DNA of 64,000 nucleotides, taken from Eubacterium maltosivorans. Its GTDB lineage: Bacteria > Bacillota > Clostridia > Eubacteriales > Eubacteriaceae. The notes beneath the pieces are model-generated. The model searched no databases. It had not been told where the DNA came from and was given only the letters and a program-made list of their open reading frames with translations. Within the stretch, counting starts at the first letter, position 1. Each line of letters opens with the position of its first letter. Below, one piece after another: positions 1 to 64,000 of this stretch. The DNA lies in assembly GCF_002441855.2 (NCBI RefSeq), contig NZ_CP029487.1, positions 496,001 through 560,000 of the forward strand, read 5' to 3'. Both the position numbers and the translations under genes were made by a program.

Positions 1-398
1 CAGACCCCGGCGAATTTCTGTCCGGCATTGAAGCTATGGCGCGGGAGCTTGTGCAGACACACGCCGCAGCACTGGACGGGAAAAAGGATTTGTTCCGGGA
101 GGAAAAGCCCTCTGTCGGCAAATGCCCCCGTTGCGGTTCCCCCGTCCATGAGGGGAAGAAAAACTATTATTGCAGCAACAAAGAATGTGCCTTTGTCATG
201 TGGAAGAATGACCGCTTTTTCGAGGAACGCAAGACCGCTTTTTCCGCGAAGATTGCCGCCGCGCTCCTTAAATCCGGCAAAGTGAATGTGAAGAAGCTCT
301 ATTCCCCGAAAACAGGCAAGACCTATGACGGAACTATCGTTCTGGCTGACACTGGCGGGAAATACGTCAACTACCGTATCGAAGTACAGAAGAACTAA
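1..398 (+). CDS. topB: DNA topoisomerase III, C-terminal part (5' end outside window)
   Basis: The reading frame is open from the first bases of the window, so the gene is partial. The readable tail holds a zinc-ribbon-like Cys4 motif (CPRCGS, then YYCSNKEC about 15 residues later) followed by a basic region with YSPKTGKTYDGTIVL, typical of the C-terminus of conjugative-element type IA topoisomerases. Such enzymes are standard backbone genes of Clostridiales ICEs and relax DNA during transfer. The stop is followed directly by an oriT-like sequence. Only about 130 residues are visible, so the family rests on the tail and on context. Confidence 0.75.
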   Translation, partial: DPGEFLSGIEAMARELVQTHAAALDGKKDLFREEKPSVGKCPRCGSPVHEGKKNYYCSNKECAFVMWKNDRFFEERKTAFSAKIAAALLKSGKVNVKKLYSPKTGKTYDGTIVLADTGGKYVNYRIEVQKN

Positions 399-403
399 AA
401 ACT

Positions 404-512
404 TGAATAGCAAGCATAGGAAGCGGGTACCCACTTCCGTAAATCCCTGTCCTGCCGCTGACGCGCCGGACGGGGATTTTGCTTGTTGGGAAGTTTCCCA
501 AACCCTCTAAAA
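404..512 (+). other. oriT-like sequence, copy A
   Basis: This contains two blocks that recur in inverted orientation at 7858-7955: 408-441 (about 33 of 34 matching) and 481-507 (26 of 27). The middle of about 39 bp is unrelated. The first block holds GGAAG...CTTCC around GGGTACCC, and the second holds the dyad TTGGGAAGTTTCCCAA. Such dyads beside a MobC/relaxase module are typical of transfer origins. That it is a working oriT is inferred. Confidence 0.5.
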
Positions 513-610
513 AAATGAAAAAATTGTTGGCATAACGCACAGCCCACCGTAGTACGGGGCGAACCCCAAAAGCGCGGCGGTGCGCCGCCATTTCAGAAAG
601 GAGCGAATGA

Positions 611-3600
611 ATGGAAAAGAAAAAAGGTTACTCCATGTTTGAGCGTGACAAGTTAGACCCGGCTGACAGTATGCGGATAGAGCGAAATATTTATTTTGAG
701 GAACAGACCGCTGACCTTTCCGGGCTTACCGCCCTGCCCTTAGAACAGTTACAGGCATTGCGGGAAGAATACGCGGCGGCTGAACAGGCAGCTTTTGAAG
801 CCTTGCAAGAACAGGCGGCGGCATGGGACGAACAGGCGGGAAAGACCCTTGCCATTGACAAAGCCATTGAGTATGTGAGGACACCCGAAGCTACGCATAC
901 CGCGAACCAGTGGGAAGCTACGGACTACGGGAAGCACATCAGCAACCGCGTCTACCAAATGCGCTACCACATATCCGAGAATACCCGGTATGACAGGGAA
1001 AAAGAGAAATCCATTCCCTATTCGTGGACGCTTTCATGGAGTATTTACACCAACAGCCCCCACAATTACGGACAGGCAAAAATCGCCGGACAGGAAAGGA
1101 AAGTCTTTGCAGACAAGGCAGCTATGGAAAAATATCTGAATGGGCGTATCAAAGCCTATCAGCATTTATTCACCGAGGTATCGCCGCCTATCCCGCCAGA
1201 GTATGCAGAGCATTTCAAAGTAAACGGGCAGCTTTTACCGGGCTATGCTATCGAGGGCGAGGAACGGGCGCAGCCTACCGCTGAAAAAGCAGCCCCCACC
1301 ACAGCAGAGCCGCCACAGGACACCGAACAGAGAAAGGAGCGTGAAACCATAAACGAGCAGTTTTCAATTCTTATCGACAGCCGCAGCCGCTTTGAAACAG
1401 GCAAACCGGGCGGCGTGTGGCTTCCCATGCCGACCACAACAGAGCAGCTTCATGCGGCTATGGAAAGCGTCGGCATTACCGCAGACAATCCGCAGGATTT
1501 TTTCATCAACGGGTATTCTTCTACGGAGGACTGCCCCTTTGACTTGCCGCTTTCCGTTATCCAAAGCGCAAGCATGGACGAGCTGAATTATTTTGGAAAA
1601 CTTCTGGAAATGCAGAGTGACGGGGACAAGGATAAATTTGCGGCGGCGGTTACACATGGCGAGTATGCCGGAAGCATGAAAGACCTTATCAACCTTGCAC
1701 AAAACCTTGACTGTTACTGGCTCTATCCCACTGTCCGCAGCGAAGAAGATTACGGTTATTATCTTATCGACGAACTGGACGAGCTGGAGCTTCCCGAAGA
1801 AGCAAAGAAATATTTCAAGTATGAAGAATACGGGCGGGACGCAGTTAGCAAGGATAAGGGGCAGTTTACCGAACAGGGCTATATCTATAACAATCAGAAC
1901 ACCTTTACCGAATGGTATCGGGGAACGGAAAACGAGATACCCAAAGAATACCGCGTTATGAGCTTCCCACAGCCGGAACGCGGCGGACAGGACAAGACCT
2001 TTATGGACGCAGCCGCCACAGAGCAGACCGCCCGAACCGCCGCAGAGCAGCCACAGGAGCCGCACCCGGTTATCCCTATCGTGCTGACAGCCGGGAAGCC
2101 CGCCGAGAAATTAAAAGAGATTACCGACCGTCTGGAACAGGGCATTACGGAACTCTTTGACAGCGAGCGTTACAAGGAATATCTGAAAGTCATGTCAAAA
2201 TTCCATAATTACAGCTTCCGAAACACCGTCCTTATCGCCATGCAGAAGCCGGACGCTTCCCTTTTGGCGGGCTTTTCCGCTTGGAAGAACAACTTTGAGC
2301 GAAATGTGATGAGAGGGCAAAAGGGAATTAAAATCATTGCCCCGTCGCCCTATAAAATCAAACAGGAAATGCAGAAAATCGACCCGCACACGCAGAAGCC
2401 CATAATCGGCAAGGACGGAAAGCCCGTCACCGAGGAAAAGGAAATCACCATACCCGCCTACAAGGTGGTATCCGTCTTTGACGTTTCCCAGACCGAGGGA
2501 AAGGAACTGCCGGACATTGCCGTTGACGAACTGACAGGCGACGTTGACCGCTATAAGGACTTTTTCGCAGCCCTTGAAAAGACTTCCCCCGTTCCTATCG
2601 CCTTTGAGAATATCGAGGGCGGCTCTCATGGCTACTACCACTTGGAGGACAAGCGCATTGCTATCAACGAGGGCATGAGCGAATTACAGACCTTAAAGAC
2701 CGCCATTCACGAAATCGCCCATGCGAAGCTGCACGACATTGACCTCAACGCGCCAAAGGACGAGCAACCCCGCGTTGACCGCCGCACCCGCGAAGTCGAA
2801 GCGGAAAGCGTCGCCTATACCGTCTGCCAACATTACGGGCTTGACACGTCGGACTATTCTTTCGGCTATGTCGCCGGGTGGAGCAGCGGGCGGGAGCTGT
2901 CCGAGCTGAAAAGCTCCCTTGAAACGATACGCAGCGCAGCCGCCGAGATTATCAATTCCATAGACGCGAATTTTGCGGAGCTGCAAAAGGCACAGGACAA
3001 GGAGCAGACCGCCGGACAGGAGCAGCCCACCAGAGAGGGACAAGAAGCCGCGCCACAGCCGGAAGCCCCGAAAAAAGCAGATACAGCCGGGAAAGAAAAG
3101 CCGGAAGCAGCCCCGAAAGAAGCCTTTACCCCGGAAACGATTTACAGAGTGCGCCGGAACCCTTACAGCGACAGCCGGGAAAACAGCCACCTCTTGCAAG
3201 CCTATGTGACACAGGAGAACGGGCGGGCGAAAATGGGCGACGTGCTTTATACGGGAACGCCGGAGAAATGCCGCGAGCTTATGGGGCAGCTCAAAAGCGG
3301 CGAGCTGACCGAGGGCGACGTAAAGCAGCTTTACGCAAAGGCACAGGAAACGGCGCAGACCACCGGACAGGACAAGGACACCTTTTCCATTTACCAGATA
3401 AAGGGCGGGGACGAAACAAGGGACTTCCGCTTTGAGCCTTACGACCGCCTGCAGGCGGCGGGAAATGTGGTTGATAAAGCGAACTATGAGCTTGTCTATT
3501 CCGCGCCCCTTGCGCCGGAAACTTCCCTTGAAGATATTTATACCCGCTTCAATATCGACCACCCAAAAGATTTTAAGGGACACAGCCTTTCCGTTTCGGA

Positions 3601-4174
3601 CGTGGTAGTGCTTCATCAGAACGGACAGGACACCGCGCATTACGTTGACAGCGTAGGCTTCCGGCAAGTGCCGGAGTTTTTACAGGAGCAGAAGCAGCTT
3701 ACCCCGGACGAGCTGACAACGGGCGAAACAATCCAGACACCGAGGGGGACTTTCCATGTGACCGCCATGAGCCGGGAGCAGATAGAAGCCGCCGGATATG
3801 GCTTTCACCACCAGTCGGACGACGGAAAGTATCTGATTATGGGGAACGGGACGCGGGCGTTTGCTGTTGCCGCAGAGCAGCCGGAAAAGGCAAACCCCTT
3901 GAAGCATATCGAGGACACCGTAGAGCAGAACGACAACAACTTTGACGGTATCATCAACAACACCCCTACCGTTGACGAACTGGAAGCAAAGGTTAAGGCG
4001 GGAGAAACAATTTCCCTTGTTGACCTGGCTAACGCGGTCAAAGCCGACAAAGAGCGCGGCAAGGAAGCGAAGCCGGAAAAGAAGCCCTCTATCCGGGCGC
4101 AGCTTAGGGCTGACAAGGAAAAGGCGCAGAAGAAAAACGCAAAGCAGAAATTACAGGATTTGGAAAGGAGCTGA
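611..4174 (+). CDS. ArdA/ArdC-type antirestriction and metallopeptidase fusion protein of an ICE
   Basis: A 1187-residue multidomain ICE protein. In order: an N-terminal region of conserved unknown type (about 1-220); an ArdA-like segment (about 250-435, acidic, with FSILIDSRSRF and YLIDELDELELPEEAKKYF); an ArdC N-terminal-like ssDNA-binding segment (about 500-640, with YKEYLKVMSKFHNYSFRN); a zincin motif HEIAH at 700-704; a YodL-like region (about 930-1040); and a basic tail with PSIRAQLRADK near 1160. ArdA and ArdC proteins protect incoming DNA from restriction, and ArdC is known to be carried into recipients. The start has an AGAAAGGAGCG ribosome site. It is followed 3 nt later by the next ICE gene. 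Domain assignment is by recognition; the N-terminal region is unknown. Confidence 0.8.
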   Translation: MEKKKGYSMFERDKLDPADSMRIERNIYFEEQTADLSGLTALPLEQLQALREEYAAAEQAAFEALQEQAAAWDEQAGKTLAIDKAIEYVRTPEATHTANQWEATDYGKHISNRVYQMRYHISENTRYDREKEKSIPYSWTLSWSIYTNSPHNYGQAKIAGQERKVFADKAAMEKYLNGRIKAYQHLFTEVSPPIPPEYAEHFKVNGQLLPGYAIEGEERAQPTAEKAAPTTAEPPQDTEQRKERETINEQFSILIDSRSRFETGKPGGVWLPMPTTTEQLHAAMESVGITADNPQDFFINGYSSTEDCPFDLPLSVIQSASMDELNYFGKLLEMQSDGDKDKFAAAVTHGEYAGSMKDLINLAQNLDCYWLYPTVRSEEDYGYYLIDELDELELPEEAKKYFKYEEYGRDAVSKDKGQFTEQGYIYNNQNTFTEWYRGTENEIPKEYRVMSFPQPERGGQDKTFMDAAATEQTARTAAEQPQEPHPVIPIVLTAGKPAEKLKEITDRLEQGITELFDSERYKEYLKVMSKFHNYSFRNTVLIAMQKPDASLLAGFSAWKNNFERNVMRGQKGIKIIAPSPYKIKQEMQKIDPHTQKPIIGKDGKPVTEEKEITIPAYKVVSVFDVSQTEGKELPDIAVDELTGDVDRYKDFFAALEKTSPVPIAFENIEGGSHGYYHLEDKRIAINEGMSELQTLKTAIHEIAHAKLHDIDLNAPKDEQPRVDRRTREVEAESVAYTVCQHYGLDTSDYSFGYVAGWSSGRELSELKSSLETIRSAAAEIINSIDANFAELQKAQDKEQTAGQEQPTREGQEAAPQPEAPKKADTAGKEKPEAAPKEAFTPETIYRVRRNPYSDSRENSHLLQAYVTQENGRAKMGDVLYTGTPEKCRELMGQLKSGELTEGDVKQLYAKAQETAQTTGQDKDTFSIYQIKGGDETRDFRFEPYDRLQAAGNVVDKANYELVYSAPLAPETSLEDIYTRFNIDHPKDFKGHSLSVSDVVVLHQNGQDTAHYVDSVGFRQVPEFLQEQKQLTPDELTTGETIQTPRGTFHVTAMSREQIEAAGYGFHHQSDDGKYLIMGNGTRAFAVAAEQPEKANPLKHIEDTVEQNDNNFDGIINNTPTVDELEAKVKAGETISLVDLANAVKADKERGKEAKPEKKPSIRAQLRADKEKAQKKNAKQKLQDLERS

Positions 4175-4177
4175 CCC

Positions 4178-5131
4178 ATGCCGAAACAGAGTAAATTTGA
4201 GAACGTGGATTTGTTCGCTTCCCTCAATGCGGTTATGAAGCAGAACACAGGCTTTTACCAGAGCGACTTGGAGATTGACAAGGAGATTATCGCAAAGGCG
4301 GCGGCAAGCCCCCGCAAGGAGGACAAGACCCTTTTGTGGTTCTGCCGCCCGTCCGGGACGCATTGCTTCCGGGAGCGCGACGTTTTCCTCAAAGACACCG
4401 CGCCCCACAACACATGGCGTTTCTACATGGAGCAGACGAGCGACCGCGTCCTTGCCTATGCAATCGAGCTAACGGGGACGGAGCGCGGGAAAATCAAGGG
4501 CAATCTGTACGAACTGGACTACGCTAAACATTATGAGCGCGTCAAGGAAAAGGAGCTGCCCGCCGATACGGTGAAGCTGATTTATGAGCATGGGGAACGG
4601 GAGATACCCGCCGGACAGTTTTTCAACGGCAATCCCGATTATGAGCTTGGAAAGTTTGAACGCTTTGAAGCCGTACCCAACGACCCGGACGCGCTGCAAT
4701 CGCTCTTACAGGAAGAACGGCGCAGCCGGGAGCAGCTTCCGCCGGGGGATTTCAAGGCGCATATCGCCGCATTGCGGGACGGGCTGATTGAAACGGAAGC
4801 GCGGCGCATTGTACGGGAAATGAAGCGGCACGACACGCCGAACAGCCCCAACAAGACCCATTTCATGGTAGAGCTTTCCCCGGCGTTCATGCAGCTTGCA
4901 GCCACAAAGGACACTGACCGCCTTTTCTCCATGCTGCCCTACAAGACCCTTGCCTTTTCCAAAATCGAGGGCAGACATGGGACGTATGCGCTGATTGACA
5001 AGGGGGAGAACCGGGACAGGAAGATAAGGAAGCCCCGCCCCTCTATCCGGGCGCAGCTTAAAGCAGACAAGGCAAAGACCGCCCCGAAAAAGGCGGCGGC
5101 AAAAACAAAAAATCACGATATGGAGGTATGA
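4178..5131 (+). CDS. conserved ICE protein sharing the PSIRAQL tail of its upstream neighbour
   Basis: A 317-residue soluble protein with no enzyme motif that I recognise. It opens with MPKQSKFENVDLFASLN and has a charged middle region. It ends in a Lys/Ala-rich tail preceded by RPSIRAQLKADK (about residue 287), nearly the same as the PSIRAQLRADK near the end of the 1187-residue protein upstream. The gene starts 3 nt after that one and has the ribosome site AAGGAGC. Similar proteins accompany ArdC-like proteins in Clostridiales ICEs. The function is unknown. Confidence 0.75.
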   Translation: MPKQSKFENVDLFASLNAVMKQNTGFYQSDLEIDKEIIAKAAASPRKEDKTLLWFCRPSGTHCFRERDVFLKDTAPHNTWRFYMEQTSDRVLAYAIELTGTERGKIKGNLYELDYAKHYERVKEKELPADTVKLIYEHGEREIPAGQFFNGNPDYELGKFERFEAVPNDPDALQSLLQEERRSREQLPPGDFKAHIAALRDGLIETEARRIVREMKRHDTPNSPNKTHFMVELSPAFMQLAATKDTDRLFSMLPYKTLAFSKIEGRHGTYALIDKGENRDRKIRKPRPSIRAQLKADKAKTAPKKAAAKTKNHDMEV

Positions 5132-5133
5132 GC

Positions 5134-5340
5134 ATGATTAGACTGACTGTTGAAGAAACAAACCTTTTGAGCATTTACAACGAGGGCGGCAAGCGGGCTT
5201 TGATTGAGAATGTCAACGCCGCGCTGCCCTACATGGACGCGGATATGCGGGAGCTTGCAAAGCGCACCCTTTCCAAAGTGGACGCTTTGACCGAAGCGGA
5301 ATTTGCAGAGCTTCCCATTTACGCCGCTGATGAAGTATGA
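5134..5340 (+). CDS. small conserved ICE protein
   Basis: About 68 residues, beginning MIRLTVEETNLLSIYNEGGK. An ATG at 5128 overlaps the previous stop codon, but GGAGG at 5122-5126 is spaced correctly for the ATG at 5134, so that start is preferred. It sits in a tight chain of ICE genes and overlaps the next start by a few bases. It is predicted helical and acidic, with no known catalytic motif. Its role is unknown; it is probably an accessory protein of the element. Confidence 0.7.
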   Translation: MIRLTVEETNLLSIYNEGGKRALIENVNAALPYMDADMRELAKRTLSKVDALTEAEFAELPIYAADEV

Positions 5341-5702
5341 ACGGGGTTAAGCGGCTGACGCCGCCCCAGAGCCGGAAAGTCAACGCCCTTGTGCGCCGGA
5401 CGTGCTGCAATTATGATAACGGGAACTGTATCTTACTGGACGACGGGGACGAGTGCGTTTGTCCGCAGCTCATTTCCTATTCGCTTCTCTGCAAGTGGTT
5501 CCGGGCTGCGGTGCTTCCCGCCGACAGGCTACTCTATGCGGAGCTTTACCAGACAGGGGACAAGAAGAAGTGTACCGAGTGCGGCGCGTTCTTTGCGTCA
5601 ACCTCTAACAGTGTCAAATACTGCCCCGTCTGCCGGAAGCGTATCACCCGCAGACAAGCTGCCGAGCGCATGAGGAAAAGACGCACCCCTGTTACGCAGT
5701 AG
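5337..5702 (+). CDS. cysteine-rich VLP-domain protein of ICE
   Basis: 121 residues with two cysteine groups. One is in the N-terminal half (CCNYDNGNCILLDDGDECVCPQ) and contains the CKWFRAAVLP stretch that gives the VLP family its name. The other is a C-terminal C4 zinc finger (CTECGAFF...VKYCPVC). The C-terminus is strongly basic. The start codon overlaps the previous gene's stop (ATGA). The family is common in Clostridiales conjugative and mobilizable elements and its function is unknown. DNA binding is plausible from the finger and the basic tail. Confidence 0.75.
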   Translation: MNGVKRLTPPQSRKVNALVRRTCCNYDNGNCILLDDGDECVCPQLISYSLLCKWFRAAVLPADRLLYAELYQTGDKKKCTECGAFFASTSNSVKYCPVCRKRITRRQAAERMRKRRTPVTQ

Positions 5703-5830
5703 GTGCGGAAAATCCCTTGATTTACAGGGCTTTCCGGGCGTGAAAATCGGATAGGCGATACTTTATACCTTTACCCCCGAAAATGGCGTTCTACTGCGTA
5801 ACATTCACGAAAACAGCACCCATAAAAAGA

Positions 5831-5877
5831 CAGGGCGCGGAAGTCATATACTGGCTTCCGCGCCCTGTTCTTTTTTT
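5831..5877. terminator. bidirectional terminator between convergent ICE modules
   Basis: A 13-bp stem (CAGGGCGCGGAAG / CTTCCGCGCCCTG) is followed by TTCTTTTTTT on the plus strand. It separates the rightward accessory genes from the leftward mobilization genes. Confidence 0.8.
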
Positions 5878-5879
5878 GC

Positions 5880-6131
5880 CTATCTGACATTTCCCTTTTC
5901 CATTTCTTCAAGCGGGAACTGCGGGAGGGCTTCTATCAGCTTCTTTGTGATAGACTGGCGCATATCTTCGTTGATTTCCTGTTTCGTGCTTCCGTCTGGC
6001 TGTCTGACCGCTACCGTCGATAGCCTGTCGATTTCGTCCTTGTAGCAATCCACGACTTTCTCCACCGCCCATTTCTCCCCGGCAACGGCGGCGCGTATGG
6101 TTTCATATTCCGGCATTTTCTGGTTTTCCAT
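5880..6131 (-). CDS. conjugative-transposon helix-turn-helix family protein
   Basis: About 83 residues from MENQKMPEYETIRAAVAGEKWAVEKVVDCYKD. This start is chosen because GAGGAGCG precedes it; an upstream in-frame start adds only 12 residues and has no good ribosome site. The pattern (Y-x-x-I-x-x-A-x-x-G-x-x-x-A-V-x-x-V, then a segment of the D-x-x-Q-x-I-x-x-K-L-I-E-A-L type) is that of the short HTH domain of Tn916-type elements. A second member lies at 10988-11248. It is downstream of the relaxase gene on the same strand and probably has a regulatory role. Confidence 0.7.
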   Translation of the reverse strand: MENQKMPEYETIRAAVAGEKWAVEKVVDCYKDEIDRLSTVAVRQPDGSTKQEINEDMRQSITKKLIEALPQFPLEEMEKGNVR

Positions 6132-6194
6132 GCTCAACGCTCCTCTGCTTTTTGATAGCCCTATCATAGCACAGCGGCGGGGATTTTGCTATCC

Positions 6195-7541
6195 TTATCC
6201 GCGTTCTGTTTCCTTTTCCCGTTCCGGCTGTCTGTCTGCCTGTAAAATGCTGTCAATGTTCTGCTTGATAATATCATATTCCCGGACTTTCTTTTTCAAT
6301 TTTCCATAGTCGGCGTAAAGGGCTTCTTTCTGCGCTTGGAGGGCTTCATACTCCGATTGCAGCGCGGCGAGGTTCGGGAGCTTCGCAATGCCCGCCGCTT
6401 TCAGTGACCTTACGGCGGCTTCATGGAGGATAATTGCCTGTTCCTGTCCGGCGCGGTACTTCTCCCTGTTCCTTGCCTTGCGGTATGCGTCATAGACAGG
6501 CTTTGTCTTTTGATAGGTGGAAACATTCTTGATAAGCACCGCCATTTCCGCAAGCCGCTTTTCGGCGTTCTTCAATGCGTCTGCCGCCTGTCCGCTTTCC
6601 GCTGCCATTTCCTCAATCCGGCTGACTAAATCCGCGTACTGCTCAATCTTATGTTCCGTCAAGAAATTCATTGTTTTAGCTGCCTGTTTCAGATTGTGGA
6701 TTTTCGCCCACTGTTCATAGCCCTTACTCTGCGCTGCCTTGATACTGTTCTCAATGTCGATAAGCAGCGACACGCCGCGCTGCTCTCTGGGAGCTTTCGC
6801 CACCTTTGTCCGTCTGCCCGCTATCCGTTCCCTTACGGCTTCCTCTGTATAGTCTGCGCCGAGGGTTTTAAGGCGGGTGAAGCGTTCCTGTCCGGGGGCG
6901 CGGCATGATACATATTTCCCCGGCTTTATCTCATAGCCCGCCGCCTGTAACCGCGTTAGCAATTCCTCAAAACTGGAAACTTGGGGGATAAGCGCGTCAA
7001 CAGTGGTTTTCAGCTTGCCTTTCCAACTTGTACCCGTCTTTTCTGCCTGGTACTCCGCATAGCTCTTTCCCTTGCTGCCCTTGCCGGGGACGACAACGGA
7101 CAAGCCATTTTCCCGGCACAGCTTGTCGCTCATGTTCCGTATGCCGTAATAGCTCCTTTTGTTGGAATTGTATTTATGGTGGTCTACAAAGTTCACCGCG
7201 CAAAAAATGATATGGTTATGGACGTGTCCTTTGTCAATGTGCGTCGTGAGTACATACTCATGCTGCCCCTTTGTTACCGCGTCGGCAAGCTGCTTTCCGA
7301 TTTCATGGGCTTTCTGATAATCGACTTCCCCCGGCTCAAAGGACTGTATCAGATGAAAGGCTAAATTGTTCCCCTTTTGGAGTGCTTGCGACAGGGTATA
7401 TTCAAACTCAATATCTGCCGTTTCATAGGAGCAACCGAAAGAGGACACAAGCATTTTCCCGTCCGTCTTGTCCGGGTTTTCGATATAGTCAAGGGCTTTG
7501 CTTAGAGTGCTTTTAATAGGCTTAATCTTTGTAACCGCCAT
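6195..7541 (-). CDS. MobA/VirD2-type relaxase
   Basis: 448 residues. Relaxases nick oriT and lead the strand into the recipient. The N-terminal nuclease domain shows the HUH-type metal site THIDKGHVHNHIIF (about residues 100-113). It also has an N-terminal stretch beginning MAVTKIKPIKSTLSKALDYI that fits the catalytic-Tyr region, and YYGIRNMSDKLCRENGLSVV. The C-terminal half is long, charged and probably coiled coil. It overlaps the upstream mobC-like gene by about 40 nt and is transcribed away from the oriT-like copy at 7858-7955. It fits the MOBP-like mobilization nuclease family. The exact catalytic Tyr was not assigned. Confidence 0.88.
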   Translation of the reverse strand: MAVTKIKPIKSTLSKALDYIENPDKTDGKMLVSSFGCSYETADIEFEYTLSQALQKGNNLAFHLIQSFEPGEVDYQKAHEIGKQLADAVTKGQHEYVLTTHIDKGHVHNHIIFCAVNFVDHHKYNSNKRSYYGIRNMSDKLCRENGLSVVVPGKGSKGKSYAEYQAEKTGTSWKGKLKTTVDALIPQVSSFEELLTRLQAAGYEIKPGKYVSCRAPGQERFTRLKTLGADYTEEAVRERIAGRRTKVAKAPREQRGVSLLIDIENSIKAAQSKGYEQWAKIHNLKQAAKTMNFLTEHKIEQYADLVSRIEEMAAESGQAADALKNAEKRLAEMAVLIKNVSTYQKTKPVYDAYRKARNREKYRAGQEQAIILHEAAVRSLKAAGIAKLPNLAALQSEYEALQAQKEALYADYGKLKKKVREYDIIKQNIDSILQADRQPEREKETERG

Positions 7542-7831
7542 ATCTCCGCAAGCACCCCCTTTATTTCCTCTATGTCCTCTTGGTATGCGTTCCCCGTCGC
7601 GTTTACGCGGCGTGCTATCTGGTTGACGTTGACACCGATTTTCTGTATCTCTGCGGTCATAGCCTTTATATCGGCGTGGTCTATCTGAATGATATACCCG
7701 TCAATGGCAATCTTCCGCAGATACGCCGCCATGTTCCGGGTGGGTACGAGCTTCATTTTTTCCAGTATTAAATCCCGTTCCGCTTCCGTCACTCTGAATT
7801 TGATTTGCACTGTCCTTTTGCGTCCGTCCAT
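7502..7831 (-). CDS. mobC: MobC-like relaxosome protein
   Basis: About 109 residues from MDGRKRTVQIKFRVTEAERD. AAAGGAGCG lies just upstream of this start and none precedes the longer alternative, so 7831 is preferred. It shows a ribbon-helix-helix-like N-terminus and the MobC signature IQKIGVNVNQIARRVNATG. MobC proteins bind oriT and help the relaxase melt the nick region. The adjacent oriT-like sequence begins less than 30 bp upstream of its start. Confidence 0.85.
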   Translation of the reverse strand: MDGRKRTVQIKFRVTEAERDLILEKMKLVPTRNMAAYLRKIAIDGYIIQIDHADIKAMTAEIQKIGVNVNQIARRVNATGNAYQEDIEEIKGVLAEIWRLQRLSLLKAL

Positions 7832-7857
7832 GTGTTCGCTCCTTTCCTTTCCGTTCC

Positions 7858-7955
7858 GAGGGTTTGGGACACTTCCCAACAAGCAATTTTCAACCGACGC
7901 GCCGCAGCGCGGGAGGGCGAAAATACGGAAGTGGTACCCGCTTCCTATGCTTGCT
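7858..7955 (-). other. oriT-like sequence, copy B, next to mobC
   Basis: This is the inverted counterpart of copy A. It lies directly upstream of mobC and the relaxase gene, the usual oriT position. Shared blocks are 7923-7955 and 7858-7884. A dyad (TTGGGAAGTGTCCCAA on the minus strand) and a GGAAG/CTTCC dyad are visible. I did not assign a nick site. Confidence 0.6.
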
Positions 7956-8098
7956 ACGAATGTTTTTATCCTTTAGGCTCTTATCACCTACTACGGAGAA
8001 AAAGCGATTTTGCCAAACTTACGCAAAAGAAAAACGCTGCAACCTCAAAAAAGATTACAACGCTTTCTAAATCCTGTTCAGTTTTAAGTCGGACATTC

Positions 8099-8452
8099 CT
8101 ATTCGCCCTCTTTTTCGACTTCGGAAATCTCCTTTGCCGTTGCGGTTACAATCCGTATGCCTGTATCGCTCATACCGTCAAGAAGCGCGTCAAGCTGCCG
8201 CCGCTGCGTGTTCTTCTCCGGCGGCGTTTCTAAAAGGAATTGGTCTACGGATATATGGTAACGCTGTATCAGCTCAAAGAATATCTGTAAACTTGGGTGC
8301 TGCCCCTTGTTCTCAATGTTCGCAAGGTAGCGCGGCGAGATAAACATTTCGTCGCCTACTTTCTTGCGGCTCTCCTTGCATCCCTCACGCGCTGCCTTTA
8401 TCGCTGCCCCAAAAGCCTTAAAGTCGTATCGTGGTACTGGTCTTTTTGCCAT
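8099..8452 (-). CDS. XRE-family helix-turn-helix regulator
   Basis: 117 residues. The N-terminal HTH has FGAAIKAAREGCKESRKKVGDEMFISPRYLANIENKGQHPSL, a typical Cro/cI-type domain in which FISPRYLANIENKG is the recognition region. The C-terminal part resembles small conjugative-transposon repressors of the Tn916 regulatory region. It stands between the mob module and the resistance-type cargo, facing away from the cargo. It probably represses ICE functions. Confidence 0.8.
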   Translation of the reverse strand: MAKRPVPRYDFKAFGAAIKAAREGCKESRKKVGDEMFISPRYLANIENKGQHPSLQIFFELIQRYHISVDQFLLETPPEKNTQRRQLDALLDGMSDTGIRIVTATAKEISEVEKEGE

Positions 8453-8548
8453 AGTTATTCACCCTATTACATTTTACTGTTCCCCTTTCTTCTTGGATAT
8501 GTCTACGTAGTTCTATCAGTTAGCCAAAATAATTCATATATATATATG

Positions 8549-8576
8549 TTGACAACAAGCTGCTTTTGTATATAAT
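8549..8576 (+). promoter_or_regulatory. strong sigma-70-type promoter of the leader/KTR/Cfr-like transcript
   Basis: TTGACA (8549-8554), a 16-nt spacer and TATAAT (8571-8576) sit about 25 nt upstream of the leader ORF. Both hexamers match consensus. Confidence 0.75.
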
Positions 8577-8601
8577 ATTATATAAAAGGGGGGGAATGTT
8601 T

Positions 8602-8628
8602 ATGTTACATAGCATGCGTATTCGATAA
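8602..8628 (+). CDS. short leader peptide MLHSMRIR
   Basis: An eight-codon ORF with an AGGGGGGG ribosome site at 8587-8594. A second in-frame ATG at 8596 could add Met-Phe. The sequence ends Arg-Ile-Arg, the +X+ pattern on which macrolides and ketolides stall ribosomes. It resembles known leader peptides such as that of ermD (MTHSMRLR...). It lies inside a long-range stem that continues into a terminator, so it is probably the sensor of an attenuation switch. Stalling itself is inferred. Confidence 0.6.
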   Translation: MLHSMRIR

Positions 8629-8817
8629 GCATTGAAATCAAAAAAGATTTTTCCCATTTTCAATATGGGCTTTTTTGTCATGCTTATTTTGCGTATGCTA
8701 TACAACAAAACTAACGACGTATAGACATAGTATAAAAACTATGCCTTAATTTTGTTGTAGTATTATATGTATAAATGCAGGTCAATGCTCATGTTGAGAA
8801 TTGACCTGCATTTTTTT
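8610..8817 (+). promoter_or_regulatory. tandem attenuator leader of the KTR/Cfr-like operon
   Basis: Three structures follow one another. First, the leader ORF (8610-8632) can pair with 8680-8700, enclosing a CCCAT/ATGGG terminator stem with a T-run at 8653-8676. Second, 8702-8714 pairs with 8746-8758. Third, a strong terminator has stem 8773-8785 / 8801-8813 followed by T7, ending 20 nt before the KTR start. This arrangement suits drug-responsive transcription attenuation. Confidence 0.6.
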
Positions 8818-8836
8818 GCGCAAAAGGAGAAATATT

Positions 8837-9016
8837 ATGCTTGAAAAATATTGGATAAAATGTCCAATTTGTAACGGAAAGACGAGGGTTCAAGTATTTT
8901 ATAATACGGTATTAAGAAATTTTCCTCTTTTCTGCCCTAAATGTAAATTAACGCATATCGTTGATGTTGAAAAACTAGAAATCATAATCAAAAACTCTGA
9001 AAAACAAACTTTTTAA
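8837..9016 (+). CDS. cysteine-rich KTR protein
   Basis: 59 residues. The start at 8837 is set by AGGAGA at 8825-8830; an upstream extension would run into the attenuator. It contains CPICNGKTR and, about 20 residues later, CPKC, giving one Cys4 zinc-ribbon-like unit. The KTR family is repeatedly seen beside ribosome-protection and rRNA-methylation resistance genes in clostridial mobile elements. Its role is unknown. It is the first gene after the attenuator and lies 23 nt before the radical SAM gene. Confidence 0.8.
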   Translation: MLEKYWIKCPICNGKTRVQVFYNTVLRNFPLFCPKCKLTHIVDVEKLEIIIKNSEKQTF

Positions 9017-9039
9017 TTTTGAAAAGGAAGGATATTTAA

Positions 9040-10029
9040 ATGAAACACTTACCTAAAAGTACACCTACGGAAATATTGAATGACCCATACGGATTTACTT
9101 ACAAAGAAATGTCGGAAGTAATTGGAGAGGATAAAGCAAGAGCCTTATATACGGAATTGTATAAACAGCCATTTCACAAAGAAAATCTATCAATATCAAC
9201 AAAAAAAGTCTATAAAAGTAGCGATACTGAAAAGTATGTTTATGAATTGAAAGATAACAGGTATATTGAAACGGTTTTTATTAAACGGCGAGATGGTGGG
9301 ACTGTTTGCGTAAGTACGCAAGTTGGTTGTTCTGTTGGCTGTATTTTTTGTGAGTCCGGACGCAATGGTTTTGTTCGTAATCTAACACCGTCTGAAATTG
9401 TGCAGCAGGTTGTATTGATACGTCAAAAAGTAAATCGTATCGTTTTTATGGGAATGGGAGAACCTTTATTCAATTACGACAACTTGATTGCAGCAATCCA
9501 TATTCTTCGAGATAGAAATGGACTTAACTTTCCAACCGACGGCATTACCGTATCAACAGTTGGTCCAGTTAATCAATTAAAAAAATTGCGCGAAGAACAT
9601 CTAAAAATTCAGTTGACAATATCTTTACATGCAGCAACACAGGCTGCGAGAAACTGTATCATTCCTCATATGCACATGTACGCTATTGAAGATGTTGTTA
9701 AGCAAGCATTGTCCTATTCTCAAAGGCATAATCGAAAAGTGGTATTTGCGTATTTGCTTTTACCAGGTATAAATGACCGTTCCTCAGATATAAGGCAACT
9801 TGCAAAATGGTTTAAGGGCAAAAATGTTATGATTAACGTGCTGCAATACAACCCGACGAGTAATTCAAAAATTAGAGCACCACAAAAACAAGAAATGGTT
9901 GCGTTCAAACATCAATTAGAGCAAACAGGACTTGAAGTTACCATGAGAGTTTCTCATGGTAGAGAGATTAAAGCAGCTTGTGGACAGTTAGCTAATACAT
10001 ATAATAAAGCCAAAAAACAACAGAAATAA
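9040..10029 (+). CDS. Cfr/RlmN-family radical SAM 23S rRNA methyltransferase
   Basis: 329 residues. It carries the radical SAM motif CSVGCIFC (Cys97, 101, 104), then MGMGEPLFN, ITVSTVG, LTISLHA, LLPGIND and, near the C-terminus, AACGQL. Cys314 in the last is the counterpart of the methyl-carrying cysteine of RlmN and Cfr. These enzymes methylate A2503 of 23S rRNA: RlmN at C2 for housekeeping, Cfr at C8 for drug resistance. Its ICE location, AT-rich composition unlike the flanking GC-rich genes, and the attenuated leader upstream favour an acquired, inducible resistance-type role. Sequence alone does not settle C2 versus C8. Confidence 0.8.
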   Translation: MKHLPKSTPTEILNDPYGFTYKEMSEVIGEDKARALYTELYKQPFHKENLSISTKKVYKSSDTEKYVYELKDNRYIETVFIKRRDGGTVCVSTQVGCSVGCIFCESGRNGFVRNLTPSEIVQQVVLIRQKVNRIVFMGMGEPLFNYDNLIAAIHILRDRNGLNFPTDGITVSTVGPVNQLKKLREEHLKIQLTISLHAATQAARNCIIPHMHMYAIEDVVKQALSYSQRHNRKVVFAYLLLPGINDRSSDIRQLAKWFKGKNVMINVLQYNPTSNSKIRAPQKQEMVAFKHQLEQTGLEVTMRVSHGREIKAACGQLANTYNKAKKQQK

Positions 10030-10060
10030 TTTAATTAAAAGAGCCAGACGCACAGACGCA

Positions 10061-10108
10061 GAGCCGATAATATGCAGTTTGAAATACTGCTGTTATCGGC
10101 TCTTTTTT
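10061..10108 (+). terminator. terminator after the Cfr-like gene
   Basis: GAGCCGATAA (10061-10070) pairs with TTATCGGCTC (10093-10102), with an inner GCAGT/ACTGC stem and a T6 tail. Confidence 0.8.
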
Positions 10109-10279
10109 GATTTTAATTTGTGCCCCTAATAACCATATTGGAGCAAAATCAGAACTGTTGCTTGTCGTTCTTTGATTTCCGCAGCAGCTTTGAAAAATCA
10201 AAGCCGCCGTTTCTTTTTATCTTCTAATGAAATGACGCGGTATCACTGTTGAAATCGGCGGCTAAAGGAGGTAGCCGCC

Positions 10280-10465
10280 ATGAAGCAAAAAGCATATCGA
10301 CAAAATCCGACAGTTATTGACTTATCAAAAAAAGCCCGCCCACCACCGGGGGAAACTACGCTTATATATATGAACTGTCTAATCATCTGGATACTGCTTA
10401 CAATGCCTATGCGCCCGTCCGGGCTTTTCGGACGGGCGCATTTTGTACGTTCAAAAAATTTTTGA
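10280..10465 (+). CDS. possible small ICE protein
   Basis: 61 codons from MKQKAYRQNPTVIDLSKKA with a strong AAAGGAGGT site 7-8 nt upstream. The last third overlaps a GC-rich hairpin (10411-10421 / 10429-10439), which suggests that the 3' part is constrained as RNA. It may be a genuine short protein or a leader ORF for the sigma-like gene downstream. No family is recognised. Confidence 0.35.
   Translation: MKQKAYRQNPTVIDLSKKARPPPGETTLIYMNCLIIWILLTMPMRPSGLFGRAHFVRSKNF
10411..10445 (+). terminator. GC-rich hairpin, possible terminator or attenuator
   Basis: GCGCCCGTCCG / CGGACGGGCGC with a GGCTTTT loop, followed by ATTTTGT. The T-tract is weak. It lies between the small ORF and the sigma-like gene. 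Confidence 0.45.
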
Positions 10466-10566
10466 AGAAATTTCAAAAAATCTTCGGCGTTTTTGAAAAA
10501 CGCCGTATTGCCCCGCGAAAAGGGGGGAAGCACCACCAACTTTCCAACGAGAAAGGAGGTGAGAAT

Positions 10567-11007
10567 GTGGAACCTAATAGCAGGGAGTTTTACAAACAGT
10601 GTGCTTTTCAGAAGTTTTGTAATACGGTATTGCACAATGAAGCTTGCGACACCCATAGAGAACTTCGCAGACACAAGGCAAAGGAAGTGACCTTTTCCGA
10701 CATGACCTTAGACGAAGCGCGGCAGCTTCATACGTTTGATGAATATTTCAAACGTGAAGCCGCCGAAACCGTCTTTGAGAAAGCCGGGAAGAAAATCACG
10801 CCAAAGCTGCTTCTTGAAGCAATCCGTACTTTGCCGGAAGAAAAGCGCAAAGCCATATTGCTGTATTACTTCGAGGGAATGAACGATACCGAGATTGCGG
10901 AGCTGTTCAACACGTCGAGAAGCACGATACAGTACAGGCGGACAAGCTCTTTTGAGAAATTAAGAAAATATCTGGAGGAAAATGCTGATGAATGGGACGA
11001 ATGGTAA
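10567..11007 (+). CDS. sigma-70-like regulator of conjugative transposon
   Basis: 146 residues if read from GTG at 10567, which has GAAAGGAGGT seven nt upstream; a longer frame reaches 10462 but lacks a site. The C-terminal half is a sigma region 4-type HTH: LPEEKRKAILLYYFEGMNDTEIAELFNTSRSTIQYRRTSSFEKLR. This matches the Tn916 orf7-type regulator that drives transfer-gene expression. It overlaps the next gene by 20 nt. Confidence 0.8.
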   Translation: MEPNSREFYKQCAFQKFCNTVLHNEACDTHRELRRHKAKEVTFSDMTLDEARQLHTFDEYFKREAAETVFEKAGKKITPKLLLEAIRTLPEEKRKAILLYYFEGMNDTEIAELFNTSRSTIQYRRTSSFEKLRKYLEENADEWDEW

Positions 11008-11248
11008 CGAACCCGGCTACCCGGAAAATGCCCTTGTTCCTTATCCTGTCATTGTGGCAGCGACAAAGGGCGACCCGGACGCCATGAAGATTGTCTTGCA
11101 GCATTTCAGCGGCTACATAGCCCGCCTCTCCATGCGGAAGCTGTACGACGAGCGCGGGAACGTCTATTTTGGCGTAGACCACGACATTCGGGAACGGCTG
11201 CAAGCAAAACTGATGATGGCTGTCCTCACCTTTAAGGCAGAGGAATAA
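10988..11248 (+). CDS. conjugative-transposon helix-turn-helix protein
   Basis: About 86 residues. GGAGG at 10974-10978 fits the ATG at 10988 better than the one at 10982. The sequence PYPVIVAATKGDPDAMKIVLQHFSGYIARLSMRKLYDERGN...IRERLQAKLMMAVLTF is the short HTH domain that pairs with the sigma-like gene in Tn916-type elements (orf7/orf8). It is paralogous to the protein at 5880-6131. Probably regulatory. Confidence 0.8.
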   Translation: MNGTNGNEPGYPENALVPYPVIVAATKGDPDAMKIVLQHFSGYIARLSMRKLYDERGNVYFGVDHDIRERLQAKLMMAVLTFKAEE

Positions 11249-11725
11249 ACCGCAGCGGCGGCGGGACGCTTTCTCTCTCCCCCTTTTCCGTTCCGCTGCT
11301 GACGCGGCAGCAAAGCCATTCTGAACCTTGACAAAGAAAGCGGCGCAAGATAACGGCGGCGCAGCATAGGGCAAATCGGATACGTTCCTTTTGCGCCGAG
11401 CCATACGGCGGGTGCGCCATGACGCTATCCGGGTGAGGTTATCCCCGCCCGGACAGCCGAGCGACCAACACCGCGCCGGAAAGCAAGTGTAGCGGCTTGC
11501 GGGCGACGACACGCAGAATATACAATGATACTTCCTTACAGCCACAGTCCGAGCGTTAAGAGCGTCGCAGGCAATGGGTAGGGCGGCATGAGAACCATGC
11601 CGGGGTGAAATTCCCATGAGGTTATGCTAATAACCGTCCGATTAAAGCCTTTGTTTTATTGAATAGTGGACTTGCTGCTATTCATAGACTATATTATATG
11701 TTTGCGAAAGAAAGGGGGATTTTCT
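11249..11725 (+). ncRNA. structured non-coding stretch, possible group II intron 5' remnant
   Basis: 477 nt without a credible gene. From about 11412 the sequence starts GTGCGCC and is dense in short stems (CCGGGTGAGG.../CCGCCCGG; GGCGGCATGAGAACCATGCC; GGTTATGCTAATAACC). This recalls domain I of bacterial group II introns, but no reverse transcriptase and no domain V were found. It may instead be an element-specific structured RNA. Both readings are inference. Confidence 0.3.
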
Positions 11726-11893
11726 TTGACGCAAAACCAAACGCCCGTTACCACAACGGAGCATAAAATAGGAAAAGTTACTTACCTTGTATGTTCGTCC
11801 GCAAGTGAACGCGCAACGGACACACTGGATAAAAAGATAAAAAAACTCATTCGCAAAGACATGGAACTGAACCCCGCAAACGCCCGGAAATAG
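11726..11893 (+). CDS. transposon-encoded protein TnpW-like
   Basis: 55 residues from TTG at 11726, with AGAAAGGGGG seven nt upstream. The sequence begins LTQNQTPVTTTEHKIGKVTYLVCSSAS (read as Met at the start) and ends in a basic helix KKIKKLIRKDME. It resembles the TnpW family found just upstream of large serine recombinases in Clostridiales mobile elements, which is its position here. Its function is unknown. Confidence 0.75.
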   Translation: MTQNQTPVTTTEHKIGKVTYLVCSSASERATDTLDKKIKKLIRKDMELNPANARK

Positions 11894-11948
11894 GGCGTTT
11901 CTTCACATTTTATACATGACACAGGCAGCGGTATGTGGTATAATATAG

Positions 11949-13670
<1,722 letters not shown>

Positions 13671-13683
13671 CATACATCAAAAA

Positions 13684-13730
13684 GAGGTAAGATAACACCC
13701 TCTGCAAAAAAGGTATCGTTATCTTACCTC
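13684..13730. repeat. 13-bp inverted repeat at the ICE right end
   Basis: GAGGTAAGATAAC (13684-13696) and GTTATCTTACCTC (13718-13730) form a perfect dyad right after the recombinase gene. There is no T-run. Chromosomal sequence with different codon use starts immediately after it, so the attachment core is probably at or near 13730-13740. Confidence 0.6.
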
Positions 13731-14242
13731 AACAAATGCTGTTCCTGAAAAGCCTTAGCCCCAAAAGAGCCGAGAATCCCATCATCCCAGAGACATCACC
13801 CGCCGAGGAAACAGAACCGGCCACGCCAGAAAAGCCCGGAGAACCCGCAATGCCACCGCCTCAGGACAGCGACAGCGCACCGGCCAGCACAGAGGAGAAG
13901 GCGCCCCTCATGGCAACACCCCACTTTGCCATGGCAGAATACCAGTGTGACTGCACAGGCTATTGCGATGGCTGGCCCTGCGCCATGGCCCCCGAGCTTT
14001 TGGAGAAGATCGAAGCCCTGCGCTGTTCTTTCGGGCGTCCAGTCATCATCACCTCAGGCGTGCGGTGCGCAGCGCGCAACGAGGAGGTAGGAGGCGTCAG
14101 CTGGTCCTTTCACAAGCGGGGCTGCGCGGCAGATCTCTACTGCCCGGGAGTGAGCGTGGGCGATCTGGCCGCCGGAGCAAAGGACTGCGGGCTGAACGTG
14201 CTGCCCTACTACAGCAGTGGCTACATTCATGTGGAAATTTAA
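13731..14242 (+). pseudogene. M15-type peptidase remnant truncated by the ICE
   Basis: The frame can be read from ATG at 13736 but has no ribosome site there and no signal peptide, and it continues open back into the element end. It has a Pro/Glu-rich linker, then a peptidase M15A/YcbK-like domain: FGRPVIITSGVRCAARNEEVGGVSWSFHKRGCAADLYCPG (zinc-site region H-x(6)-D) and YIHVEI at the end. The family trims peptidoglycan peptides outside the cell. I infer that the ICE inserted in this gene and that its 5' part lies beyond the other ICE end. Confidence 0.65.
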
Positions 14243-14338
14243 TTCTTCAGAAATATTTCAGAATTTGTTCACAGAAAGATCACAATGATTTGTTATACTA
14301 AATACATACTTAGGAAATAAACCTTGGGGGTGTACGAA

Positions 14339-14560
14339 ATGACAAAGACAAAAAAGACAGACCAGCTGACCGTCATGGTCCTCGCGCTGTTGATTTTAAT
14401 GACCGCTGCCCTTGTAGGGCTGTTTCAATCCACACAGTCGCTCATTCAGAGCCATGGAAGCGCCGCCGCCTCTGCGGTGACAGCCGTTCAGACCCTGGCC
14501 GAGACGAAGCCCGCGGCAGGCAGCAGTGTCCTGGCTGAGCGCGCCTGCGATTTTATCTGA
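14339..14560 (+). CDS. small single-pass membrane protein, unknown
   Basis: About 73 residues from MTKTKKTDQ. GGGGGTG precedes ATG 14339 by six nt; an upstream TTG is possible but lies inside that site. One membrane segment (VMVLALLILMTAALVGLF) is followed by an Ala-rich tail. It stands alone between the truncated peptidase and a nitroreductase. No family is recognised. Confidence 0.5.
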   Translation: MTKTKKTDQLTVMVLALLILMTAALVGLFQSTQSLIQSHGSAAASAVTAVQTLAETKPAAGSSVLAERACDFI

Positions 14561-14652
14561 AAAAAACGGCTTAAAATTTAAAATTTTTCATTTCCTTTTT
14601 TGAATTTGGGTATATAATAGTTATAATAGCTTAACACATAGGAGGATATGAT

Positions 14653-15162
14653 ATGAACGCGATTTTTAATCGTGCCAGCGTCAGAGTCTTTAAAGACGCG
14701 CCGGTCGAAAAGGAAAAAATAGAAATGCTGTTAAAGGCAGCCATGCAGGCCCCATCCGCCGGAAACCAGCAGCCCTGGGAATTCATCGTGGTCGAGGACA
14801 AAAAAACACTGGAACAGCTGTCCGAAACCGATGCCTATGCCAAATTTGTGGCCAAGGTACCGGCAGCCATCGTGGTGCTCGGCAATACCAATGAAATGCG
14901 GTTTCCGGAACACTGGGAACAGGACCTGGGCGCAGCCTGCGAAAACATCCTGCTGGAGGCCGTGAGCCAGGAACTGGGTGCGGTATGGCTGGGAGTGGCC
15001 CCGCTTAAGGAGCGCATGGACCACATCACAAAGGTCTTTGAGCTGCCGGATAACATCCGTCCCTACGCCATCATTCCCTTTGGCTATGCCAAACGGCCCT
15101 ACGAGGTGGAAGAACGGTATGACGCCGACCGGGTTCACCATGAAAAATATGGACAAAAATAA
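14653..15162 (+). CDS. nitroreductase-family flavoprotein
   Basis: 169 residues. It starts NAIFNRASVRVFKDAPVEKEKIEMLLKAAMQAPSAGNQQPWEF, the FMN-binding opening of the nitroreductase fold (R-S/x-V-R-x-F, then APSAGNQQPWEF). It also has GAVWLGVAP and IPFGYAK near the C-terminus. It is the short one-domain type. Such proteins reduce nitro compounds, quinones or flavins with NAD(P)H, and the substrate cannot be read from the sequence. It is monocistronic, with the ribosome site AGGAGG and a terminator after it. Confidence 0.85.
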   Translation: MNAIFNRASVRVFKDAPVEKEKIEMLLKAAMQAPSAGNQQPWEFIVVEDKKTLEQLSETDAYAKFVAKVPAAIVVLGNTNEMRFPEHWEQDLGAACENILLEAVSQELGAVWLGVAPLKERMDHITKVFELPDNIRPYAIIPFGYAKRPYEVEERYDADRVHHEKYGQK

Positions 15163-15182
15163 ATAGAAATTTTAACAAAGCG

Positions 15183-15219
15183 AGCGGTAAAGGATCGGAG
15201 TGTCTTTTACCGCTTTTTC
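15183..15219 (+). terminator. terminator after the nitroreductase gene
   Basis: AGCGGTAAA pairs with TTTACCGCT, followed by TTTTTCC. Confidence 0.7.
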
Positions 15220-15350
15220 CATGCCATGAAAGAAGCACAAAATAGTACAGAAAATGACAAGAAATTTCCTATTCACAGCGCGTTTTTTGTTATATAACTA
15301 TATATAGAAAGATAGCGGCAGATGAAAACGAGAAACAAGGAGGCGCAGAA

Positions 15351-16679
15351 ATGAAAAACAGCGTGGGGAAGGAAAGCCGGAACGGGCCGGACACACGGGC
15401 GCACCTTTTGCAGCTGGTGGATAAAAATCTGTTGGTCGAGATCCTGGACGCCTTTACCAATGTGACAGGCCTGACCGCCAACATCGTGGACACAGCGGGG
15501 CGTTCCATTTTCTCAAAGGCCGACGCCCAGATCAACTGCAGCTTCTGCCAGCTGATCTGGAAGCTGGAAAAGCAGAAGGGCATCCAGCGCTGCAAGGGCG
15601 CCTACGCCCGGGCGGGCAAGCAGGCAGCCCTGTTTAACGAGCCCTATATCTTCAGGTGCCCGGGCGGTCTGGTGGAATGGGCAGCGCCCATCATCGTGGA
15701 TGGTGAGCATCTGGGCAGCGTGATCTGCGGGCAGGTGCTCATGTGGGAGCCCGAGGAGTTTTTCTGGATCGAGCTGGAGGAGATGAACCGGGTGCTCACC
15801 GATGATTTTGACCCGCTGTTTAAGGCCGCCAAGGAGCTTCAGGTGGTGTCGGGTGAAAAGGTGCAGAGCGCCGCCTCGCTGCTGTCGGTCATGGCCAACT
15901 ACATTGTGAATGCGGCCTGGCAGAGCATGCAGCGCAAAAAAGAGCTTGAGCTTCAGCAGACGCTCTTAAACGATGAGATCGCTACCCGCAAAAGCCTGGA
16001 GGAAAAGCTGAACAGCCAGAGCCTGAACTATTATATCGAAAAGGAAAAAAGCCTCATCGGCAAGATTAAGCTGGGCGGCCTTGACGAATGCCGCAAAATT
16101 TTTAAGGTCATGCTGGCCGATATCTTTGCCGAAGCAGGGCAGAATAACCTGGCTGTGGTCAGAGCGCGGGTCTTTGAGCTGGTGGTCGTGGTGTCCCGGG
16201 CCTCGGTGGAGGCTGGCGTCAATTCAGAAAGACCCATTGGCATCAATGCTGCCTTTATGCAGGAGCTTGGGGCCTGCTATTCGACCGAGGCTATCAACAC
16301 AGCGGCGTTAAAGGTGCTGGAGCGCTATTTTAAAGAGATACAGACCAACAGCAAGTCTAAGAACCGCCTGGCCATCGAGGGCATCAAGGGCTTTATACGC
16401 AACAATTATGACCGCAACCTGACCCTTGAGGAAATCGCGGATTCGGTTTATCTGAGCCCGTACTATGTCAGCCGCATCTTTAAGGAGAGTCAGAGCATCA
16501 CAGTCATGGACTATGTGACCCGGGTCAAGCTGGACGAGGCCAAGAAGATGCTGGGCAACACGCGGTACAAAATTGACGAGATTGCCATTCGGCTGGGCTA
16601 CAGCGACGCGAGCTATTTCTCAAAGGTGTTCAAAAAAAACGAAGGCATGACGCCGACACAGTTCAGGCAGAGCCGGTAG
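15351..16679 (+). CDS. PocR-domain AraC-type transcriptional regulator
   Basis: 442 residues. The N-terminal part (about 20-190) is a PocR ligand-binding domain with the cysteine set NCSFCQLIW...GIQRCKGAY...FRCPGGLVEWAAPI. A coiled coil follows at about 195-230. The C-terminal 100 residues form the AraC double HTH (LTLEEIADSVYLSPYYVSRIFKESQSITVMDYV...IDEIAIRLGYSDASYFSKVFKKNEGMTPTQFR). PocR itself responds to propanediol. Here the position directly upstream of a corrinoid-protein gene suggests control of methyltransferase genes by a C1 or methylated compound. That last point is inference. Confidence 0.85.
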   Translation: MKNSVGKESRNGPDTRAHLLQLVDKNLLVEILDAFTNVTGLTANIVDTAGRSIFSKADAQINCSFCQLIWKLEKQKGIQRCKGAYARAGKQAALFNEPYIFRCPGGLVEWAAPIIVDGEHLGSVICGQVLMWEPEEFFWIELEEMNRVLTDDFDPLFKAAKELQVVSGEKVQSAASLLSVMANYIVNAAWQSMQRKKELELQQTLLNDEIATRKSLEEKLNSQSLNYYIEKEKSLIGKIKLGGLDECRKIFKVMLADIFAEAGQNNLAVVRARVFELVVVVSRASVEAGVNSERPIGINAAFMQELGACYSTEAINTAALKVLERYFKEIQTNSKSKNRLAIEGIKGFIRNNYDRNLTLEEIADSVYLSPYYVSRIFKESQSITVMDYVTRVKLDEAKKMLGNTRYKIDEIAIRLGYSDASYFSKVFKKNEGMTPTQFRQSR

Positions 16680-16711
16680 GCGCGCAGAGCATGAGGAAAG
16701 GGGGGGAGTGC

Positions 16712-17380
16712 ATGGACCAGATTATTATGGAAATACAGCAGGGCCTGGTGGACGGCGACGCGGAGTATGTGAAGGGTAAAACCGAGGCGGCCCTGGCGCG
16801 TGAGATCAGCCCGGAGGCCATCATTAAAAAGGCGCTGATTCCGACCATGGATAAAATCGGCCGGGAGTTCAGGGAAGGGGATATCTATATCCCCGATGTG
16901 CTCATGTCGTCCCGGGCCATGCATGCCAGCCTTTATGTGCTCAAGCCACTGCTCACAAGGGCTGTAAGCGGCCACAAGGGCAGGGTGGTCATCGGCACAG
17001 TGGCCGGGGATCTGCACGACATTGGCAAGAATATGGTCACCTGGAGCCTTCAGGGTGAGGGCTATGAGGTTGTCGATCTGGGCATCGATGTGCCGCCCGC
17101 CACCTTTGTGGCTGCCATTCGGGAGTGCCAGCCAGATATTTTAGCCATGTCCGCCCTGCTGACCACCACCATCGGCGAGATGCGCAATGTGATCCAGGAG
17201 GTGACCGATGAAGGCCTCCGGGACAAGGTGAAGATCATTGTGGGCGGCGGGCCTGTGACCCAGGACTTTGCCGACGAGGTGGGCGCCAACGGCTACGGCA
17301 AAGATATCTTTGGGGCTATCGATGTGGTCAACCAGCTTCTGGGCAGAGGCAGCGGCTATTTTGGGACAAGTGAGGTGTGA
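16712..17380 (+). CDS. methyltransferase corrinoid protein (MtaC/MttC type)
   Basis: 222 residues from MDQIIMEIQQGL; GGGGGAG precedes ATG 16712. The N-terminal four-helix cap is followed by the Rossmann B12 domain with GDLHDIGKN, in which His102 is the cobalt ligand. LGIDVPP, MSALLTTT and IIVGGGPVTQDFADEVGANGYG follow. It shuttles a methyl group between a substrate-specific methyltransferase and a methyl-THF transferase. It lies 30 nt after the PocR regulator and 3 nt before the G3E GTPase. Its partner methyltransferase is not adjacent, so the substrate is open; methanol via MtaB is likely. Confidence 0.87.
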   Translation: MDQIIMEIQQGLVDGDAEYVKGKTEAALAREISPEAIIKKALIPTMDKIGREFREGDIYIPDVLMSSRAMHASLYVLKPLLTRAVSGHKGRVVIGTVAGDLHDIGKNMVTWSLQGEGYEVVDLGIDVPPATFVAAIRECQPDILAMSALLTTTIGEMRNVIQEVTDEGLRDKVKIIVGGGPVTQDFADEVGANGYGKDIFGAIDVVNQLLGRGSGYFGTSEV

Positions 17381-17383
17381 GAA

Positions 17384-17989
17384 ATGTGTGAGAAAAAGCC
17401 AGAAATCATCCTGTTTACGGGATTTTTAGGCTCAGGAAAGACGACCATGCTGCTAAAAACCATTGAGCTGCTGGCAGCGGGAAATAAAAAATGCGCCATC
17501 ATCGTCAATGAGATCGGCGAGGTGGGCATCGATAACCGGCAGATGCGCAAGCTGGGTTATGACGTGCTGGATCTGTTTGGCGGCTGTGTGTGCTGTACGC
17601 TGAAAGTGACCCTGGAGGCCACTATCAACCATCTGCTTACAGAATACGACGGCATCGACTATATTCTGTTTGAGCCATCTGGCATGGCCGACCCGGCCGG
17701 CATGTACCCGTCCATGGAAAACTGTGGTTACACGCCAGAGGATATCCGCAATGTGTTTATCTTTGATCCGCTGCGGGTGGATCTGTACCGGGTGCGGCTG
17801 AACAGCCTGCTAAAGAGCTCTCTGGAGCTGGCCCGGGCAGTGGTGATTAATAAGATTGACGAGGCCCCCGAGCACGCGGTGCGTGAGGCAGAGGGCATGA
17901 TCCGGAATCTGGACGGCAGGATTCCGGTCTTTAAGATGGATGTCAGCGCCGGGCTGACACCAGCATTCAAGACATACTTAGTCCGTTAG
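17384..17989 (+). CDS. G3E (CobW/COG0523-type) GTPase, GTPase domain only
   Basis: 201 residues. It has Walker A GFLGSGKTT (13-21), an NEIGEVGID switch region, the COG0523 metal motif GGCVCC (Cys68, 70, 71), FEPSGMADP and the guanine-specificity motif NKID. COG0523 proteins deliver Zn or other metals to client enzymes. Usual members are 300-400 residues with a fused C-terminal domain. This one stops after the GTPase domain, and the next gene encodes a His-rich partner, so the family protein appears split. It lies in the corrinoid methyltransferase locus; the client may be the zinc enzyme MtaB (inference). Confidence 0.85.
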   Translation: MCEKKPEIILFTGFLGSGKTTMLLKTIELLAAGNKKCAIIVNEIGEVGIDNRQMRKLGYDVLDLFGGCVCCTLKVTLEATINHLLTEYDGIDYILFEPSGMADPAGMYPSMENCGYTPEDIRNVFIFDPLRVDLYRVRLNSLLKSSLELARAVVINKIDEAPEHAVREAEGMIRNLDGRIPVFKMDVSAGLTPAFKTYLVR

Positions 17990-18004
17990 ACAGGAGAAAA
18001 AACA

Positions 18005-18499
18005 ATGTATCAGAATGAGTTTATACCAGCGGTTTTCAAGCTTCAGTTTAAATCCGATGCCCCCATGACGCCCGAGGAGTGGGAGGAAATGATCGGCAGC
18101 CTCATGGGCGTGTACGCCAACCGCATATCAGAAAGAGAAAAGACCTTTATCGGCCATATCAAGGGCCTGGCGGAACTTTCGGACGCCGCCTTTATCAAGT
18201 TCAGCTGTGTCAACGCCCTGGCCGGCGTTCATCACGAGTATACGGGCGGCAGCGAAGCGTCGAGCCAGGTGAAAATGATCATCAATTCCCTGGTCAGCGG
18301 TGTTACTGCCGAGGAGAGCCGGAAGCTTTTAAACCTTTCCTGGCTGTTTATTGAGAAGGACTATCATCAGGTGGTTATGCGGGTGACAGAGGCCATCACC
18401 GAGGAAGCCCATGAGCATCACGATCACGACGGCGAAGTTTGCCCTGTCTGTCACGGGCATCACGATCATGGGCATGAACACCAGCATCACGACCATTAA
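18005..18499 (+). CDS. histidine-rich metal-binding partner of the G3E GTPase
   Basis: 164 residues. Residues 1-130 are a helical domain resembling the C-terminal part of CobW-type proteins. The tail is extremely rich in His, with the stretch HEHHDHDGEVCPVCHGHHDHG including a CPVC pair. It follows the GTPase by 16 nt with its own AGGAGA site. The tail suits storage or transfer of Zn, Ni or Co. It is the last gene of this transcript. Confidence 0.75.
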   Translation: MYQNEFIPAVFKLQFKSDAPMTPEEWEEMIGSLMGVYANRISEREKTFIGHIKGLAELSDAAFIKFSCVNALAGVHHEYTGGSEASSQVKMIINSLVSGVTAEESRKLLNLSWLFIEKDYHQVVMRVTEAITEEAHEHHDHDGEVCPVCHGHHDHGHEHQHHDH

Positions 18500-18553
18500 T
18501 CATGTCAACAAACTTTAACAATAAGAGGCAAAGCATTAAAAAGAGAACGGTTT

Positions 18554-18709
18554 AGTTGAAAGTTGAAAATGGAAAGTGGAAAGTTCAGGTACAAATCTGC
18601 CTTTGACAGATTTGATTGGATACGGCCTGCGGCCGTGATTTCAATCGCTTTTGCGTTAGCAAAGCGTTCCATAACCTTCAACTTTCAACCTTCAACCTTT
18701 AACCTGAAC
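18554..18709. repeat. structured intergenic repeat-like element
   Basis: About 155 bp bounded by low-complexity arms in opposite sense: GTTGAAAGTTGAAAATGG... at 18555 and ...CTTTCAACCTTCAACC near 18680. Between them are three small hairpins (CAAATCTG/CAGATTTG, ACGGCC/GGCCGT, CGCTTTTG/CAAAGCG). It is possibly a dispersed non-autonomous repeat. The rest of 18500-18758 shows no gene. Confidence 0.4.
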
Positions 18710-18758
18710 AGCCTCGTGTTTTATCTTTGTTCCTGACTTTTGAATTTATTAATCATGT

Positions 18759-18795
18759 AAAAAGGCTTTATTTTAAAAGAATAAGGCCTTTTTTT
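18759..18795 (+). terminator. terminator upstream of the mtaB module
   Basis: AAAAAGGCTTTAT (18759-18771) pairs with ATAAGGCCTTTTT (18781-18793), with a T-run. Confidence 0.75.
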
Positions 18796-18833
18796 AGTAT
18801 GATTTTAGCATAATAATTATAAAAAGCAAGATA

Positions 18834-18891
18834 TTACCGAAAAGTATATAAATCGTCCAAAGACAGACAGCCCCGCAGGGTGTATGATAAT
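18834..18891 (+). promoter_or_regulatory. putative LytTR-type half-site and promoter before the mtaB operon
   Basis: TTACCGAAAA at 18834-18843 is identical to elements at 27184 and, inverted, at 30243. A weaker copy (TCCAAAG) sits 20 bp further on. TGTATGATAAT at 18881-18891 could be an extended -10. The second repeat is degenerate here, so regulation is tentative. Confidence 0.35.
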
Positions 18892-18929
18892 AACATAAAT
18901 AATTATTTAATAAGTCCCGCGGGGTGATC

Positions 18930-18998
18930 ATGATGTATATTTTAAGGAAAGAGGAGTGTATTAAAGCGTTAAAGGATGTTTTAAAAAGGATATTTTAG
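18930..18998 (+). CDS. possible 22-residue leader peptide
   Basis: An ORF starting MMYILRKEECIKALKDVL behind GCGGGGTGATC, ending 17 nt before the next gene. It is highly charged and amphipathic. It may be a leader peptide of the mtaB transcript or a chance ORF. Confidence 0.3.
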   Translation: MMYILRKEECIKALKDVLKRIF

Positions 18999-19014
18999 GA
19001 TTAGAGAGGCTTTT

Positions 19015-19422
19015 ATGGAATTTAAAGTAATCACAAATCTGATGGCAAATTTGGAAGAAGAAAATCTGATGCTGGCGATTGATGAATTTTTAGCTTTAAA
19101 TCCATCGAGGGAAGAAGGATTATATGTGATCGAAGCCTGCCGGCAGGGAACGGAGAAGGTCGGAACACTTTTTGAGGCTGGTGAGTACTTTGCCGGTGAT
19201 TTATTACTGGCAGGCCAGCTTTTCAGAGAAGTGAAAAAGCGGCTGGAACCAGTAGTCGGCAGCGGACTGGATGACCTGAAGTCTGGTGCCATTGCCCTGG
19301 GCCCTGTTTATGGAGATGGACAGGAGGACGGAAATGAGATTTTCAGACGCCTGGTGGAAATGGCCGGGTTCATCGTCATCAACCCTTGTTGCAAAGGCTC
19401 CCTTCAGCATTCAACGAACTAA
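19015..19422 (+). CDS. truncated, His-less corrinoid-protein paralogue
   Basis: 135 residues. Residues 1-90 match the helical cap domain of MtaC/MttC proteins (YVIEACRQGTEKVGTLFEAGEYFAGDLLLAGQLF). The B12 domain starts correctly (GAIALGPVYGD) but reads GQEDGNE where the family has LHDIGKN, so the cobalt-ligating His is gone, and it stops after about 45 residues at FIVINPCCKGS. It lies 18 nt before mtaB in the same orientation. It could be a decaying gene or a cap-only accessory protein. Cobalamin binding as in MtaC is not expected. Confidence 0.7.
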   Translation: MEFKVITNLMANLEEENLMLAIDEFLALNPSREEGLYVIEACRQGTEKVGTLFEAGEYFAGDLLLAGQLFREVKKRLEPVVGSGLDDLKSGAIALGPVYGDGQEDGNEIFRRLVEMAGFIVINPCCKGSLQHSTN

Positions 19423-19440
19423 AAAGTGGAGGATACAAAA

Positions 19441-20823
19441 ATGGCAAAGAAATTTGATAAATTGGCAATTAATCATCTGGATGATTTTATTTATGGCTCC
19501 TGCCCGAACCCTGTGACCACCAAGAGCGGCATGGTCATCGGCGGCGGCACCATCTATCCGGAAATTAACTTTACACTTCCAGGTATGGATGTAAACGATC
19601 AGACCATCGATAAGGCGCTGAGCATTTATTCCAATATCATCGACGGCGTGCTCAAGCGCGCGGCAGAGCTCTACGCGCCCGGCGTACTGGTCGAATTTGA
19701 AACCGTGCCGGACTTTACCGAGCACCCGAAATATGGCATCGACGCCAACCGCATTTTGTTAAACGGCATTAAGGAAGCGGCTGACAAGTACGGCCTCAAG
19801 GCAGCGCTGCGGACGACCCCCAACGACCTGCGCGAAATGAGCCGTCCTCCGGTAATGCGCGGCGGTAAATACTGGGATACCATGCTGGAGCTGTACGAAC
19901 AGTGCGCCAAGGATGGTTCGGACTTCTTATCCATCGAATCGACCGGCGGTAAGGAAATCAACGACGAAGCCCTAGTAAAGGCGGATATCCGCAAGGCCAT
20001 CTTCGCCATGGGTGTTCTGGGCTGCCGCGATATGGAATATCTCTGGGGCAACCTGGTTAAATTATCCGACGCTAATGGCTGCTTCGCCGCTGGCGACTCT
20101 GCCTGCGGCTTTGCCAACACCGCCATGGTGCTGGCCGAAAAAGGCTTTATCCCCCATGTGTTCGCGGCGGTTATGCGTGTTGTGGCAGTGCCGAGAGCGC
20201 TGGTTGCCTTTGAACAGGGCGCCGTTGGCCCAAGCAAGGACTGCGCTTACGAAGGCCCATACCTCAAGGCCATTACCGGCAGTCCCATCGCCATGGAAGG
20301 AAAGAGCGCGGCGGGCGCCCACTTAAGCCCGGTTGGCAACATCGCGGCAGCAGTGGCCGATACCTGGAGTAATGAATCCATCCAGCAGGTTAAGCTTTTA
20401 TCCGAAATGGCGCCGGTAGTGGGTATGGAACAGCTCGTGTACGACTGCCGTCTCATGAACACAGCCAAGGAAAAGGGCCAGGGGATCATGATGCGAGACT
20501 TGCTCACCGAGTCCGACGCGCCGCTGGACGTTCAGGCATGGGTTCTGAGACCAGATGTTGTGCTTAAGATCGCCGGCGAGCTGGTTAAAGAACAGGATAA
20601 CTTCCTGAGAACCAAGCTGGCCGCCAAGCTGACCATCAATGAGCTGCGCGACGCCATCAAGGCCGAAAAGGTCAAGGCTGACCGCCGCGACATGAAATGG
20701 CTCGACAAGATGGAAAAAGCAGTGGACAAGATTCCAGACGATCCGGAACAGTTCTACGCAGAAATCAAACCCGAGCTGGATATGGACAAATGGCACCCTG
20801 AAGGCTACGGCTTAAAGGCTTAA
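19441..20823 (+). CDS. mtaB: methanol:corrinoid protein methyltransferase MtaB
   Basis: 460 residues, the usual MtaB length. It transfers the methyl group of methanol to the Co(I) corrinoid of MtaC. By comparison with the Methanosarcina enzyme, the zinc ligands Glu (SIESTGGKE, Glu166), Cys (GDSACGFANT, Cys222) and Cys (GPSKDCAYEG, Cys268) are all present, as is the MEGKSAAGAH stretch. ATG 19441 is chosen for its GTGGAGG site; an upstream GTG overlaps that site. It is followed by an RNA hairpin, mtaC and the methyl-THF transferase gene, a complete methanol-to-methyl-THF route for acetogenesis. Confidence 0.93.
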   Translation: MAKKFDKLAINHLDDFIYGSCPNPVTTKSGMVIGGGTIYPEINFTLPGMDVNDQTIDKALSIYSNIIDGVLKRAAELYAPGVLVEFETVPDFTEHPKYGIDANRILLNGIKEAADKYGLKAALRTTPNDLREMSRPPVMRGGKYWDTMLELYEQCAKDGSDFLSIESTGGKEINDEALVKADIRKAIFAMGVLGCRDMEYLWGNLVKLSDANGCFAAGDSACGFANTAMVLAEKGFIPHVFAAVMRVVAVPRALVAFEQGAVGPSKDCAYEGPYLKAITGSPIAMEGKSAAGAHLSPVGNIAAAVADTWSNESIQQVKLLSEMAPVVGMEQLVYDCRLMNTAKEKGQGIMMRDLLTESDAPLDVQAWVLRPDVVLKIAGELVKEQDNFLRTKLAAKLTINELRDAIKAEKVKADRRDMKWLDKMEKAVDKIPDDPEQFYAEIKPELDMDKWHPEGYGLKA

Positions 20824-20897
20824 GCAGCGGATATTAATATTCTAAAATAAAAAACGGAAAATTCACTATTAAAATATTTTTAAAAATTGGATAATAC

Positions 20898-20933
20898 CTT
20901 CCGGCGCAGCCAGTACACACTGCGCGCCGGAAG
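20898..20933 (+). other. intercistronic hairpin between mtaB and mtaC
   Basis: CTTCCGGCGCAG pairs with CTGCGCGCCGGAAG, and there is no T-tract. It is probably an mRNA-stabilising or processing stem rather than a terminator, since mtaC belongs to the same module. Confidence 0.55.
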
Positions 20934-20986
20934 CTCAGGTAAGCAGCTTTAATCAGGAATAAAAACAAAAATCGGAGGATATAAAA

Positions 20987-21622
20987 ATGGCAATTTTAGA
21001 AGATATTCAAAACTGTGTGTTAGACGGCGAACTGGATGAGATCAAGGATCTGGTACAGAAGGCAGTGGACGAAGGCATCGACCCCACCACCATCATCAAT
21101 GATGGCCTGATCGGCGGTATGAACATTGTGGCGCCGCTGTTTAAGAGTGGTGAAATGTTTGTGCCCGAAGTCATGGAATCCGCGGATACCATGAACGAAG
21201 GCATGCAGGTGGTTAAGCCCTTAATCACCGACGCCGACATGCCTACCAAGGGCAAGGTTATCATCGGCACCGTCAACGGTGACCTGCACGACATCGGCAA
21301 AAATCTGGTGGTCTTAATGATGGAAAGCCGCGGCTACACCGTGGTAGACATGGGGGTTGACGTTAAAGAAGAACAGTTTGTTGCAGGGATTAAAGAGCAC
21401 AAGCCAGACATTGTGGGCATGTCCTCACTGTTGACCACCACCATGATGAAGATTGACGACACCGTTAAATTAATTAACGAATCCGGTCTGCGTGACCAGG
21501 TTAAGATCATTATAGGCGGCGCGCCCATCTCTCAGGAATTTGCCGATGATATCGGCGCGGACGGTTATTCCGAAGACGCCTCTACCGCCGTTGAGCTCTG
21601 TGACCGCATGATGGCCATGTAG
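20987..21622 (+). CDS. mtaC: methanol corrinoid protein MtaC
   Basis: 211 residues. The helical cap (about 1-85) is followed by the B12-binding domain with GTVNGDLHDIGKN (His101 as cobalt ligand), MGVDVKEEQF, GMSSLLTTTM and IIGGAPISQEFADDIGADGYSEDA. It accepts the methyl group from MtaB and hands it to the methyl-THF transferase encoded downstream. Its ribosome site is ATCGGAGGA. It is about 40% similar by eye to the corrinoid protein at 16712, so the locus has two intact corrinoid proteins and one degenerate one. Confidence 0.92.
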   Translation: MAILEDIQNCVLDGELDEIKDLVQKAVDEGIDPTTIINDGLIGGMNIVAPLFKSGEMFVPEVMESADTMNEGMQVVKPLITDADMPTKGKVIIGTVNGDLHDIGKNLVVLMMESRGYTVVDMGVDVKEEQFVAGIKEHKPDIVGMSSLLTTTMMKIDDTVKLINESGLRDQVKIIIGGAPISQEFADDIGADGYSEDASTAVELCDRMMAM

Positions 21623-21685
21623 CAGGCAGAAAACTGGCATAAAGATTAGTTAAACATAAAATTTGACGAACAGGAGGCATTTCAA

Positions 21686-22489
21686 ATGCTGACAATTGTT
21701 GGTGAACTCATAAACACCAGCCGCCCCGCGGTTAAGGAGGCGGTAAATAACAAAGATGAAGCGTTCATCCGGGACCTTGCCAGAAAGCAGGCAGACGCCG
21801 GCGCGACCTATATCGACGTGAACTGCGGCAATATGGTCAAGAATGAACTGGAAATAATGGAATGGCTTGTGAATATTGTTCAGGACGAGGTGGACACCCC
21901 CCTGTGCATTGACAGCCCCAACGCCAAAGCACTGGACGTGGGCCTGGCCCTGTGTAAAAATGGCCGTCCCATGATCAATTCCATCTCTGACGAGGATGAG
22001 CGTTATGAATCTGTTCTTCCCTTAATTAAAAAGTATAACGCCAAAATCGTCGTGCTGTGCATGGATTCCACCGGTATGCCGGAAACCGCGGCCGACCGCA
22101 TGAAGGTTGTGAAAAACCTTTATGCCAAGCTCAAGGCCGAGGGCATCGCCGATGACGACATGTACTTTGACCCGCTGGTCAAGCCCATCAGCAGCGTTAC
22201 CAGCGCTGGAGAGGAAGTGCTCGACACCATCCGGCAGATCAAGCAGGATTACCCCGATGTACACTTCATGTGCGGTTTAAGTAACATTTCCTATGGCCTG
22301 CCGAACCGCAGTATACTGAACCGTTTGTTTGTAGTCCAGACAATGACCCTGGGGATGGACGGCTATGTACTTGACCCCACCAACGGCAAGATGATGGCTG
22401 ATATCATCACATCCACCGCGCTCCTTGGCAAGGACAACTACTGCGGCAAGTATATCAAAGCGCACCGCAAAGGCAAGCTGGACGCATAG
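21686..22489 (+). CDS. mtaA: methylcorrinoid:tetrahydrofolate methyltransferase (MtaA-type, pterin-binding)
   Basis: 267 residues. This is the MeTr / pterin-binding TIM-barrel type (GELINTSRPAVKEAVNNKD, ARKQADAGATYIDVNCG, CIDSPNAKALDVGL, FMCGLSNISYGLPNR), not the UroD-type MtaA of methanogens. It moves the methyl group from methyl-MtaC to THF, feeding the Wood-Ljungdahl pathway. Related acetogen proteins have also been called MtqA or MtvA, so the symbol is by role. It is last in the operon, with the ribosome site AGGAGGC. Confidence 0.88.
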   Translation: MLTIVGELINTSRPAVKEAVNNKDEAFIRDLARKQADAGATYIDVNCGNMVKNELEIMEWLVNIVQDEVDTPLCIDSPNAKALDVGLALCKNGRPMINSISDEDERYESVLPLIKKYNAKIVVLCMDSTGMPETAADRMKVVKNLYAKLKAEGIADDDMYFDPLVKPISSVTSAGEEVLDTIRQIKQDYPDVHFMCGLSNISYGLPNRSILNRLFVVQTMTLGMDGYVLDPTNGKMMADIITSTALLGKDNYCGKYIKAHRKGKLDA

Positions 22490-22544
22490 TCTGATGCGTA
22501 ACCCGATGATTTCATTCTCCAAGTGAAATGATCACCCCTCTATG

Positions 22545-22691
22545 GCCGGCGGTACATCACCGCCGGCTGCTCATCAAATGAATAAATAATTTAAAGAAAA
22601 TTACCCTTCCAAACTAAAATTTTTAACATTTAGCAGTAAACATTTAACAGTCGGCAGGAATGCTCCCCTCCAAGAGCCTTCCTGCTTTTTA
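22545..22691 (+). terminator. two hairpins ending the mta operon
   Basis: GCCGGCGGT/ACCGCCGGC (22545-22567) has no T-run. GCAGGAA/TTCCTGC (22654-22685) is followed by TTTTTATA and is the likely terminator. The rest of the 355-nt gap up to the next gene holds a promoter only. Confidence 0.65.
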
Positions 22692-22785
22692 TATTGTAAG
22701 CGGGCTGGGATACGTCGAAACGGCGCACCCCGGCCTGAAACAGGCCGTATCGACCCAGATGACCGCCTGGGCGGTGTAATTAAGC

Positions 22786-22815
22786 CTTGCCCCAGGCATA
22801 AAAGCACTGTATAAT
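22786..22815 (+). promoter_or_regulatory. promoter of the GGDEF gene
   Basis: TTGCCC about 17-18 nt before TATAAT (22810-22815), some 30 nt upstream of the start codon. Confidence 0.5.
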
Positions 22816-22845
22816 AGATATAATGAGAAACTGAGGAGCCTGTAT

Positions 22846-23820
22846 ATGAAAAAGATTGAGGAAAAGGCAGTTGCCTTTGCAAAATCCATATGGGAGGATT
22901 ATCTGGTCAATCGTGATCTTCTGAAGCTGACGAAGGTGTTTGACGATAACGCTTCCTATATTGGCACCGGAGACGGCGAAATCTGTTATAGTCTGGAACA
23001 GGTTCGCGCAGCGCTCCTGGGTGAGGAAGAGGAGTGGAACGGCCATTTTACCATTGATGACCAGTGGTATGAGGTTCGGGTCATGAGCAATGAATTTGTC
23101 GTTGTTTTTGGAGGCTTTGACGCCCATGAGGCCAGCGATAACCCACTGGTTGCGGCCATGCACACCCGCTTTTCTCTGACACTGCGGGTCAGCGGCGATA
23201 CCTTTAAGGTCGTCCACCTGCATCACTCCGTCCCCAATTTTGAGCAGCTGGAAGGGGAATTCTTCCCTAAGACCATTACGGAAAAGCGCAACGAGGAATT
23301 CCGCCATGCCCTTGAGCAGAAAACCAACGAACTCAGGCGGATGGCCCAGCTGGACTCACTGACAGGCCTTTTAAACCGAGTCAGTGTCGAGCAGGAGATT
23401 AACACCTCTCTGGAGCAGGGCGCAGAGGGCGTGCTGCTGATGATTGACATCGATGATTTTAAGGGGATTAACGATGTGTTCGGCCATCTGGCCGGCGATA
23501 CCGTGCTAAAGGTTTTGTCCGACCGGATCCGCGACAGCTTTGGCGGCCAGAGCATCATGGGCCGTGTAGGCGGCGACGAGTTTGTGGTCTTTGCACAAAA
23601 GACAGCCGGCCGCGACAGCATCGGCCAGACTGCCCAGCAGTTCTGTGAGCGTGTGGTAAAGCCTGTCATGGATATTCCAGACTGCAGCATTACCGTCAGC
23701 ATTGGCATCGCCCTGGCGCCGGATAACGGCAGCACCTACAGCGCGCTGGTGCGTTCAGCCGATCAGGCCCTGTACGAGCGCAAGAAAAACAGTAAAAACG
23801 GCTATGTATTCGCCGGATAA
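22846..23820 (+). CDS. diguanylate cyclase with SnoaL/NTF2-like N-terminal domain
   Basis: 324 residues. Residues 1-135 look like an NTF2/SnoaL-type sensory domain (SIWEDYLVNRDLLKLTKVFDDNASYIGTGDGEICYSLEQVRAAL). A short helix at about 140-165 leads into a GGDEF domain with DSLTGLLNR, DIDDFKGINDVFGHLAGD and the intact signature RVGGDEFVVF. It should make c-di-GMP. I did not identify an RxxD inhibitory site with certainty. No phosphodiesterase gene is adjacent; a degenerate HD-GYP-like protein lies at 35790. GAGGAG precedes the start. Confidence 0.85.
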   Translation: MKKIEEKAVAFAKSIWEDYLVNRDLLKLTKVFDDNASYIGTGDGEICYSLEQVRAALLGEEEEWNGHFTIDDQWYEVRVMSNEFVVVFGGFDAHEASDNPLVAAMHTRFSLTLRVSGDTFKVVHLHHSVPNFEQLEGEFFPKTITEKRNEEFRHALEQKTNELRRMAQLDSLTGLLNRVSVEQEINTSLEQGAEGVLLMIDIDDFKGINDVFGHLAGDTVLKVLSDRIRDSFGGQSIMGRVGGDEFVVFAQKTAGRDSIGQTAQQFCERVVKPVMDIPDCSITVSIGIALAPDNGSTYSALVRSADQALYERKKNSKNGYVFAG

Positions 23821-23950
23821 ACGGCAGTAAGAGCGGCTTAGAGTCCGCTCTTTTTGTTTAGGCGCAAAAAGGCGAAAAAAATACTTGAATTTTGTCACAG
23901 TGGGCTTTGGCTGTCGTCTAATCCTGTATAAGCATAAAGGAGGAAACATA

Positions 23951-24781
23951 ATGGTTTCAGAAAAAGAGATGCGTACTTTTATCAGGCGAGCCCTGGAGGG
24001 GGATAAGGAAGCACTGGGGACTGTGCTGGAATCGGTTCAGGATATGGTTTTTAACCTGTCGCTGCGCATGATGGGAATGATCGAGGACGCCGAGGACGCC
24101 ACCCAGGAGATCATGATCCGTGTCATGACAAGCCTTTCGTCCTTTAAGGGAGAGAGCCTTTTTTCCACCTGGGTTTACCGTATCGCCAAAAACTATCTGG
24201 TGGATTACCGCCGCTCACGGTTCGACCGTCAGCCCCTCACCTTTGATTTTTATGCCCGCGATATCGAGCAAGGCATGGCTGAGCGCTGCCCGGATCCTCA
24301 GGCTGGGGTGGACGCCGAGCTTTTGGCCGAGGAGCTGAAGCTTTCCTGTACCAATGTCATGCTGCAGTGCCTGGACGCGGAAAGCCGCTGTATTTATGTG
24401 CTGGGCGCCATGTTCAAAATCGACAGCGCCATGGGGGCCAATATTTTTGATACAACGCCGGAAAACTACCGGCAGAAGCTCTCCCGCATCCGCAGACAGG
24501 TCAATGATTTCCTAAAAAAATACTGCGGCCTCAGCGGGAGTGGCATGTGCGCCTGCCAAAAGCGCCTTGGTTACGCGGTGGGCCAAAAGCGTTTGAACCC
24601 CGCACGTCTGGAGTACAGCGTTTTAGAGGTGTGCAAAAAAGAAATGGAAAACATGGATGCACTGGCCGGTGTATTTGAAAGCCTGCCAGAGTACCGTGTG
24701 CCGGAAAATGCCCGGGCCTTTATCAACCGTCTGGTAGCTTCAGATTCAATGGCTTCGATTCAGAAAGCGGGGAGAATATAA
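23951..24781 (+). CDS. ECF-type RNA polymerase sigma factor with C-terminal extension
   Basis: 276 residues from MVSEKEMRTFIRRALEG; AAAGGAGGA fits ATG 23951, and the longer frame has no ribosome site. The region 2 motif is MMGMIEDAEDATQEIMIRVMTSLSSFKGESLFSTWVYRIAKNYLVDYRRS. The region 4-like part is atypical, and about 110 further residues include a Cys pair (GMCACQKR) and a helical tail. No anti-sigma gene is adjacent. The next gene starts 2 nt later, so the two are coupled. Confidence 0.8.
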   Translation: MVSEKEMRTFIRRALEGDKEALGTVLESVQDMVFNLSLRMMGMIEDAEDATQEIMIRVMTSLSSFKGESLFSTWVYRIAKNYLVDYRRSRFDRQPLTFDFYARDIEQGMAERCPDPQAGVDAELLAEELKLSCTNVMLQCLDAESRCIYVLGAMFKIDSAMGANIFDTTPENYRQKLSRIRRQVNDFLKKYCGLSGSGMCACQKRLGYAVGQKRLNPARLEYSVLEVCKKEMENMDALAGVFESLPEYRVPENARAFINRLVASDSMASIQKAGRI

Positions 24782-24782
24782 G

Positions 24783-25469
24783 ATGAACGACAGTGAAAAA
24801 ATGCTGGATTTTCTGGCGCAGCTGCAGGCTAATAACACCCTGGAATGGATGCACAGTCATCAGCCAGAGTACAGGGCCGCCCGGGCCGCCTTTGTCGGCC
24901 TTGTCTCAGATTTAATGCAGAAGATGCTCCCCGACGAGCCCGACCTGGGCCTGATAAACCCTGGAGACCTTGTTTTCAGGCTTAACCGGGACACCCGCTT
25001 CAGTAAGGATAAGAGCCCCTACGCGCCGGCGTTCCGCGCGCATATTTCACCGCAGGGCAGAGGCATGGTGCCAGTGGGAGACTACCTGTTTGTCTCGCCA
25101 GGCCATATTTTTCTGGGCGGCGGTGTCTTTCACGCCAAAATGCCAGAGATCACCAGACGCATAAGAGATCAGATTGTGTTGGAGGGCAGTCGCTTCGAGG
25201 CTATTTTAGCGGCGCCAGATTTTGCCGAAAAACTGACGCTCCAGGGTGAAAAGCTTAAAAATGTGCCGCGCGGTTACGATAAAGAACACCCCTGTGGCGA
25301 ACTTTTAAAGCATAAGTCCTGGTATGTGGAGTATGGCATCGAAAAAGACCTGTTTTTGGACCGCGAAGCCTTTTTGGACGAGGCAGTGGATGTGTTCAGA
25401 CGGATAAAGCCCTTTAATGACTTTATCAACAAGGCTTTGGAAGGTCTTGAAATGCCCGGAAAAAGATAG
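24783..25469 (+). CDS. DUF2461-family protein
   Basis: 228 residues. Matches the TIGR02453/DUF2461 pattern: DFLAQLQANNTLEWMHSHQPEYRAAR, FRLNRDTRFSKDKSPYAPAFRAHISP, GGGVFHAKMPEITRRIRDQI and KHKSWYVEYGI. The family is widespread and its biochemical function is unknown. It follows the sigma factor gene by one nucleotide and is ended by a strong terminator. Confidence 0.85.
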   Translation: MNDSEKMLDFLAQLQANNTLEWMHSHQPEYRAARAAFVGLVSDLMQKMLPDEPDLGLINPGDLVFRLNRDTRFSKDKSPYAPAFRAHISPQGRGMVPVGDYLFVSPGHIFLGGGVFHAKMPEITRRIRDQIVLEGSRFEAILAAPDFAEKLTLQGEKLKNVPRGYDKEHPCGELLKHKSWYVEYGIEKDLFLDREAFLDEAVDVFRRIKPFNDFINKALEGLEMPGKR

Positions 25470-25480
25470 GATTAAGCATT

Positions 25481-25513
25481 AAAAAATCCCACGGATGGCT
25501 CGTGGGATTTTTT
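25481..25513. terminator. bidirectional terminator
   Basis: AAAAAATCCCACG pairs with CGTGGGATTTTTT between the converging DUF2461 and corrinoid-activator genes. Confidence 0.85.
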
Positions 25514-25517
25514 ATGC

Positions 25518-27062
25518 TCAGCGCAGGACACCGCGTTCTTTTAAGCGCTGCCGCACAGTGGGGTAGAGGCTCAGATCGGTGTGGGGCAGAAAGCGCGCGG
25601 CAAACATGCGGGTCAGAAAGTCCGGCGCTGCGCCAAACTCCAGATAATGGATATTGTCCTGAAGCGCGCCCACCGTATCGAAAAGGGTATAGTCCAGCAG
25701 CAGGGCCCGCGCGCCGGTCAGGGAGCTGTTGCCCAGAACCGTAAAGCGCTCGGCCGGAAGGTCGGGGTAGAGGCCGATGTTGACAGCGGCTTCAAGGTTG
25801 ATATGCGCGCAGAACGCCCCGGCGATAAAGACCTGGTCAATGTCCTCTGGCCCAATGCCCGCGGCTTCCAGAAGATAGGCCACCATGGTGTTGGCGGCAG
25901 CCTTGGTGTCCAGATACTGGGTGATGTCTGTCTGATTGAAGAGAAGCGGGGCGCCGTCAGCGGTCACATCCGCGTCGGCATACCGCAGGGCATAGCCGTC
26001 ATCGGTGGTCACAATGCGGTCTGTGGCGTCAGGGTTAAACTTCCCGGAAAAGTCGATCCAGCCGTTCAGGAGCATTTCCGACAGCAGATCCACAATGCCG
26101 GAGCCGCAGATACCTTTGGGCGGCGCGTTTTCAATGGTGGTGCAGTGCAGAACACTGTCTGTGATACGCACATGGTCAATGGCGCCCGGCCCGGCCTTCA
26201 TGCCGCTCTTGCTGATACCGCCCTCCAGCGCGGGACCGGCCGCGCCAGCCCCGGCGATCAGGAAATTTTCATCGCCCAGCACCATCTCGCCATTGGTGCC
26301 AATGTCGATAAAGAGGGAAGGCTTTTTCTGCCTGTCGAGCCGGGCCGCCAGCAGGCCGCTGATGATGTCGCCGCCCAGGTAGTTGGCTGCTGAGGGCATA
26401 CAGTAAACCAGTCCGCTGGTGGGCAGGCCCAGATCGGCGGCGGGTATAAAGTCTGTGTGGTTGAACATGGGGGTAAAGGGAACTTCAAAAATGGGCCAGG
26501 GATCAATACCGAGGAAAAGATGCGTCATGGTCGTGTTGCCAGACACAATCATAATGCTGTAAGCCTCGGGCGCGATGCCCGTTTGGGCGGTGAGGTCGTC
26601 AAACAAACCGCAGAAGGTCTGGACAGTGCTGGCCTGAAGCTCGTCCAGGTGGTCAGGCCGGCCCTTGGTATAGAAAATGCGGCTTAATATCTCATCGCCG
26701 TAGTCGATCTGTCTGTTAAAGCGGCTTTTTTCTGCCAATACCTGTCCAGTGTTTAAGTCGATGGACTGCATGATCACAGTGGTGCTGCCGAGATCCACGG
26801 CCAGGCCGTAGTTTTCTGCGGTGGTGTCGCTGGCTTCAATGCGCGTCAGTTCCCAGTGGGTTCCAGCGTAAACCAGGGTGCAGGTTACCTTGAAACCAGC
26901 TTTCCGGCAGACAGCTGCGTATTTTTTGTAGGTTTTATAGGATAGCGCCAGCGGTGAAAAGGTGGCTTCAAGGCCCTGCAGCAGGCGTTCGCGGTCTGCT
27001 GTGATGTCGCCCTGGCCAGGTGCCGGCAGCTCTAAATAAATTTTTTGGCTGAAAGCGTTCAA
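25518..27062 (-). CDS. corrinoid-protein reductive activator (RACE/RamA-like ASKHA protein) lacking the ferredoxin domain
   Basis: 514 residues from TTG at 27062 (CAGGAGATG eight nt upstream); the frame continues to an ATG at 27131 without a ribosome site. The protein begins at the linker (YLELPAPGQGD...RERLLQGLEATF) that in RACE proteins follows an N-terminal [2Fe-2S] domain, so that domain is absent. The ASKHA ATPase core is complete: GLAVDLGSTTV, IVSGNTTMTHLFLG, FIDIGTNGEMVLG, GICGSGIVDLLSE, VFIAGAFCAHIN. Such proteins reactivate Co(II) corrinoid to Co(I) with ATP. It converges on the mta-side genes and probably serves MtaC. Confidence 0.85.
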   Translation of the reverse strand: MNAFSQKIYLELPAPGQGDITADRERLLQGLEATFSPLALSYKTYKKYAAVCRKAGFKVTCTLVYAGTHWELTRIEASDTTAENYGLAVDLGSTTVIMQSIDLNTGQVLAEKSRFNRQIDYGDEILSRIFYTKGRPDHLDELQASTVQTFCGLFDDLTAQTGIAPEAYSIMIVSGNTTMTHLFLGIDPWPIFEVPFTPMFNHTDFIPAADLGLPTSGLVYCMPSAANYLGGDIISGLLAARLDRQKKPSLFIDIGTNGEMVLGDENFLIAGAGAAGPALEGGISKSGMKAGPGAIDHVRITDSVLHCTTIENAPPKGICGSGIVDLLSEMLLNGWIDFSGKFNPDATDRIVTTDDGYALRYADADVTADGAPLLFNQTDITQYLDTKAAANTMVAYLLEAAGIGPEDIDQVFIAGAFCAHINLEAAVNIGLYPDLPAERFTVLGNSSLTGARALLLDYTLFDTVGALQDNIHYLEFGAAPDFLTRMFAARFLPHTDLSLYPTVRQRLKERGVLR

Positions 27063-27181
27063 AAAGTCATCTCCTGTCTTTGTATTCCGTTTCATTATAA
27101 TGGAAAAAGGATGGATAAGCAAGTACAGCACAGCGTTAAAATATCGTCAGGATATACCCAAACAGGGATAGTTGCCCCAAG

Positions 27182-27246
27182 TTTTACCGAAAAGGGTAAT
27201 TTTTTACCGTAATATTTTACAATAAGGTGACTTGAAGTGCTATAAT
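27182..27246 (+). promoter_or_regulatory. tandem TTACCG operator and promoter
   Basis: Two direct repeats, TTTTACCGAAAA and TTTTACCGTAAT, have a 20-bp period (27182-27213). TATAAT follows at 27241-27246, about 35 bp after the second repeat, with a weak TTACAA -35. This is the layout of LytTR-activated promoters. It fires rightward into sequence with no sizable gene. Confidence 0.5.
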
Positions 27247-27283
27247 TTAGTCATCCGATGGATCACAAAAGGAAGAGCCCCAT

Positions 27284-27400
27284 ATGCTCACGCCTTTTGA
27301 GATAAGCACACCCTGCCATTCCAGAGGTTTGACTATATTTGTGAAAGCAAGTATAAAATCCTCTCATCCATACCAATTCAAATCTCTGGTCTGGCTGTAG
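27284..27400 (+). CDS. possible 38-residue peptide behind the TTACCG promoter
   Basis: An ORF starting MLTPFEISTPCHSRGLTIF with AAAGGAAG about 12 nt upstream, 38 nt after the predicted -10. It has no similarity that I recognise. It is the only candidate product of the promoter at 27241. The remaining 27401-28050 shows only short hairpins on both strands and no convincing gene; a 105-codon minus-strand ORF there has no ribosome site. Confidence 0.25.
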   Translation: MLTPFEISTPCHSRGLTIFVKASIKSSHPYQFKSLVWL

Positions 27401-28051
27401 ACGCTCCATTTGTGCTGTTTATTTTCATTTTTATAATGAAAACAAGTTTTTCGCTGTGTTCTTGTAAAAAAATGCAGCAAATTGTTTTTGATGGGGAGAT
27501 GAGGCTCTTGCCATGAGATCTCACGACACATCAGCTGTTTCTGATTTTTCTGATGGCGCCGGTAAAAATGGCTGTGCGATGGAACACAGTCATGAGGAGT
27601 AGCCCTGCCGAACCAACAGGGCTGTGATTTTGGGACTCCTCCAGATCGCTTCATTACCTTGAGGCGATTGAACAGGTTCAAAAAAATAACACGCTTTTAA
27701 CATTATCATTTTCACCACTGCGGCCGGCGGACCGGCCCCCCTTAGCCATACATCACAATCTCAAACTGGGGGGCGGCATCAGAAAATAAGAACAGACTCA
27801 CTTTAAAATTCCGATTTTGGCAGCTGGGACGGGTGCATAAATCAGATCGAAAGCGTTGGTCCGATTCATTTTGATCACATTCCAAAACGTGCCTCCATAT
27901 ATGATGCTTTTGGAAGGCCGGTGTTATCCAGAGCGCCGGTCATTGATTTTTGACGCTTTGCCTTTTCCATAAAACGGGGAATTTTTATGGAAAGAGCAGC
28001 GATGCTTTTATCTCATTGCACTTTACCTGGTTTTATCTGAAGCCATAAACA

Positions 28052-28083
28052 AAAAAACTCCTGCAGCTTCGCAGGAGTTTTTT
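28052..28083. terminator. bidirectional terminator at the end of the first kinase gene
   Basis: AAAAAACTCCTGC pairs with GCAGGAGTTTTTT. It overlaps the kinase stop codon and also ends anything transcribed rightward from 27250. Confidence 0.8.
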
Positions 28084-29425
28084 ATTTCCTTTCCGGCATC
28101 AGTAAAACAGAGGCTTTGAAAATGTGGTCAGCGTAATCGAAATGGGCAAAGCCCTGGTGCTTTTCAGCGATATGGCGGACAGAAGCGAGGCCGATACCCT
28201 CACCGGCGCGTTTGGTGGAGTAAAACCTGTCCTTTACCTGTCGAATTTCATTTTCATAACTGTTTTTCACGTTAACGGCCACCATCCGCTGTCCGGCAAT
28301 ACCGACACTTACATGAATAAAGCGGCGCAGCCTCGTCTGAAGCAGGCAGGCATCCAGTGCATTCTCCAAAAGATTTCCAAGCACCACGCATGCGTCCATC
28401 TCGGTTATGGGCAGCTCCTTTGGCAGATTGACCGTAACATTCATCTCGATACCAGCCTTGCGCGCCAGCAGATAGTAATGGCGGAGGATGGTATCGACAG
28501 CGTAGTTTTCGCAAAAGGAAGGCGCCTCATCGGTATCCAGTATTTTCAGGTAGTGGTTAATATACCGCAGAAGGCCGGCGGTATCTCTCTGGTCGGCATA
28601 GCCCTTGAGGGCCAGCAGGTTATGCCTGAGGTCATGCCTTGCGGCCCTTGTGTCCTCGATATTTTTCTGAAGCTGCTCATACTGCTCCTTCTGGAGCTCG
28701 ATCTGAAGATCCATGACGCTCAGCTTTGACTGCAGCCTTGAGTTGGCGAAGCTTTCCAGCAGGGTGCGCATGACGATATAGTAGGTCAGGATAGTCCCGA
28801 TAATCCACGCCACAGGCAGCAGGAAAAAACTGTTGTGCCAGACCAGGCTGCTGTCGCAAAAGGTGGGGTACAGCCCAATCCGGAAAATAAAGTAAAAGGA
28901 TATGGGGATAATCCAAAGGTAGCGCCATGCGGGCATATCGCTGGTCTGTTCGATAACAGGCTTAATAGTTTTCTGCATAAACCAGAACAGGAAAGGAAAA
29001 GCAGCCAGCTCCAGTAATACAAGGGTGATTGTAAAATCAAGCGGATAATTAAAAAGGCCAAACCGATTGTTCCAGACAATATTAAAAATTTTTGCCAGAA
29101 GCTGAATATAGTCGTTGTAGTTTGTCAGAAAGCACAAAACAAAGAGATTTGTAAAATAATTATCCCTTATACAGAAAAGAGCAGCCGTAACGACAAAAAG
29201 AAAGAATACAAAGCTCAGGACGCCGCGAACACTGTAGAAGACGCTGTCTGGCGTGAGATAAATGTCTGTGATAAACACGCTGAAGGCGAGGATAGACACA
29301 ATGACGACAAACCAAACCCACTTAGGAACCTTTAAATGCTCAATAAAAACAGCAAAAAAACAAAAAAAACAGGGGATAAGCTGGGCAAGACAGATGACAA
29401 CAGCGATTCGGGCGTCCAAAATCAA
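28082..29425 (-). CDS. GHKL-family sensor histidine kinase
   Basis: 447 residues. About six to seven membrane segments fill residues 5-225, with short loops. A coiled coil (about 228-260) leads to the phosphoacceptor motif RHDLRHN (His264, Asp265) and a GHKL ATPase domain (VVLGNLLENALDAC, VNVKNSYENE, GEGIGLASVRHIAEKHQG). This is the AgrC/HPK10-like class that pairs with LytTR regulators and often senses peptides or membrane state. It overlaps the regulator gene by 4 nt, so the two are co-translated. A paralogue lies at 33048-34424. Confidence 0.88.
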   Translation of the reverse strand: MILDARIAVVICLAQLIPCFFCFFAVFIEHLKVPKWVWFVVIVSILAFSVFITDIYLTPDSVFYSVRGVLSFVFFLFVVTAALFCIRDNYFTNLFVLCFLTNYNDYIQLLAKIFNIVWNNRFGLFNYPLDFTITLVLLELAAFPFLFWFMQKTIKPVIEQTSDMPAWRYLWIIPISFYFIFRIGLYPTFCDSSLVWHNSFFLLPVAWIIGTILTYYIVMRTLLESFANSRLQSKLSVMDLQIELQKEQYEQLQKNIEDTRAARHDLRHNLLALKGYADQRDTAGLLRYINHYLKILDTDEAPSFCENYAVDTILRHYYLLARKAGIEMNVTVNLPKELPITEMDACVVLGNLLENALDACLLQTRLRRFIHVSVGIAGQRMVAVNVKNSYENEIRQVKDRFYSTKRAGEGIGLASVRHIAEKHQGFAHFDYADHIFKASVLLMPERK

Positions 29426-30144
29426 AGCCTCCTGTTTAATTTGTCAAATTCATAGTTAGCGTAGCGCTGCCGGATTTCTGCGCGAAGCCCGCGGTTAATG
29501 GGTACCCGTTCGCCTGAGAGCATGACAAAATCCTTTTCGTCAAGTATATCTACCTCATCCATATTCACGATACAGTTCCGGTAGCAGTTGACAAACTGAG
29601 GATAGGGCAGCAGCAGCGCGGAAAAATCAGAAAAAGGCATGTAGCATTTGACCGTGCGTCGTTTAGTATGGATGTAAATGTAATGGTTGGAGTAATCCGT
29701 ATAAACGATATCCTTTAAAAAGATTTTTACATAAGTCCGCCCTTCCTTCACCTCAATATACCGGCTTTTCTTGAACAGCGTTTCATCACAATAGCGCATG
29801 GTTTCCTCAAAAACCTCATAGCTGTAAGGCTTAACCAGATAGTCGAAAGCCCGGACTCTGAATCCCTTTACCGCATGAAACTGGCTGGTGGTCGAAAAAA
29901 TGAGCAGGCAATCGCTGTCTTTCTCACGGATTTTCTCTGCCGTTTCAATACCATTCAAACCATCCATATAAATATCCAAAAAAATAAGATCATAGGTCTG
30001 CGGGGTAAAGCACTCAAGAAAACGGCTGCCGCTTTCAAAGAGCGTGATCTCCGCATCAAGCTGGTGATCGGCGCTGTAACGGTGGATGTATTCGGAGAGC
30101 AGCTCACATTCTGTTCTTAGATCGTCGATAATCGCGATTTTCAT
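29422..30144 (-). CDS. LytTR-family response regulator
   Basis: 240 residues. The receiver domain has MKIAIIDDLRTECELLSEYI, acceptor Asp in LIFLDIYMDGLNGIETAEKI (about residue 56), and KPYSYEVFEETM. The C-terminal LytTR DNA-binding domain has EVKEGRTYVKIFLKDIVYTDYSNHYIYIHT, FVNCYRNCIVNMDEVDILDEKDFVMLSGERVPINRGLR. LytTR proteins bind paired direct repeats about two helical turns apart; such a pair lies in its own promoter region (30230-30252). It diverges from the channel operon across a 440-nt gap. Confidence 0.9.
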   Translation of the reverse strand: MKIAIIDDLRTECELLSEYIHRYSADHQLDAEITLFESGSRFLECFTPQTYDLIFLDIYMDGLNGIETAEKIREKDSDCLLIFSTTSQFHAVKGFRVRAFDYLVKPYSYEVFEETMRYCDETLFKKSRYIEVKEGRTYVKIFLKDIVYTDYSNHYIYIHTKRRTVKCYMPFSDFSALLLPYPQFVNCYRNCIVNMDEVDILDEKDFVMLSGERVPINRGLRAEIRQRYANYEFDKLNRRL

Positions 30145-30188
30145 AAAGACATCCCCCTTTCATAATTATTGCAATCAAATTTTATCAT

Positions 30189-30252
30189 ATTATGTTAAAA
30201 AAGACTGGAAATTCGGAACACAAAATTGGTAAAAAAAAGACGTTTTCGGTAA
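30189..30252 (-). promoter_or_regulatory. tandem TTACC operator and promoter of the regulator-kinase operon
   Basis: Read on the minus strand: TTACCGAAAA (30252-30243), then TTACCAATTT 20 bp later, then CATAAT (30194-30189) about 36 bp after the second repeat. This is the same geometry as at 27182-27246, suggesting autoregulation. Confidence 0.45.
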
Positions 30253-30467
30253 GAATGTTGATTCTGATTTTTTTGACAGGTATGATTATAGTGTACCTTA
30301 ACAGGATCTTAAGAAAATGACAAGCAGACGCTTATCATCCATTAAGATAGCAGTGCGGCGCTTTGTTTTTGTATTACACCAATATGTTTTCACAGTGTGA
30401 ACACATATCCTCTCATCCAATCGTAATGCAGTAAACCCTGCCCGCGCTGCATGAAGTTTAAAACAGC

Positions 30468-30525
30468 GAGACAATGGTGTTCCGTTTCCGCGATGCGGCA
30501 GAGTGGAAAGATTGTCTCCCTTTTT
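30468..30525 (+). other. leader hairpin before the channel operon
   Basis: GAGACAAT (30468-30475) pairs with ATTGTCTC (30511-30518), followed by CCTTTTT. The inner sequence can also fold (TTCC...GGAA). It may be a terminator or attenuator. A 16-bp motif, GATATACCCAAACAGG, follows at 30532-30547 and is repeated at 27151-27166. The rest of 30145-30584 holds no gene. Confidence 0.4.
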
Positions 30526-30584
30526 ATGTTTGATATACCCAAACAGGTATTCAAAATAGACTTTAAAAGACGAGAGGAGAGAAA

Positions 30585-31667
30585 ATGAAATTCGGCGAAT
30601 TAAAAAGCTGGCAGAAAAAACGTCTGCTGATGAGCTTTTTTACCTATGTCATCATCGCAGCTGTTTTTCTGGGATATGCGGTTGTTACCATGTACACAGA
30701 CAAAAAAGCAGAAGATGATTACTGGGTATCTATGATGCAGACGCCTGAGAAGGTAGAAGAGAGGGCCAGACAGTTTAACCAGAACGCCACAGAGGTAACG
30801 GTTGGCACCTATATCGAAAACCTGAAAGAGATCAACCTGAAAACATCCAACTACCGTGTGGTGGCGTTGATCTGGTTTAAATGGAACGGGGATGAAAATC
30901 TGGATATGGCCAAACATTTCCGCATTTATAAGGGAACCATGAATAAGATGGAAACCGTAAAAAATTACCATGAAAATGGCGTCAACTACCAGGCCGTCCG
31001 GTGCGATGTAACCGTCACAAAAAATTACTGGAACCGCCGGTTTCCGCTGGAGTCTCATCAATTGCGTATGTATGTGGAATCAGAACTGCCCGTGGATGAC
31101 GTTGTCTTTGTAAATGATGAAGACAGCGGGATCAATGAGTCTCTCGGGATTTCAGGCTATGACCTGAGAAGAAACGCAACAGGCACCACGATGATCGAGT
31201 ATAAAGATGACCATGGCGATCCTGAAATGACAGGCGGTATCATTAACGCAGAGCATATCACAGCGCTTGAGCTTAACAGAGACAGCATGGGCCTGTACGT
31301 CAAGTGCTTTATTGCCCTGGTCGGCACCACAACCTGGGTTTTGATCACGTTGTTTATCTGTACCTATCACCGGGTCGATCCCCTCAGTATGATCCCCGCC
31401 GCCCTTTTTGGCACAGTGACCAATATTATGGTCGGCGCGAACCTGCTGCCTGACGCCCTGCAGCTCGGACTTTTGGAATACGTCAATATTTTTGGTATTA
31501 TGACGATTATGGCTGTGGCGCTGTCCATTATCAATATCAACCGGATTCGAAACAAATACGAGGATCGTGATTTTGCAAGCTTTTACGGGCGTGTCATGTT
31601 CTATACGATTCTGTTCTTTGTGGTGGCCGGGAATATCATCCTGCCCATATCCGCGTATATGTTCTAG
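30585..31667 (+). CDS. pentameric ligand-gated ion channel-like membrane protein
   Basis: 360 residues. An N-terminal membrane anchor (14-36) is followed by an external beta-rich region (about 45-238) and four membrane segments (241-261, 264-287, 297-318, 334-358). The external region has the order expected of Cys-loop-family channels: TYIENLKEINLKTSNYRVVALIWFKW, then RRFPLESHQLRMYVES in place of the FPFD-x-Q-x-L loop. ANLLPDALQLGLLEYVNIF fits the M2-M3 linker. The GLIC/ELIC-type assignment is by pattern, not by search. It heads an operon with a K+ channel gene 18 nt downstream and has a strong GAGGAGAG site. Confidence 0.6.
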   Translation: MKFGELKSWQKKRLLMSFFTYVIIAAVFLGYAVVTMYTDKKAEDDYWVSMMQTPEKVEERARQFNQNATEVTVGTYIENLKEINLKTSNYRVVALIWFKWNGDENLDMAKHFRIYKGTMNKMETVKNYHENGVNYQAVRCDVTVTKNYWNRRFPLESHQLRMYVESELPVDDVVFVNDEDSGINESLGISGYDLRRNATGTTMIEYKDDHGDPEMTGGIINAEHITALELNRDSMGLYVKCFIALVGTTTWVLITLFICTYHRVDPLSMIPAALFGTVTNIMVGANLLPDALQLGLLEYVNIFGIMTIMAVALSIININRIRNKYEDRDFASFYGRVMFYTILFFVVAGNIILPISAYMF

Positions 31668-31685
31668 GGACCGAGGCGTTAAGCG

Positions 31686-32456
31686 ATGCGTGAACAGATA
31701 TACAAAATTGTTAAAAAAGCAGAGCCTGGAGATGTCATCAGCAAATACTATGACGTGTTTATCATGGTGGTGGCCTTTATCAGTATCTGCCCGCTGATGT
31801 TTAAGGAATCCAATTCGCTTTTGGTGATGATTGATACCATCACCGTCTATATTCTTTTTACCGATTATATTTTTAACTGGATTACCTATGATTACAAGCT
31901 TAAAAAGCATTCACCCTGGGTGTTTGTGGCCTATCCCTTCTCACCCTGGGCCTTGATCGACCTGGTTTCGATTTTGCCGTCTCTTGGGCTGCTGGGCGCT
32001 GGCTTTCGAATTCTGCGTGTGCTGCGTGTGTTTAAGGTGCTGTACTACTCAAAAACCTTCTCCTATGTGGCCAATGTTTTCAAAAACGAGCGCAAAACCC
32101 TGGGCTATGTGCTCATCATCGCGCTGGCCTATATCTTTGTATCAGCGCTGGCCATGTTTGCTTATGAGCCGGATACCTTTGATAATTTCTTTGAAGCGCT
32201 CTACTGGGCAACAACAGCCCTGACCACCGTTGGCTATGGGGATGTATACCCGGTCACAGAGGTAGGGCGTTTGATCAGCATGATTTCATCACTCTTTGGT
32301 ATCGCAGTGATCGCAATGCCTGCCGGTGTCGTGACCGCTGGGTTTATGGATGAAATCGGACGTGCGAAGGAACTGGAACGCCTTGAAAAGGCTAAAAAAG
32401 AAGGGAAGAACCTCGAGGAAGTCATTGAGGAGGAATTGGAGGAACAGAATGAGTAA
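31686..32456 (+). CDS. voltage-gated potassium channel (six-TM Kv type)
   Basis: 256 residues. S1-S3 are followed by an S4 helix with basic residues at every third position (Arg108, Arg111, Arg114, Lys117 in GFRILRVLRVFK). S5, the pore loop with selectivity filter TTVGYGD (180-186) and S6 (IAVIAMPAGVVTAGFMDEI) follow. The C-terminus is a short charged coiled coil. It should pass K+ on depolarisation. It is translated from the channel-like operon and overlaps the next gene by 8 nt, so the products are probably made together. Confidence 0.9.
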   Translation: MREQIYKIVKKAEPGDVISKYYDVFIMVVAFISICPLMFKESNSLLVMIDTITVYILFTDYIFNWITYDYKLKKHSPWVFVAYPFSPWALIDLVSILPSLGLLGAGFRILRVLRVFKVLYYSKTFSYVANVFKNERKTLGYVLIIALAYIFVSALAMFAYEPDTFDNFFEALYWATTALTTVGYGDVYPVTEVGRLISMISSLFGIAVIAMPAGVVTAGFMDEIGRAKELERLEKAKKEGKNLEEVIEEELEEQNE

Positions 32457-33030
32457 CAAAACGCGCTATTTAATCATCATGGTTTTGGGCGTTGTAATGA
32501 ACCGGCTGCTCTATGTTATCTCGATGCATTTTAATCTGCCCTTCTGGCTGGATATGTCCGGCACTGTTCTGGCCGCGCTGATACTGGAGCCGACAGCTGG
32601 GCTTCTGGTAGGGCTTGTGAATAATTTCGGGCTGGCAGTGTTCAACTACAGCAGCAGCTCGCTGATTTTCTACGCGGTCAGCGCTGCCGCCGCGCTGGTG
32701 GTGGGCGTGAATATGCGCTGTAACGGACAGATCGACTGGAAGCGAACAGTTCCAACCATGGGGCTGCTGATTTTAGTCACTGGCGTCCTGTCCGCATTGC
32801 TCAGCATCTGGCAGAGTGGCGGAGCGCTTACCCATCCCTGGGAGGTCTATTTTTACAACCTGGCCGTATCCGCCGGTGTCCCCTGGGTGCTGGCCTGCTT
32901 CATTGGCACCATGGTTATCAAGGTTTTCGATGTGATCGCCACAGCCGGTATCATCGCACTGCTTTACTTTGTTTTGCCAGACAGCCTGAAGTATCCGCCG
33001 GAAACGCTCATGGAAAAAGAAAAGATTTAG
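32449..33030 (+). CDS. small polytopic membrane protein, ECF S-component-like
   Basis: 193 residues from ATG 32449, with GGAGGA at 32437-32443; an apparent upstream extension is the previous gene in another frame. Five to six membrane segments. The N-terminal pattern (MNRLLYVISMHFNLPFWLDMSGTVLAALILEPTAGLLVGLVNNFG) resembles substrate-binding S components of ECF transporters, which bind vitamins or metals. No ATPase or T component is present here. It may be a receptor-type subunit acting with the two channels; that is inference. Confidence 0.65.
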   Translation: MSNKTRYLIIMVLGVVMNRLLYVISMHFNLPFWLDMSGTVLAALILEPTAGLLVGLVNNFGLAVFNYSSSSLIFYAVSAAAALVVGVNMRCNGQIDWKRTVPTMGLLILVTGVLSALLSIWQSGGALTHPWEVYFYNLAVSAGVPWVLACFIGTMVIKVFDVIATAGIIALLYFVLPDSLKYPPETLMEKEKI

Positions 33031-33032
33031 AT

Positions 33033-33066
33033 AAAAAAGAACGTCCTTTACGGGACGTTCTTTTTT
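33033..33066. terminator. bidirectional terminator
   Basis: AAAAAAGAACGTCC pairs with GGACGTTCTTTTTT between the channel operon and the convergent second kinase gene, whose last codons it overlaps. Confidence 0.85.
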
Positions 33067-34424
33067 GATGTGCTGTTTTTGCGTGATAGCGCGTCAGGGT
33101 TCAGCAGAACAGAGGCTTCAAAAACCTGATGGTCATCATTAAATTTTGCAAAGCCGCTGTATTTTTCAGTTATCCGGCAGACCGAATGGATACCGATTCC
33201 TTCCGCATCGCGCTTGGAGGACATAAAGCCACCATCATCCTTTTTACAGATTGCATGATCATAGCTGTTTTTGACGGAAATCACCACGGAGTCCTTGCCC
33301 GAAACGCCGAGCTTTACAGAAATAAAGCGGTTTGCCTTTTTCTGACGCTGGCAGGCCTCCACCGCGTTTTCAAACAAATTGCCAAAAACCACGCAGAGAT
33401 CGCCCTCAGAAAAAAACAGCGGCTCGGGAAGCTCGATGTCAATGTGCAGGTCAATGGCATTTTGGCGTGCAAGAGCTGCGTAATGCTGGGCGATGGCGTC
33501 GATGGCAGTGTTGGCGCAGAGAGGCAGAGCCCTGTTCATATCCGCAGACTTCAGGCAGTCGCTCAAGCAGGCGTCGATTTGTTCAAAGGCGCTGTTTTCC
33601 GCATATCCTTTGAGCATGAGCAGGCGGTGCTTCAGGTTATGACGGGCTTTTTCAGTATCCTCAATATTATTTTTCAGGCGGTTGTACTGTTCATGCTGCA
33701 TACTGGCCTGATAATCAGATAGCTCCAGTTTATTTTGAAGCTCGGCAGCCCGCTGGTTTTCCTGAATCAGTCTTAAAATAACATAATAGGTCAAAAAGGT
33801 GCCGGCAAACCAGACGAAAGGTAAAACATGGGCCGGTACAGAGGAAAGATTTAAAGAGCCAGGATAGATGCAGAACCGGTACAGCAGGAAAAAACAAACG
33901 GGCACAACCCATAAATACCGCCAGTATGGCATGCTGCCTGTCTCAAAGACAGTTGGTTTAATGACCTTAATGGTAAAAAATCCGACAAAGGGCAGTGTGA
34001 GCGTGAAAATTAAAAACAGGATAAAGGCAGACAGCAGCGGGTTGGCAAGCAGAGAAGGCCCACAGAATATCTGGCTGAAAAACACAACGATATCCAGATA
34101 ATTTTTAATAATAAAGACCACAAAAAAGTTAAGGAAAAAATTTTCTTTAACGCTTAAAAGAAAAATCAAACCAATGGTAATATTAAACAAAACACTGACA
34201 GTGATCCGCGCATTGCCGGAATCAGGCATGGCGCTGAGCGTGAAAACAGCGGCATAGGTGACCGTACTTGAAATCAGGAGTACAGCAACCATCATAATAT
34301 TAATGCTGGTGCCAAATCGGAAATTGCCTTTAAAAACCGACTGGTATAGAAAGAGCGCCGGCAGAAGTTGAATAAGTGAAAGCAGCGCAGCAAAAGCGAA
34401 TTGATCCAAAACCAACCTCCACAA
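33048..34424 (-). CDS. second GHKL-family sensor kinase, paralogue with altered H-box
   Basis: 458 residues, with the same layout as the kinase at 28082-29425. Six to seven membrane segments reach residue 220, and the shared central stretch is MPYWRYLWVVPVCFFLLYRF. The H-box reads RHNLKHR (His262, Asn263) where the other kinase has RHDLRHN. ATP-binding motifs are kept (VVFGNLFENAVEAC, SVKNSYDHA, AEGIGIHSVCRITEKYSG). No regulator gene is adjacent. It may signal through the LytTR regulator at 29422 or modulate the other kinase. Confidence 0.85.
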   Translation of the reverse strand: MWRLVLDQFAFAALLSLIQLLPALFLYQSVFKGNFRFGTSINIMMVAVLLISSTVTYAAVFTLSAMPDSGNARITVSVLFNITIGLIFLLSVKENFFLNFFVVFIIKNYLDIVVFFSQIFCGPSLLANPLLSAFILFLIFTLTLPFVGFFTIKVIKPTVFETGSMPYWRYLWVVPVCFFLLYRFCIYPGSLNLSSVPAHVLPFVWFAGTFLTYYVILRLIQENQRAAELQNKLELSDYQASMQHEQYNRLKNNIEDTEKARHNLKHRLLMLKGYAENSAFEQIDACLSDCLKSADMNRALPLCANTAIDAIAQHYAALARQNAIDLHIDIELPEPLFFSEGDLCVVFGNLFENAVEACQRQKKANRFISVKLGVSGKDSVVISVKNSYDHAICKKDDGGFMSSKRDAEGIGIHSVCRITEKYSGFAKFNDDHQVFEASVLLNPDALSRKNSTSKKNVP

Positions 34425-34574
34425 TTTGCATGAGTTTTCCTCATTTTACCATAGAACAGAAGAATTTGCATAGGGAAGCGCCCAACGTGAGAGTATAAAA
34501 ATAAAAAATAATGCGGATTTATCTTTTAGTATAAAATAACCCATATGGAATGTATGTAAGCGGAAAAATAAAAA

Positions 34575-34596
34575 TCGTAGAATACCATATTCTACG
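34575..34596. repeat. left inverted repeat / dyad flanking the tyrosine recombinase
   Basis: TCGTAGAATACCATAT (34575-34590) is the exact reverse complement of 35718-35733. It is also part of a 9-3-9 palindrome (CGTAGAATA-CCA-TATTCTACG), which looks like a recombinase core site or an operator. Confidence 0.65.
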
Positions 34597-34689
34597 TCAT
34601 TTTTTTACTTTTTATAAATTCTATTATATCATTTATAAATTGCTATTACTAGCAAAATTCTAATTAATTTTTAGTAGGGAGGCATGATT

Positions 34690-35706
34690 ATGAAAAAAAC
34701 ATTTTCAATGTGGTCGCAGTCAATTCGTCGTTTTTTTTCAAAAAGGTCACTAACGCTGGGAGCGTTCAGCCGTGAGTGGATAAGGGAACGCAGCGATGAA
34801 GGAAAGATTAAGGTTTCCACACTTAGCAATTATCAGCGTATTATTGAACGCTATTTGTTGCCTGAATTAGGTGATCTCCGGCTGGATGCTGTAACCGGTG
34901 AAGTGGTACAGAATTTTGTGAAATCACTGGAAAAGAAAGCGCTTAAGACATCCACGATTCAAGGCATTATCGGCAGGCTATCGTCAATTATGGAAAGAGC
35001 CGTGGAAACCGGATTGATTGATAAAAATCCCTGCGGGCATATCGTCATCCAGAAAAAGCGGCAGACAACGACAGGAAAAATTCTGACCATTGAGGACCAA
35101 AAGACTCTGGCGCACTGGCTTTCAGCCCATGAGCACAACCTGAGCCTTGCTATACAGCTCGGACTCTTTGCGGGAATGCGCATCGGGGAGATCGCAGCGC
35201 TGCAATGGAAAGACATTGACCTGAAAAATGGGTTCATTCATGTTCGCAGAAATGTTCAGCGTGTAAAAAATCCTGAAATGGGCCAGCGCAAAACCATTAA
35301 CCAGATTGGCACGCCAAAATCGCAAAAAGCCTTTCGCTCTATTCCCATTACCTCTATTTTAATGAAATCACTCCAGTGCTATGAAAAAAACGGGTTAAAG
35401 CAGGAAGCTTTTGTGATTGCAAAAAAAGGTGGCTCAGCCTATGATGTGAGAACCATACAGCGCTATTTTAAAAAGACTATTTTCACCCTTAAATTAGATA
35501 ATTACCGTTTTCACGACCTTCGGCACACCTTTGCGACCAGGGCGAAGGAAAGCGGAATGGACATTCAGATCATCAGTGAAATTCTTGGGCATTCAGAGAC
35601 ATCTGTCACCATGAACATTTATCTGCACATCACAGACCATCATAAAAAACAGGAGATGGTGCTTCTGGATAAGCTAAACTCAACAATATATGGAAAAGCG
35701 GCATAA
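34690..35706 (+). CDS. tyrosine recombinase / phage-type integrase
   Basis: 338 residues. GGGAGG at 34676-34681 fits ATG 34690 better than the ATG at 34684. It has a core-binding SAM-like domain (FSREWIRERSDEGKIKVSTLSNYQRIIERYLLPELGDL), then the catalytic domain with Arg in GLFAGMRIGEIAALQW, Lys in the PKSQKAFRSIPI hairpin, HDLRHTFATR, GHSETSVTM and Tyr in NIYLHIT. All catalytic residues are visible. No excisionase or cargo accompanies it. The gene alone sits between perfect 16-bp inverted repeats, so the unit may be an invertible or minimal mobile segment. Confidence 0.88.
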   Translation: MKKTFSMWSQSIRRFFSKRSLTLGAFSREWIRERSDEGKIKVSTLSNYQRIIERYLLPELGDLRLDAVTGEVVQNFVKSLEKKALKTSTIQGIIGRLSSIMERAVETGLIDKNPCGHIVIQKKRQTTTGKILTIEDQKTLAHWLSAHEHNLSLAIQLGLFAGMRIGEIAALQWKDIDLKNGFIHVRRNVQRVKNPEMGQRKTINQIGTPKSQKAFRSIPITSILMKSLQCYEKNGLKQEAFVIAKKGGSAYDVRTIQRYFKKTIFTLKLDNYRFHDLRHTFATRAKESGMDIQIISEILGHSETSVTMNIYLHITDHHKKQEMVLLDKLNSTIYGKAA

Positions 35707-35717
35707 ATTGTCGTGAA

Positions 35718-35733
35718 ATATGGTATTCTACGA
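35718..35733. repeat. right inverted repeat flanking the tyrosine recombinase
   Basis: ATATGGTATTCTACGA, the exact inverse of 34575-34590. With preceding bases it forms an imperfect dyad (CGTGAAATA-TGG-TATTCTACG). Confidence 0.65.
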
Positions 35734-35789
35734 ACTTTCTTTAAAAAATATACCCTGTATTTTAAGGAATCACAATAAAGGTAGAGAGC

Positions 35790-36320
35790 ATGCAAGCATT
35801 GATTAAGACTCAGTTTGGGCGCTGTTCCGAAAGCGTTCGGCAGCATTGCCTGCGAACAGGCAGCTGGATAAGAAAAATAATAAAGGAATTGGGGCGTGAA
35901 GAACTGCTTTCAATCTGGCAGTTGGAGGAAATGTCTCCGGTGGATTATCACGACATCGGAAAAGCGGAAACAGAAGATACTCTCGGCCATTGCACAACGG
36001 GCGCGCGGTTTTTCAGGAATCTTTATGAAACAAAAACGACCTGCTTTGCAGAACAGATTTTCTGCAGTATCGCTGCGGATCTCTGCCGGTTCCATCACTA
36101 CCGGTATGACGGTAAAAATAACCCCAAAAGGATAAGCGGACAGGATATACCCATCATTGCCAGAGTCTGTGCGGTTGCCGATGCTTTTGACCAATGGCAG
36201 GAGTCGGGCAGACAGCCGGATGAAGCGTACGAAAACATCTGTAAGGAAAGCGGTACCCTCTATGATCCAGCTGTTGTGCAGGCTCTTGGCGAGGTTATCC
36301 AGCGGCAAAGACAATCTTAA
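35790..36320 (+). CDS. small stand-alone HD-GYP-like phosphohydrolase
   Basis: 176 residues. An HD-type core has VRQHCLRTGSWI, the metal pair HD in VDYHDIGKAE, GHCTTGARFF, and then FHHYRYDGKNNPKRISGQDIPIIARVCAVADAFDQW. The last matches the HD-GYP signature region, but GYP reads NNP. HD-GYP proteins cleave c-di-GMP. The missing GYP residues and short length make activity uncertain. It follows the recombinase gene, with a weak AGGTAGAGAG site, and ends at a strong terminator. Confidence 0.75.
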   Translation: MQALIKTQFGRCSESVRQHCLRTGSWIRKIIKELGREELLSIWQLEEMSPVDYHDIGKAETEDTLGHCTTGARFFRNLYETKTTCFAEQIFCSIAADLCRFHHYRYDGKNNPKRISGQDIPIIARVCAVADAFDQWQESGRQPDEAYENICKESGTLYDPAVVQALGEVIQRQRQS

Positions 36321-36330
36321 AAACAGCATA

Positions 36331-36376
36331 AAAAAGGACATTTTCCCAGTTGTAGCCGATGGAAAATGCCCTTTTT
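36331..36376. terminator. terminator after the HD gene
   Basis: AAAAAGGACATTTTCC pairs with GGAAAATGCCCTTTTT. It is able to act in both directions between convergent genes. Confidence 0.8.
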
Positions 36377-36406
36377 ATATTGGCGTTGTAAAAATCGAAT
36401 AAAAAT

Positions 36407-37324
36407 CTAAAGCTCTTCAGCCGCTCCGGTTTTATTCAGGATAATAACCGCGGCAATGACGACTGCAATACCAATAATCTGCGGTAATGAAACAACCTGC
36501 CCAAAGATAAAATAGCCAAGGATTGAGGCTGTGATGGGCGAGAATGCATTCATCATATTGGTGATGGCAGGATCGACCAGAGAAAAGGACTTTACCCAGA
36601 CATAGGATGAAAGAATCTGTGTCAGCAGCCCATAAGCAACGATGATCAAAATAAGAAGCAGGACATTCTGGGCGGAACCGATCTGGCCAATGACAGCCCA
36701 GGGAGGGCAGACAACCCAGTAGATCAAAGCCGCTCCGAGGTTATAATAAGTGATGACCACATCATTGTCAATCTCATTATTTAAAGCCCATTTGATGATC
36801 AGGGCAACAGCGCAGTTAGCCAGCCAGTTTAGCGCCATCCACATTATACCTGAAGGCGCGATGAAAGCATCGGGCGAAAAGACATTTAAAACCAGTGCCA
36901 GACCGATAATGGCCAACCCCAGAGAAGCGACCTTGCCCTTGGTTATTTTGTATTTAAAAATAAAGGAAGAGAGAAGCATCAGTATAAAGACATGGGAAAA
37001 CTCAAGAATGGAAAAGACACCGGTGCTCAGGTAGTTAAGCGCCCGCGCGTAAGAGTAATAGAGCACCGCGTTGGCAATTCCGCCGCCTACCAGGACGATG
37101 AGTATGCGTTTCCATCCAATATTAAAAGCCTTTGGATTTTTGATCAGGATTTTTATCCCATAAAACAGGATAACGATCATTGGCCCCATAGATGAGACGG
37201 CCACATCGCTTAGCCCAAGATTTTGGAGCAATGCGATGAAAACGCCGAGGGTTCCCCATAAAACGCCGGCAATCCCGCCGTAGATAATCCCTTTTGTAAA
37301 ATTACTTTTGTTTACTTCGTTCAT
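36407..37324 (-). CDS. EamA/DMT-family transporter
   Basis: 305 residues with ten predicted membrane segments in two EamA repeats (GIAGVLWGTLGVFIALLQNLG near the start; YVWVKSFSLVDPAITNMMNAFSPITASILGYFIFGQVVSLPQIIGIAVVIAAVII near the end). The family exports or imports amino acids, nucleosides and other small metabolites. It is the last gene of the leftward operon containing the UroD-like methyltransferase (37482) and a 43-residue mini-protein (37337), so it probably moves the methylated substrate or its product. Confidence 0.85.
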   Translation of the reverse strand: MNEVNKSNFTKGIIYGGIAGVLWGTLGVFIALLQNLGLSDVAVSSMGPMIVILFYGIKILIKNPKAFNIGWKRILIVLVGGGIANAVLYYSYARALNYLSTGVFSILEFSHVFILMLLSSFIFKYKITKGKVASLGLAIIGLALVLNVFSPDAFIAPSGIMWMALNWLANCAVALIIKWALNNEIDNDVVITYYNLGAALIYWVVCPPWAVIGQIGSAQNVLLLILIIVAYGLLTQILSSYVWVKSFSLVDPAITNMMNAFSPITASILGYFIFGQVVSLPQIIGIAVVIAAVIILNKTGAAEEL

Positions 37325-37336
37325 TTTATACTCCCC

Positions 37337-37468
37337 CTACATGATTAAGCTTAGAATAAAGGTTTCGAATTCTTTTTCCGTTTCGGTCATACAATCGCGG
37401 ATCAGCGCCTGATATTTTTCATCGTACTCGCTGGCCAGATCTTCAATTTTTTCTATTTCTTTAAGCAT
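37337..37468 (-). CDS. 43-residue mini-protein between methyltransferase and transporter genes
   Basis: An ORF starting MLKEIEKIEDLASEYDEKYQ and ending FETFILSLIM, with GGAGATAA upstream, 13 nt after the methyltransferase stop and 12 nt before the EamA start. It is acidic and helical. The methyltransferase gene at 49602 is also followed, at 9 nt, by a small acidic ORF of 50 residues. The repeated arrangement supports a real gene. No family is recognised. Confidence 0.6.
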   Translation of the reverse strand: MLKEIEKIEDLASEYDEKYQALIRDCMTETEKEFETFILSLIM

Positions 37469-37481
37469 AAGATTTATCTCC

Positions 37482-38630
37482 TTAATATTTTCCGTATTCA
37501 TTGACAAAATCAATCACTGCTTTCATTTTTTCAGGCGGCGCGTCCTTAAAGCTGAAGGCTGGCTTATTAAAACCAAAGTAAAACCGTTTGCTTTCCATGC
37601 CAATATCCATGAGCTCACGGGCTTTATCCAGGCATTCCTCTGTGGAATAATTCGTCAGATAATCCAGAGGATAGGAGCAGCAGACCATGTTTTTAGAGCC
37701 GAGAATATCCAGTGCCTTTTTAAAATTCTGATGCTCCACAGCTAAAATAACCTTTCCCTCAGGCAGTTCGGAATAATAGTCAAAATAGCGGCCGTCTGTG
37801 TAATCGCCCTGGAACTGTAAATAGAGGGTGTGCCCCTTTGCGGCCAGCGCGTCACAAACCTTTTTAAAAGTAGGCCAGAAAAATTTCTCGAAATGTCTGG
37901 GGCTGATCATTGGCGGCAGGTGAACCCAGGAGCAGGCACAGGAAATCCCATCGGCATCAGTTGGCAGAGTATTTTCCACATAGTCGATCATCACGGGCGT
38001 GAGCGCTTCGCAGGCGGCCTCCAATTCTCGCTTTTTCCGTCGGAGATCCATGGAAATCTGAGTGATTCCGCGCAGATGGTCGCCCAGCAGGTCAAAGGGG
38101 GCATAAAACATGGTGCCATAGTAAATCGGAACGCCCTTAGCGTAAGTAAGATCATAAAGCTTATTATAAAAATCGGCAACCTGACTTTTTTCAAACAGCA
38201 GAGCCTTGGAAATGGCTGTAATATCCTTGACGCTGTCTTTTCCAAGCGTGCTGTACATGCCGGGAAGCACCTTGTTAACGATGCAGCGCAGCGGGTCTTC
38301 GATCAGCGCTTGATAATCATTCTCACTCAAGCTCATGACCTCAGGGTGCTGCATGGTCCCGGTCCTTCTGTTTTGAATCCACGTTTTGCTGCCCAAAATT
38401 TCGCTGCGCTGAGGTGGCAGCCATCCCATTCCCAGATTGGCATCCATTTCAAAAGTGCTTAAAATTTTTTCATAAGCTTCGATGATTTTCTCATAATTCC
38501 AGGTCGCTTCCAGAAAATCAATGCCTGCAAGCTCACAGGCATAGCTGATTTCAAAATCCAGTATCACTGGCACATGGTCGGCAGGCTCTCCTGCCATTGT
38601 GTTTTTTATACACGCAATTCTTTCTTCCAT
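37482..38630 (-). CDS. UroD-superfamily methyltransferase-like protein (MtvB/MtbA type)
   Basis: About 382 residues from MEERIACIKNTMAGEPADHVPVIL; GGAGGG precedes ATG 38630, and the longer start at 38648 lacks a site. It has the UroD-type TIM barrel, as used by corrinoid methyltransferases: MISPRHFEKFFWPTFKKVCDALAAKGHTLYLQFQGDY, ending FVNEYGKY. A clear H-x-C zinc pair of the MtbA type was not found. Acetogen O-demethylases such as MtvB belong to this fold, so a methyl-donor substrate is likely but unidentified. A divergent TetR regulator and operator dyads lie upstream. Confidence 0.7.
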   Translation of the reverse strand: MEERIACIKNTMAGEPADHVPVILDFEISYACELAGIDFLEATWNYEKIIEAYEKILSTFEMDANLGMGWLPPQRSEILGSKTWIQNRRTGTMQHPEVMSLSENDYQALIEDPLRCIVNKVLPGMYSTLGKDSVKDITAISKALLFEKSQVADFYNKLYDLTYAKGVPIYYGTMFYAPFDLLGDHLRGITQISMDLRRKKRELEAACEALTPVMIDYVENTLPTDADGISCACSWVHLPPMISPRHFEKFFWPTFKKVCDALAAKGHTLYLQFQGDYTDGRYFDYYSELPEGKVILAVEHQNFKKALDILGSKNMVCCSYPLDYLTNYSTEECLDKARELMDIGMESKRFYFGFNKPAFSFKDAPPEKMKAVIDFVNEYGKY

Positions 38631-38650
38631 CTCAAAATTTCCCTCCATGA

Positions 38651-38708
38651 ATTGTATGAATACAATATTGTATGATTACAATATATAGTATGTGTACAAA
38701 TTTGTCAA
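38651..38708 (-). promoter_or_regulatory. promoter with tandem TetR-type operator dyads
   Basis: The minus-strand promoter TTGACA (38708-38703)-N17-TATATT (38685-38680) is overlapped and followed by two dyads: ATTGTA-TGAT-TACAAT (38667-38682) and ATTGTAT-GA-ATACAAT (38651-38666). They are the likely binding sites of the divergent TetR protein. The TetR gene has its own TATAAT at 38749-38754. Confidence 0.65.
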
Positions 38709-38770
38709 GTCTTTTTTAAATTCTTCTTTTTTTTACTAAAAATCATGCTATAATGAACATGAGGTGAATT

Positions 38771-39472
38771 ATGGCAAACTATAAAAATGGAACAGAGACA
38801 AAGGCTTCGTTGTATAACAGCGCGAAAAAGCTTTTTTACTTAAAAGGCTATGGTGCGACAACCATTAAGGATATTATTACTGACGCCGAATCAAAATTAG
38901 GTTTGTTCACTTATTATTTTGAGAGCAAGGAATCTGTGGCGATCAGTATTTTTAAGGATTTTGTCAATGATATTGCTTTAGTGCTGGAGGAGCCTCTAAA
39001 GGAATACACGGCAAAAAATGATTATCTGCTGGTGGACATGATTGAGTACCGCGCTTATTTTGAGTGTATAAACGCCAATGAGCAGATAAGAAGGTTTTAT
39101 AAGGATATTTCGATTCTTGAAAGCTTTGCACAGATGACCATTGAGCTAAAAGATTATTTTATACAGAAACGCTTCGAGAATGGACTGAAGTTTGAGACCA
39201 GCGTGATGATTAAGGATAAGACCTACTTTGACGCCATCGCTTCTCTGACGTCTGGCATGGAGATTCAGTTTTTTAGAGATATTCTTGGGAAAAAGATCGA
39301 TATCGCCTATGGCGACGCGATCGATATTTTTCTGACAGAGTATTACCGCTTCTTAGTGCTGGATAAAAAGCGGATTCAGGATAATCTGCGAAAGTCCAGA
39401 AAAGTCGTGGAAACCCTAAAATTTGAAATTGGCGGCTGCTTTAGCATTCAACTGGCAGGTGCTGACGCATAA
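38771..39472 (+). CDS. TetR-family repressor
   Basis: 233 residues. The N-terminal HTH has KASLYNSAKKLFYLKGYGATTIKDIITDAESKLGLFTYYFESKESVAISIF. The C-terminal ligand domain is family-specific and not recognised. It diverges from the UroD-like methyltransferase operon, whose promoter carries two ATTGTA/TACAAT dyads, so it probably represses that operon until the substrate is present. The ribosome site GAGGTG is 6 nt upstream. Confidence 0.85.
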   Translation: MANYKNGTETKASLYNSAKKLFYLKGYGATTIKDIITDAESKLGLFTYYFESKESVAISIFKDFVNDIALVLEEPLKEYTAKNDYLLVDMIEYRAYFECINANEQIRRFYKDISILESFAQMTIELKDYFIQKRFENGLKFETSVMIKDKTYFDAIASLTSGMEIQFFRDILGKKIDIAYGDAIDIFLTEYYRFLVLDKKRIQDNLRKSRKVVETLKFEIGGCFSIQLAGADA

Positions 39473-39534
39473 GGTATGAGTAAAAATTTATCATAAAAGG
39501 TCAAGATATAAAAATCAGGAAAGAAGGTTATCAT

Positions 39535-39792
39535 ATGATTGTTACTTTTAGAGAAATTGGTGCGCTGAATCAGCTTTTACAGGAAAAACACCTGGATTAT
39601 AAAATTCATCTGAGCGATGCCTGCGGCTCCCAGAGCATGTGGATTGAAAGCCTGAACAATGCTGGTGATCCCAAGGCGAACAAAGCCCTGTACGAAGTGA
39701 TTGACGCTTTTTTTGAGAAAATGGGCACAGAGCTGGAATATACCTGGGATAAAAAATCCTTTTGGTTTAAGGACCGGTCTTTAGTATTTTAA
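39535..39792 (+). CDS. small conserved RDAC-like protein
   Basis: 85 residues: MIVTFREIGALNQLLQEKHLDYKIHLSDACGSQSMWIE, ending in aromatic-rich TWDKKSFWFKDRSLVF. This resembles a small family found in acetogens and clostridia (RDAC family; here the motif reads SDAC). Its function is unknown. It lies 62 nt after the TetR gene, has AGAAGG upstream, and ends at a strong terminator. Confidence 0.6.
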   Translation: MIVTFREIGALNQLLQEKHLDYKIHLSDACGSQSMWIESLNNAGDPKANKALYEVIDAFFEKMGTELEYTWDKKSFWFKDRSLVF

Positions 39793-39811
39793 AATTTCAG
39801 GGGTAATACAG

Positions 39812-39851
39812 AAACACAAATGCTTAAGTGTGAGAGCATTTGTGTTTTTTT
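39812..39851 (+). terminator. terminator after the RDAC-like gene
   Basis: AAACACAAATGCT pairs with AGCATTTGTGTTT, followed by TTTTTTTA. Confidence 0.85.
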
Positions 39852-40001
39852 ATTGTCTTAAACAGCTTCATTTTCTGGATTGTTTTATTATGAAACATCT
39901 GCCAGATTGAAAAAGGATATAGAATCCGATAGTATAAAAACCAGAAAGAATATAGCGGAGATTGTTTGATATTTAAACAGATTTTATAAGGGGGAAGAAA
40001 G

Positions 40002-41048
40002 ATGAAGCCTATTTTAGGGATAACAATTGGTGATCCAGCGGGTATTGGGCCGGAGATCACACTGAAAGCAATGGCCTGCCAGGAGATTTGGAAAATGTGC
40101 AGCCCAGTGGCCGTGGGAGATAAGAAGGTACTGGAAAAGGCTCTGAAAATCATAAAAATTGAAAAAGAGCTGGTTCCTGTCAAAGAGAACAGCCTGAGAG
40201 AAACCCTTGACCACCTTGGGAAGGACGCGCTTCCATATATTGACATGGAGCTTTTTAAAACTGCTGACTGGCAGTTCGGAAAGGTTGACGCCCGCTGCGG
40301 CGATGCGGGATTCCAATTTATAAAAAAGGGTATTATATTGGCAATGGACGGTGTTCTTGACGGTGTTGTAACCGGTCCGATCAACAAGGAGGCGCTGAAT
40401 CTTGCCGGGCATCATTTTTCAGGGCACACTGAAATCTTCGCCCATTATACGGGCACAAAAGCATACCGTATGGTCTTGACAAGTGATAAGCTGCGCGTGA
40501 TTCATGTGACGACCCATGCGTCGATCCGAAGGGTATGCGACATGATCAAAAAAGACCGGATTTATGACACAATCTGTCTGGCAGATGAGACACTGCGGCT
40601 CATGGGGATTGATTCTCCAAGAATAGGTGTAGCAGGCTTTAACCCACACTGCTCGGAGGGCGGTCTTTTTGGCGATGAGGAAGCGCTCGAGATTATCCCG
40701 GCCATAGAGGCGGCTGAAAAAGCCGGCATAAAGGCCATCGGGCCGGTTTCACCGGACACTGTTTTTGTAAAAGCCCTCGGCGGGGCTTTTGATATGGTCG
40801 TTGCCATGTACCATGACCAGGGACATATTCCGCTTAAGCTCTGTGGTTTTAGAATGGATCCTGAGACTGGTGCATTCACGAGTATGAGCGGCGTAAACTG
40901 TACGGTGGGCCTGCCGATCATAAGAACCTCTGTAGACCACGGAACAGCCTTTGAGGTGGCGGGGACCGGAAAAGCAAATGAGGAATCAATGCTTGACGCG
41001 CTGCACATGGCAGCGATTATGGCGCGCGGCAGGGAGAAACGGCAATGA
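40002..41048 (+). CDS. pdxA2: PdxA-family dehydrogenase (4-phospho-threonate / PdxA2 type)
   Basis: 348 residues. It has the PdxA pattern GITIGDPAGIGPEITLKA at the N-terminus, GVVTGPINKEALNLAG, the metal ligands in GHTEIFAH and VAMYHDQGHIPLK, and GTAFEVAGTGKANEESM. The PdxA fold oxidises and decarboxylates 4-phosphohydroxy acids. Because the next gene overlaps it by 4 nt and encodes a four-carbon acid sugar kinase, this copy is more likely catabolic (4-phospho-D-threonate or -erythronate to DHAP) than part of pyridoxal phosphate synthesis. The exact epimer is unknown. Confidence 0.85.
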   Translation: MKPILGITIGDPAGIGPEITLKAMACQEIWKMCSPVAVGDKKVLEKALKIIKIEKELVPVKENSLRETLDHLGKDALPYIDMELFKTADWQFGKVDARCGDAGFQFIKKGIILAMDGVLDGVVTGPINKEALNLAGHHFSGHTEIFAHYTGTKAYRMVLTSDKLRVIHVTTHASIRRVCDMIKKDRIYDTICLADETLRLMGIDSPRIGVAGFNPHCSEGGLFGDEEALEIIPAIEAAEKAGIKAIGPVSPDTVFVKALGGAFDMVVAMYHDQGHIPLKLCGFRMDPETGAFTSMSGVNCTVGLPIIRTSVDHGTAFEVAGTGKANEESMLDALHMAAIMARGREKRQ

Positions 41049-42256
41049 TCAGGCTTGTGGTGCTGGCGGATGATTTTACCGGAGCGCTTGATACAGGCAT
41101 ACAGTTCGGCAAGCTGGGAATCCGTACGGTTGTGACACAGCAGACCAATGGCCGCATGGCAGCAGGCGGCGACTGTGAGGTGCTGGTCATCAATACAGAA
41201 TCCAGACATCTAACAGAGAAAAAGGCCGCGCAGAGACTTTATGAAATCTCGGGCAATGTCAAAAAAGCAGGCATTCCTTTTCTTTATAAAAAAATAGACT
41301 CGACTCTCAGAGGAAACATCGGGGCGGAGCTGTATGGCTGTATGAAGGGGATGGAAGCAGAGCAGGTGATGCTGGTGCCGGCTTATCCCGAAAATAAAAG
41401 GTACACGCGCGCAGGCCTGCAGTATATTGATAAAACGCCGCTTTCAGAGACAACCTTTGCGCAGGATCCTTTTAATCCGGTTATTTCCAGCAGGATTTCA
41501 GAGATCGTTCACAGCCAGTGCGCGGTGCCGGTTTATGAGATTCCAGTCACTGGGCTTGAGCGCCTTGATCCAGAAGCGAAGGGGATCTATGTTTTTGACG
41601 CAGAAAACCAGAGCGAGATGAAAAAGATTGCTGGCTGTTTAAAAGCGTTCAGGCATCTCAGTATTTTTTCAGGCTGCGCGGGCTTCGCGTCATTTCTGCC
41701 GTCACTTTTGGAAATGAGGACACAGGCACAGAAAGCTTTGAAGATAGAGCGGCCTTTATTGTTAATGTGCGGCAGTGTCTGTCCGGTTTCGACATGCCAG
41801 CTTAAAAAAGCGCGAGCACTGGGAATTCCTCTTTTTAAGCTCTCAGATTATCTTGAACTGAGTGGGAATGGGAGTCAGGGGCTGAATCGGCTGTTGAAAG
41901 ATATGGAAGGGCAGGCTGGGCATACAATGATCCTGGCGAGCTCGGATATTGAAAGCGGGAGTCCCTTCAGACCTGAGCGCAGCGGGGAAAGGGCGCACGT
42001 CGCGGACCGGCTGGGCTATATTACAAAGCACGTGGCCGAAGCGTTTGGCTATAAGGATCTCGCTGTTTTTGGCGGGGATACGCTTTTGGCAGTGCTTAAT
42101 CATCTGAAGCTGAATGATCTGAGGCCAGTTGATGAGATTGAGCCGGGGGTGGTATTGTCAGAGACTGGCGATTACCGCGTCATATCAAAGGCCGGCGGAC
42201 TGGGGAGAGAGGATGTGGTTGAGAGAATGTTAGCCCATACAGGAGCAGTTTTATGA
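41045..42256 (+). CDS. four-carbon acid sugar kinase (DtnK/OtnK type, DUF1537)
   Basis: 403 residues. The N-terminal domain has VVLADDFTGALDTGIQFGKLGIRTVV and FLYKKIDSTLRGNIGAEL. The C-terminal nucleotide domain has GSVCPVSTCQLKKA and LAVFGGDTLLAVLNHL. The family phosphorylates D-threonate, D-erythronate and similar four-carbon acids, which fits the overlapping PdxA-type gene upstream. It overlaps the regulator gene downstream by 4 nt, so all three are translated together. Confidence 0.85.
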   Translation: MIRLVVLADDFTGALDTGIQFGKLGIRTVVTQQTNGRMAAGGDCEVLVINTESRHLTEKKAAQRLYEISGNVKKAGIPFLYKKIDSTLRGNIGAELYGCMKGMEAEQVMLVPAYPENKRYTRAGLQYIDKTPLSETTFAQDPFNPVISSRISEIVHSQCAVPVYEIPVTGLERLDPEAKGIYVFDAENQSEMKKIAGCLKAFRHLSIFSGCAGFASFLPSLLEMRTQAQKALKIERPLLLMCGSVCPVSTCQLKKARALGIPLFKLSDYLELSGNGSQGLNRLLKDMEGQAGHTMILASSDIESGSPFRPERSGERAHVADRLGYITKHVAEAFGYKDLAVFGGDTLLAVLNHLKLNDLRPVDEIEPGVVLSETGDYRVISKAGGLGREDVVERMLAHTGAVL

Positions 42257-44040
42257 AAATACTTGGAATTATGCCTTACAAAGGCCTGATGAAAACAGTG
42301 GCAGAAGTCCTCGAGCAGGAGCCGGACATCTCGGCCGACCTTTTTGTCGGCGACATGTATGAGGGCCTGAAAATTTTTAAAGAGCATTATCAGGATGACA
42401 CTTATGATTTTGTGCTTTCCCGGGGCCGCACCGCCGGGCTGATCGAGGAGGCGACTCATATCCCGGTTATTTATATTGATATTTCCGGTTACGATATGGT
42501 GCGCCTGATCCGCCTGCTTCAGACCTATACGGGTAAAACGGCAGTGGTGGGCTTTTCTGCCATCATCAAAAGTATTTATGTGCTGTGTGATTTGCTTCAG
42601 TATGAGATTGACTGTTTTGAGATCAACAGCGAAAACGAGCTTTTTCCCATGCTTTCAAACCTGCAGAGCCAGGGATATAATTTTGTCGCTGGCGATGTGA
42701 TCACCGCAAAGGCAGCGGACAGTATCGGCCTGAACCATGCCATGATCACCTCCGGCAGAGAAAGTGTTTCTAAAGCGCTGGAGCAGGCAAAGAAAATGTA
42801 CGGCCAGCTTTCCTATCTCAGGGAAGAGCGCAATTTTTATAAAAAGCTCATCGCCAATGAGGCAGTCCGTATCGACGTGTTTGATGAGGAGGGGAATATC
42901 TTTTTTACCAATGACAATGCGGAGATGTTTGACGGAATCAAAGCCCATTCTGACATTCAGCGCTATAAAGATCAGATTGATCTGAAAGGACATGTCGTTT
43001 TTAATCTGACAATGAATGATGAGTTGTGGCATGTCGAGGGATCTTTGATAGAAGGGAAGGTAAAACGCTATTTCTTATATGGAAAACGTTACCTGAGCCA
43101 GCGGCTTAAGGAAAAGAATATCATCAAGCTAGATAATGATTTTGGCAAAAATACAATGATCCTGTCGCGGTTTGAGAGCAGCAATGCTTTGATGAAAAGG
43201 GCCATACAGACAGCGCAGGCAAATTGCGAAAACTATAAGCCAATTTTAATTTATGGCGAGCAGGGCACCGGGCGTGAGGATTTCGCGTTGTCCATTCATC
43301 GGGAAAAACAGCAAAAAAATAAAGAATTTATCCAGGTAAACTGTATGGCTCTGAACTGCAGTGAGAGTGATGAGGTGTTTGACACGCTGTTTTCACTCAT
43401 TGATAATAAGAAATCCAAAATTATTTTTTTTAATGACATTGACCACATGAATCTGTCAGTACAGCTTCTTTTGCTGTCTTTTTTGCACCAGGCTTCTTCG
43501 ATTAAGAGGCTGAAACTTCTGGCGTCCTCAGAAATATCTCTTGAGGAGATGATCCGGAAGGGCATTCTCCATTCCGAAATGTACACTTTCTTCAGCGGTA
43601 TTCAGATATTTTTGCCGCCATTGCGAAACCGAAAGGAAGATATCCGAAATCTCAGCAGTCTTTTTATTACACAGTTTAACAGCGAATACGGCAAAGAGAT
43701 TGTCGGGTTTCAGGAGGAAGCCTACAGCCTTTTAGAGACGCTTCCGTGGCATTTTAATATCAAGGAACTGCGAAATCTTGTCAAGGAGCTGGTTTTAGAG
43801 TCCAACACCCTTTATATTTCAAAAGACAGACTGGGCTATCTTTTGAAAAATCAAAACCGCTATCCTGAGGAAAAGAAAGAGACAGATACAGGATTAAATC
43901 TTGACCAGCCTTTGGAAAGTATTGAACGGGACATCATTACGGTTCTGCTGCAAAGGGAAAATCATAACCAGTCAAAGGTAGCGAAAATGCTGGGAATCAG
44001 CAGAAGCACACTCTGGCGAAAACTGAAAAATGATTTATAA
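42253..44040 (+). CDS. PrpR-type regulator with AAA domain lacking the sigma-54 GAFTGA loop
   Basis: 595 residues. The N-terminal PrpR_N-like sensor (about 1-190) has FDFVLSRGRTAGLIEEATHIPVIYIDISGYDMVRLI in a near form. A PAS-like middle follows (about 200-270), then an AAA region with Walker A GEQGTGRE (variant of GETGTGKE) and LPPLRNRKEDIRNL, and a Fis-type HTH (LLQRENHNQSKVAKMLGISRSTLWRKL). The loop that should carry GAFTGA reads through as CSESDEVFDTLFSLIDNKKSK, and I see no -24/-12 promoter nearby. It probably regulates sigma-70-type promoters of this cluster. Confidence 0.8.
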   Translation: MKILGIMPYKGLMKTVAEVLEQEPDISADLFVGDMYEGLKIFKEHYQDDTYDFVLSRGRTAGLIEEATHIPVIYIDISGYDMVRLIRLLQTYTGKTAVVGFSAIIKSIYVLCDLLQYEIDCFEINSENELFPMLSNLQSQGYNFVAGDVITAKAADSIGLNHAMITSGRESVSKALEQAKKMYGQLSYLREERNFYKKLIANEAVRIDVFDEEGNIFFTNDNAEMFDGIKAHSDIQRYKDQIDLKGHVVFNLTMNDELWHVEGSLIEGKVKRYFLYGKRYLSQRLKEKNIIKLDNDFGKNTMILSRFESSNALMKRAIQTAQANCENYKPILIYGEQGTGREDFALSIHREKQQKNKEFIQVNCMALNCSESDEVFDTLFSLIDNKKSKIIFFNDIDHMNLSVQLLLLSFLHQASSIKRLKLLASSEISLEEMIRKGILHSEMYTFFSGIQIFLPPLRNRKEDIRNLSSLFITQFNSEYGKEIVGFQEEAYSLLETLPWHFNIKELRNLVKELVLESNTLYISKDRLGYLLKNQNRYPEEKKETDTGLNLDQPLESIERDIITVLLQRENHNQSKVAKMLGISRSTLWRKLKNDL

Positions 44041-44191
44041 TAAAACACTTTTGGCCTTTTACTTTCTTGAAGTCCCTAAATCATGGTGATAGAATACGTG
44101 TGACCTAAAGTAAGGAGAGCAGAGAACCAAATGTGTTCTGAAATGAAACATCTTCTCCTGAAAACAACGTATAGGCAAAGGAGGGGATGCG

Positions 44192-45448
44192 TTGATTGAA
44201 TTTGGACCGTCATTAATACCAGTATTGTACCGCGTTCGGCAAAAGTGGAAGACTGATTTTTTAGAGAATCCTGAGGAGACAGTTATCCGTGAGATGAGCC
44301 TCTATAAGGAGCGTATCAGGCCAGGCAGCCGGATCGGCATCGCGGCAGGGAGCCGTGGAATTTATCATTACAGCCGGATTATAAAAGCAGTAGTAGATTT
44401 TGTAAAGGAAAGCAAGGCGGAGCCTTTTATCATTCCGGCAATGGGAAGTCATGGCGGCGCGACGGCAGAAGGCCAGCTGGAAGTTCTAGAAGGCTATGGT
44501 ATTACTCCGGAGAGCATGGGAGTGCCCTTTCTGTCCTCAATGGAAACGAATACGATCGGTTATACAAAAGAGGGCGTGCCGGTTCATTTTGATAAGAATG
44601 CCTGCTCGATGGATGGCATCATCATGGTCAACCGGATTAAGCCCCACACAGATTTTCATGGCGAAATTGAGAGCGGCATTATGAAACAGATGGCCATCGG
44701 GCTTGGAAAACAGCGCGGCGCTTCCACGATCCACCGCCGGGGAATCTATGGCCTGAGTGTGCTCATGCCAGAATCTGCCAGGGTCATTTTGGATAAGATG
44801 CCCATATTGATGGGGGTCGCCATTTTAGAAAACCAGCAGGACCGGACAGCCAAAATTGAGGTACTGCCTGCGGAGCGTATTGAAGCACGTGAGCGTGAGC
44901 TTTTAAAGGAAGCCAAAGCGCTTCTGCCGGCCCTTCCATGCGACAAGCTGGACGTGCTGGTTTTGCAGGAAATGGGTAAAAATATCAGTGGGACAGGGAT
45001 TGATCCCAACATTGTCGGCCGCTACCTTATTCGGAATATGCCGGATCAGCTTCCAGATATTTACCGTATTGTCTGTCTTGATCTGACCGAAGAAAGCCAC
45101 CGTAATGCCATCGGTGTAGGAATCGCGGATTTGATTACCCGCAGAATGTATGAAAAAATTAATTTTGAGCCTACCTATGTCAACACAATGACTTCAGGAT
45201 TTTTAGAGCGTGGGTTTATGCCTGTTGTCGCAGAGAGCGACAGAGAGGCGATTGAAACCGCATTGAACTGCTGCAACCGGTATGTCACAGCCGAAAATGC
45301 CAGAATGGTCATGGCTAAAAATACATTGGAGCTGCAGGAGCTTATCGTTTCAGAAGCACTCTTGCCAGAGCTTGAGGGCAAGGTAGAGATCATGGAAAAA
45401 GTGCAGCTTAACTGGGATAAACAGGGGTATATGAAAAATTTATTTTAA
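44192..45448 (+). CDS. LarA-like (DUF2088) racemase-family protein
   Basis: 418 residues from TTG at 44192 with AAAGGAGGGG upstream. It has a LarA N-terminal-like domain (IGIAAGSRGIYHYSRIIKAVVDFV, PAMGSHGGATAEGQ, NRIKPHTDFHGEIESGIMKQMAIGLGKQRGA). LarA enzymes racemise lactate and other 2-hydroxy acids with a nickel-pincer cofactor. The GSHGGAT and KPHTDFHG histidines could serve as active-site residues. Neighbouring acid-sugar genes suggest a hydroxy-acid epimerase. The substrate is unknown. Confidence 0.75.
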   Translation: MIEFGPSLIPVLYRVRQKWKTDFLENPEETVIREMSLYKERIRPGSRIGIAAGSRGIYHYSRIIKAVVDFVKESKAEPFIIPAMGSHGGATAEGQLEVLEGYGITPESMGVPFLSSMETNTIGYTKEGVPVHFDKNACSMDGIIMVNRIKPHTDFHGEIESGIMKQMAIGLGKQRGASTIHRRGIYGLSVLMPESARVILDKMPILMGVAILENQQDRTAKIEVLPAERIEARERELLKEAKALLPALPCDKLDVLVLQEMGKNISGTGIDPNIVGRYLIRNMPDQLPDIYRIVCLDLTEESHRNAIGVGIADLITRRMYEKINFEPTYVNTMTSGFLERGFMPVVAESDREAIETALNCCNRYVTAENARMVMAKNTLELQELIVSEALLPELEGKVEIMEKVQLNWDKQGYMKNLF

Positions 45449-45472
45449 ACAGAGATAGAGGAGAGAAGTAAA

Positions 45473-46447
45473 ATGAAAGATTACTATGATAACAGCTGGA
45501 TGGAAAATAACCGTTGGGGTGAATGGGGCGAAGAAGATGAAGTCGGCGTCATGAACGATCTGACACCGGAGCTTATTCTGAAGGCGGTTCAGTATATTAA
45601 AAAGGGAAAAATATATGATTTGGAAACAGAGCGTTTTAAGGGTATGCCTGTCTGGGCAGGGCACTGCGGCTTTGATATTTTGGCTTATGCCTCACCGTCT
45701 GGCCGTAAAAATATGAAGGGCAGCGGGCTGAGCCCAGAGTTCAACTGGTCGGAGGACGGAGGAATGCTGGACAGCAGCAAGGACGCTTATAAAATGGGGC
45801 TCAATACGGAAATGCTCATTGCGCCGCTCCATGCAGGAACTCACATCGATGCGCTGTGCCACTGGACAACCGGCGATGACAACCACTGGTATAATGGCTA
45901 CTCCGCCGACCGTTACAGCACCAACTACGGCCCGGTTAAATGCGATATTGCAAAAATTCCGCCAATGGTTATGCGCGGCGTGCTTTTGGACATTGCCGGC
46001 TATAAAGGGGTCGACCGTCTTGATCCCAACTATATTATTACCGCTGAGGACTGCGACGGCTGCGCGAAATGGGAAGGTGTTGAGCTGAAAAAAGGCGACG
46101 CCGTAATGCTGAGAACCGGTGAAAATTGGCCAGGACCTGAAGCCTGCTGTGATGCCGGTCTGGGTATTTCTGCTGCCAGATATCTGGTAGAAGGCAACGG
46201 CGCTTTTTTGGTCGGCGATGATATGGCGTGTATTGACGGCTTTAACGCAGACGGCTCATCCTCTGTGCCAGAGCACCCACAGCCAGTGCACCATTATCTG
46301 CTGATTCAGCAGGCTGTTCATATTATCGAATATTTGCAGCTGGATCAGCTGGCAAAGGATAAATGCTATGAATTTTGCTTTATCTGCCTGCCCGCAAAGG
46401 TTAAATGCGCGACAGGAATGTATGTAAGGCCTATTGCGATGGTCTAG
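45473..46447 (+). CDS. cyclase-family metal hydrolase (kynurenine formamidase-like)
   Basis: 324 residues. It carries the cyclase-family metal motif LHAGTHIDALCHW (H-x-G-T-H-x-D) at about 120-132, and late histidines in PEHPQPVHHYLLIQQ. The family hydrolyses N-formyl or lactone-type amide/ester bonds with Zn or Mn. It follows the LarA-like gene by 24 nt with GAGGAGAG and ends at a terminator. In this cluster it could open a lactone of the acid-sugar substrate (inference). A shorter relative lies at 51662. Confidence 0.82.
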   Translation: MKDYYDNSWMENNRWGEWGEEDEVGVMNDLTPELILKAVQYIKKGKIYDLETERFKGMPVWAGHCGFDILAYASPSGRKNMKGSGLSPEFNWSEDGGMLDSSKDAYKMGLNTEMLIAPLHAGTHIDALCHWTTGDDNHWYNGYSADRYSTNYGPVKCDIAKIPPMVMRGVLLDIAGYKGVDRLDPNYIITAEDCDGCAKWEGVELKKGDAVMLRTGENWPGPEACCDAGLGISAARYLVEGNGAFLVGDDMACIDGFNADGSSSVPEHPQPVHHYLLIQQAVHIIEYLQLDQLAKDKCYEFCFICLPAKVKCATGMYVRPIAMV

Positions 46448-46480
46448 AAGCTTTTAAAAGATTATAAATGTTCACCTCGA

Positions 46481-46514
46481 AGGGTACAGCTCGCAAAAAA
46501 GCTGTGCCCTTTAT
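46481..46514 (+). terminator. terminator of the acid-sugar cluster
   Basis: AGGGTACAGCT pairs with AGCTGTGCCCT, followed by TTATTG. Confidence 0.65.
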
Positions 46515-46609
46515 TGCTATTTGGTAATTAAAGTTTAAAGAAATTGTTAAAACTTAAGGAGATTTTTTTATTGCTGTGATATATTAAAAAGAAAAAAGAG
46601 GTGTTTAAG

Positions 46610-47995
46610 ATGTCTGTGGTTGGTACTTTTATTGTGCCGCATCCCCCTATTATTTTGCCGGAAGTGGGGCGCGGTGAGGAGAAAAAAATTGAAAAAACAG
46701 CCCGGGCGTACAGGGCTGTGGCCAAACGTATTGCAGAGCTAAAGCCGGATACCATTGTGATTACCTCTCCGCATTCGGTTATGTATGCCGATTATTTCCA
46801 TATTTCACCGGGAAGTGGGGCAGAGGGCGATCTGCGTGCTTTTGGCGTCAGCGGTGTTTTGGTAAAAGCTTCCTATGACGAAGTGCTTGCCAAGGCCGTT
46901 GGTATTCAGGCCGAGGAGGACGGTATCCCCGCCGGGACACTCGGCGAAAAGGATCCAGCGCTGGACCACGGCACGCTGATTCCGCTTTGGTTTCTGGCGC
47001 CCTTTAAGCTTTCCTCCGAGGTGGTGCGCATCGGCCTGTCCGGCCTGCCCATGATCGATCATTACCGTCTGGGTGAGAGCATCGCAAAGGCGGCTGACAA
47101 GCTGGACCGCCGGATTGTGATTGTTGCCAGCGGCGATTTGTCCCATAAATTAAAGGAGGACGGGCCTTACGGCTTTGCGTCCGAAGGGCCGGTGTTCGAT
47201 GCCGATGTGACAGCAGCCATGAAACGTGCAGATTTTCTGAGATTTTTGACCTACGAGCCCGGCTTTTGTGAAAAGGCGGCTGAATGCGGGCTTGGCTCTT
47301 TTGCCATAATGGCTGGCACTCTGGATGGTACGGCGGTAGAACCAGAGCTTTTGTCCTATGAGGGCCCTTTTGGGGTGGGCTATGCGGTGGCGGCCTTTCG
47401 CCCGTTGGGCAAGACCACAGAGCGCTATTTTGAAAAACAGTATATAAAGCTGGAGGAGGATCGGTTAAAGGCGTTGAAAAGCCAGGAGGATGAGTATGTC
47501 CGTCTGGCGCGCTATGCACTCGAGGCCTATGTCAAGACCGGTGTGCCGGCAAAACTGCCAAAAGAACTGCCAGGAGAGCTGACAAGCCGGCAGGTGGGCG
47601 TCTTTGTTTCCCTGAAAAAACATGGAAAGCTCCGTGGCTGTATCGGAACAATCGCTCCGGTAACAGGTAGTGTGGCAGAAGAAATTTTAAGGAACGCTGT
47701 CAGTGCAGGGATGTCAGACCCGCGGTTTCCACAGGTTAAGGTCTCTGAGCTGGAAGCGCTTGTCTACAGCGTGGATGTGCTGAGTACGCCGGAGGCCATC
47801 GGCTCGGCCAATGCGCTGGATAGCCGCCGTTATGGCGTGATCGTCACAAAGGGCCACAAGCGGGGATTGCTTTTGCCAAACCTTGATGGCGTTGACAGTG
47901 TGGAGCAGCAGATCGCCATCGCGAAACAAAAAGCCGGAATCGCAGCCGATGAAGCCTGTGAGCTGCAACGGTTTGAGGTGGTGCGTCATTCATGA
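46610..47995 (+). CDS. MEMO1-AMMECR1 fusion protein (AmmeMemoRadiSam system)
   Basis: 461 residues from ATG 46610 (AGAGGTG site; an upstream GTG overlaps it). Residues 1-265 are a MEMO-type dioxygenase-like domain (TFIVPHPPIILPEVGRGEE, ITSPHSVMYADYFHISPG, ASGDLSHKL). About 290-461 is an AMMECR1 domain with the hallmark KLRGCIGTI and AGMSDPRFPQV. In many microbes these are separate genes beside a radical SAM enzyme; here they are fused. The radical SAM gene overlaps the 3' end by 4 nt. The system's chemistry is not established from the sequence. Confidence 0.88.
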   Translation: MSVVGTFIVPHPPIILPEVGRGEEKKIEKTARAYRAVAKRIAELKPDTIVITSPHSVMYADYFHISPGSGAEGDLRAFGVSGVLVKASYDEVLAKAVGIQAEEDGIPAGTLGEKDPALDHGTLIPLWFLAPFKLSSEVVRIGLSGLPMIDHYRLGESIAKAADKLDRRIVIVASGDLSHKLKEDGPYGFASEGPVFDADVTAAMKRADFLRFLTYEPGFCEKAAECGLGSFAIMAGTLDGTAVEPELLSYEGPFGVGYAVAAFRPLGKTTERYFEKQYIKLEEDRLKALKSQEDEYVRLARYALEAYVKTGVPAKLPKELPGELTSRQVGVFVSLKKHGKLRGCIGTIAPVTGSVAEEILRNAVSAGMSDPRFPQVKVSELEALVYSVDVLSTPEAIGSANALDSRRYGVIVTKGHKRGLLLPNLDGVDSVEQQIAIAKQKAGIAADEACELQRFEVVRHS

Positions 47996-48903
47996 AACTG
48001 ACCTGTGATTTATGCCCGCACCACTGCGTTATTGAGGAAGGCCGGACAGGCTTTTGCCAGGCCAGGGGCAATAACGGCGAGCGCATTGTCTGTGAAAATT
48101 ATGGCAGGCTTACCTCAGCCGCCATGGACCCCATTGAAAAGAAGCCCCTGAACCGTTTTTTTAAAGGAACCTCAATTCTTTCAGTGGGCAGCTATGGCTG
48201 TAACCTCCGCTGTTCATTTTGCCAGAACAGCTCGATTTCCATGAGTGGACGGGATACACGGACGATCCATGTCACGCCGGAAATGCTGGCGAATAAGGCG
48301 AAAAGCCTGAAAGAAGCAGGAAACATCGGCATTGCCTATACATACAATGAGCCGCTGGTAGGTTATGAGTTTGTGCGGGACTGCGCAGTGCTGATCCGTG
48401 AAAGAGGCATGAAAAATGTGGTGGTGACCAATGGAAATATTGCTTCAAACTATTTTGAAACGCTTTTGCCACTGATTGACGCTATGAATATTGATTTAAA
48501 GGCTTTTAATGAATCCTTTTATGAGGTAGTGAGCGGTGATTTTAAAACGGTTAAGACAAATATCCTTCTGGCGGCAGAGCACTGCCATGTTGAGGTAACA
48601 ACCCTGATCATTCCCGGAGAAAATGACAGTGATGAGGAAATGGACGCGTTGGCAGAGTGGCTGGCCGGCATCAATCCTGAGATCCCGCTGCATGTATCAC
48701 GCTTTTTCCAAGTTATCAGATGCTTGACAGAGGGCCGACCGAGATCGAGACAGTTCACCGGCTGGCCGAGATCGCAAGGAACCATCTGGAATATGTTTAC
48801 ACAGGCAATTGCTAAGCTTAAGGGAAGAGCAAAAAGTAAAAAACTGCCGCATTATCTGGAAACGATAAACAGATTTGTACCGATGATGGACCGAGAAAAA
48901 TAG
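47992..48903 (+). CDS. amrS: AmmeMemoRadiSam radical SAM enzyme with C-terminal frameshift
   Basis: It has the N-terminal Cys cluster CDLCPHHCVIEEGRTGFCQ, the radical SAM motif GCNLRCSFCQ, AYTYNEPLVGYEFV and IDLKAFNESFYE. As read, the frame runs to 48903. After HVSRFF (near 48709) the residues make no sense, whereas the neighbouring frame gives YQMLDRGPTEIETVHRLAEI...LEYVYTGNC and a stop at 48813-48815, as in intact family members. A single missing C near 48709 explains this: either a real mutation or a sequencing error. The catalytic core is unaffected. The last ~30 encoded residues of the read frame are probably not native. Confidence 0.85.
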   Translation: MKLTCDLCPHHCVIEEGRTGFCQARGNNGERIVCENYGRLTSAAMDPIEKKPLNRFFKGTSILSVGSYGCNLRCSFCQNSSISMSGRDTRTIHVTPEMLANKAKSLKEAGNIGIAYTYNEPLVGYEFVRDCAVLIRERGMKNVVVTNGNIASNYFETLLPLIDAMNIDLKAFNESFYEVVSGDFKTVKTNILLAAEHCHVEVTTLIIPGENDSDEEMDALAEWLAGINPEIPLHVSRFFQVIRCLTEGRPRSRQFTGWPRSQGTIWNMFTQAIAKLKGRAKSKKLPHYLETINRFVPMMDREK

Positions 48904-49222
48904 AGAATTATGAAACAGCAGAAACATAATTTTTTAAAAAGAATAATTTATAAGCGTATTTAAAAAAATATTTTTCTTATAAGCATAAATTTACCCTTGA
49001 CATGATTTTTGACAGAAATAAATATCTAAAAAAGAAACTTAATAGATTCTTAAATAATGTTACGTTGAAAAATATGTTTAAAATTTAGAGAATTAATAAA
49101 AAAATATTGCAAAGCCAGTGTTACAGGGACTGTAAACGCATTATCAAGAAGAAAACAGCAGTCGCCTTTTTATGCATCTTTGTAAAAATTTGTAACAAAC
49201 TGTAAATAAATGAAAGTGTTGC
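48904..49222. other. AT-rich intergenic stretch without a recognisable gene
   Basis: About 320 nt, very AT-rich, with T- and A-runs and a CTTATAAG palindrome but no ORF with a ribosome site. It ends at the promoter of the 21-codon gene. Confidence 0.5.
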
Positions 49223-49251
49223 TTGACCAAAAGCGGATTAGTGTGTAAACT
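49223..49251 (+). promoter_or_regulatory. promoter of the 21-codon gene
   Basis: TTGACC (49223-49228), a 17-nt spacer and TAAACT (49246-49251), about 55 nt upstream of the start codon. Confidence 0.55.
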
Positions 49252-49308
49252 AGAATCAGTTAATAAAGCAAATAAATAACAGTGCTTTGAGAAAGGAGAG
49301 ATTTTATT

Positions 49309-49374
49309 ATGATGTTCTATAGTTTTATCGCTGCTGATTTAGCCGCAAAAGCACTCGCAAAATGTGATGATTAA
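49309..49374 (+). CDS. 21-residue peptide gene with its own promoter and terminator
   Basis: The ORF starts MMFYSFIAADLAAKALAK and ends Cys-Asp-Asp. GAAAGGAGAG sits 8 nt upstream, a promoter at 49223 and a strong terminator at 49404-49437, making a complete tiny transcription unit. The peptide has an amphipathic, Ala-rich helix and one C-terminal cysteine. It could be a signalling or membrane-active peptide. The Cys plus acidic tail recall AgrD-type precursors only loosely. No processing gene is adjacent. Confidence 0.55.
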   Translation: MMFYSFIAADLAAKALAKCDD

Positions 49375-49403
49375 GAAGCAATTTTATTTAGATAATCAAT
49401 AAG

Positions 49404-49437
49404 AGCCAGGATATCTCGATGAGAATCCTGGCTTTTC
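49404..49437. terminator. terminator between the 21-codon gene and the leftward operon
   Basis: AGCCAGGAT pairs with ATCCTGGCT, followed by TTTCGTT. Confidence 0.75.
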
Positions 49438-49439
49438 GT

Positions 49440-49592
49440 TTATGAAATCAAATAGTTCGCAAAAGAGAAGAACATTTCCTCGAGTGACTGCATCGGTTCA
49501 GCCGCAAATTCGACTGCTTCCGGCGGAATATCGTATTTTTCCATGGTTTCCTTTAGGTCTGTGTAGTATTCAGATTTGAAATCTTCCATCAT
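49440..49592 (-). CDS. 50-residue acidic mini-protein after the second UroD-like methyltransferase
   Basis: An ORF starting MMEDFKSEYYTDLKETMEKY and ending FFSFANYLIS, with GGAGGCGTT upstream, 9 nt after the methyltransferase stop. It is acidic and helical, like the 43-residue ORF after the other UroD-like gene (37337). Both methyltransferases end EYGKY and both are followed by the same short gap with an AAGGAG-type site. No family is recognised. Confidence 0.6.
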   Translation of the reverse strand: MMEDFKSEYYTDLKETMEKYDIPPEAVEFAAEPMQSLEEMFFSFANYLIS

Positions 49593-49601
49593 AACGCCTC
49601 C

Positions 49602-50762
49602 TTAATATTTTCCATATTCTTTTACAAAGTTCAGGACTGCCTTTAAATTTTCAGGGTTAATATCCCGGGCTTTGAGCAGATTTTTGTCAAGGGCAAAGAT
49701 ATACTGTCCGCCTGGAGCCAGAATGTCGATCAATTCTTTTGCCTTGTCAATACATTGCTGTTCGGTTCCTGTTTTTAAGAGAGTGAGCGGGTACAGGCCA
49801 GAGATAACATGGCGTTTTCCCACCTTTTCAGCGATCAGCTTAGGATCACCGAACTCAAAGCTCATGTGTGTCAGCGGCGGCAGCTCGTTAAGATAATCGA
49901 GATAGCGCATCCAGTCATGCTCAACAAACAGGTTTGCACCGATACCTCTTGCGTCCAGTGCCTCAACATAGGCCTTAAAGGTTGGCCAGTAAAAGCGCTT
50001 AAAGTCTTTTTCACGCATGTATGGCGCCATGTGAAGCGGAATAAAGGTACGCACATAGCGGTTGGCGTTTGGCCCGGAGCCGGCCTTGATGGCGACAGGA
50101 AGCAGCGCGTTGCAGGCGGCCTCTACTTTTTCCGGACGGCGGCGCATATCTGTGCTGATGCCTGAGAAAGAGCGCAGCTGGTCAGAGAGAATGTCGAGCG
50201 GGGTACAGGAGGCAGCAGGGGCCATAGAATAGACAGACTTGTCATACTTTTCGGCGATTTTGCCAAAGCCCTGCTGCATGACACCCATAGAGGTGAAGAA
50301 GGTATAGAACGCCTTGGACAAAGCCTTCTGGCCCTCAAAGCCCGGTTTTGCCAGAGCGGGATACAGTCTGGGCAGCACCTTGTCCCAAAGCGTTTTGATG
50401 GGGTCGGCGATAAAATCGTCATACTCATCATCTTTTAAGCCCTGCACTTCAGGATGCTGGATAAAACCGTCTGTGCCCATCACAAAGTTGATGGCTTCCA
50501 GCATTTTGTAAAGATGCGGCATTCTCAAAAACATGCCAAAAACAACATCTGAATCAAAGTCTTTGGTCGCCTGGTCGATGGCGTCCAGATTTTTTACCAG
50601 ACTGTACTGTTCTTTTCTCAGGTCATAACCGGCATACTCGAGACAGAAAGCGTTATCACCAAAAACAAGACGTGGCACACGCTCAGGAACCTTTCCGTCA
50701 AAGACATCTTCAAAAAGCTTGTTTTTTTCCAGTACTCCAGCAGATAATTGATTTTCACTCAT
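49602..50762 (-). CDS. second UroD-superfamily methyltransferase-like protein
   Basis: 386 residues with the site TAGGAGGG. The UroD-type barrel is recognisable from MREKDFKRFYWPTFKAYVEALDARGIGANLFVEHDW, from SMAPAASCTPLDILSDQLRSFSGISTDMRRRPEKVEAACNALLPV, and from the end FVKEYGKY. It is related to the protein at 37482, but the two diverge strongly in the N-terminal half, so their substrates probably differ. No corrinoid protein is adjacent; a partner would have to come from elsewhere, e.g. 16712. It is controlled by the divergent TetR gene. Confidence 0.7.
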   Translation of the reverse strand: MSENQLSAGVLEKNKLFEDVFDGKVPERVPRLVFGDNAFCLEYAGYDLRKEQYSLVKNLDAIDQATKDFDSDVVFGMFLRMPHLYKMLEAINFVMGTDGFIQHPEVQGLKDDEYDDFIADPIKTLWDKVLPRLYPALAKPGFEGQKALSKAFYTFFTSMGVMQQGFGKIAEKYDKSVYSMAPAASCTPLDILSDQLRSFSGISTDMRRRPEKVEAACNALLPVAIKAGSGPNANRYVRTFIPLHMAPYMREKDFKRFYWPTFKAYVEALDARGIGANLFVEHDWMRYLDYLNELPPLTHMSFEFGDPKLIAEKVGKRHVISGLYPLTLLKTGTEQQCIDKAKELIDILAPGGQYIFALDKNLLKARDINPENLKAVLNFVKEYGKY

Positions 50763-50788
50763 ATGGAAAAACCCTCCTAAGTTATTTA

Positions 50789-50864
50789 CTGTACGCGTTC
50801 AGTTTTTTATAAAATAATAATAACATGATTTTTTACTAAAGTCAATGTTTTTGAACGCGTCCAG
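50789..50864 (-). promoter_or_regulatory. promoter flanked by two ACGCGT operator dyads
   Basis: The minus-strand TTGACT (50845-50840)-N17-TATTAT (50822-50817) lies between CTGTACGCGTTCAG (50789-50802) and TTGAACGCGTCCAG (50851-50864). Both dyads share the core ACGCGT and are likely sites of the adjacent TetR protein. Confidence 0.65.
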
Positions 50865-50943
50865 TTGTTTGAATAAAGGCTTGATTAAGGATAAAAAATA
50901 TGTTTAAATTAAATCACAAAGACACCGAAGGAGGTTGCCGGGA

Positions 50944-51627
50944 ATGAAGGGGAAGAAAAGCAAACAGAAAATATACGAAACAGCCAAACGGCTGTTTTTG
51001 GAGGAGGGCTATCTCATTGGCAACCGCCGCATTGCCACAGAGGCCAACGTCAGCCTTGGTCTGATCGCCTATCACTTTAGCAGCAAGCGCAATATCGCCA
51101 TCGCCATCCTGAAGGAGGATTATACCATTTTGTCAGCCCATCTCAAAAATTATTTAACGCCAGATCAGGATATTCTGCTTTATGTTCTCTGCTTTACCAA
51201 CATGACGCTGAGAATCCGTGAACAGGACTATAAGATGGCGCGGTTTACCACTGAGATCATGAAAGATGATATTCTGGAGGCCTCGATTTATGATGGAAAT
51301 CAGAAACATGAGTATGCAGCGCTGATGGAACTGATAGATGAAGAGATTTCTTATGAAAAGAAACTTAAGCTGGCGCTCGGAACGATTTTTGGTGTTCAGA
51401 GAGCTTTGCAGTGGAATATTAATGATGGAATGGACCTGAGCTATCAGGATTATTTTGAATATATGGTAAAGACCTACAGCTTTGCTCTGGATTTAAACTA
51501 TGGGAAGCAGAAAATCAAAGAGATTGTGAAAAAATCCAACGCCATTGTCGATAAGGTGTTCAGGGATTACAGTCATTTGCTGGACACCTCGAAGTATCTG
51601 TATGGTCAGGTGGAGATCGAAGAGTAA
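50944..51627 (+). CDS. TetR-family repressor
   Basis: 227 residues from MKGKKSKQKIYETAKRLF; AAGGAGGTTG fits ATG 50944. The HTH is EEGYLIGNRRIATEANVSLGLIAYHFSSKRNIAIAILKEDY. It diverges from the second UroD-like operon, whose promoter is bracketed by two ACGCGT dyads. The DNA-binding part resembles the TetR at 38771 only at family level, consistent with the different operators. Confidence 0.85.
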   Translation: MKGKKSKQKIYETAKRLFLEEGYLIGNRRIATEANVSLGLIAYHFSSKRNIAIAILKEDYTILSAHLKNYLTPDQDILLYVLCFTNMTLRIREQDYKMARFTTEIMKDDILEASIYDGNQKHEYAALMELIDEEISYEKKLKLALGTIFGVQRALQWNINDGMDLSYQDYFEYMVKTYSFALDLNYGKQKIKEIVKKSNAIVDKVFRDYSHLLDTSKYLYGQVEIEE

Positions 51628-51630
51628 AAG

Positions 51631-51653
51631 AGATACGCCGAAACGGCGTATCT
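51631..51653. terminator. hairpin between convergent TetR and cyclase genes
   Basis: AGATACGCCG pairs with CGGCGTATCT around an AAA loop. The stem is strong but the T-tract poor in both directions. Confidence 0.5.
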
Positions 51654-51661
51654 CGGATGGA

Positions 51662-52414
51662 TCAGGCTTCACAGAGGGCAAAGCATCTTGCCGGGAAGCC
51701 AGAAGCATTCTTTGCCTTAGGAAAGGTGCAGAAGATGATCGCTCCGGCTGGCGGAACCTTGTCAAGGTTTGCCATAACCTCAATCTGAATGCGGTTTTGG
51801 CTTAAAATATAGGTTTCGCTTTCCATGGGCTTATCCTCTTCAAGGGCCGGCGGGGCAGTGTCAAAGGCTTCGTGGCCAATGGCGCCGACGTTTCGTTCTT
51901 CAACGAGGAATTTAATGGCTTCGAGGCTCCAGCCCGGATAGTGAACATTTCCCTTTTCGTCAAATTCCATGCAGCCTTTTTCATCGGGCCAGCGTTTACA
52001 CCAGTCCGAGCGCATGGCGACAAAGGCGCCGTCCGGGATTGGGCCATAGCTTTCTTCAAAGGCTTTGATATCCGCGATGCTTAGCGCATAGTCGGGATTG
52101 GCTGCGACCTGGTTGTGCACATCGATGACACATAAGGGATAGGTGAACTCGGTCACCTCGATTTCATCCAGGGTTCTGCCTTCTGGGTAAAAATGAATGG
52201 GCGCGTCGACATGTGTGCCATACTGGCCGACAACCGTAAACTGCTGAGTCTGAAAGATGTCGCCGTTTTTGTAATCATAGACCAGCTTGGTGGTCATGGC
52301 CGGGAAACCCTGCCAATGCGGGCTGTCATCATCAAAAGCATGGGTCAGGTCTACCCATTTGTAGGACGGGGATTTTAGTTCTGCAAGCAGAGACCATAAT
52401 TTTGGTGTTGCCAT
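51662..52414 (-). CDS. cyclase-family metal hydrolase
   Basis: 250 residues. WVDLTHAFDDDSPHWQGFPA near the N-terminus and GQYGTHVDAPIHF (the G-T-H-x-D-x-x-x-H metal motif) identify the cyclase / kynurenine formamidase-like family, and IGHEAFDTAPP and CTFPKAKNASGFPARCFAL are typical C-terminal elements. It hydrolyses amide or ester/lactone bonds. It converges with the TetR gene and belongs to no obvious operon. The substrate is unknown. Confidence 0.85.
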   Translation of the reverse strand: MATPKLWSLLAELKSPSYKWVDLTHAFDDDSPHWQGFPAMTTKLVYDYKNGDIFQTQQFTVVGQYGTHVDAPIHFYPEGRTLDEIEVTEFTYPLCVIDVHNQVAANPDYALSIADIKAFEESYGPIPDGAFVAMRSDWCKRWPDEKGCMEFDEKGNVHYPGWSLEAIKFLVEERNVGAIGHEAFDTAPPALEEDKPMESETYILSQNRIQIEVMANLDKVPPAGAIIFCTFPKAKNASGFPARCFALCEA

Positions 52415-52565
52415 TCTGAATCCTCCTTTAAAGCTCTAAAGCTTATTTTTCTTATATTTTATAATAGGATGTTGTATACGTCAACATTTAGAATTGTTCC
52501 CCGACTGCAATCTTTTGTGCTATAATAATCACAAAAAATCTTTTATGAAAATCAGGACAGAACCA

Positions 52566-52952
52566 ATGCTACAAAAAATGACAAAAACAGGGAAAATCTT
52601 TTTCTTTATCAGCTTGATAAGTGTTCTTTACGCTGCTTTTTTAGTTTATGCTAAAATGACAGGAGTGGTCATCAAGGACTATGGCGACTGGTTGTTTCTA
52701 TACTATACGATTCAGGTCATTGTGCTGGTGGTACCCGTCGGTTTCCATGTTTTTCAGGGATGGATGAACGAGGAAGACCTCAGGGCCGTCACAACCGCTG
52801 CTTTTGCCAATGTTATGATCTATTCGGTTATCAGCATCTGCTTTGGGCTTTTTTATACATATGTGGTGGATATGGCTGCGATGCTGGCAGATATTTTAAA
52901 TGGCGTCTTTCTGGTATGCGTTATTTTCTGGTACCGGCAGATGATGGGGTAA
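52566..52952 (+). CDS. four-TM membrane protein, unknown
   Basis: About 128 residues from ATG 52566 (AGGACAG upstream); an in-frame ATG at 52545 is also possible. A TATAAT lies at 52521-52526. Four membrane segments: IFFFISLISVLYAAFLVYA, LFLYYTIQVIVLVVPVGFHVF, AAFANVMIYSVISICFGLFY and LADILNGVFLVCVIFW. It precedes cbiZ by 6 nt, so the two are co-transcribed and it may act in corrinoid uptake. No family is recognised. Confidence 0.6.
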   Translation: MLQKMTKTGKIFFFISLISVLYAAFLVYAKMTGVVIKDYGDWLFLYYTIQVIVLVVPVGFHVFQGWMNEEDLRAVTTAAFANVMIYSVISICFGLFYTYVVDMAAMLADILNGVFLVCVIFWYRQMMG

Positions 52953-52958
52953 AGGATC

Positions 52959-53690
52959 GTGAAAATAAGAGAATATCAGCTGGCAACTGGTGATACGGCG
53001 CGTCTTGACCGCCGGTCTGCTATTATCAGCCTTGAGAATGAGCGGCGGATCCTCAGCACATCCCTTTTAAACGGTGGTATTCGCAGCGACCTAAAATATG
53101 TTTTTAATTATGACGAGCTGGAGAATAAAACCAGACAGTGTGAAATGCTGGCGCCCACCCACGAGGAGCATTTAAAGATTGTGGCGGCAGATATTTTAAA
53201 ATTACCGACGGGACAGACGACTGGGCTGACCACAGCAGCCCAGATCTGCAACGCGGCGTTCTGCGAGGCCGCTTACGGCACGCTGGCGGTGTCAGCGCTG
53301 GTGACAGCGGGTGTTTCGGGCAATGCTCTGCGGGCAGGCGACCGGGCGACGCTTGATCAGAAGGAAGGCCGGCCGTTTGTGCTCGGCGGCACCATCAATG
53401 TGATCCTGGCAATTGATGCCAATTTACCGGACGGCGCCATGCTTCAGGCTTTTATGACCTGTACCGAAGCCAAGACAGCCGCCCTTGAGCGTCTGGGCTG
53501 CAAAAGCGTGATTTCGCAAGGCGGAGCGACCGGCACCGGTACCGATGGTGTTGTCATCATTGCGCGGCCCGGCTCAGAGTTGCGCATGACTGACGCTGGG
53601 AAGCATTTTAAGCTCGGAGAGATAATTGGCCAAACAGTTGAAACGGCAGTGCGGAAAGCCCTGTATTTACAGGATGGGCGGACGAGTTAG
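52959..53690 (+). CDS. cbiZ: adenosylcobinamide amidohydrolase CbiZ
   Basis: 243 residues from GTG 52959 with AAAGGA upstream. CbiZ family features are STSLLNGGI, TTGLTTAAQICNA, VSALVTAGVSGNALRAGD, GTINVILAID and TGTGTDGVVI. CbiZ removes the nucleotide loop or aminopropanol of scavenged corrinoids so that the cell can rebuild its preferred cobamide. This suits an organism relying on many corrinoid methyltransferases. It overlaps the convergent AlkD-like gene by 4 nt. Confidence 0.88.
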   Translation: MKIREYQLATGDTARLDRRSAIISLENERRILSTSLLNGGIRSDLKYVFNYDELENKTRQCEMLAPTHEEHLKIVAADILKLPTGQTTGLTTAAQICNAAFCEAAYGTLAVSALVTAGVSGNALRAGDRATLDQKEGRPFVLGGTINVILAIDANLPDGAMLQAFMTCTEAKTAALERLGCKSVISQGGATGTGTDGVVIIARPGSELRMTDAGKHFKLGEIIGQTVETAVRKALYLQDGRTS

Positions 53691-54379
53691 TTTCTTTTTT
53701 TCATCAGTCTTATCCGTGCCTTTTCTTCTGGTGAGACCTGTCTGGATTCAATGATTTTCTGCAGTGTTTTATTATAAGTAAAGATATCTAGCGCGGTCTC
53801 GCCCAAAAGGTATGACAGGGTAATATCCGGAAAGCGTACATAACACATGGATAACGCCCAGGCTACTGCCATCTTCACATAGTAGTCCTCATGGCGGACT
53901 GCGTCCAGAAGCTCGATGGTTTGATGAATATAGGCTTCATCAATATAATAAAACAGAAGCATCACGATGCCAAAGCGGAGAGTAAAGGCGTCTGAGGATT
54001 TAAGCTTGGATAAAACAAAGCCCCAGAATAGCTCAGGGTAGGCTCTAGCATGCTTTAAACCACTGCAGAAACTGTCGCATACAGACCAGTTGTCGATTTT
54101 GGGGATAAAAGTATTAATGGATGCTATGATGGTATCCAGTCCGGCTTTTTCAGGGTCCAGATAACCGATCACCATTCCTTTGAGCATTTTTTCTTCAAAA
54201 TAATCTTCAGGTCCCTGAGACAGAAAAAGCGGATAATCTTCTTTCACAATACGTTTCGCAATCTTTCTGAGTATAGGAAGTCGGACTCCTATCAATTCGC
54301 AATGATCAGGCAGCAATTTTTGCTGAAATCTGCGATAATCATTTTCTGCAAGTAAAAACAGTTCTTCACGTATGGTCAT
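53687..54379 (-). CDS. DNA alkylation repair protein (AlkD-like HEAT repeat)
   Basis: 230 residues. The helical repeat pattern of the AlkC/AlkD superfamily is clear: YRRFQQKLLPDHCELIGVRLPILRKIAKRIVKEDY, EEKMLKGMVIGYL, IPKIDNWSVCDSFCSGLK, FTLRFGIVMLLFYYID, YVKMAVAWALSMCYV. These glycosylases remove alkylated bases. NWSVCD and the Trp/Asp around it match the active-site region. It is transcribed alone, with GGAGGC upstream. Confidence 0.85.
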   Translation of the reverse strand: MTIREELFLLAENDYRRFQQKLLPDHCELIGVRLPILRKIAKRIVKEDYPLFLSQGPEDYFEEKMLKGMVIGYLDPEKAGLDTIIASINTFIPKIDNWSVCDSFCSGLKHARAYPELFWGFVLSKLKSSDAFTLRFGIVMLLFYYIDEAYIHQTIELLDAVRHEDYYVKMAVAWALSMCYVRFPDITLSYLLGETALDIFTYNKTLQKIIESRQVSPEEKARIRLMKKRN

Positions 54380-54594
54380 GTCAGCCTCCTTTAGTGTTTA
54401 TATTATAGCATAAATATGGCAAAACGGACTGGAATAAAAAACGGTTGAATCTTAAAAAACTTAAGAAAAGCGTCTGCATTTTTATGTTTTAAAAAAAGTT
54501 GTTCTTTTTTAAAGGATATTAACATAAAAAAAAGAATAATATTAAAGTACCCTTTGGTACAAATATCAGATATTACAGGGAAAGTGGTGAGAAG

Positions 54595-56340
54595 ATGGCG
54601 CCTCGTTATAGTGAAGAGGTTATTAACCAGGTGCTGCAGGCCAACGATATTATCGACGTTGTATCAGAGTATGTGACACTGAAAAAAGCCGGAAGCTCCT
54701 ATAAGGGCAAGTGTCCTTTTCATAACGAAAAGACGGCTTCTTTTACAGTGTCGCCGGATAAGCAGCTGTATCACTGCTTTGGCTGCGGCGTAGGAGGAAA
54801 TGTTATTGGCTTTGTCATGGCCATTGAAAATCTTCCTTTTGTGGATGCGCTGAAGTTTTTAGCCAGACGGGCGCATATTATTCTGCCGGAGAACGGCAGC
54901 AGTGCCGAGGATAATGAACGATACCGGAAAAAAGAACGCCTTTATGAACTGCACCGTGAGCTGGCCAACTATTACTATCTTTGTCTTAAAAAAAACCGAA
55001 ATGCACAGTACTATCTGGCAGGCCGCAAGATCACACCGGAAACCATCAGGGCTTACGGCCTGGGACTGGCGCCGGATGGCTGGCAGAACGCTCTGGGGTT
55101 CCTGCGTCAAAGGGGGTATACTGATCAGGAGATGCTGGATTCCGGACTGGTGATGCGCAGTGAAAATGGGCGTATGTACGATCGTTTCAGGAACCGCATC
55201 ATGTTTCCGATTCTGAACGCTACAGGCCGGATTATTGGCTTTGGCGGCAGGCGGATCAGCGAGGAGGATCACGGGCCAAAGTATTTAAACTCACCGGAAA
55301 CCATGATTTTTTCAAAGGGAACCGAGCTTTTTAATATGAATCATGCCAAAAGCAATATTGTCGGTGGGCAGATGCTCATCGTCGAGGGCTATATGGATGT
55401 GATCTCACTTTATCAGCATGGCGTACGCAACACAGTAGCCGCTCTCGGCACAGCCTTTACCGCTTATCACGCAGCCCTTTTGGGGCGCTATGTGGGGGAG
55501 GTAGTGCTCAGCTTCGACGGTGACGCCGCTGGAGAAAGCGCTACGCAAAAAGCCATTACAATCTTGAAAAATACACCGTTGAATGTTAAAATATTAAGGT
55601 TACCCATTGAGGATGACCCGGACACTTATATTCAGAAGCACGGCAGAGAAGCCTTTGAGAAAAAAGTGACTGAGGCCATCACCATTGTCGAGTATGAGAT
55701 CGGCCTTCTGAGGAATAAATTTGATCTCAGTCAAACCGACGGCCGGATTAAATACATTAATCAGGCCATCGCAGTGCTGAGACAGCTCTCCGATGAGGTT
55801 CAGATCGATCTTTACAGCAAGCGTCTTGCCAGAGAAACCGGAATTGACCTCAAGGTTATAAGACGGGAGGTATACCGCAAAAAGCCTATGGAACTGACGG
55901 AAGAGGATGTTGGCGAAAAGATTGACTACTGGCAGAAAATGCCAAAAGCCTATGAGGAGGCCCAGATTCTTTTTCTCAGAAAGGGAATGATGGAGCCAGA
56001 GGTCTTTAAATCCGGAAGACTGAGGGCAGAGCACTTTAGCCCGGGGTTTTTCAGAGAGCTTTATGTGCTTATTACAGGGCTGCTGGAAAAGGGTGAGCAT
56101 CTGTCACCGGCAGCGCTTATGAACCATTTTGAGGATGCGGAGCAGGTAAAGCCAGTATCCGCTATTTTGATGGATGATACTCCTGTCGAAAGCGCGAAAC
56201 TGGAGGAATGTATCAAAACCATCATGCATTTTTACCGTTTGACCGAAATCGAGCGGATAAAACAGGAAATCAGTAAAGCGAGCGAGGAAGAAGCCGCTGT
56301 TTTAATGAATAAAATGATTACATTGAAAAAAGAAATGTAA
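54595..56340 (+). CDS. dnaG: DNA primase DnaG
   Basis: 581 residues. The N-terminal CHC2 zinc finger (CPFHNEKTASFTVSPDKQLYHCFGCG) is followed by the TOPRIM core (LIVEGYMDVISLYQHGV, SFDGDAAGESATQKA) and a C-terminal helicase-binding region. It makes RNA primers at the replication fork. It is first in the classical order dnaG-rpoD and is followed 31 nt later by rpoD. Length and motifs are normal. Confidence 0.96.
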   Translation: MAPRYSEEVINQVLQANDIIDVVSEYVTLKKAGSSYKGKCPFHNEKTASFTVSPDKQLYHCFGCGVGGNVIGFVMAIENLPFVDALKFLARRAHIILPENGSSAEDNERYRKKERLYELHRELANYYYLCLKKNRNAQYYLAGRKITPETIRAYGLGLAPDGWQNALGFLRQRGYTDQEMLDSGLVMRSENGRMYDRFRNRIMFPILNATGRIIGFGGRRISEEDHGPKYLNSPETMIFSKGTELFNMNHAKSNIVGGQMLIVEGYMDVISLYQHGVRNTVAALGTAFTAYHAALLGRYVGEVVLSFDGDAAGESATQKAITILKNTPLNVKILRLPIEDDPDTYIQKHGREAFEKKVTEAITIVEYEIGLLRNKFDLSQTDGRIKYINQAIAVLRQLSDEVQIDLYSKRLARETGIDLKVIRREVYRKKPMELTEEDVGEKIDYWQKMPKAYEEAQILFLRKGMMEPEVFKSGRLRAEHFSPGFFRELYVLITGLLEKGEHLSPAALMNHFEDAEQVKPVSAILMDDTPVESAKLEECIKTIMHFYRLTEIERIKQEISKASEEEAAVLMNKMITLKKEM

Positions 56341-56371
56341 CAAGTTATGATCGAAAGTCAGGAGGATATAA

Positions 56372-57559
56372 ATGGCTGAAGCAAAGAAGAAAAAAGTGAA
56401 ACCAGATATGGAGGAATTGCTCGACGAGGTTGATGCAATCGCCGACCTAGAGGCAATGCCGGAAGTTCAGACACTGATCAAGCGCGGTAAGGAAAAAGGC
56501 TCCTTAAACAACGCCGATTTTGAGGAAGTGCTTGAGAAGACCGATCTGGATCCGGAAGAGATTGATTCCATCTATCTGCTTTTACAGAAGGAAGGCATTG
56601 ATTTAACCTTCCAGGATATGGATATTGAGACCGATGATATTGATCTTGATATCGACATCGATGTGGCAGAGCTGGAAGAAATTGAGATTGAGGAGGATCC
56701 CGTCAAGGATATAGACCTGGGGGACAGCGTCAGTGTCAATGATCCAGTGCGCTTGTATTTAAAGGAAATCGGCAAGGTGCCGCTCCTGACCGCGGAGCAG
56801 GAAATGGGCATTGCCAAGCGTATGGAAGCAGGCGATGACGAAGCCAAGAAAGAGCTGGCTGAGGCCAACCTGCGTCTGGTTGTCAGCATTGCCAAACGCT
56901 ATGTGGGCCGTGGGATGTCCTTTCTGGACCTCATTCAGGAAGGAAATCTCGGCCTGATCAAGGCGGTGGAAAAATTCGATTATACCAAGGGCTTTAAGTT
57001 CAGTACCTATGCGACCTGGTGGATTCGTCAGGCCATCACCCGCGCCATCGCGGACCAGGCCAGAACCATTCGTATTCCTGTGCATATGGTTGAGACCATT
57101 AACAAGCTCATCCGTGTGTCCAGACAGCTGCTTCAAGAGCTTGGGCGTGAACCTACGCCGGCAGAAATTGGTAAAGAAATGGGCTTCTCGGAAGAAAAGG
57201 TCCGCGAAATCCAGAAAATCGCGCAGGATCCTGTATCCCTCGAGACACCCATTGGTGAGGAAGAGGACAGCCATCTGGGCGATTTCATTGAGGATGATAA
57301 TGCCCCGGCACCTTCGGAAGCAGCGTCCTATGCGCTTTTGAAGGAACAGCTCATGGAAGTGCTCAACACCTTGACTGAGCGTGAAGAAAAAGTGCTGCGC
57401 CTGCGTTTTGGACTGGATGACGGACGTGCCCGCACACTGGAAGAAGTCGGCAAGGAGTTCAACGTTACCAGAGAGCGTATCCGCCAGATTGAAGCCAAGG
57501 CACTCAGAAAGCTGAGACACCCGAGCAGAAGTAAAAAATTAAAGGATTATTTGACCTAA
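56372..57559 (+). CDS. rpoD: primary RNA polymerase sigma factor RpoD
   Basis: 395 residues. A short region 1.1 and an acidic Asp/Ile-rich linker (about 75-115) precede region 1.2 ([21 protein letters not shown]), region 2 ([56 protein letters not shown]), region 3, and region 4 ([42 protein letters not shown]). It directs housekeeping transcription. It is coupled to trmK, which begins 1 nt after its stop. Confidence 0.97.
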
Positions 57560-57560
57560 A

Positions 57561-58256
57561 ATGATGACACCACGTTTGCAGGTGATTGCAGATAATGTAT
57601 TGAAAAATGAAAGCATGGCAGATATCGGTACAGACCACGGATATCTGCCTGTTTATCTAATGGAACAGGGCTTTATACCGCGCGCTGTCGCGGCAGATAT
57701 TAATGAAAAGCCCTTGAAAAAAGCAGAGCAGCTTGTGGCCCGGTCGGGCTATGAAAAGCAGATTGAAACGCGTTTGGGCTCAGGTCTTTCCGTATTAATC
57801 CCCGGAGAAGCTGGAACCATTGTCATGGCGGGGATGGGCGGTTACCTGATAAGGGATCTGCTGACCGAATCCCTTGAGGTGGCGGTCTCGGCAAAACGCT
57901 TGGTGCTCCAGCCCATGAATAACGCTTTTATTGTCAGGCATTTTCTGGAGGATAACGGCTTCGTGATTGTAAATGAGGATCTTGCAAAGGAAGAACGCAG
58001 AGTCTATGAAATTATCGTTGCTGAAAAGGGTGAAATGTCCATTGAAAACGATCTGGATTATCTGATTGGCTATGAGGCAAAAAGGCGTAAGCATCCGCTT
58101 CTGCCGGAGTTGATCGACCGTAAGCTGGAGCTTGAAAATAAAATAATCCAGAACACGGAAAACAAGCATACAAAAATGGCCAGAGAACAGTATAAAAAAA
58201 GCACAGCCATTGCGGCTGCGCTGATGGAGGTGAAAAATGGCTGTAAAATGCAGTGA
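57561..58256 (+). CDS. trmK: tRNA (adenine-22-N1)-methyltransferase TrmK
   Basis: 231 residues. SAM-binding opening VADIGTDHGYLPVYLMEQG in the slightly varied form MADIGTDHGYLP, then AADINEKPLKKAEQL, GSGLSVLIPGEAGTIVMAGMGGYLI and LQPMNN (the family active-site loop). A C-terminal coiled coil follows. TrmK methylates A22 of certain tRNAs. Its place between rpoD and nif3 is conserved in Bacillota. It overlaps the next gene by 20 nt. Confidence 0.93.
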   Translation: MMTPRLQVIADNVLKNESMADIGTDHGYLPVYLMEQGFIPRAVAADINEKPLKKAEQLVARSGYEKQIETRLGSGLSVLIPGEAGTIVMAGMGGYLIRDLLTESLEVAVSAKRLVLQPMNNAFIVRHFLEDNGFVIVNEDLAKEERRVYEIIVAEKGEMSIENDLDYLIGYEAKRRKHPLLPELIDRKLELENKIIQNTENKHTKMAREQYKKSTAIAAALMEVKNGCKMQ

Positions 58257-59355
58257 AATAACAAAAGTGATCGAAGCTGTGGCTCCGAGAAGCCTTGCGG
58301 AGTCATGGGACAACGTTGGCCTTCAGATCGGCTCTTTCCAGAAAAGAGTGAAAAAAATACTGCTGACATTGGATGTGACCGAGGCTGTCGTGCGGGAAGC
58401 AGTCATGGAAAATGCGGATATGATTATTGCGCACCACCCCTTTATCTTTAACGGCATCAAATCCATTTGTACCGATGAGCTGAAGGGAAAGATTGTGGCT
58501 GAGCTGATCCGCAATGACATCAGCCTGTATGTAGCGCACACTAATCTGGACAAGGCAGAGCTTGGCCTTAACGATTATATCGCGAAAACACTCGGCATTG
58601 AACAGCGCCAGCCGCTGGACCCTTCCGATGAGGATAAGCTCTATAAGATCGTGGTTTATGTGCCGGTGGATTACACCGATAAAATTGTTGAAGTGATGGG
58701 AGATAGCGGCGCCGGCTTTATCGGTAATTACAGCCACTGTACCTACCGTACCGTGGGCCAGGGAACCTTTAAGCCGCTCGAGGGGTCTTCGCCCTTCATC
58801 GGTGAGGAGGGTGAGGTGGCAACCGTTAAAGAAGACCGGGTAGAAACCATCATTGACGGTAAGATGATGAAAACCCTCATTCAAAAGCTTAAAAAAGTCC
58901 ATCCCTATGAGGAGATGGCCTATGATTTATACCCTCTTGAAAACGGCGTGCTTTTAAACCAGAATGGCCTTGGAAAAATCGGCGTCTTAAAAGAGACCAT
59001 GACGCCGGAAGCCTTTATTGAGTATGTAAAAAAAGCGCTGAGCCTTTCCCATGTGAGGGCAGCAGGTAATGAGCCGGCAAAAGTCAGAAAGGTGGCTTTG
59101 TGCACAGGCAGCGGAGCAGAGTTTATCGGACTGGCAAAGGTTAAAAAGGCAGATGTGTACATTACCGGGGATTTGAAATATCATGATGCCCAGCGGGCGG
59201 CCGAAAATAACCTGTGGGTCATTGACGCCGGTCATTTCGGAACGGAAAAAATGGTCGTGGGTCTGCTTGAGAACCTGCTCCGGGAAAAGGTGGACGATCA
59301 GGAGATCGAGTATGTCCGCTCAAATTACAATGAAGATTTCATGCGCTACTATTAA
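58237..59355 (+). CDS. Nif3-like dinuclear metal-centre protein
   Basis: 372 residues. Nif3/YqfO family: APRSLAESWDNVGLQIGS, MIIAHHPFIFNGIKSI, YVAHTNLDKAELGLNDYIAKTLG, and late metal ligands in DLKYHDAQRAAENNLWVIDAGHFGTEK. The 100-residue inserted domain (about 140-235, with YVPVDYTDKIVEVMGDSGAG) is the PII-like insert of longer members. It binds two metal ions. It is often annotated as type 2 GTP cyclohydrolase I, but its role is unsettled. It is co-transcribed with trmK. Confidence 0.92.
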   Translation: MAVKCSEITKVIEAVAPRSLAESWDNVGLQIGSFQKRVKKILLTLDVTEAVVREAVMENADMIIAHHPFIFNGIKSICTDELKGKIVAELIRNDISLYVAHTNLDKAELGLNDYIAKTLGIEQRQPLDPSDEDKLYKIVVYVPVDYTDKIVEVMGDSGAGFIGNYSHCTYRTVGQGTFKPLEGSSPFIGEEGEVATVKEDRVETIIDGKMMKTLIQKLKKVHPYEEMAYDLYPLENGVLLNQNGLGKIGVLKETMTPEAFIEYVKKALSLSHVRAAGNEPAKVRKVALCTGSGAEFIGLAKVKKADVYITGDLKYHDAQRAAENNLWVIDAGHFGTEKMVVGLLENLLREKVDDQEIEYVRSNYNEDFMRYY

Positions 59356-59388
59356 GCAGAGTTGACAGAGTATTAAGGAGACAGATAG

Positions 59389-60381
59389 ATGAAAGTTTTA
59401 GTTTGTGGTGGGGCCGGCTATATCGGGTCCCATGTAGTCAGGGCACTTTTAGACAAGGATTATGAGGTGGTGGTGCTGGATAATTTATCCACGGGGCACC
59501 GCCAGTCCGTCCCGCAGGGCGCAGTGCTGGAGGTCGGCGATATTCGCGATGCAGCCTGTCTTGAAAGACTGTTTTTACGTCATGAGGTTGACTGCGTTAT
59601 GCATTTCTGTGCAAACTCACTGGTGGGTGAAAGCATGGAAAAGCCCATTGAGTATTATGATAATAATGTTTACGGGACGCTGTGCCTGCTGCGTTCCATG
59701 GTCAACAATGATATTAAGCATTTTATTTTCTCATCGACCGCGGCAACCTACGGCGAGCCTGAGCGTCTGCCCATTGATGAGGATACGCCTAAGCACCCTA
59801 CCAACACCTATGGCGAAACAAAGCTGGCGGTTGAAAAAATGCTGCATTGGATGGAAGTTGCCTACGGACTTCATTACAAGGTGTTCCGCTATTTCAATGC
59901 TTCCGGTGCACACCCGAGCGGAGAGATTGGCGAGGACCACGCGCCCGAAACCCATCTGATCCCATTGATTTTAAAAACAGCACAGGGCATCCGTGATAAG
60001 ATTTATGTCTTTGGTGATGATTATGATACCCCTGACGGAAGTTGTATCCGCGATTATATCCATGTAATGGACATCGCGGAAGCCCACATTCTGGGTATGG
60101 AGGATCTGGTTAAATCTGAAACCAGCGATGTTTATAATCTAGGCAATGGCAATGGTTTTTCAGTTTTGGAAGTGATTGAAAAGGTTAAGACTGTTACCGG
60201 AAAAGATTTTCAGGTTGAAATCACAGACCGCCGGGCAGGCGACCCGGGAGTCTTAATTGCCAGTTCAGAAAAAGCCCAGAAAGCACTGGGCTGGTCACCG
60301 GCAAACTCATCACTCGAGTATATCATCGAAACCGCCTGGAAATGGCATCAGGGGCATCCTGACGGCTATGGCCTCGTTTAA
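59389..60381 (+). CDS. galE: UDP-glucose 4-epimerase GalE
   Basis: 330 residues. NAD-binding GGAGYIGSHVVRALLDKDYEVVVLDNLSTGH, the SSTAATYGEPE stretch, catalytic YGETK (Tyr-x-x-x-Lys), FNASGAHPSGEIGE and DYIHVMDIAEAH are all present. It interconverts UDP-glucose and UDP-galactose for envelope polysaccharide and galactose use. It is 33 nt after the nif3-like gene with its own AAGGAG and may share that transcript. Confidence 0.95.
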   Translation: MKVLVCGGAGYIGSHVVRALLDKDYEVVVLDNLSTGHRQSVPQGAVLEVGDIRDAACLERLFLRHEVDCVMHFCANSLVGESMEKPIEYYDNNVYGTLCLLRSMVNNDIKHFIFSSTAATYGEPERLPIDEDTPKHPTNTYGETKLAVEKMLHWMEVAYGLHYKVFRYFNASGAHPSGEIGEDHAPETHLIPLILKTAQGIRDKIYVFGDDYDTPDGSCIRDYIHVMDIAEAHILGMEDLVKSETSDVYNLGNGNGFSVLEVIEKVKTVTGKDFQVEITDRRAGDPGVLIASSEKAQKALGWSPANSSLEYIIETAWKWHQGHPDGYGLV

Positions 60382-60529
60382 TGTGCCTTATAAAAAACAT
60401 GAAACAGAGATTGATTCTTTGAATTCGTGTATGGTTTAGTGTATAATTATAAAAATAAGTTATGAAACAGTAAAATTTTATTCTGTCACAAGGACGGGCG
60501 GTTCCCGCCCTTACAGGAGAGGAGAGAAT

Positions 60530-62314
60530 ATGAAGAAATTATTAACAGGTAATGAAGCCATTGCCCGTGGTGCCTGGGAAGCCGGCGTTAAGTTCGCCAC
60601 CGCCTATCCGGGAACACCAAGTACAGAAATCCTTGAAAATGTAGCGACCTATGATGGCATTGTTTCCGAATGGGCGCCAAATGAAAAAGTAGCGGTTGAA
60701 GCGGCTGCTGGTGCTTCAATTGCCGGTATCCGTACACTTGCTGCAATGAAACATGTTGGGGTAAACGTTGCGGCTGACCCGATTTTTACTTTTGCCTATC
60801 TTGGCGTTAACGGGGGCTCTGTTATCGTAACAGCCGACGAACCAGGCATGCACTCATCTCAGAATGAGCAGGATAATCGAAACTACGCGCGCCATGCAAA
60901 AATGCCGATGTTTGAGCCGTCTGACAGCCAGGAAGCTAAGGATATGCTTAAGGAAGCCTATGAAGTAAGTGAAACCTATGACTGCCCAGTGCTTTACCGC
61001 ATGACTACCCGTGTCTGTCATTCAAAATCCATTGTCGAATGTGAGGACCGTGTGGAAGTGGACGATAAAGAATATGTAAAAGATATTATGAAAAACTGTC
61101 CGCTGCCGGCTCATGCCCGTGTTATGCAGGTTAAGCTTGCCAAAAATTTTGAAAAGCTGGCAGAATATACCGAAACCTCTAAATGGAATTATATCGAAGA
61201 TAATCAGAAGGAAATTGGCGTTATCGCGTCTGGCGTGGCTTTCCGTTATGCAAAGGAAGTTTTTGGCGATACGGCCTCTTATCTGAAACTGGGATTTTCT
61301 TATCCACTTCCCAAGAAGCTGATTGCTGAATTTGCAGGCAAAGTTAAAAAGATCTATGTTCTTGAAGAAAATGATCCGATTCTTGAAACCGAAATTAAAG
61401 CCATGGGCATTGACGTTATTGGAAAAGATGTGTTCCCAACCATGGGCGAGCTGACACCGGAACGCATCCGTGAAGCCCTCTATGGTAAAAGCGAAGTGAC
61501 CCTTGCGCCCGATCCTGAAAAAATTGTCGGCCGTCCGCCGGCATTCTGCGCAGGCTGTCCGCACCGCGGTATTTTCTACGAGCTGGGCCGCCGTAAAAAT
61601 ATTATGATTTTCAGTGATATCGGATGCTATTCCCTGGGCTTAACACCGCCCTACAACGCTACAGACGCGATGATCTGCATGGGTGCCAGCATCAGCGGGG
61701 GACACGGTGTGGCAAAGGCCATGGATATTAAGAATAACGATATGAAAGTCGTTTCTGTCATCGGCGATTCAACTTTCTTCCACTCTGGAATGACCAGTCT
61801 TATGGATGTTACCTATAATAAGAGCAATGTTCTGACTGTTATCTTGGACAACCGTATTACCGGCATGACCGGCCATCAGGAAAACCCGGGCAGCGGCTTT
61901 GACTTAAAGGGCGAACCGGCGCCAATTATGGATATCGAAACCATTGTCCGCGCACTTGGCGTTAAAAATGTCCGTACGGTTGATCCAAACAATCTGGAAG
62001 AAACTGACGCGGCGCTTGACTGGGGTCTGTCAAATGATGAAGCCTCTGTCATTATCACGCGCTGGCCATGTGCGCTCAAGCGTTTTTCTCAGGCCGATAA
62101 GGAAGAGTTCCCAGAAGCCTTTAAGCGCCACTGCAAGGTCGATACCGATCTCTGTATCGGCTGTAAGAAATGCCTGAAATCCGGCTGTCCTGCTTTAGCC
62201 TTTAACTCTACCGTACCGAAAAAATCCGGTATTCTGGAAGAATCCTGTCTGGGCTGTGAGGTTTGCCTGCAGATCTGCCCGAAACATGCCATTTATGTAG
62301 AGGAGGAAAAGTAG
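60530..62314 (+). CDS. iorA: indolepyruvate ferredoxin oxidoreductase alpha subunit IorA
   Basis: 594 residues. The N-terminal pyrimidine-binding domain (LLTGNEAIARGAWEAGVKFATAYPGTPSTEI) is followed by a TPP domain (CAGCPHRGIFYELG, SDIGCYSLGLTPP, IGDSTFFHSGMTSLMDVTYNKSNV). The C-terminus is a 2x[4Fe-4S] ferredoxin domain (CIGCKKCLKSGCP and CLGCEVCLQICPKHAI). With IorB it oxidatively decarboxylates aryl pyruvates to acyl-CoA and reduces ferredoxin, linking amino-acid breakdown to the acetogenic electron pool. iorB starts 1 nt downstream. Confidence 0.95.
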   Translation: MKKLLTGNEAIARGAWEAGVKFATAYPGTPSTEILENVATYDGIVSEWAPNEKVAVEAAAGASIAGIRTLAAMKHVGVNVAADPIFTFAYLGVNGGSVIVTADEPGMHSSQNEQDNRNYARHAKMPMFEPSDSQEAKDMLKEAYEVSETYDCPVLYRMTTRVCHSKSIVECEDRVEVDDKEYVKDIMKNCPLPAHARVMQVKLAKNFEKLAEYTETSKWNYIEDNQKEIGVIASGVAFRYAKEVFGDTASYLKLGFSYPLPKKLIAEFAGKVKKIYVLEENDPILETEIKAMGIDVIGKDVFPTMGELTPERIREALYGKSEVTLAPDPEKIVGRPPAFCAGCPHRGIFYELGRRKNIMIFSDIGCYSLGLTPPYNATDAMICMGASISGGHGVAKAMDIKNNDMKVVSVIGDSTFFHSGMTSLMDVTYNKSNVLTVILDNRITGMTGHQENPGSGFDLKGEPAPIMDIETIVRALGVKNVRTVDPNNLEETDAALDWGLSNDEASVIITRWPCALKRFSQADKEEFPEAFKRHCKVDTDLCIGCKKCLKSGCPALAFNSTVPKKSGILEESCLGCEVCLQICPKHAIYVEEEK

Positions 62315-62315
62315 A

Positions 62316-62891
62316 ATGAAAACAAAAAATATATTATTGGTTGGTGTTGGCGGCCAGGGAACCATCACAGCGGCAAAACTGCTGACCACGGGTCTGATGG
62401 AAGCCGGCTATGACGTAAAGATGAGTGAAATCCATGGTATGAGCCAGCGTGGCGGCTCCGTTTCATCTCAGGTCCGCTATGGGGATGACGTCCAGTCACC
62501 AGTTATCGAGATGGGAACAGCGGACATCATTGTTGCTTTTGAAAAAATGGAAGCACTGCGTTATATTGACTTCTTAAAGGAAGACGGAAAGATTATTGTC
62601 AACGATGCAGAGATATGGCCGCTGCCGGTCGTTATCGGCAAAGCGACTTATCCGGAAAAAATTCTGGAAACATTGCAGGAAAAGGCCGATGTCCGCGTGA
62701 TGAATGCCTCCGCCATGGCGGAGGAGATGGGGAATCTCAAGGTTATGAATGTGATTCTGCTTGGGGCCATCATCAAATCCATGGGACTTCAGGATATTGA
62801 ATGGGATGAAATTATCCGAAATAATGTAAAACCAAAATTTGTTGATCTGAATATTAAAGCGATGGCTGTCGGAATGGACGCCGTTAACTAA
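62316..62891 (+). CDS. iorB: indolepyruvate ferredoxin oxidoreductase beta subunit IorB
   Basis: 191 residues. The gamma-type domain of 2-oxoacid oxidoreductases: ILLVGVGGQGTITAAKLLTTGLMEAGYDVKMSEIHGMSQRGGSVSSQVRYG. Length and position directly after iorA are as expected. It completes the IorAB heterodimer, including the CoA-side domain. Confidence 0.95.
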   Translation: MKTKNILLVGVGGQGTITAAKLLTTGLMEAGYDVKMSEIHGMSQRGGSVSSQVRYGDDVQSPVIEMGTADIIVAFEKMEALRYIDFLKEDGKIIVNDAEIWPLPVVIGKATYPEKILETLQEKADVRVMNASAMAEEMGNLKVMNVILLGAIIKSMGLQDIEWDEIIRNNVKPKFVDLNIKAMAVGMDAVN

Positions 62892-62897
62892 AAGGTT

Positions 62898-63176
62898 ATG
62901 TGTAAAAAAGAATTTGAAACAGAAAACTTCAAATTTTTCCAAAACAGGGATTGTGAATATTTTCCTTGCCATAAAATGGAAAATCTGGACGAGTTTAACT
63001 GTTTGTTTTGTTACTGTCCTTTATATGCGCTGGGAAGGGACTGCGGCGGTGGTTTTGAATACACGGAAAAGGGTATAAAGAACTGTACAAATTGCCTTGT
63101 TCCCCATAAAAAAGAGAACTATGACCGGATCATCGAAAAACTCCTGATTCTTATTGAGCGCGTTAGAGAGCAGTAG
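62898..63176 (+). CDS. cysteine-rich small domain protein
   Basis: 92 residues with a dense cysteine pattern (NRDCEYFPCHK, CLFCYCPLYALGRDCGGGF, KNCTNCLVPH) typical of the cysteine-rich small domain family, predicted to bind Zn or an Fe-S cluster. In other bacteria the domain occurs next to or fused with cobalamin-related proteins. It follows iorB by 6 nt. Its function is unknown. Confidence 0.8.
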   Translation: MCKKEFETENFKFFQNRDCEYFPCHKMENLDEFNCLFCYCPLYALGRDCGGGFEYTEKGIKNCTNCLVPHKKENYDRIIEKLLILIERVREQ

Positions 63177-63205
63177 CTCAGGATTATGTGTGAGGAGAGT
63201 TTAGT

Positions 63206-63856
63206 ATGAGTATACTTATTGGCTTGATTTTGGTTGTGGCGGCTTATTTTATCGGTAATCTTGATTTTGCCTATATTATGGTGCGCGCTGTAAAGGGTGA
63301 GGATGTCCGTAATTACGGAAGCGGTAACGCCGGAACGACAAATGTACTCCGGACGATGGGCCTGAAATACGCTATTCCTGTTTTTATTTTGGATGCGCTT
63401 AAGGGCTCTGTCGTGATTCTTGCAGCCAGACTGCTTGGCTTCAGTGAAGCCTGGGTAGCGGCTGCGGGAATCGCAGTGGTCTGCGGTCATAACTGGCCGG
63501 TCTGCCTTGGCTTTAGAGGCGGAAAGGGTACTGCCACCTCCATCGGCGTTTTTATCGTCTTTGACTGGCCGATTGCCCTGATCTGTATTGCCGTTGGACT
63601 GATCTTCCTGGCCATTTTCAGAATGATGTCGCTGACTTCCATTATTGGGATGGTATCCCTTCCGATTGCAGTTCTTATTAAAAGTATTTTTATTACACAT
63701 GGGGCTGTTTTTACACCCGAACTGTTTTTTGCCTTGTTTCTCTGCTGCTCAACAGTGTTCCAGCACCGCGCCAACATCAAGCGGATTATGGCTGGCACCG
63801 AGAGCAAGGTAGGGCAGAAGGTTAAAATGGGTGGAGATGATAAGAAAGGCAACTAA
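63206..63856 (+). CDS. plsY: glycerol-3-phosphate acyltransferase PlsY
   Basis: 216 residues, membrane protein with about five helices. PlsY motifs: AYFIGNLDFAYIMV (the usual GSIPFG/S is altered to GNLDFA), NYGSGNAGTTNVLRTMG, VVCGHNWPVCLGFRGGKGTATSIGV, and CSTVFQHRANIKRIMAGTE. It transfers acyl from acyl-phosphate to glycerol-3-phosphate, the first step in phospholipid synthesis. The variant first motif suggests a divergent paralogue, but the catalytic loops are kept. Confidence 0.88.
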   Translation: MSILIGLILVVAAYFIGNLDFAYIMVRAVKGEDVRNYGSGNAGTTNVLRTMGLKYAIPVFILDALKGSVVILAARLLGFSEAWVAAAGIAVVCGHNWPVCLGFRGGKGTATSIGVFIVFDWPIALICIAVGLIFLAIFRMMSLTSIIGMVSLPIAVLIKSIFITHGAVFTPELFFALFLCCSTVFQHRANIKRIMAGTESKVGQKVKMGGDDKKGN

Positions 63857-63877
63857 ACTTTGAAAGGAGACATGAAG

Positions 63878-64000
63878 ATGTCGAATGATAAAAAAGTCGT
63901 TGTTGCTGGACAGGAAAAAGACATCCGCGAAGCAGAGCCTGAGGTCAGACGTCAATCCCTGACAGATGATGTAATGGAATCTGTATCGGTGGAGGAAACC
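63878..64000 (+). CDS. start of an unidentified protein (3' end outside window)
   Basis: 41 codons are visible, starting MSNDKKVVVAGQEKDIREAE. GAAAGGAG fits ATG 63878; another ATG at 63872 is possible. The visible part is charged, with no membrane segment, and is not recognisable. It follows plsY by about 20 nt and is probably in the same operon. Confidence 0.55.
   Translation, partial: MSNDKKVVVAGQEKDIREAEPEVRRQSLTDDVMESVSVEET

Follow-up and report, generated by a model that had tools for sequence, protein, structure and literature searches.

The window, a 64,000-nucleotide stretch of the Eubacterium maltosivorans genome (4.34 Mb, single contig; the genus is shared with Eubacterium callanderi, locus L011), carries three closely packed genes on the forward strand. 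These encode a divergent pLGIC subunit of 360 residues (30585-31667, +), a Kv-type six-helix potassium channel of 256 residues (31686-32456, +), and an S-component-fold membrane protein of 193 residues (32449-33030, +). The first two genes are separated by 18 nt and the last two overlap by 8 nt, an operon-like spacing that bears out the tight three-gene operon of the original prediction. It was noted that the listed open reading frame of the third gene begins at 32350, and that homologue starts correspond to 32449. Upstream, a divergent LytTR response regulator (29422-30144, -; Pfam Response_reg and LytTR) lies next to its partner GHKL sensor kinase (28082-29425, -), while a second, convergent GHKL kinase (33048-34424, -) follows the operon; both kinases match Pfam HATPase_c_5 and they share about 37% identity. 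All six reading frames were found where they had been predicted, although the predicted interval of 29422-34424 begins at the LytTR gene and thereby omits the first of the two GHKL genes. Between regulator and operon lies a divergent promoter and leader region (30145-30584, +), a structured RNA candidate.

The 360-residue protein had been read as a Cys-loop-type channel, and we found that it is a pLGIC subunit, built from an N-terminal membrane helix, a beta-sandwich extracellular domain and four membrane helices. Its AlphaFold (AF2) monomer model (mean pLDDT 76.8, lowest in the M2-M3 region) was matched by Foldseek to pLGICs in 50 of the 50 matches listed (best E 7e-15). Every match listed in the VIA comparison with pLGICs had a Z value of 19-20, with 271-283 residues aligned; one of them gave Z 19.9 and rmsd 4.5 A over 279 residues. 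A family profile retrieved six PDB matches, all of them pLGICs, with GLIC at the top (E 1.6e-4, or 6e-5 when the profile was built from a second alignment). This alignment-based profile was required, as the single-sequence PDB search returned no match; likewise, no family in Pfam, NCBIfam or PHROGs scored above cut-off. The missing family match reflects divergence and not absent homology. An Azospirillum megaplasmid protein bridges the distance, being 24% identical to the window protein (E 6e-13), passing the cut-off of Pfam Neur_chan_LBD (29.2 bits; cut-off 26), and matching DeCLIC (2e-10) and ELIC (5e-7) in the PDB. Such sequence intermediates connect the family with GLIC, ELIC and DeCLIC.

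The Pro-loop proline that follows Phe or Tyr is absolutely conserved in the pLGIC (Pro-loop) superfamily (PMC4795631, Table 1). Across 11 aligned homologues, the corresponding F153-P154 was invariant, as were the pre-M1 arginine R232, which aligns with GLIC R192, and the M2-M3 loop proline P289. The residue two positions after the Pro-loop proline was acidic in 8 of the 11 homologues, mostly Glu. We had considered D178 as the counterpart of the GLIC Pro-loop Asp and ruled it out, since the Pro-loop acid is E156 (table in PMC4795631). Conservation in the family is among the highest in M2 and the M2-M3 loop; in the alignment with GLIC, the face of M2 is very hydrophobic and contains a nearly invariant proline. 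The M1 kink proline is absent, its aligned position being an invariant Ala244 in the 11 homologues, and this proline is found in 77% of the superfamily, making it common and not defining. Of the five hydrophobic segments in the protein, the additional first one is retained in relatives and also lies inside a 1108-residue fusion (L035) after about 270 residues, so this helix is probably an uncleaved anchor. The protein thereby shares with GLIC, ELIC, sTeLIC and DeCLIC the fold, the four C-terminal membrane helices, the Pro-loop proline, the pre-M1 arginine and the M2-M3 proline. It differs from them in its uncleaved-looking N-terminal helix, the missing M1 kink proline, the usual replacement of the Pro-loop Asp by Glu, the lack of a Pfam match, and the operon that it shares with a K+ channel.

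Relatives were also encountered in other contexts. The bridging protein is a stand-alone pLGIC of Azospirillum brasilense (L130 3929-4867, +; megaplasmid NZ_CP059450.1) with a cleavable-looking signal peptide, and seven Azospirillum plasmid records match it. The fusion (L035 8116-11442, -; genome G652) ends in a pLGIC domain; its N-terminal part comprises a coiled-coil and a weak helix-turn-helix, followed by a membrane helix and Big_2 Ig-like repeats. It is possibly a receptor in which a pore domain on the outside is connected with a DNA-binding-like domain in the cytoplasm. A solo relative in Listeria ilorinensis (L015 8001-9053), with no Kv-S pair, is located between an Mga-like regulator gene and genes for WxL/Ig-type surface proteins. 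No relatives were found in the viral contigs and phage records searched.

The second protein is a Kv channel, in agreement with the original prediction. It was matched to Pfam Ion_trans (E 1.6e-27) and, in the PDB, to KCNQ, Kv2.1, KvAP and Shaker; it possesses six helices and an intact TVGYGD selectivity filter, and the channel is conserved across 31 loci. The four basic residues claimed for its S4 helix were present in the window protein (R108, R111, R114, K117), although the first of them is Met in some homologues. Six-helix topology, TVGYGD filter and charged S4 are shared with bacterial Kv channels (KvAP, MVP-type), from which it differs by a short cytoplasmic tail and by its overlap with, or fusion to, an S-component-fold protein. 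Two variations were noted among the homologues of one genus (that of G975): in L076, L077 and L078, which have no pLGIC, the filter region reads LTAVGYGD in place of LTTVGYGD, and the last S4 Lys is replaced by Arg. The Kv gene of Eubacterium aggregans (L014 9061-9848) is split by a frameshift, a candidate sequencing error or decay.

The third protein has the S-component fold that had been suggested for it. Its AF2 model (pLDDT 89) retrieved ThiT and RibU as the top Foldseek matches (E about 0.007, TM-score up to 0.65/0.71), and the profile search matched FolT and RibU. The NCBIfam model ECF_S_CD3073 was matched at E 2.9e-12, which is below its cut-off; no Pfam family scored above cut-off and Pfam 5TMR gave no match. 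The AxxxA motif of helix 1 is required for EcfT docking and is missing in S-fold receptors (PMC11109136). At its expected position the window protein reads VLGVV. The strict motif was retained in only 2 of 31 trio-type S proteins, compared with 6 of 11 alignable stand-alone paralogues, and because of this difference the trio-type protein is probably a sensor, a receptor rather than a transporter. A LEPxAGL signature was found in trio-type S proteins and not in the transporter-type paralogues. No EcfT/A genes were seen beside the trio, though a shared module elsewhere in the genome is possible. Thus the protein shares fold and core helix motifs with the ECF S-components (ThiT, RibU, FolT and the ECF_S_CD3073 family) and departs from them in its lost AxxxA, its LEPxAGL signature, the lack of adjacent EcfT/A, and a Kv fusion in two genomes. 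A further parallel is offered by the 5TMR-LYT receptors (PMC11109136), which likewise have the S fold without AxxxA, employ it for sensing (as predicted here) and are fused to output modules; in the trio, the output is an ion channel. The combination seen in S-fold receptors, an S fold without AxxxA and with a linked output module, was found here in the AxxxA loss and the Kv-S fusions, and the words "channel" and "potassium" are absent from that survey (PMC11109136). More distant S relatives carry fused HD or two-component regulator propeller domains. The stand-alone paralogues lie near EcfT/A, nucleoside hydrolase, nucleoside phosphorylase or 2-thiouracil desulfurase-like genes, and these nucleoside and nucleobase neighbours are a lead to the ligand, nothing more.

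Kv and S form the tightest pair of the trio and can be a single polypeptide. In each of the eight trios for which it was measured, the overlap of their genes was 4-11 nt. In L089 the two are fused into a protein of 437 residues, encoded after an intact pLGIC gene; the L090 fusion has 446 residues, and a pLGIC remnant precedes it. Because the linkers of the two fusions are unlike in both sequence and length, one sequencing error common to both is unlikely; the C-terminus of Kv and the N-terminus of S are both expected to be cytoplasmic. From these natural fusions, the S protein, to which the original prediction gave no role, appears to be tied most closely to the Kv channel. A further arrangement was noted in genome G992 (L074 6464-9211), where a pLGIC fragment is followed by a second S-like protein, Kv and S, such that two S-like proteins bracket one Kv.

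We then assessed the distribution of the trio in an even sample of 291 genomes of the class. The pLGIC family was found in 7 genomes and a trio-type S gene beside Kv in 12, and all 7 pLGIC genomes were among these 12, with the genes adjacent (hypergeometric P 2.4e-11, which is only indicative because the genomes are related). Following hits beyond the even sample yielded 31 Kv-S loci in total, which do not represent a random sample. A full-length pLGIC gene lies immediately upstream of Kv-S in 21 of them, spanning five families and two classes; 2 carry pLGIC fragments, 1 a remnant, and 7 none. When family f206 was searched with the S protein alone, nine strong matches were obtained and all nine belonged to complete trios, whose flanking genes were unlike even inside one genus. 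Pairwise identities of the three proteins correlate across eight loci (r 0.87-0.93). The window pLGIC shares 62% identity with its counterpart in G929, from another family, versus 48-50% with own-family members outside the genus, and a copy with 55% identity occurs in Longicatena, a member of another class. This higher cross-family identity and the Longicatena copy point to the cassette as a whole having spread horizontally. The trio of pLGIC, Kv and S is a real conserved unit, found in some gut-type bacteria, and of the six genes whose co-occurrence had been proposed, these three are conserved together, with the kinases and LytTR beside them in the window genus only. In the open-access literature, searches for a pLGIC gene sharing an operon with a K+ channel, or for S-components connected with ion channels, returned no paper.

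The pLGIC is dispensable. In one genus it has for the most part been lost and Kv-S kept, with no detectable pLGIC in seven genomes and only a remnant in one; in two genomes of another family, pLGIC fragments lie beside Kv-S. Within the genus of G975, the promoter region upstream of the pLGIC is retained in L079 (97% identity) and L080 (93%), where the pLGIC is gone and Kv-S is left. The retention of Kv-S in such genomes indicates that the pair works without the pLGIC. In the other direction, four pLGIC relatives have no adjacent Kv-S: those of Listeria ilorinensis, G009 and G011 (contig 140), and the G652 fusion.

The GHKL kinases and LytTR regulator had been regarded as integral parts of the unit. 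They were found beside the trio only in four species of the window genus and in none of the other trio flanks examined, so they are local neighbours; the channels occur elsewhere without the kinases, an outcome that the original prediction had itself named as refuting, and this part of the proposal fails. In the window genus, the LytTR/GHKL pair probably adds transcriptional control. The 440-nt region at 30145-30584 has 92% mean column identity across the four species and is not shared with other trio loci. It contains a candidate LytTR-type direct repeat (30224-30232 / 30245-30253) and a perfect dyad, TTCACAGTGTGAA, at 30389-30401, and it folds better than its shuffles (z -4.45). A search of Rfam with this leader returned no family, and a known riboswitch was rejected on that account; covariation (compensatory changes in 3 of 125 pairs, from four close species) was too thin to claim a structure. 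A tyrosine recombinase gene adjoins the cassette in all four species. In the window this gene (34684-35706) is flanked by 38-nt inverted repeats (82%; 34566-34603 / 35705-35742), an arrangement that would be expected of a self-inverting phase switch.

Taken as a whole, there is about an even chance that the trio is a three-protein signalling cassette, a sensor-equipped Kv channel with a pLGIC input, whose electrical mechanism we infer as follows. The S protein would have abandoned ECF transport and would sit in the membrane as a subunit of the Kv tetramer that senses small molecules, and its ligand would make K+ conductance responsive. The pLGIC would supply a second, fast input, admitting cations when an extracellular ligand (or proton or calcium) is bound, and the Kv-S channel would oppose or shape the resulting change. 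In the window genus, the LytTR/GHKL pair would act on transcription from outside the conserved machine. Counted against this cassette are the Kv-S genomes that have no pLGIC, the pLGIC relatives that have no Kv-S, and the lack of the usual M1 kink proline. A more specific proposal, put forward tentatively, is an excitability module in which a Kv channel is chemically gated through a repurposed vitamin-transporter S-component and a pLGIC provides the opposing ligand-gated current, the whole having spread as a unit between gut Firmicutes. The original scheme, in which the pLGIC depolarises the membrane and the Kv channel resets it, is a possible candidate, weakened by the genomes that keep Kv-S after pLGIC loss.

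Several other explanations were weighed. A role in ion homeostasis, with a proton- or calcium-gated pLGIC like GLIC or DeCLIC and a Kv-S pair tuning K+ efflux under acid, salt or membrane-potential stress instead of signalling, is somewhat unlikely: proton-gated GLIC is the nearest solved relative by profile, the Azospirillum intermediate is nearest to calcium-regulated DeCLIC, and the flanks of the trio contain no gene pointing to a signalling pathway, yet a small-molecule-binding S fold tied to Kv suggests a specific ligand and the patchy distribution better fits an accessory function. We consider it improbable that the pLGIC-like protein acts directly on Kv-S as an extracellular receptor or auxiliary subunit that conducts no ions itself. 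The hydrophobic, proline-containing M2 face and the missing M1 kink proline would fit this, and the uncleaved membrane helix could mediate contact; however, M2 and the M2-M3 loop are highly conserved, as expected for a pore, and pLGIC relatives exist without Kv-S.

The electrical and transcriptional unit of six genes, including both GHKL kinases and LytTR, is now very unlikely, as the examined flanks of the remaining trio loci refute it as a general rule despite the synteny in four species, the candidate direct repeat and the conserved divergent region. Lower still do we place an ordinary ECF subunit working on a shared EcfAAT, with its operon beside ion channels incidental; an ECF S component is the closest named family and S relatives adjoin EcfT/A, but the motif needed for docking is lost in 29 of 31 proteins, LEPxAGL sets them apart from the transporter-type paralogues, and the fusions join S to Kv. 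An anti-phage defence role was not supported: among the PADLOC families, no match was better than E 0.013 over about 30 residues.

These results confirm and extend the original prediction at the sequence level, from a single locus to a conserved pLGIC/Kv/S-fold cassette with natural Kv-S fusions. To our knowledge, it is not settled what bacterial pLGICs do for the cells that make them, and a conserved operon partner offers a direct way into this problem. K+ channels naturally fused to an S-component fold would bring ion channels within the view of the S fold as a sensor module of general use. Should both channels conduct, the trio would amount to an excitable system of anaerobic gut bacteria reduced to three genes, one that can be rebuilt and recorded from. 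By pairing a relative of nerve-receptor channels with a voltage-gated K+ channel and a membrane sensor, it may represent a compact bacterial unit of electrical signalling.
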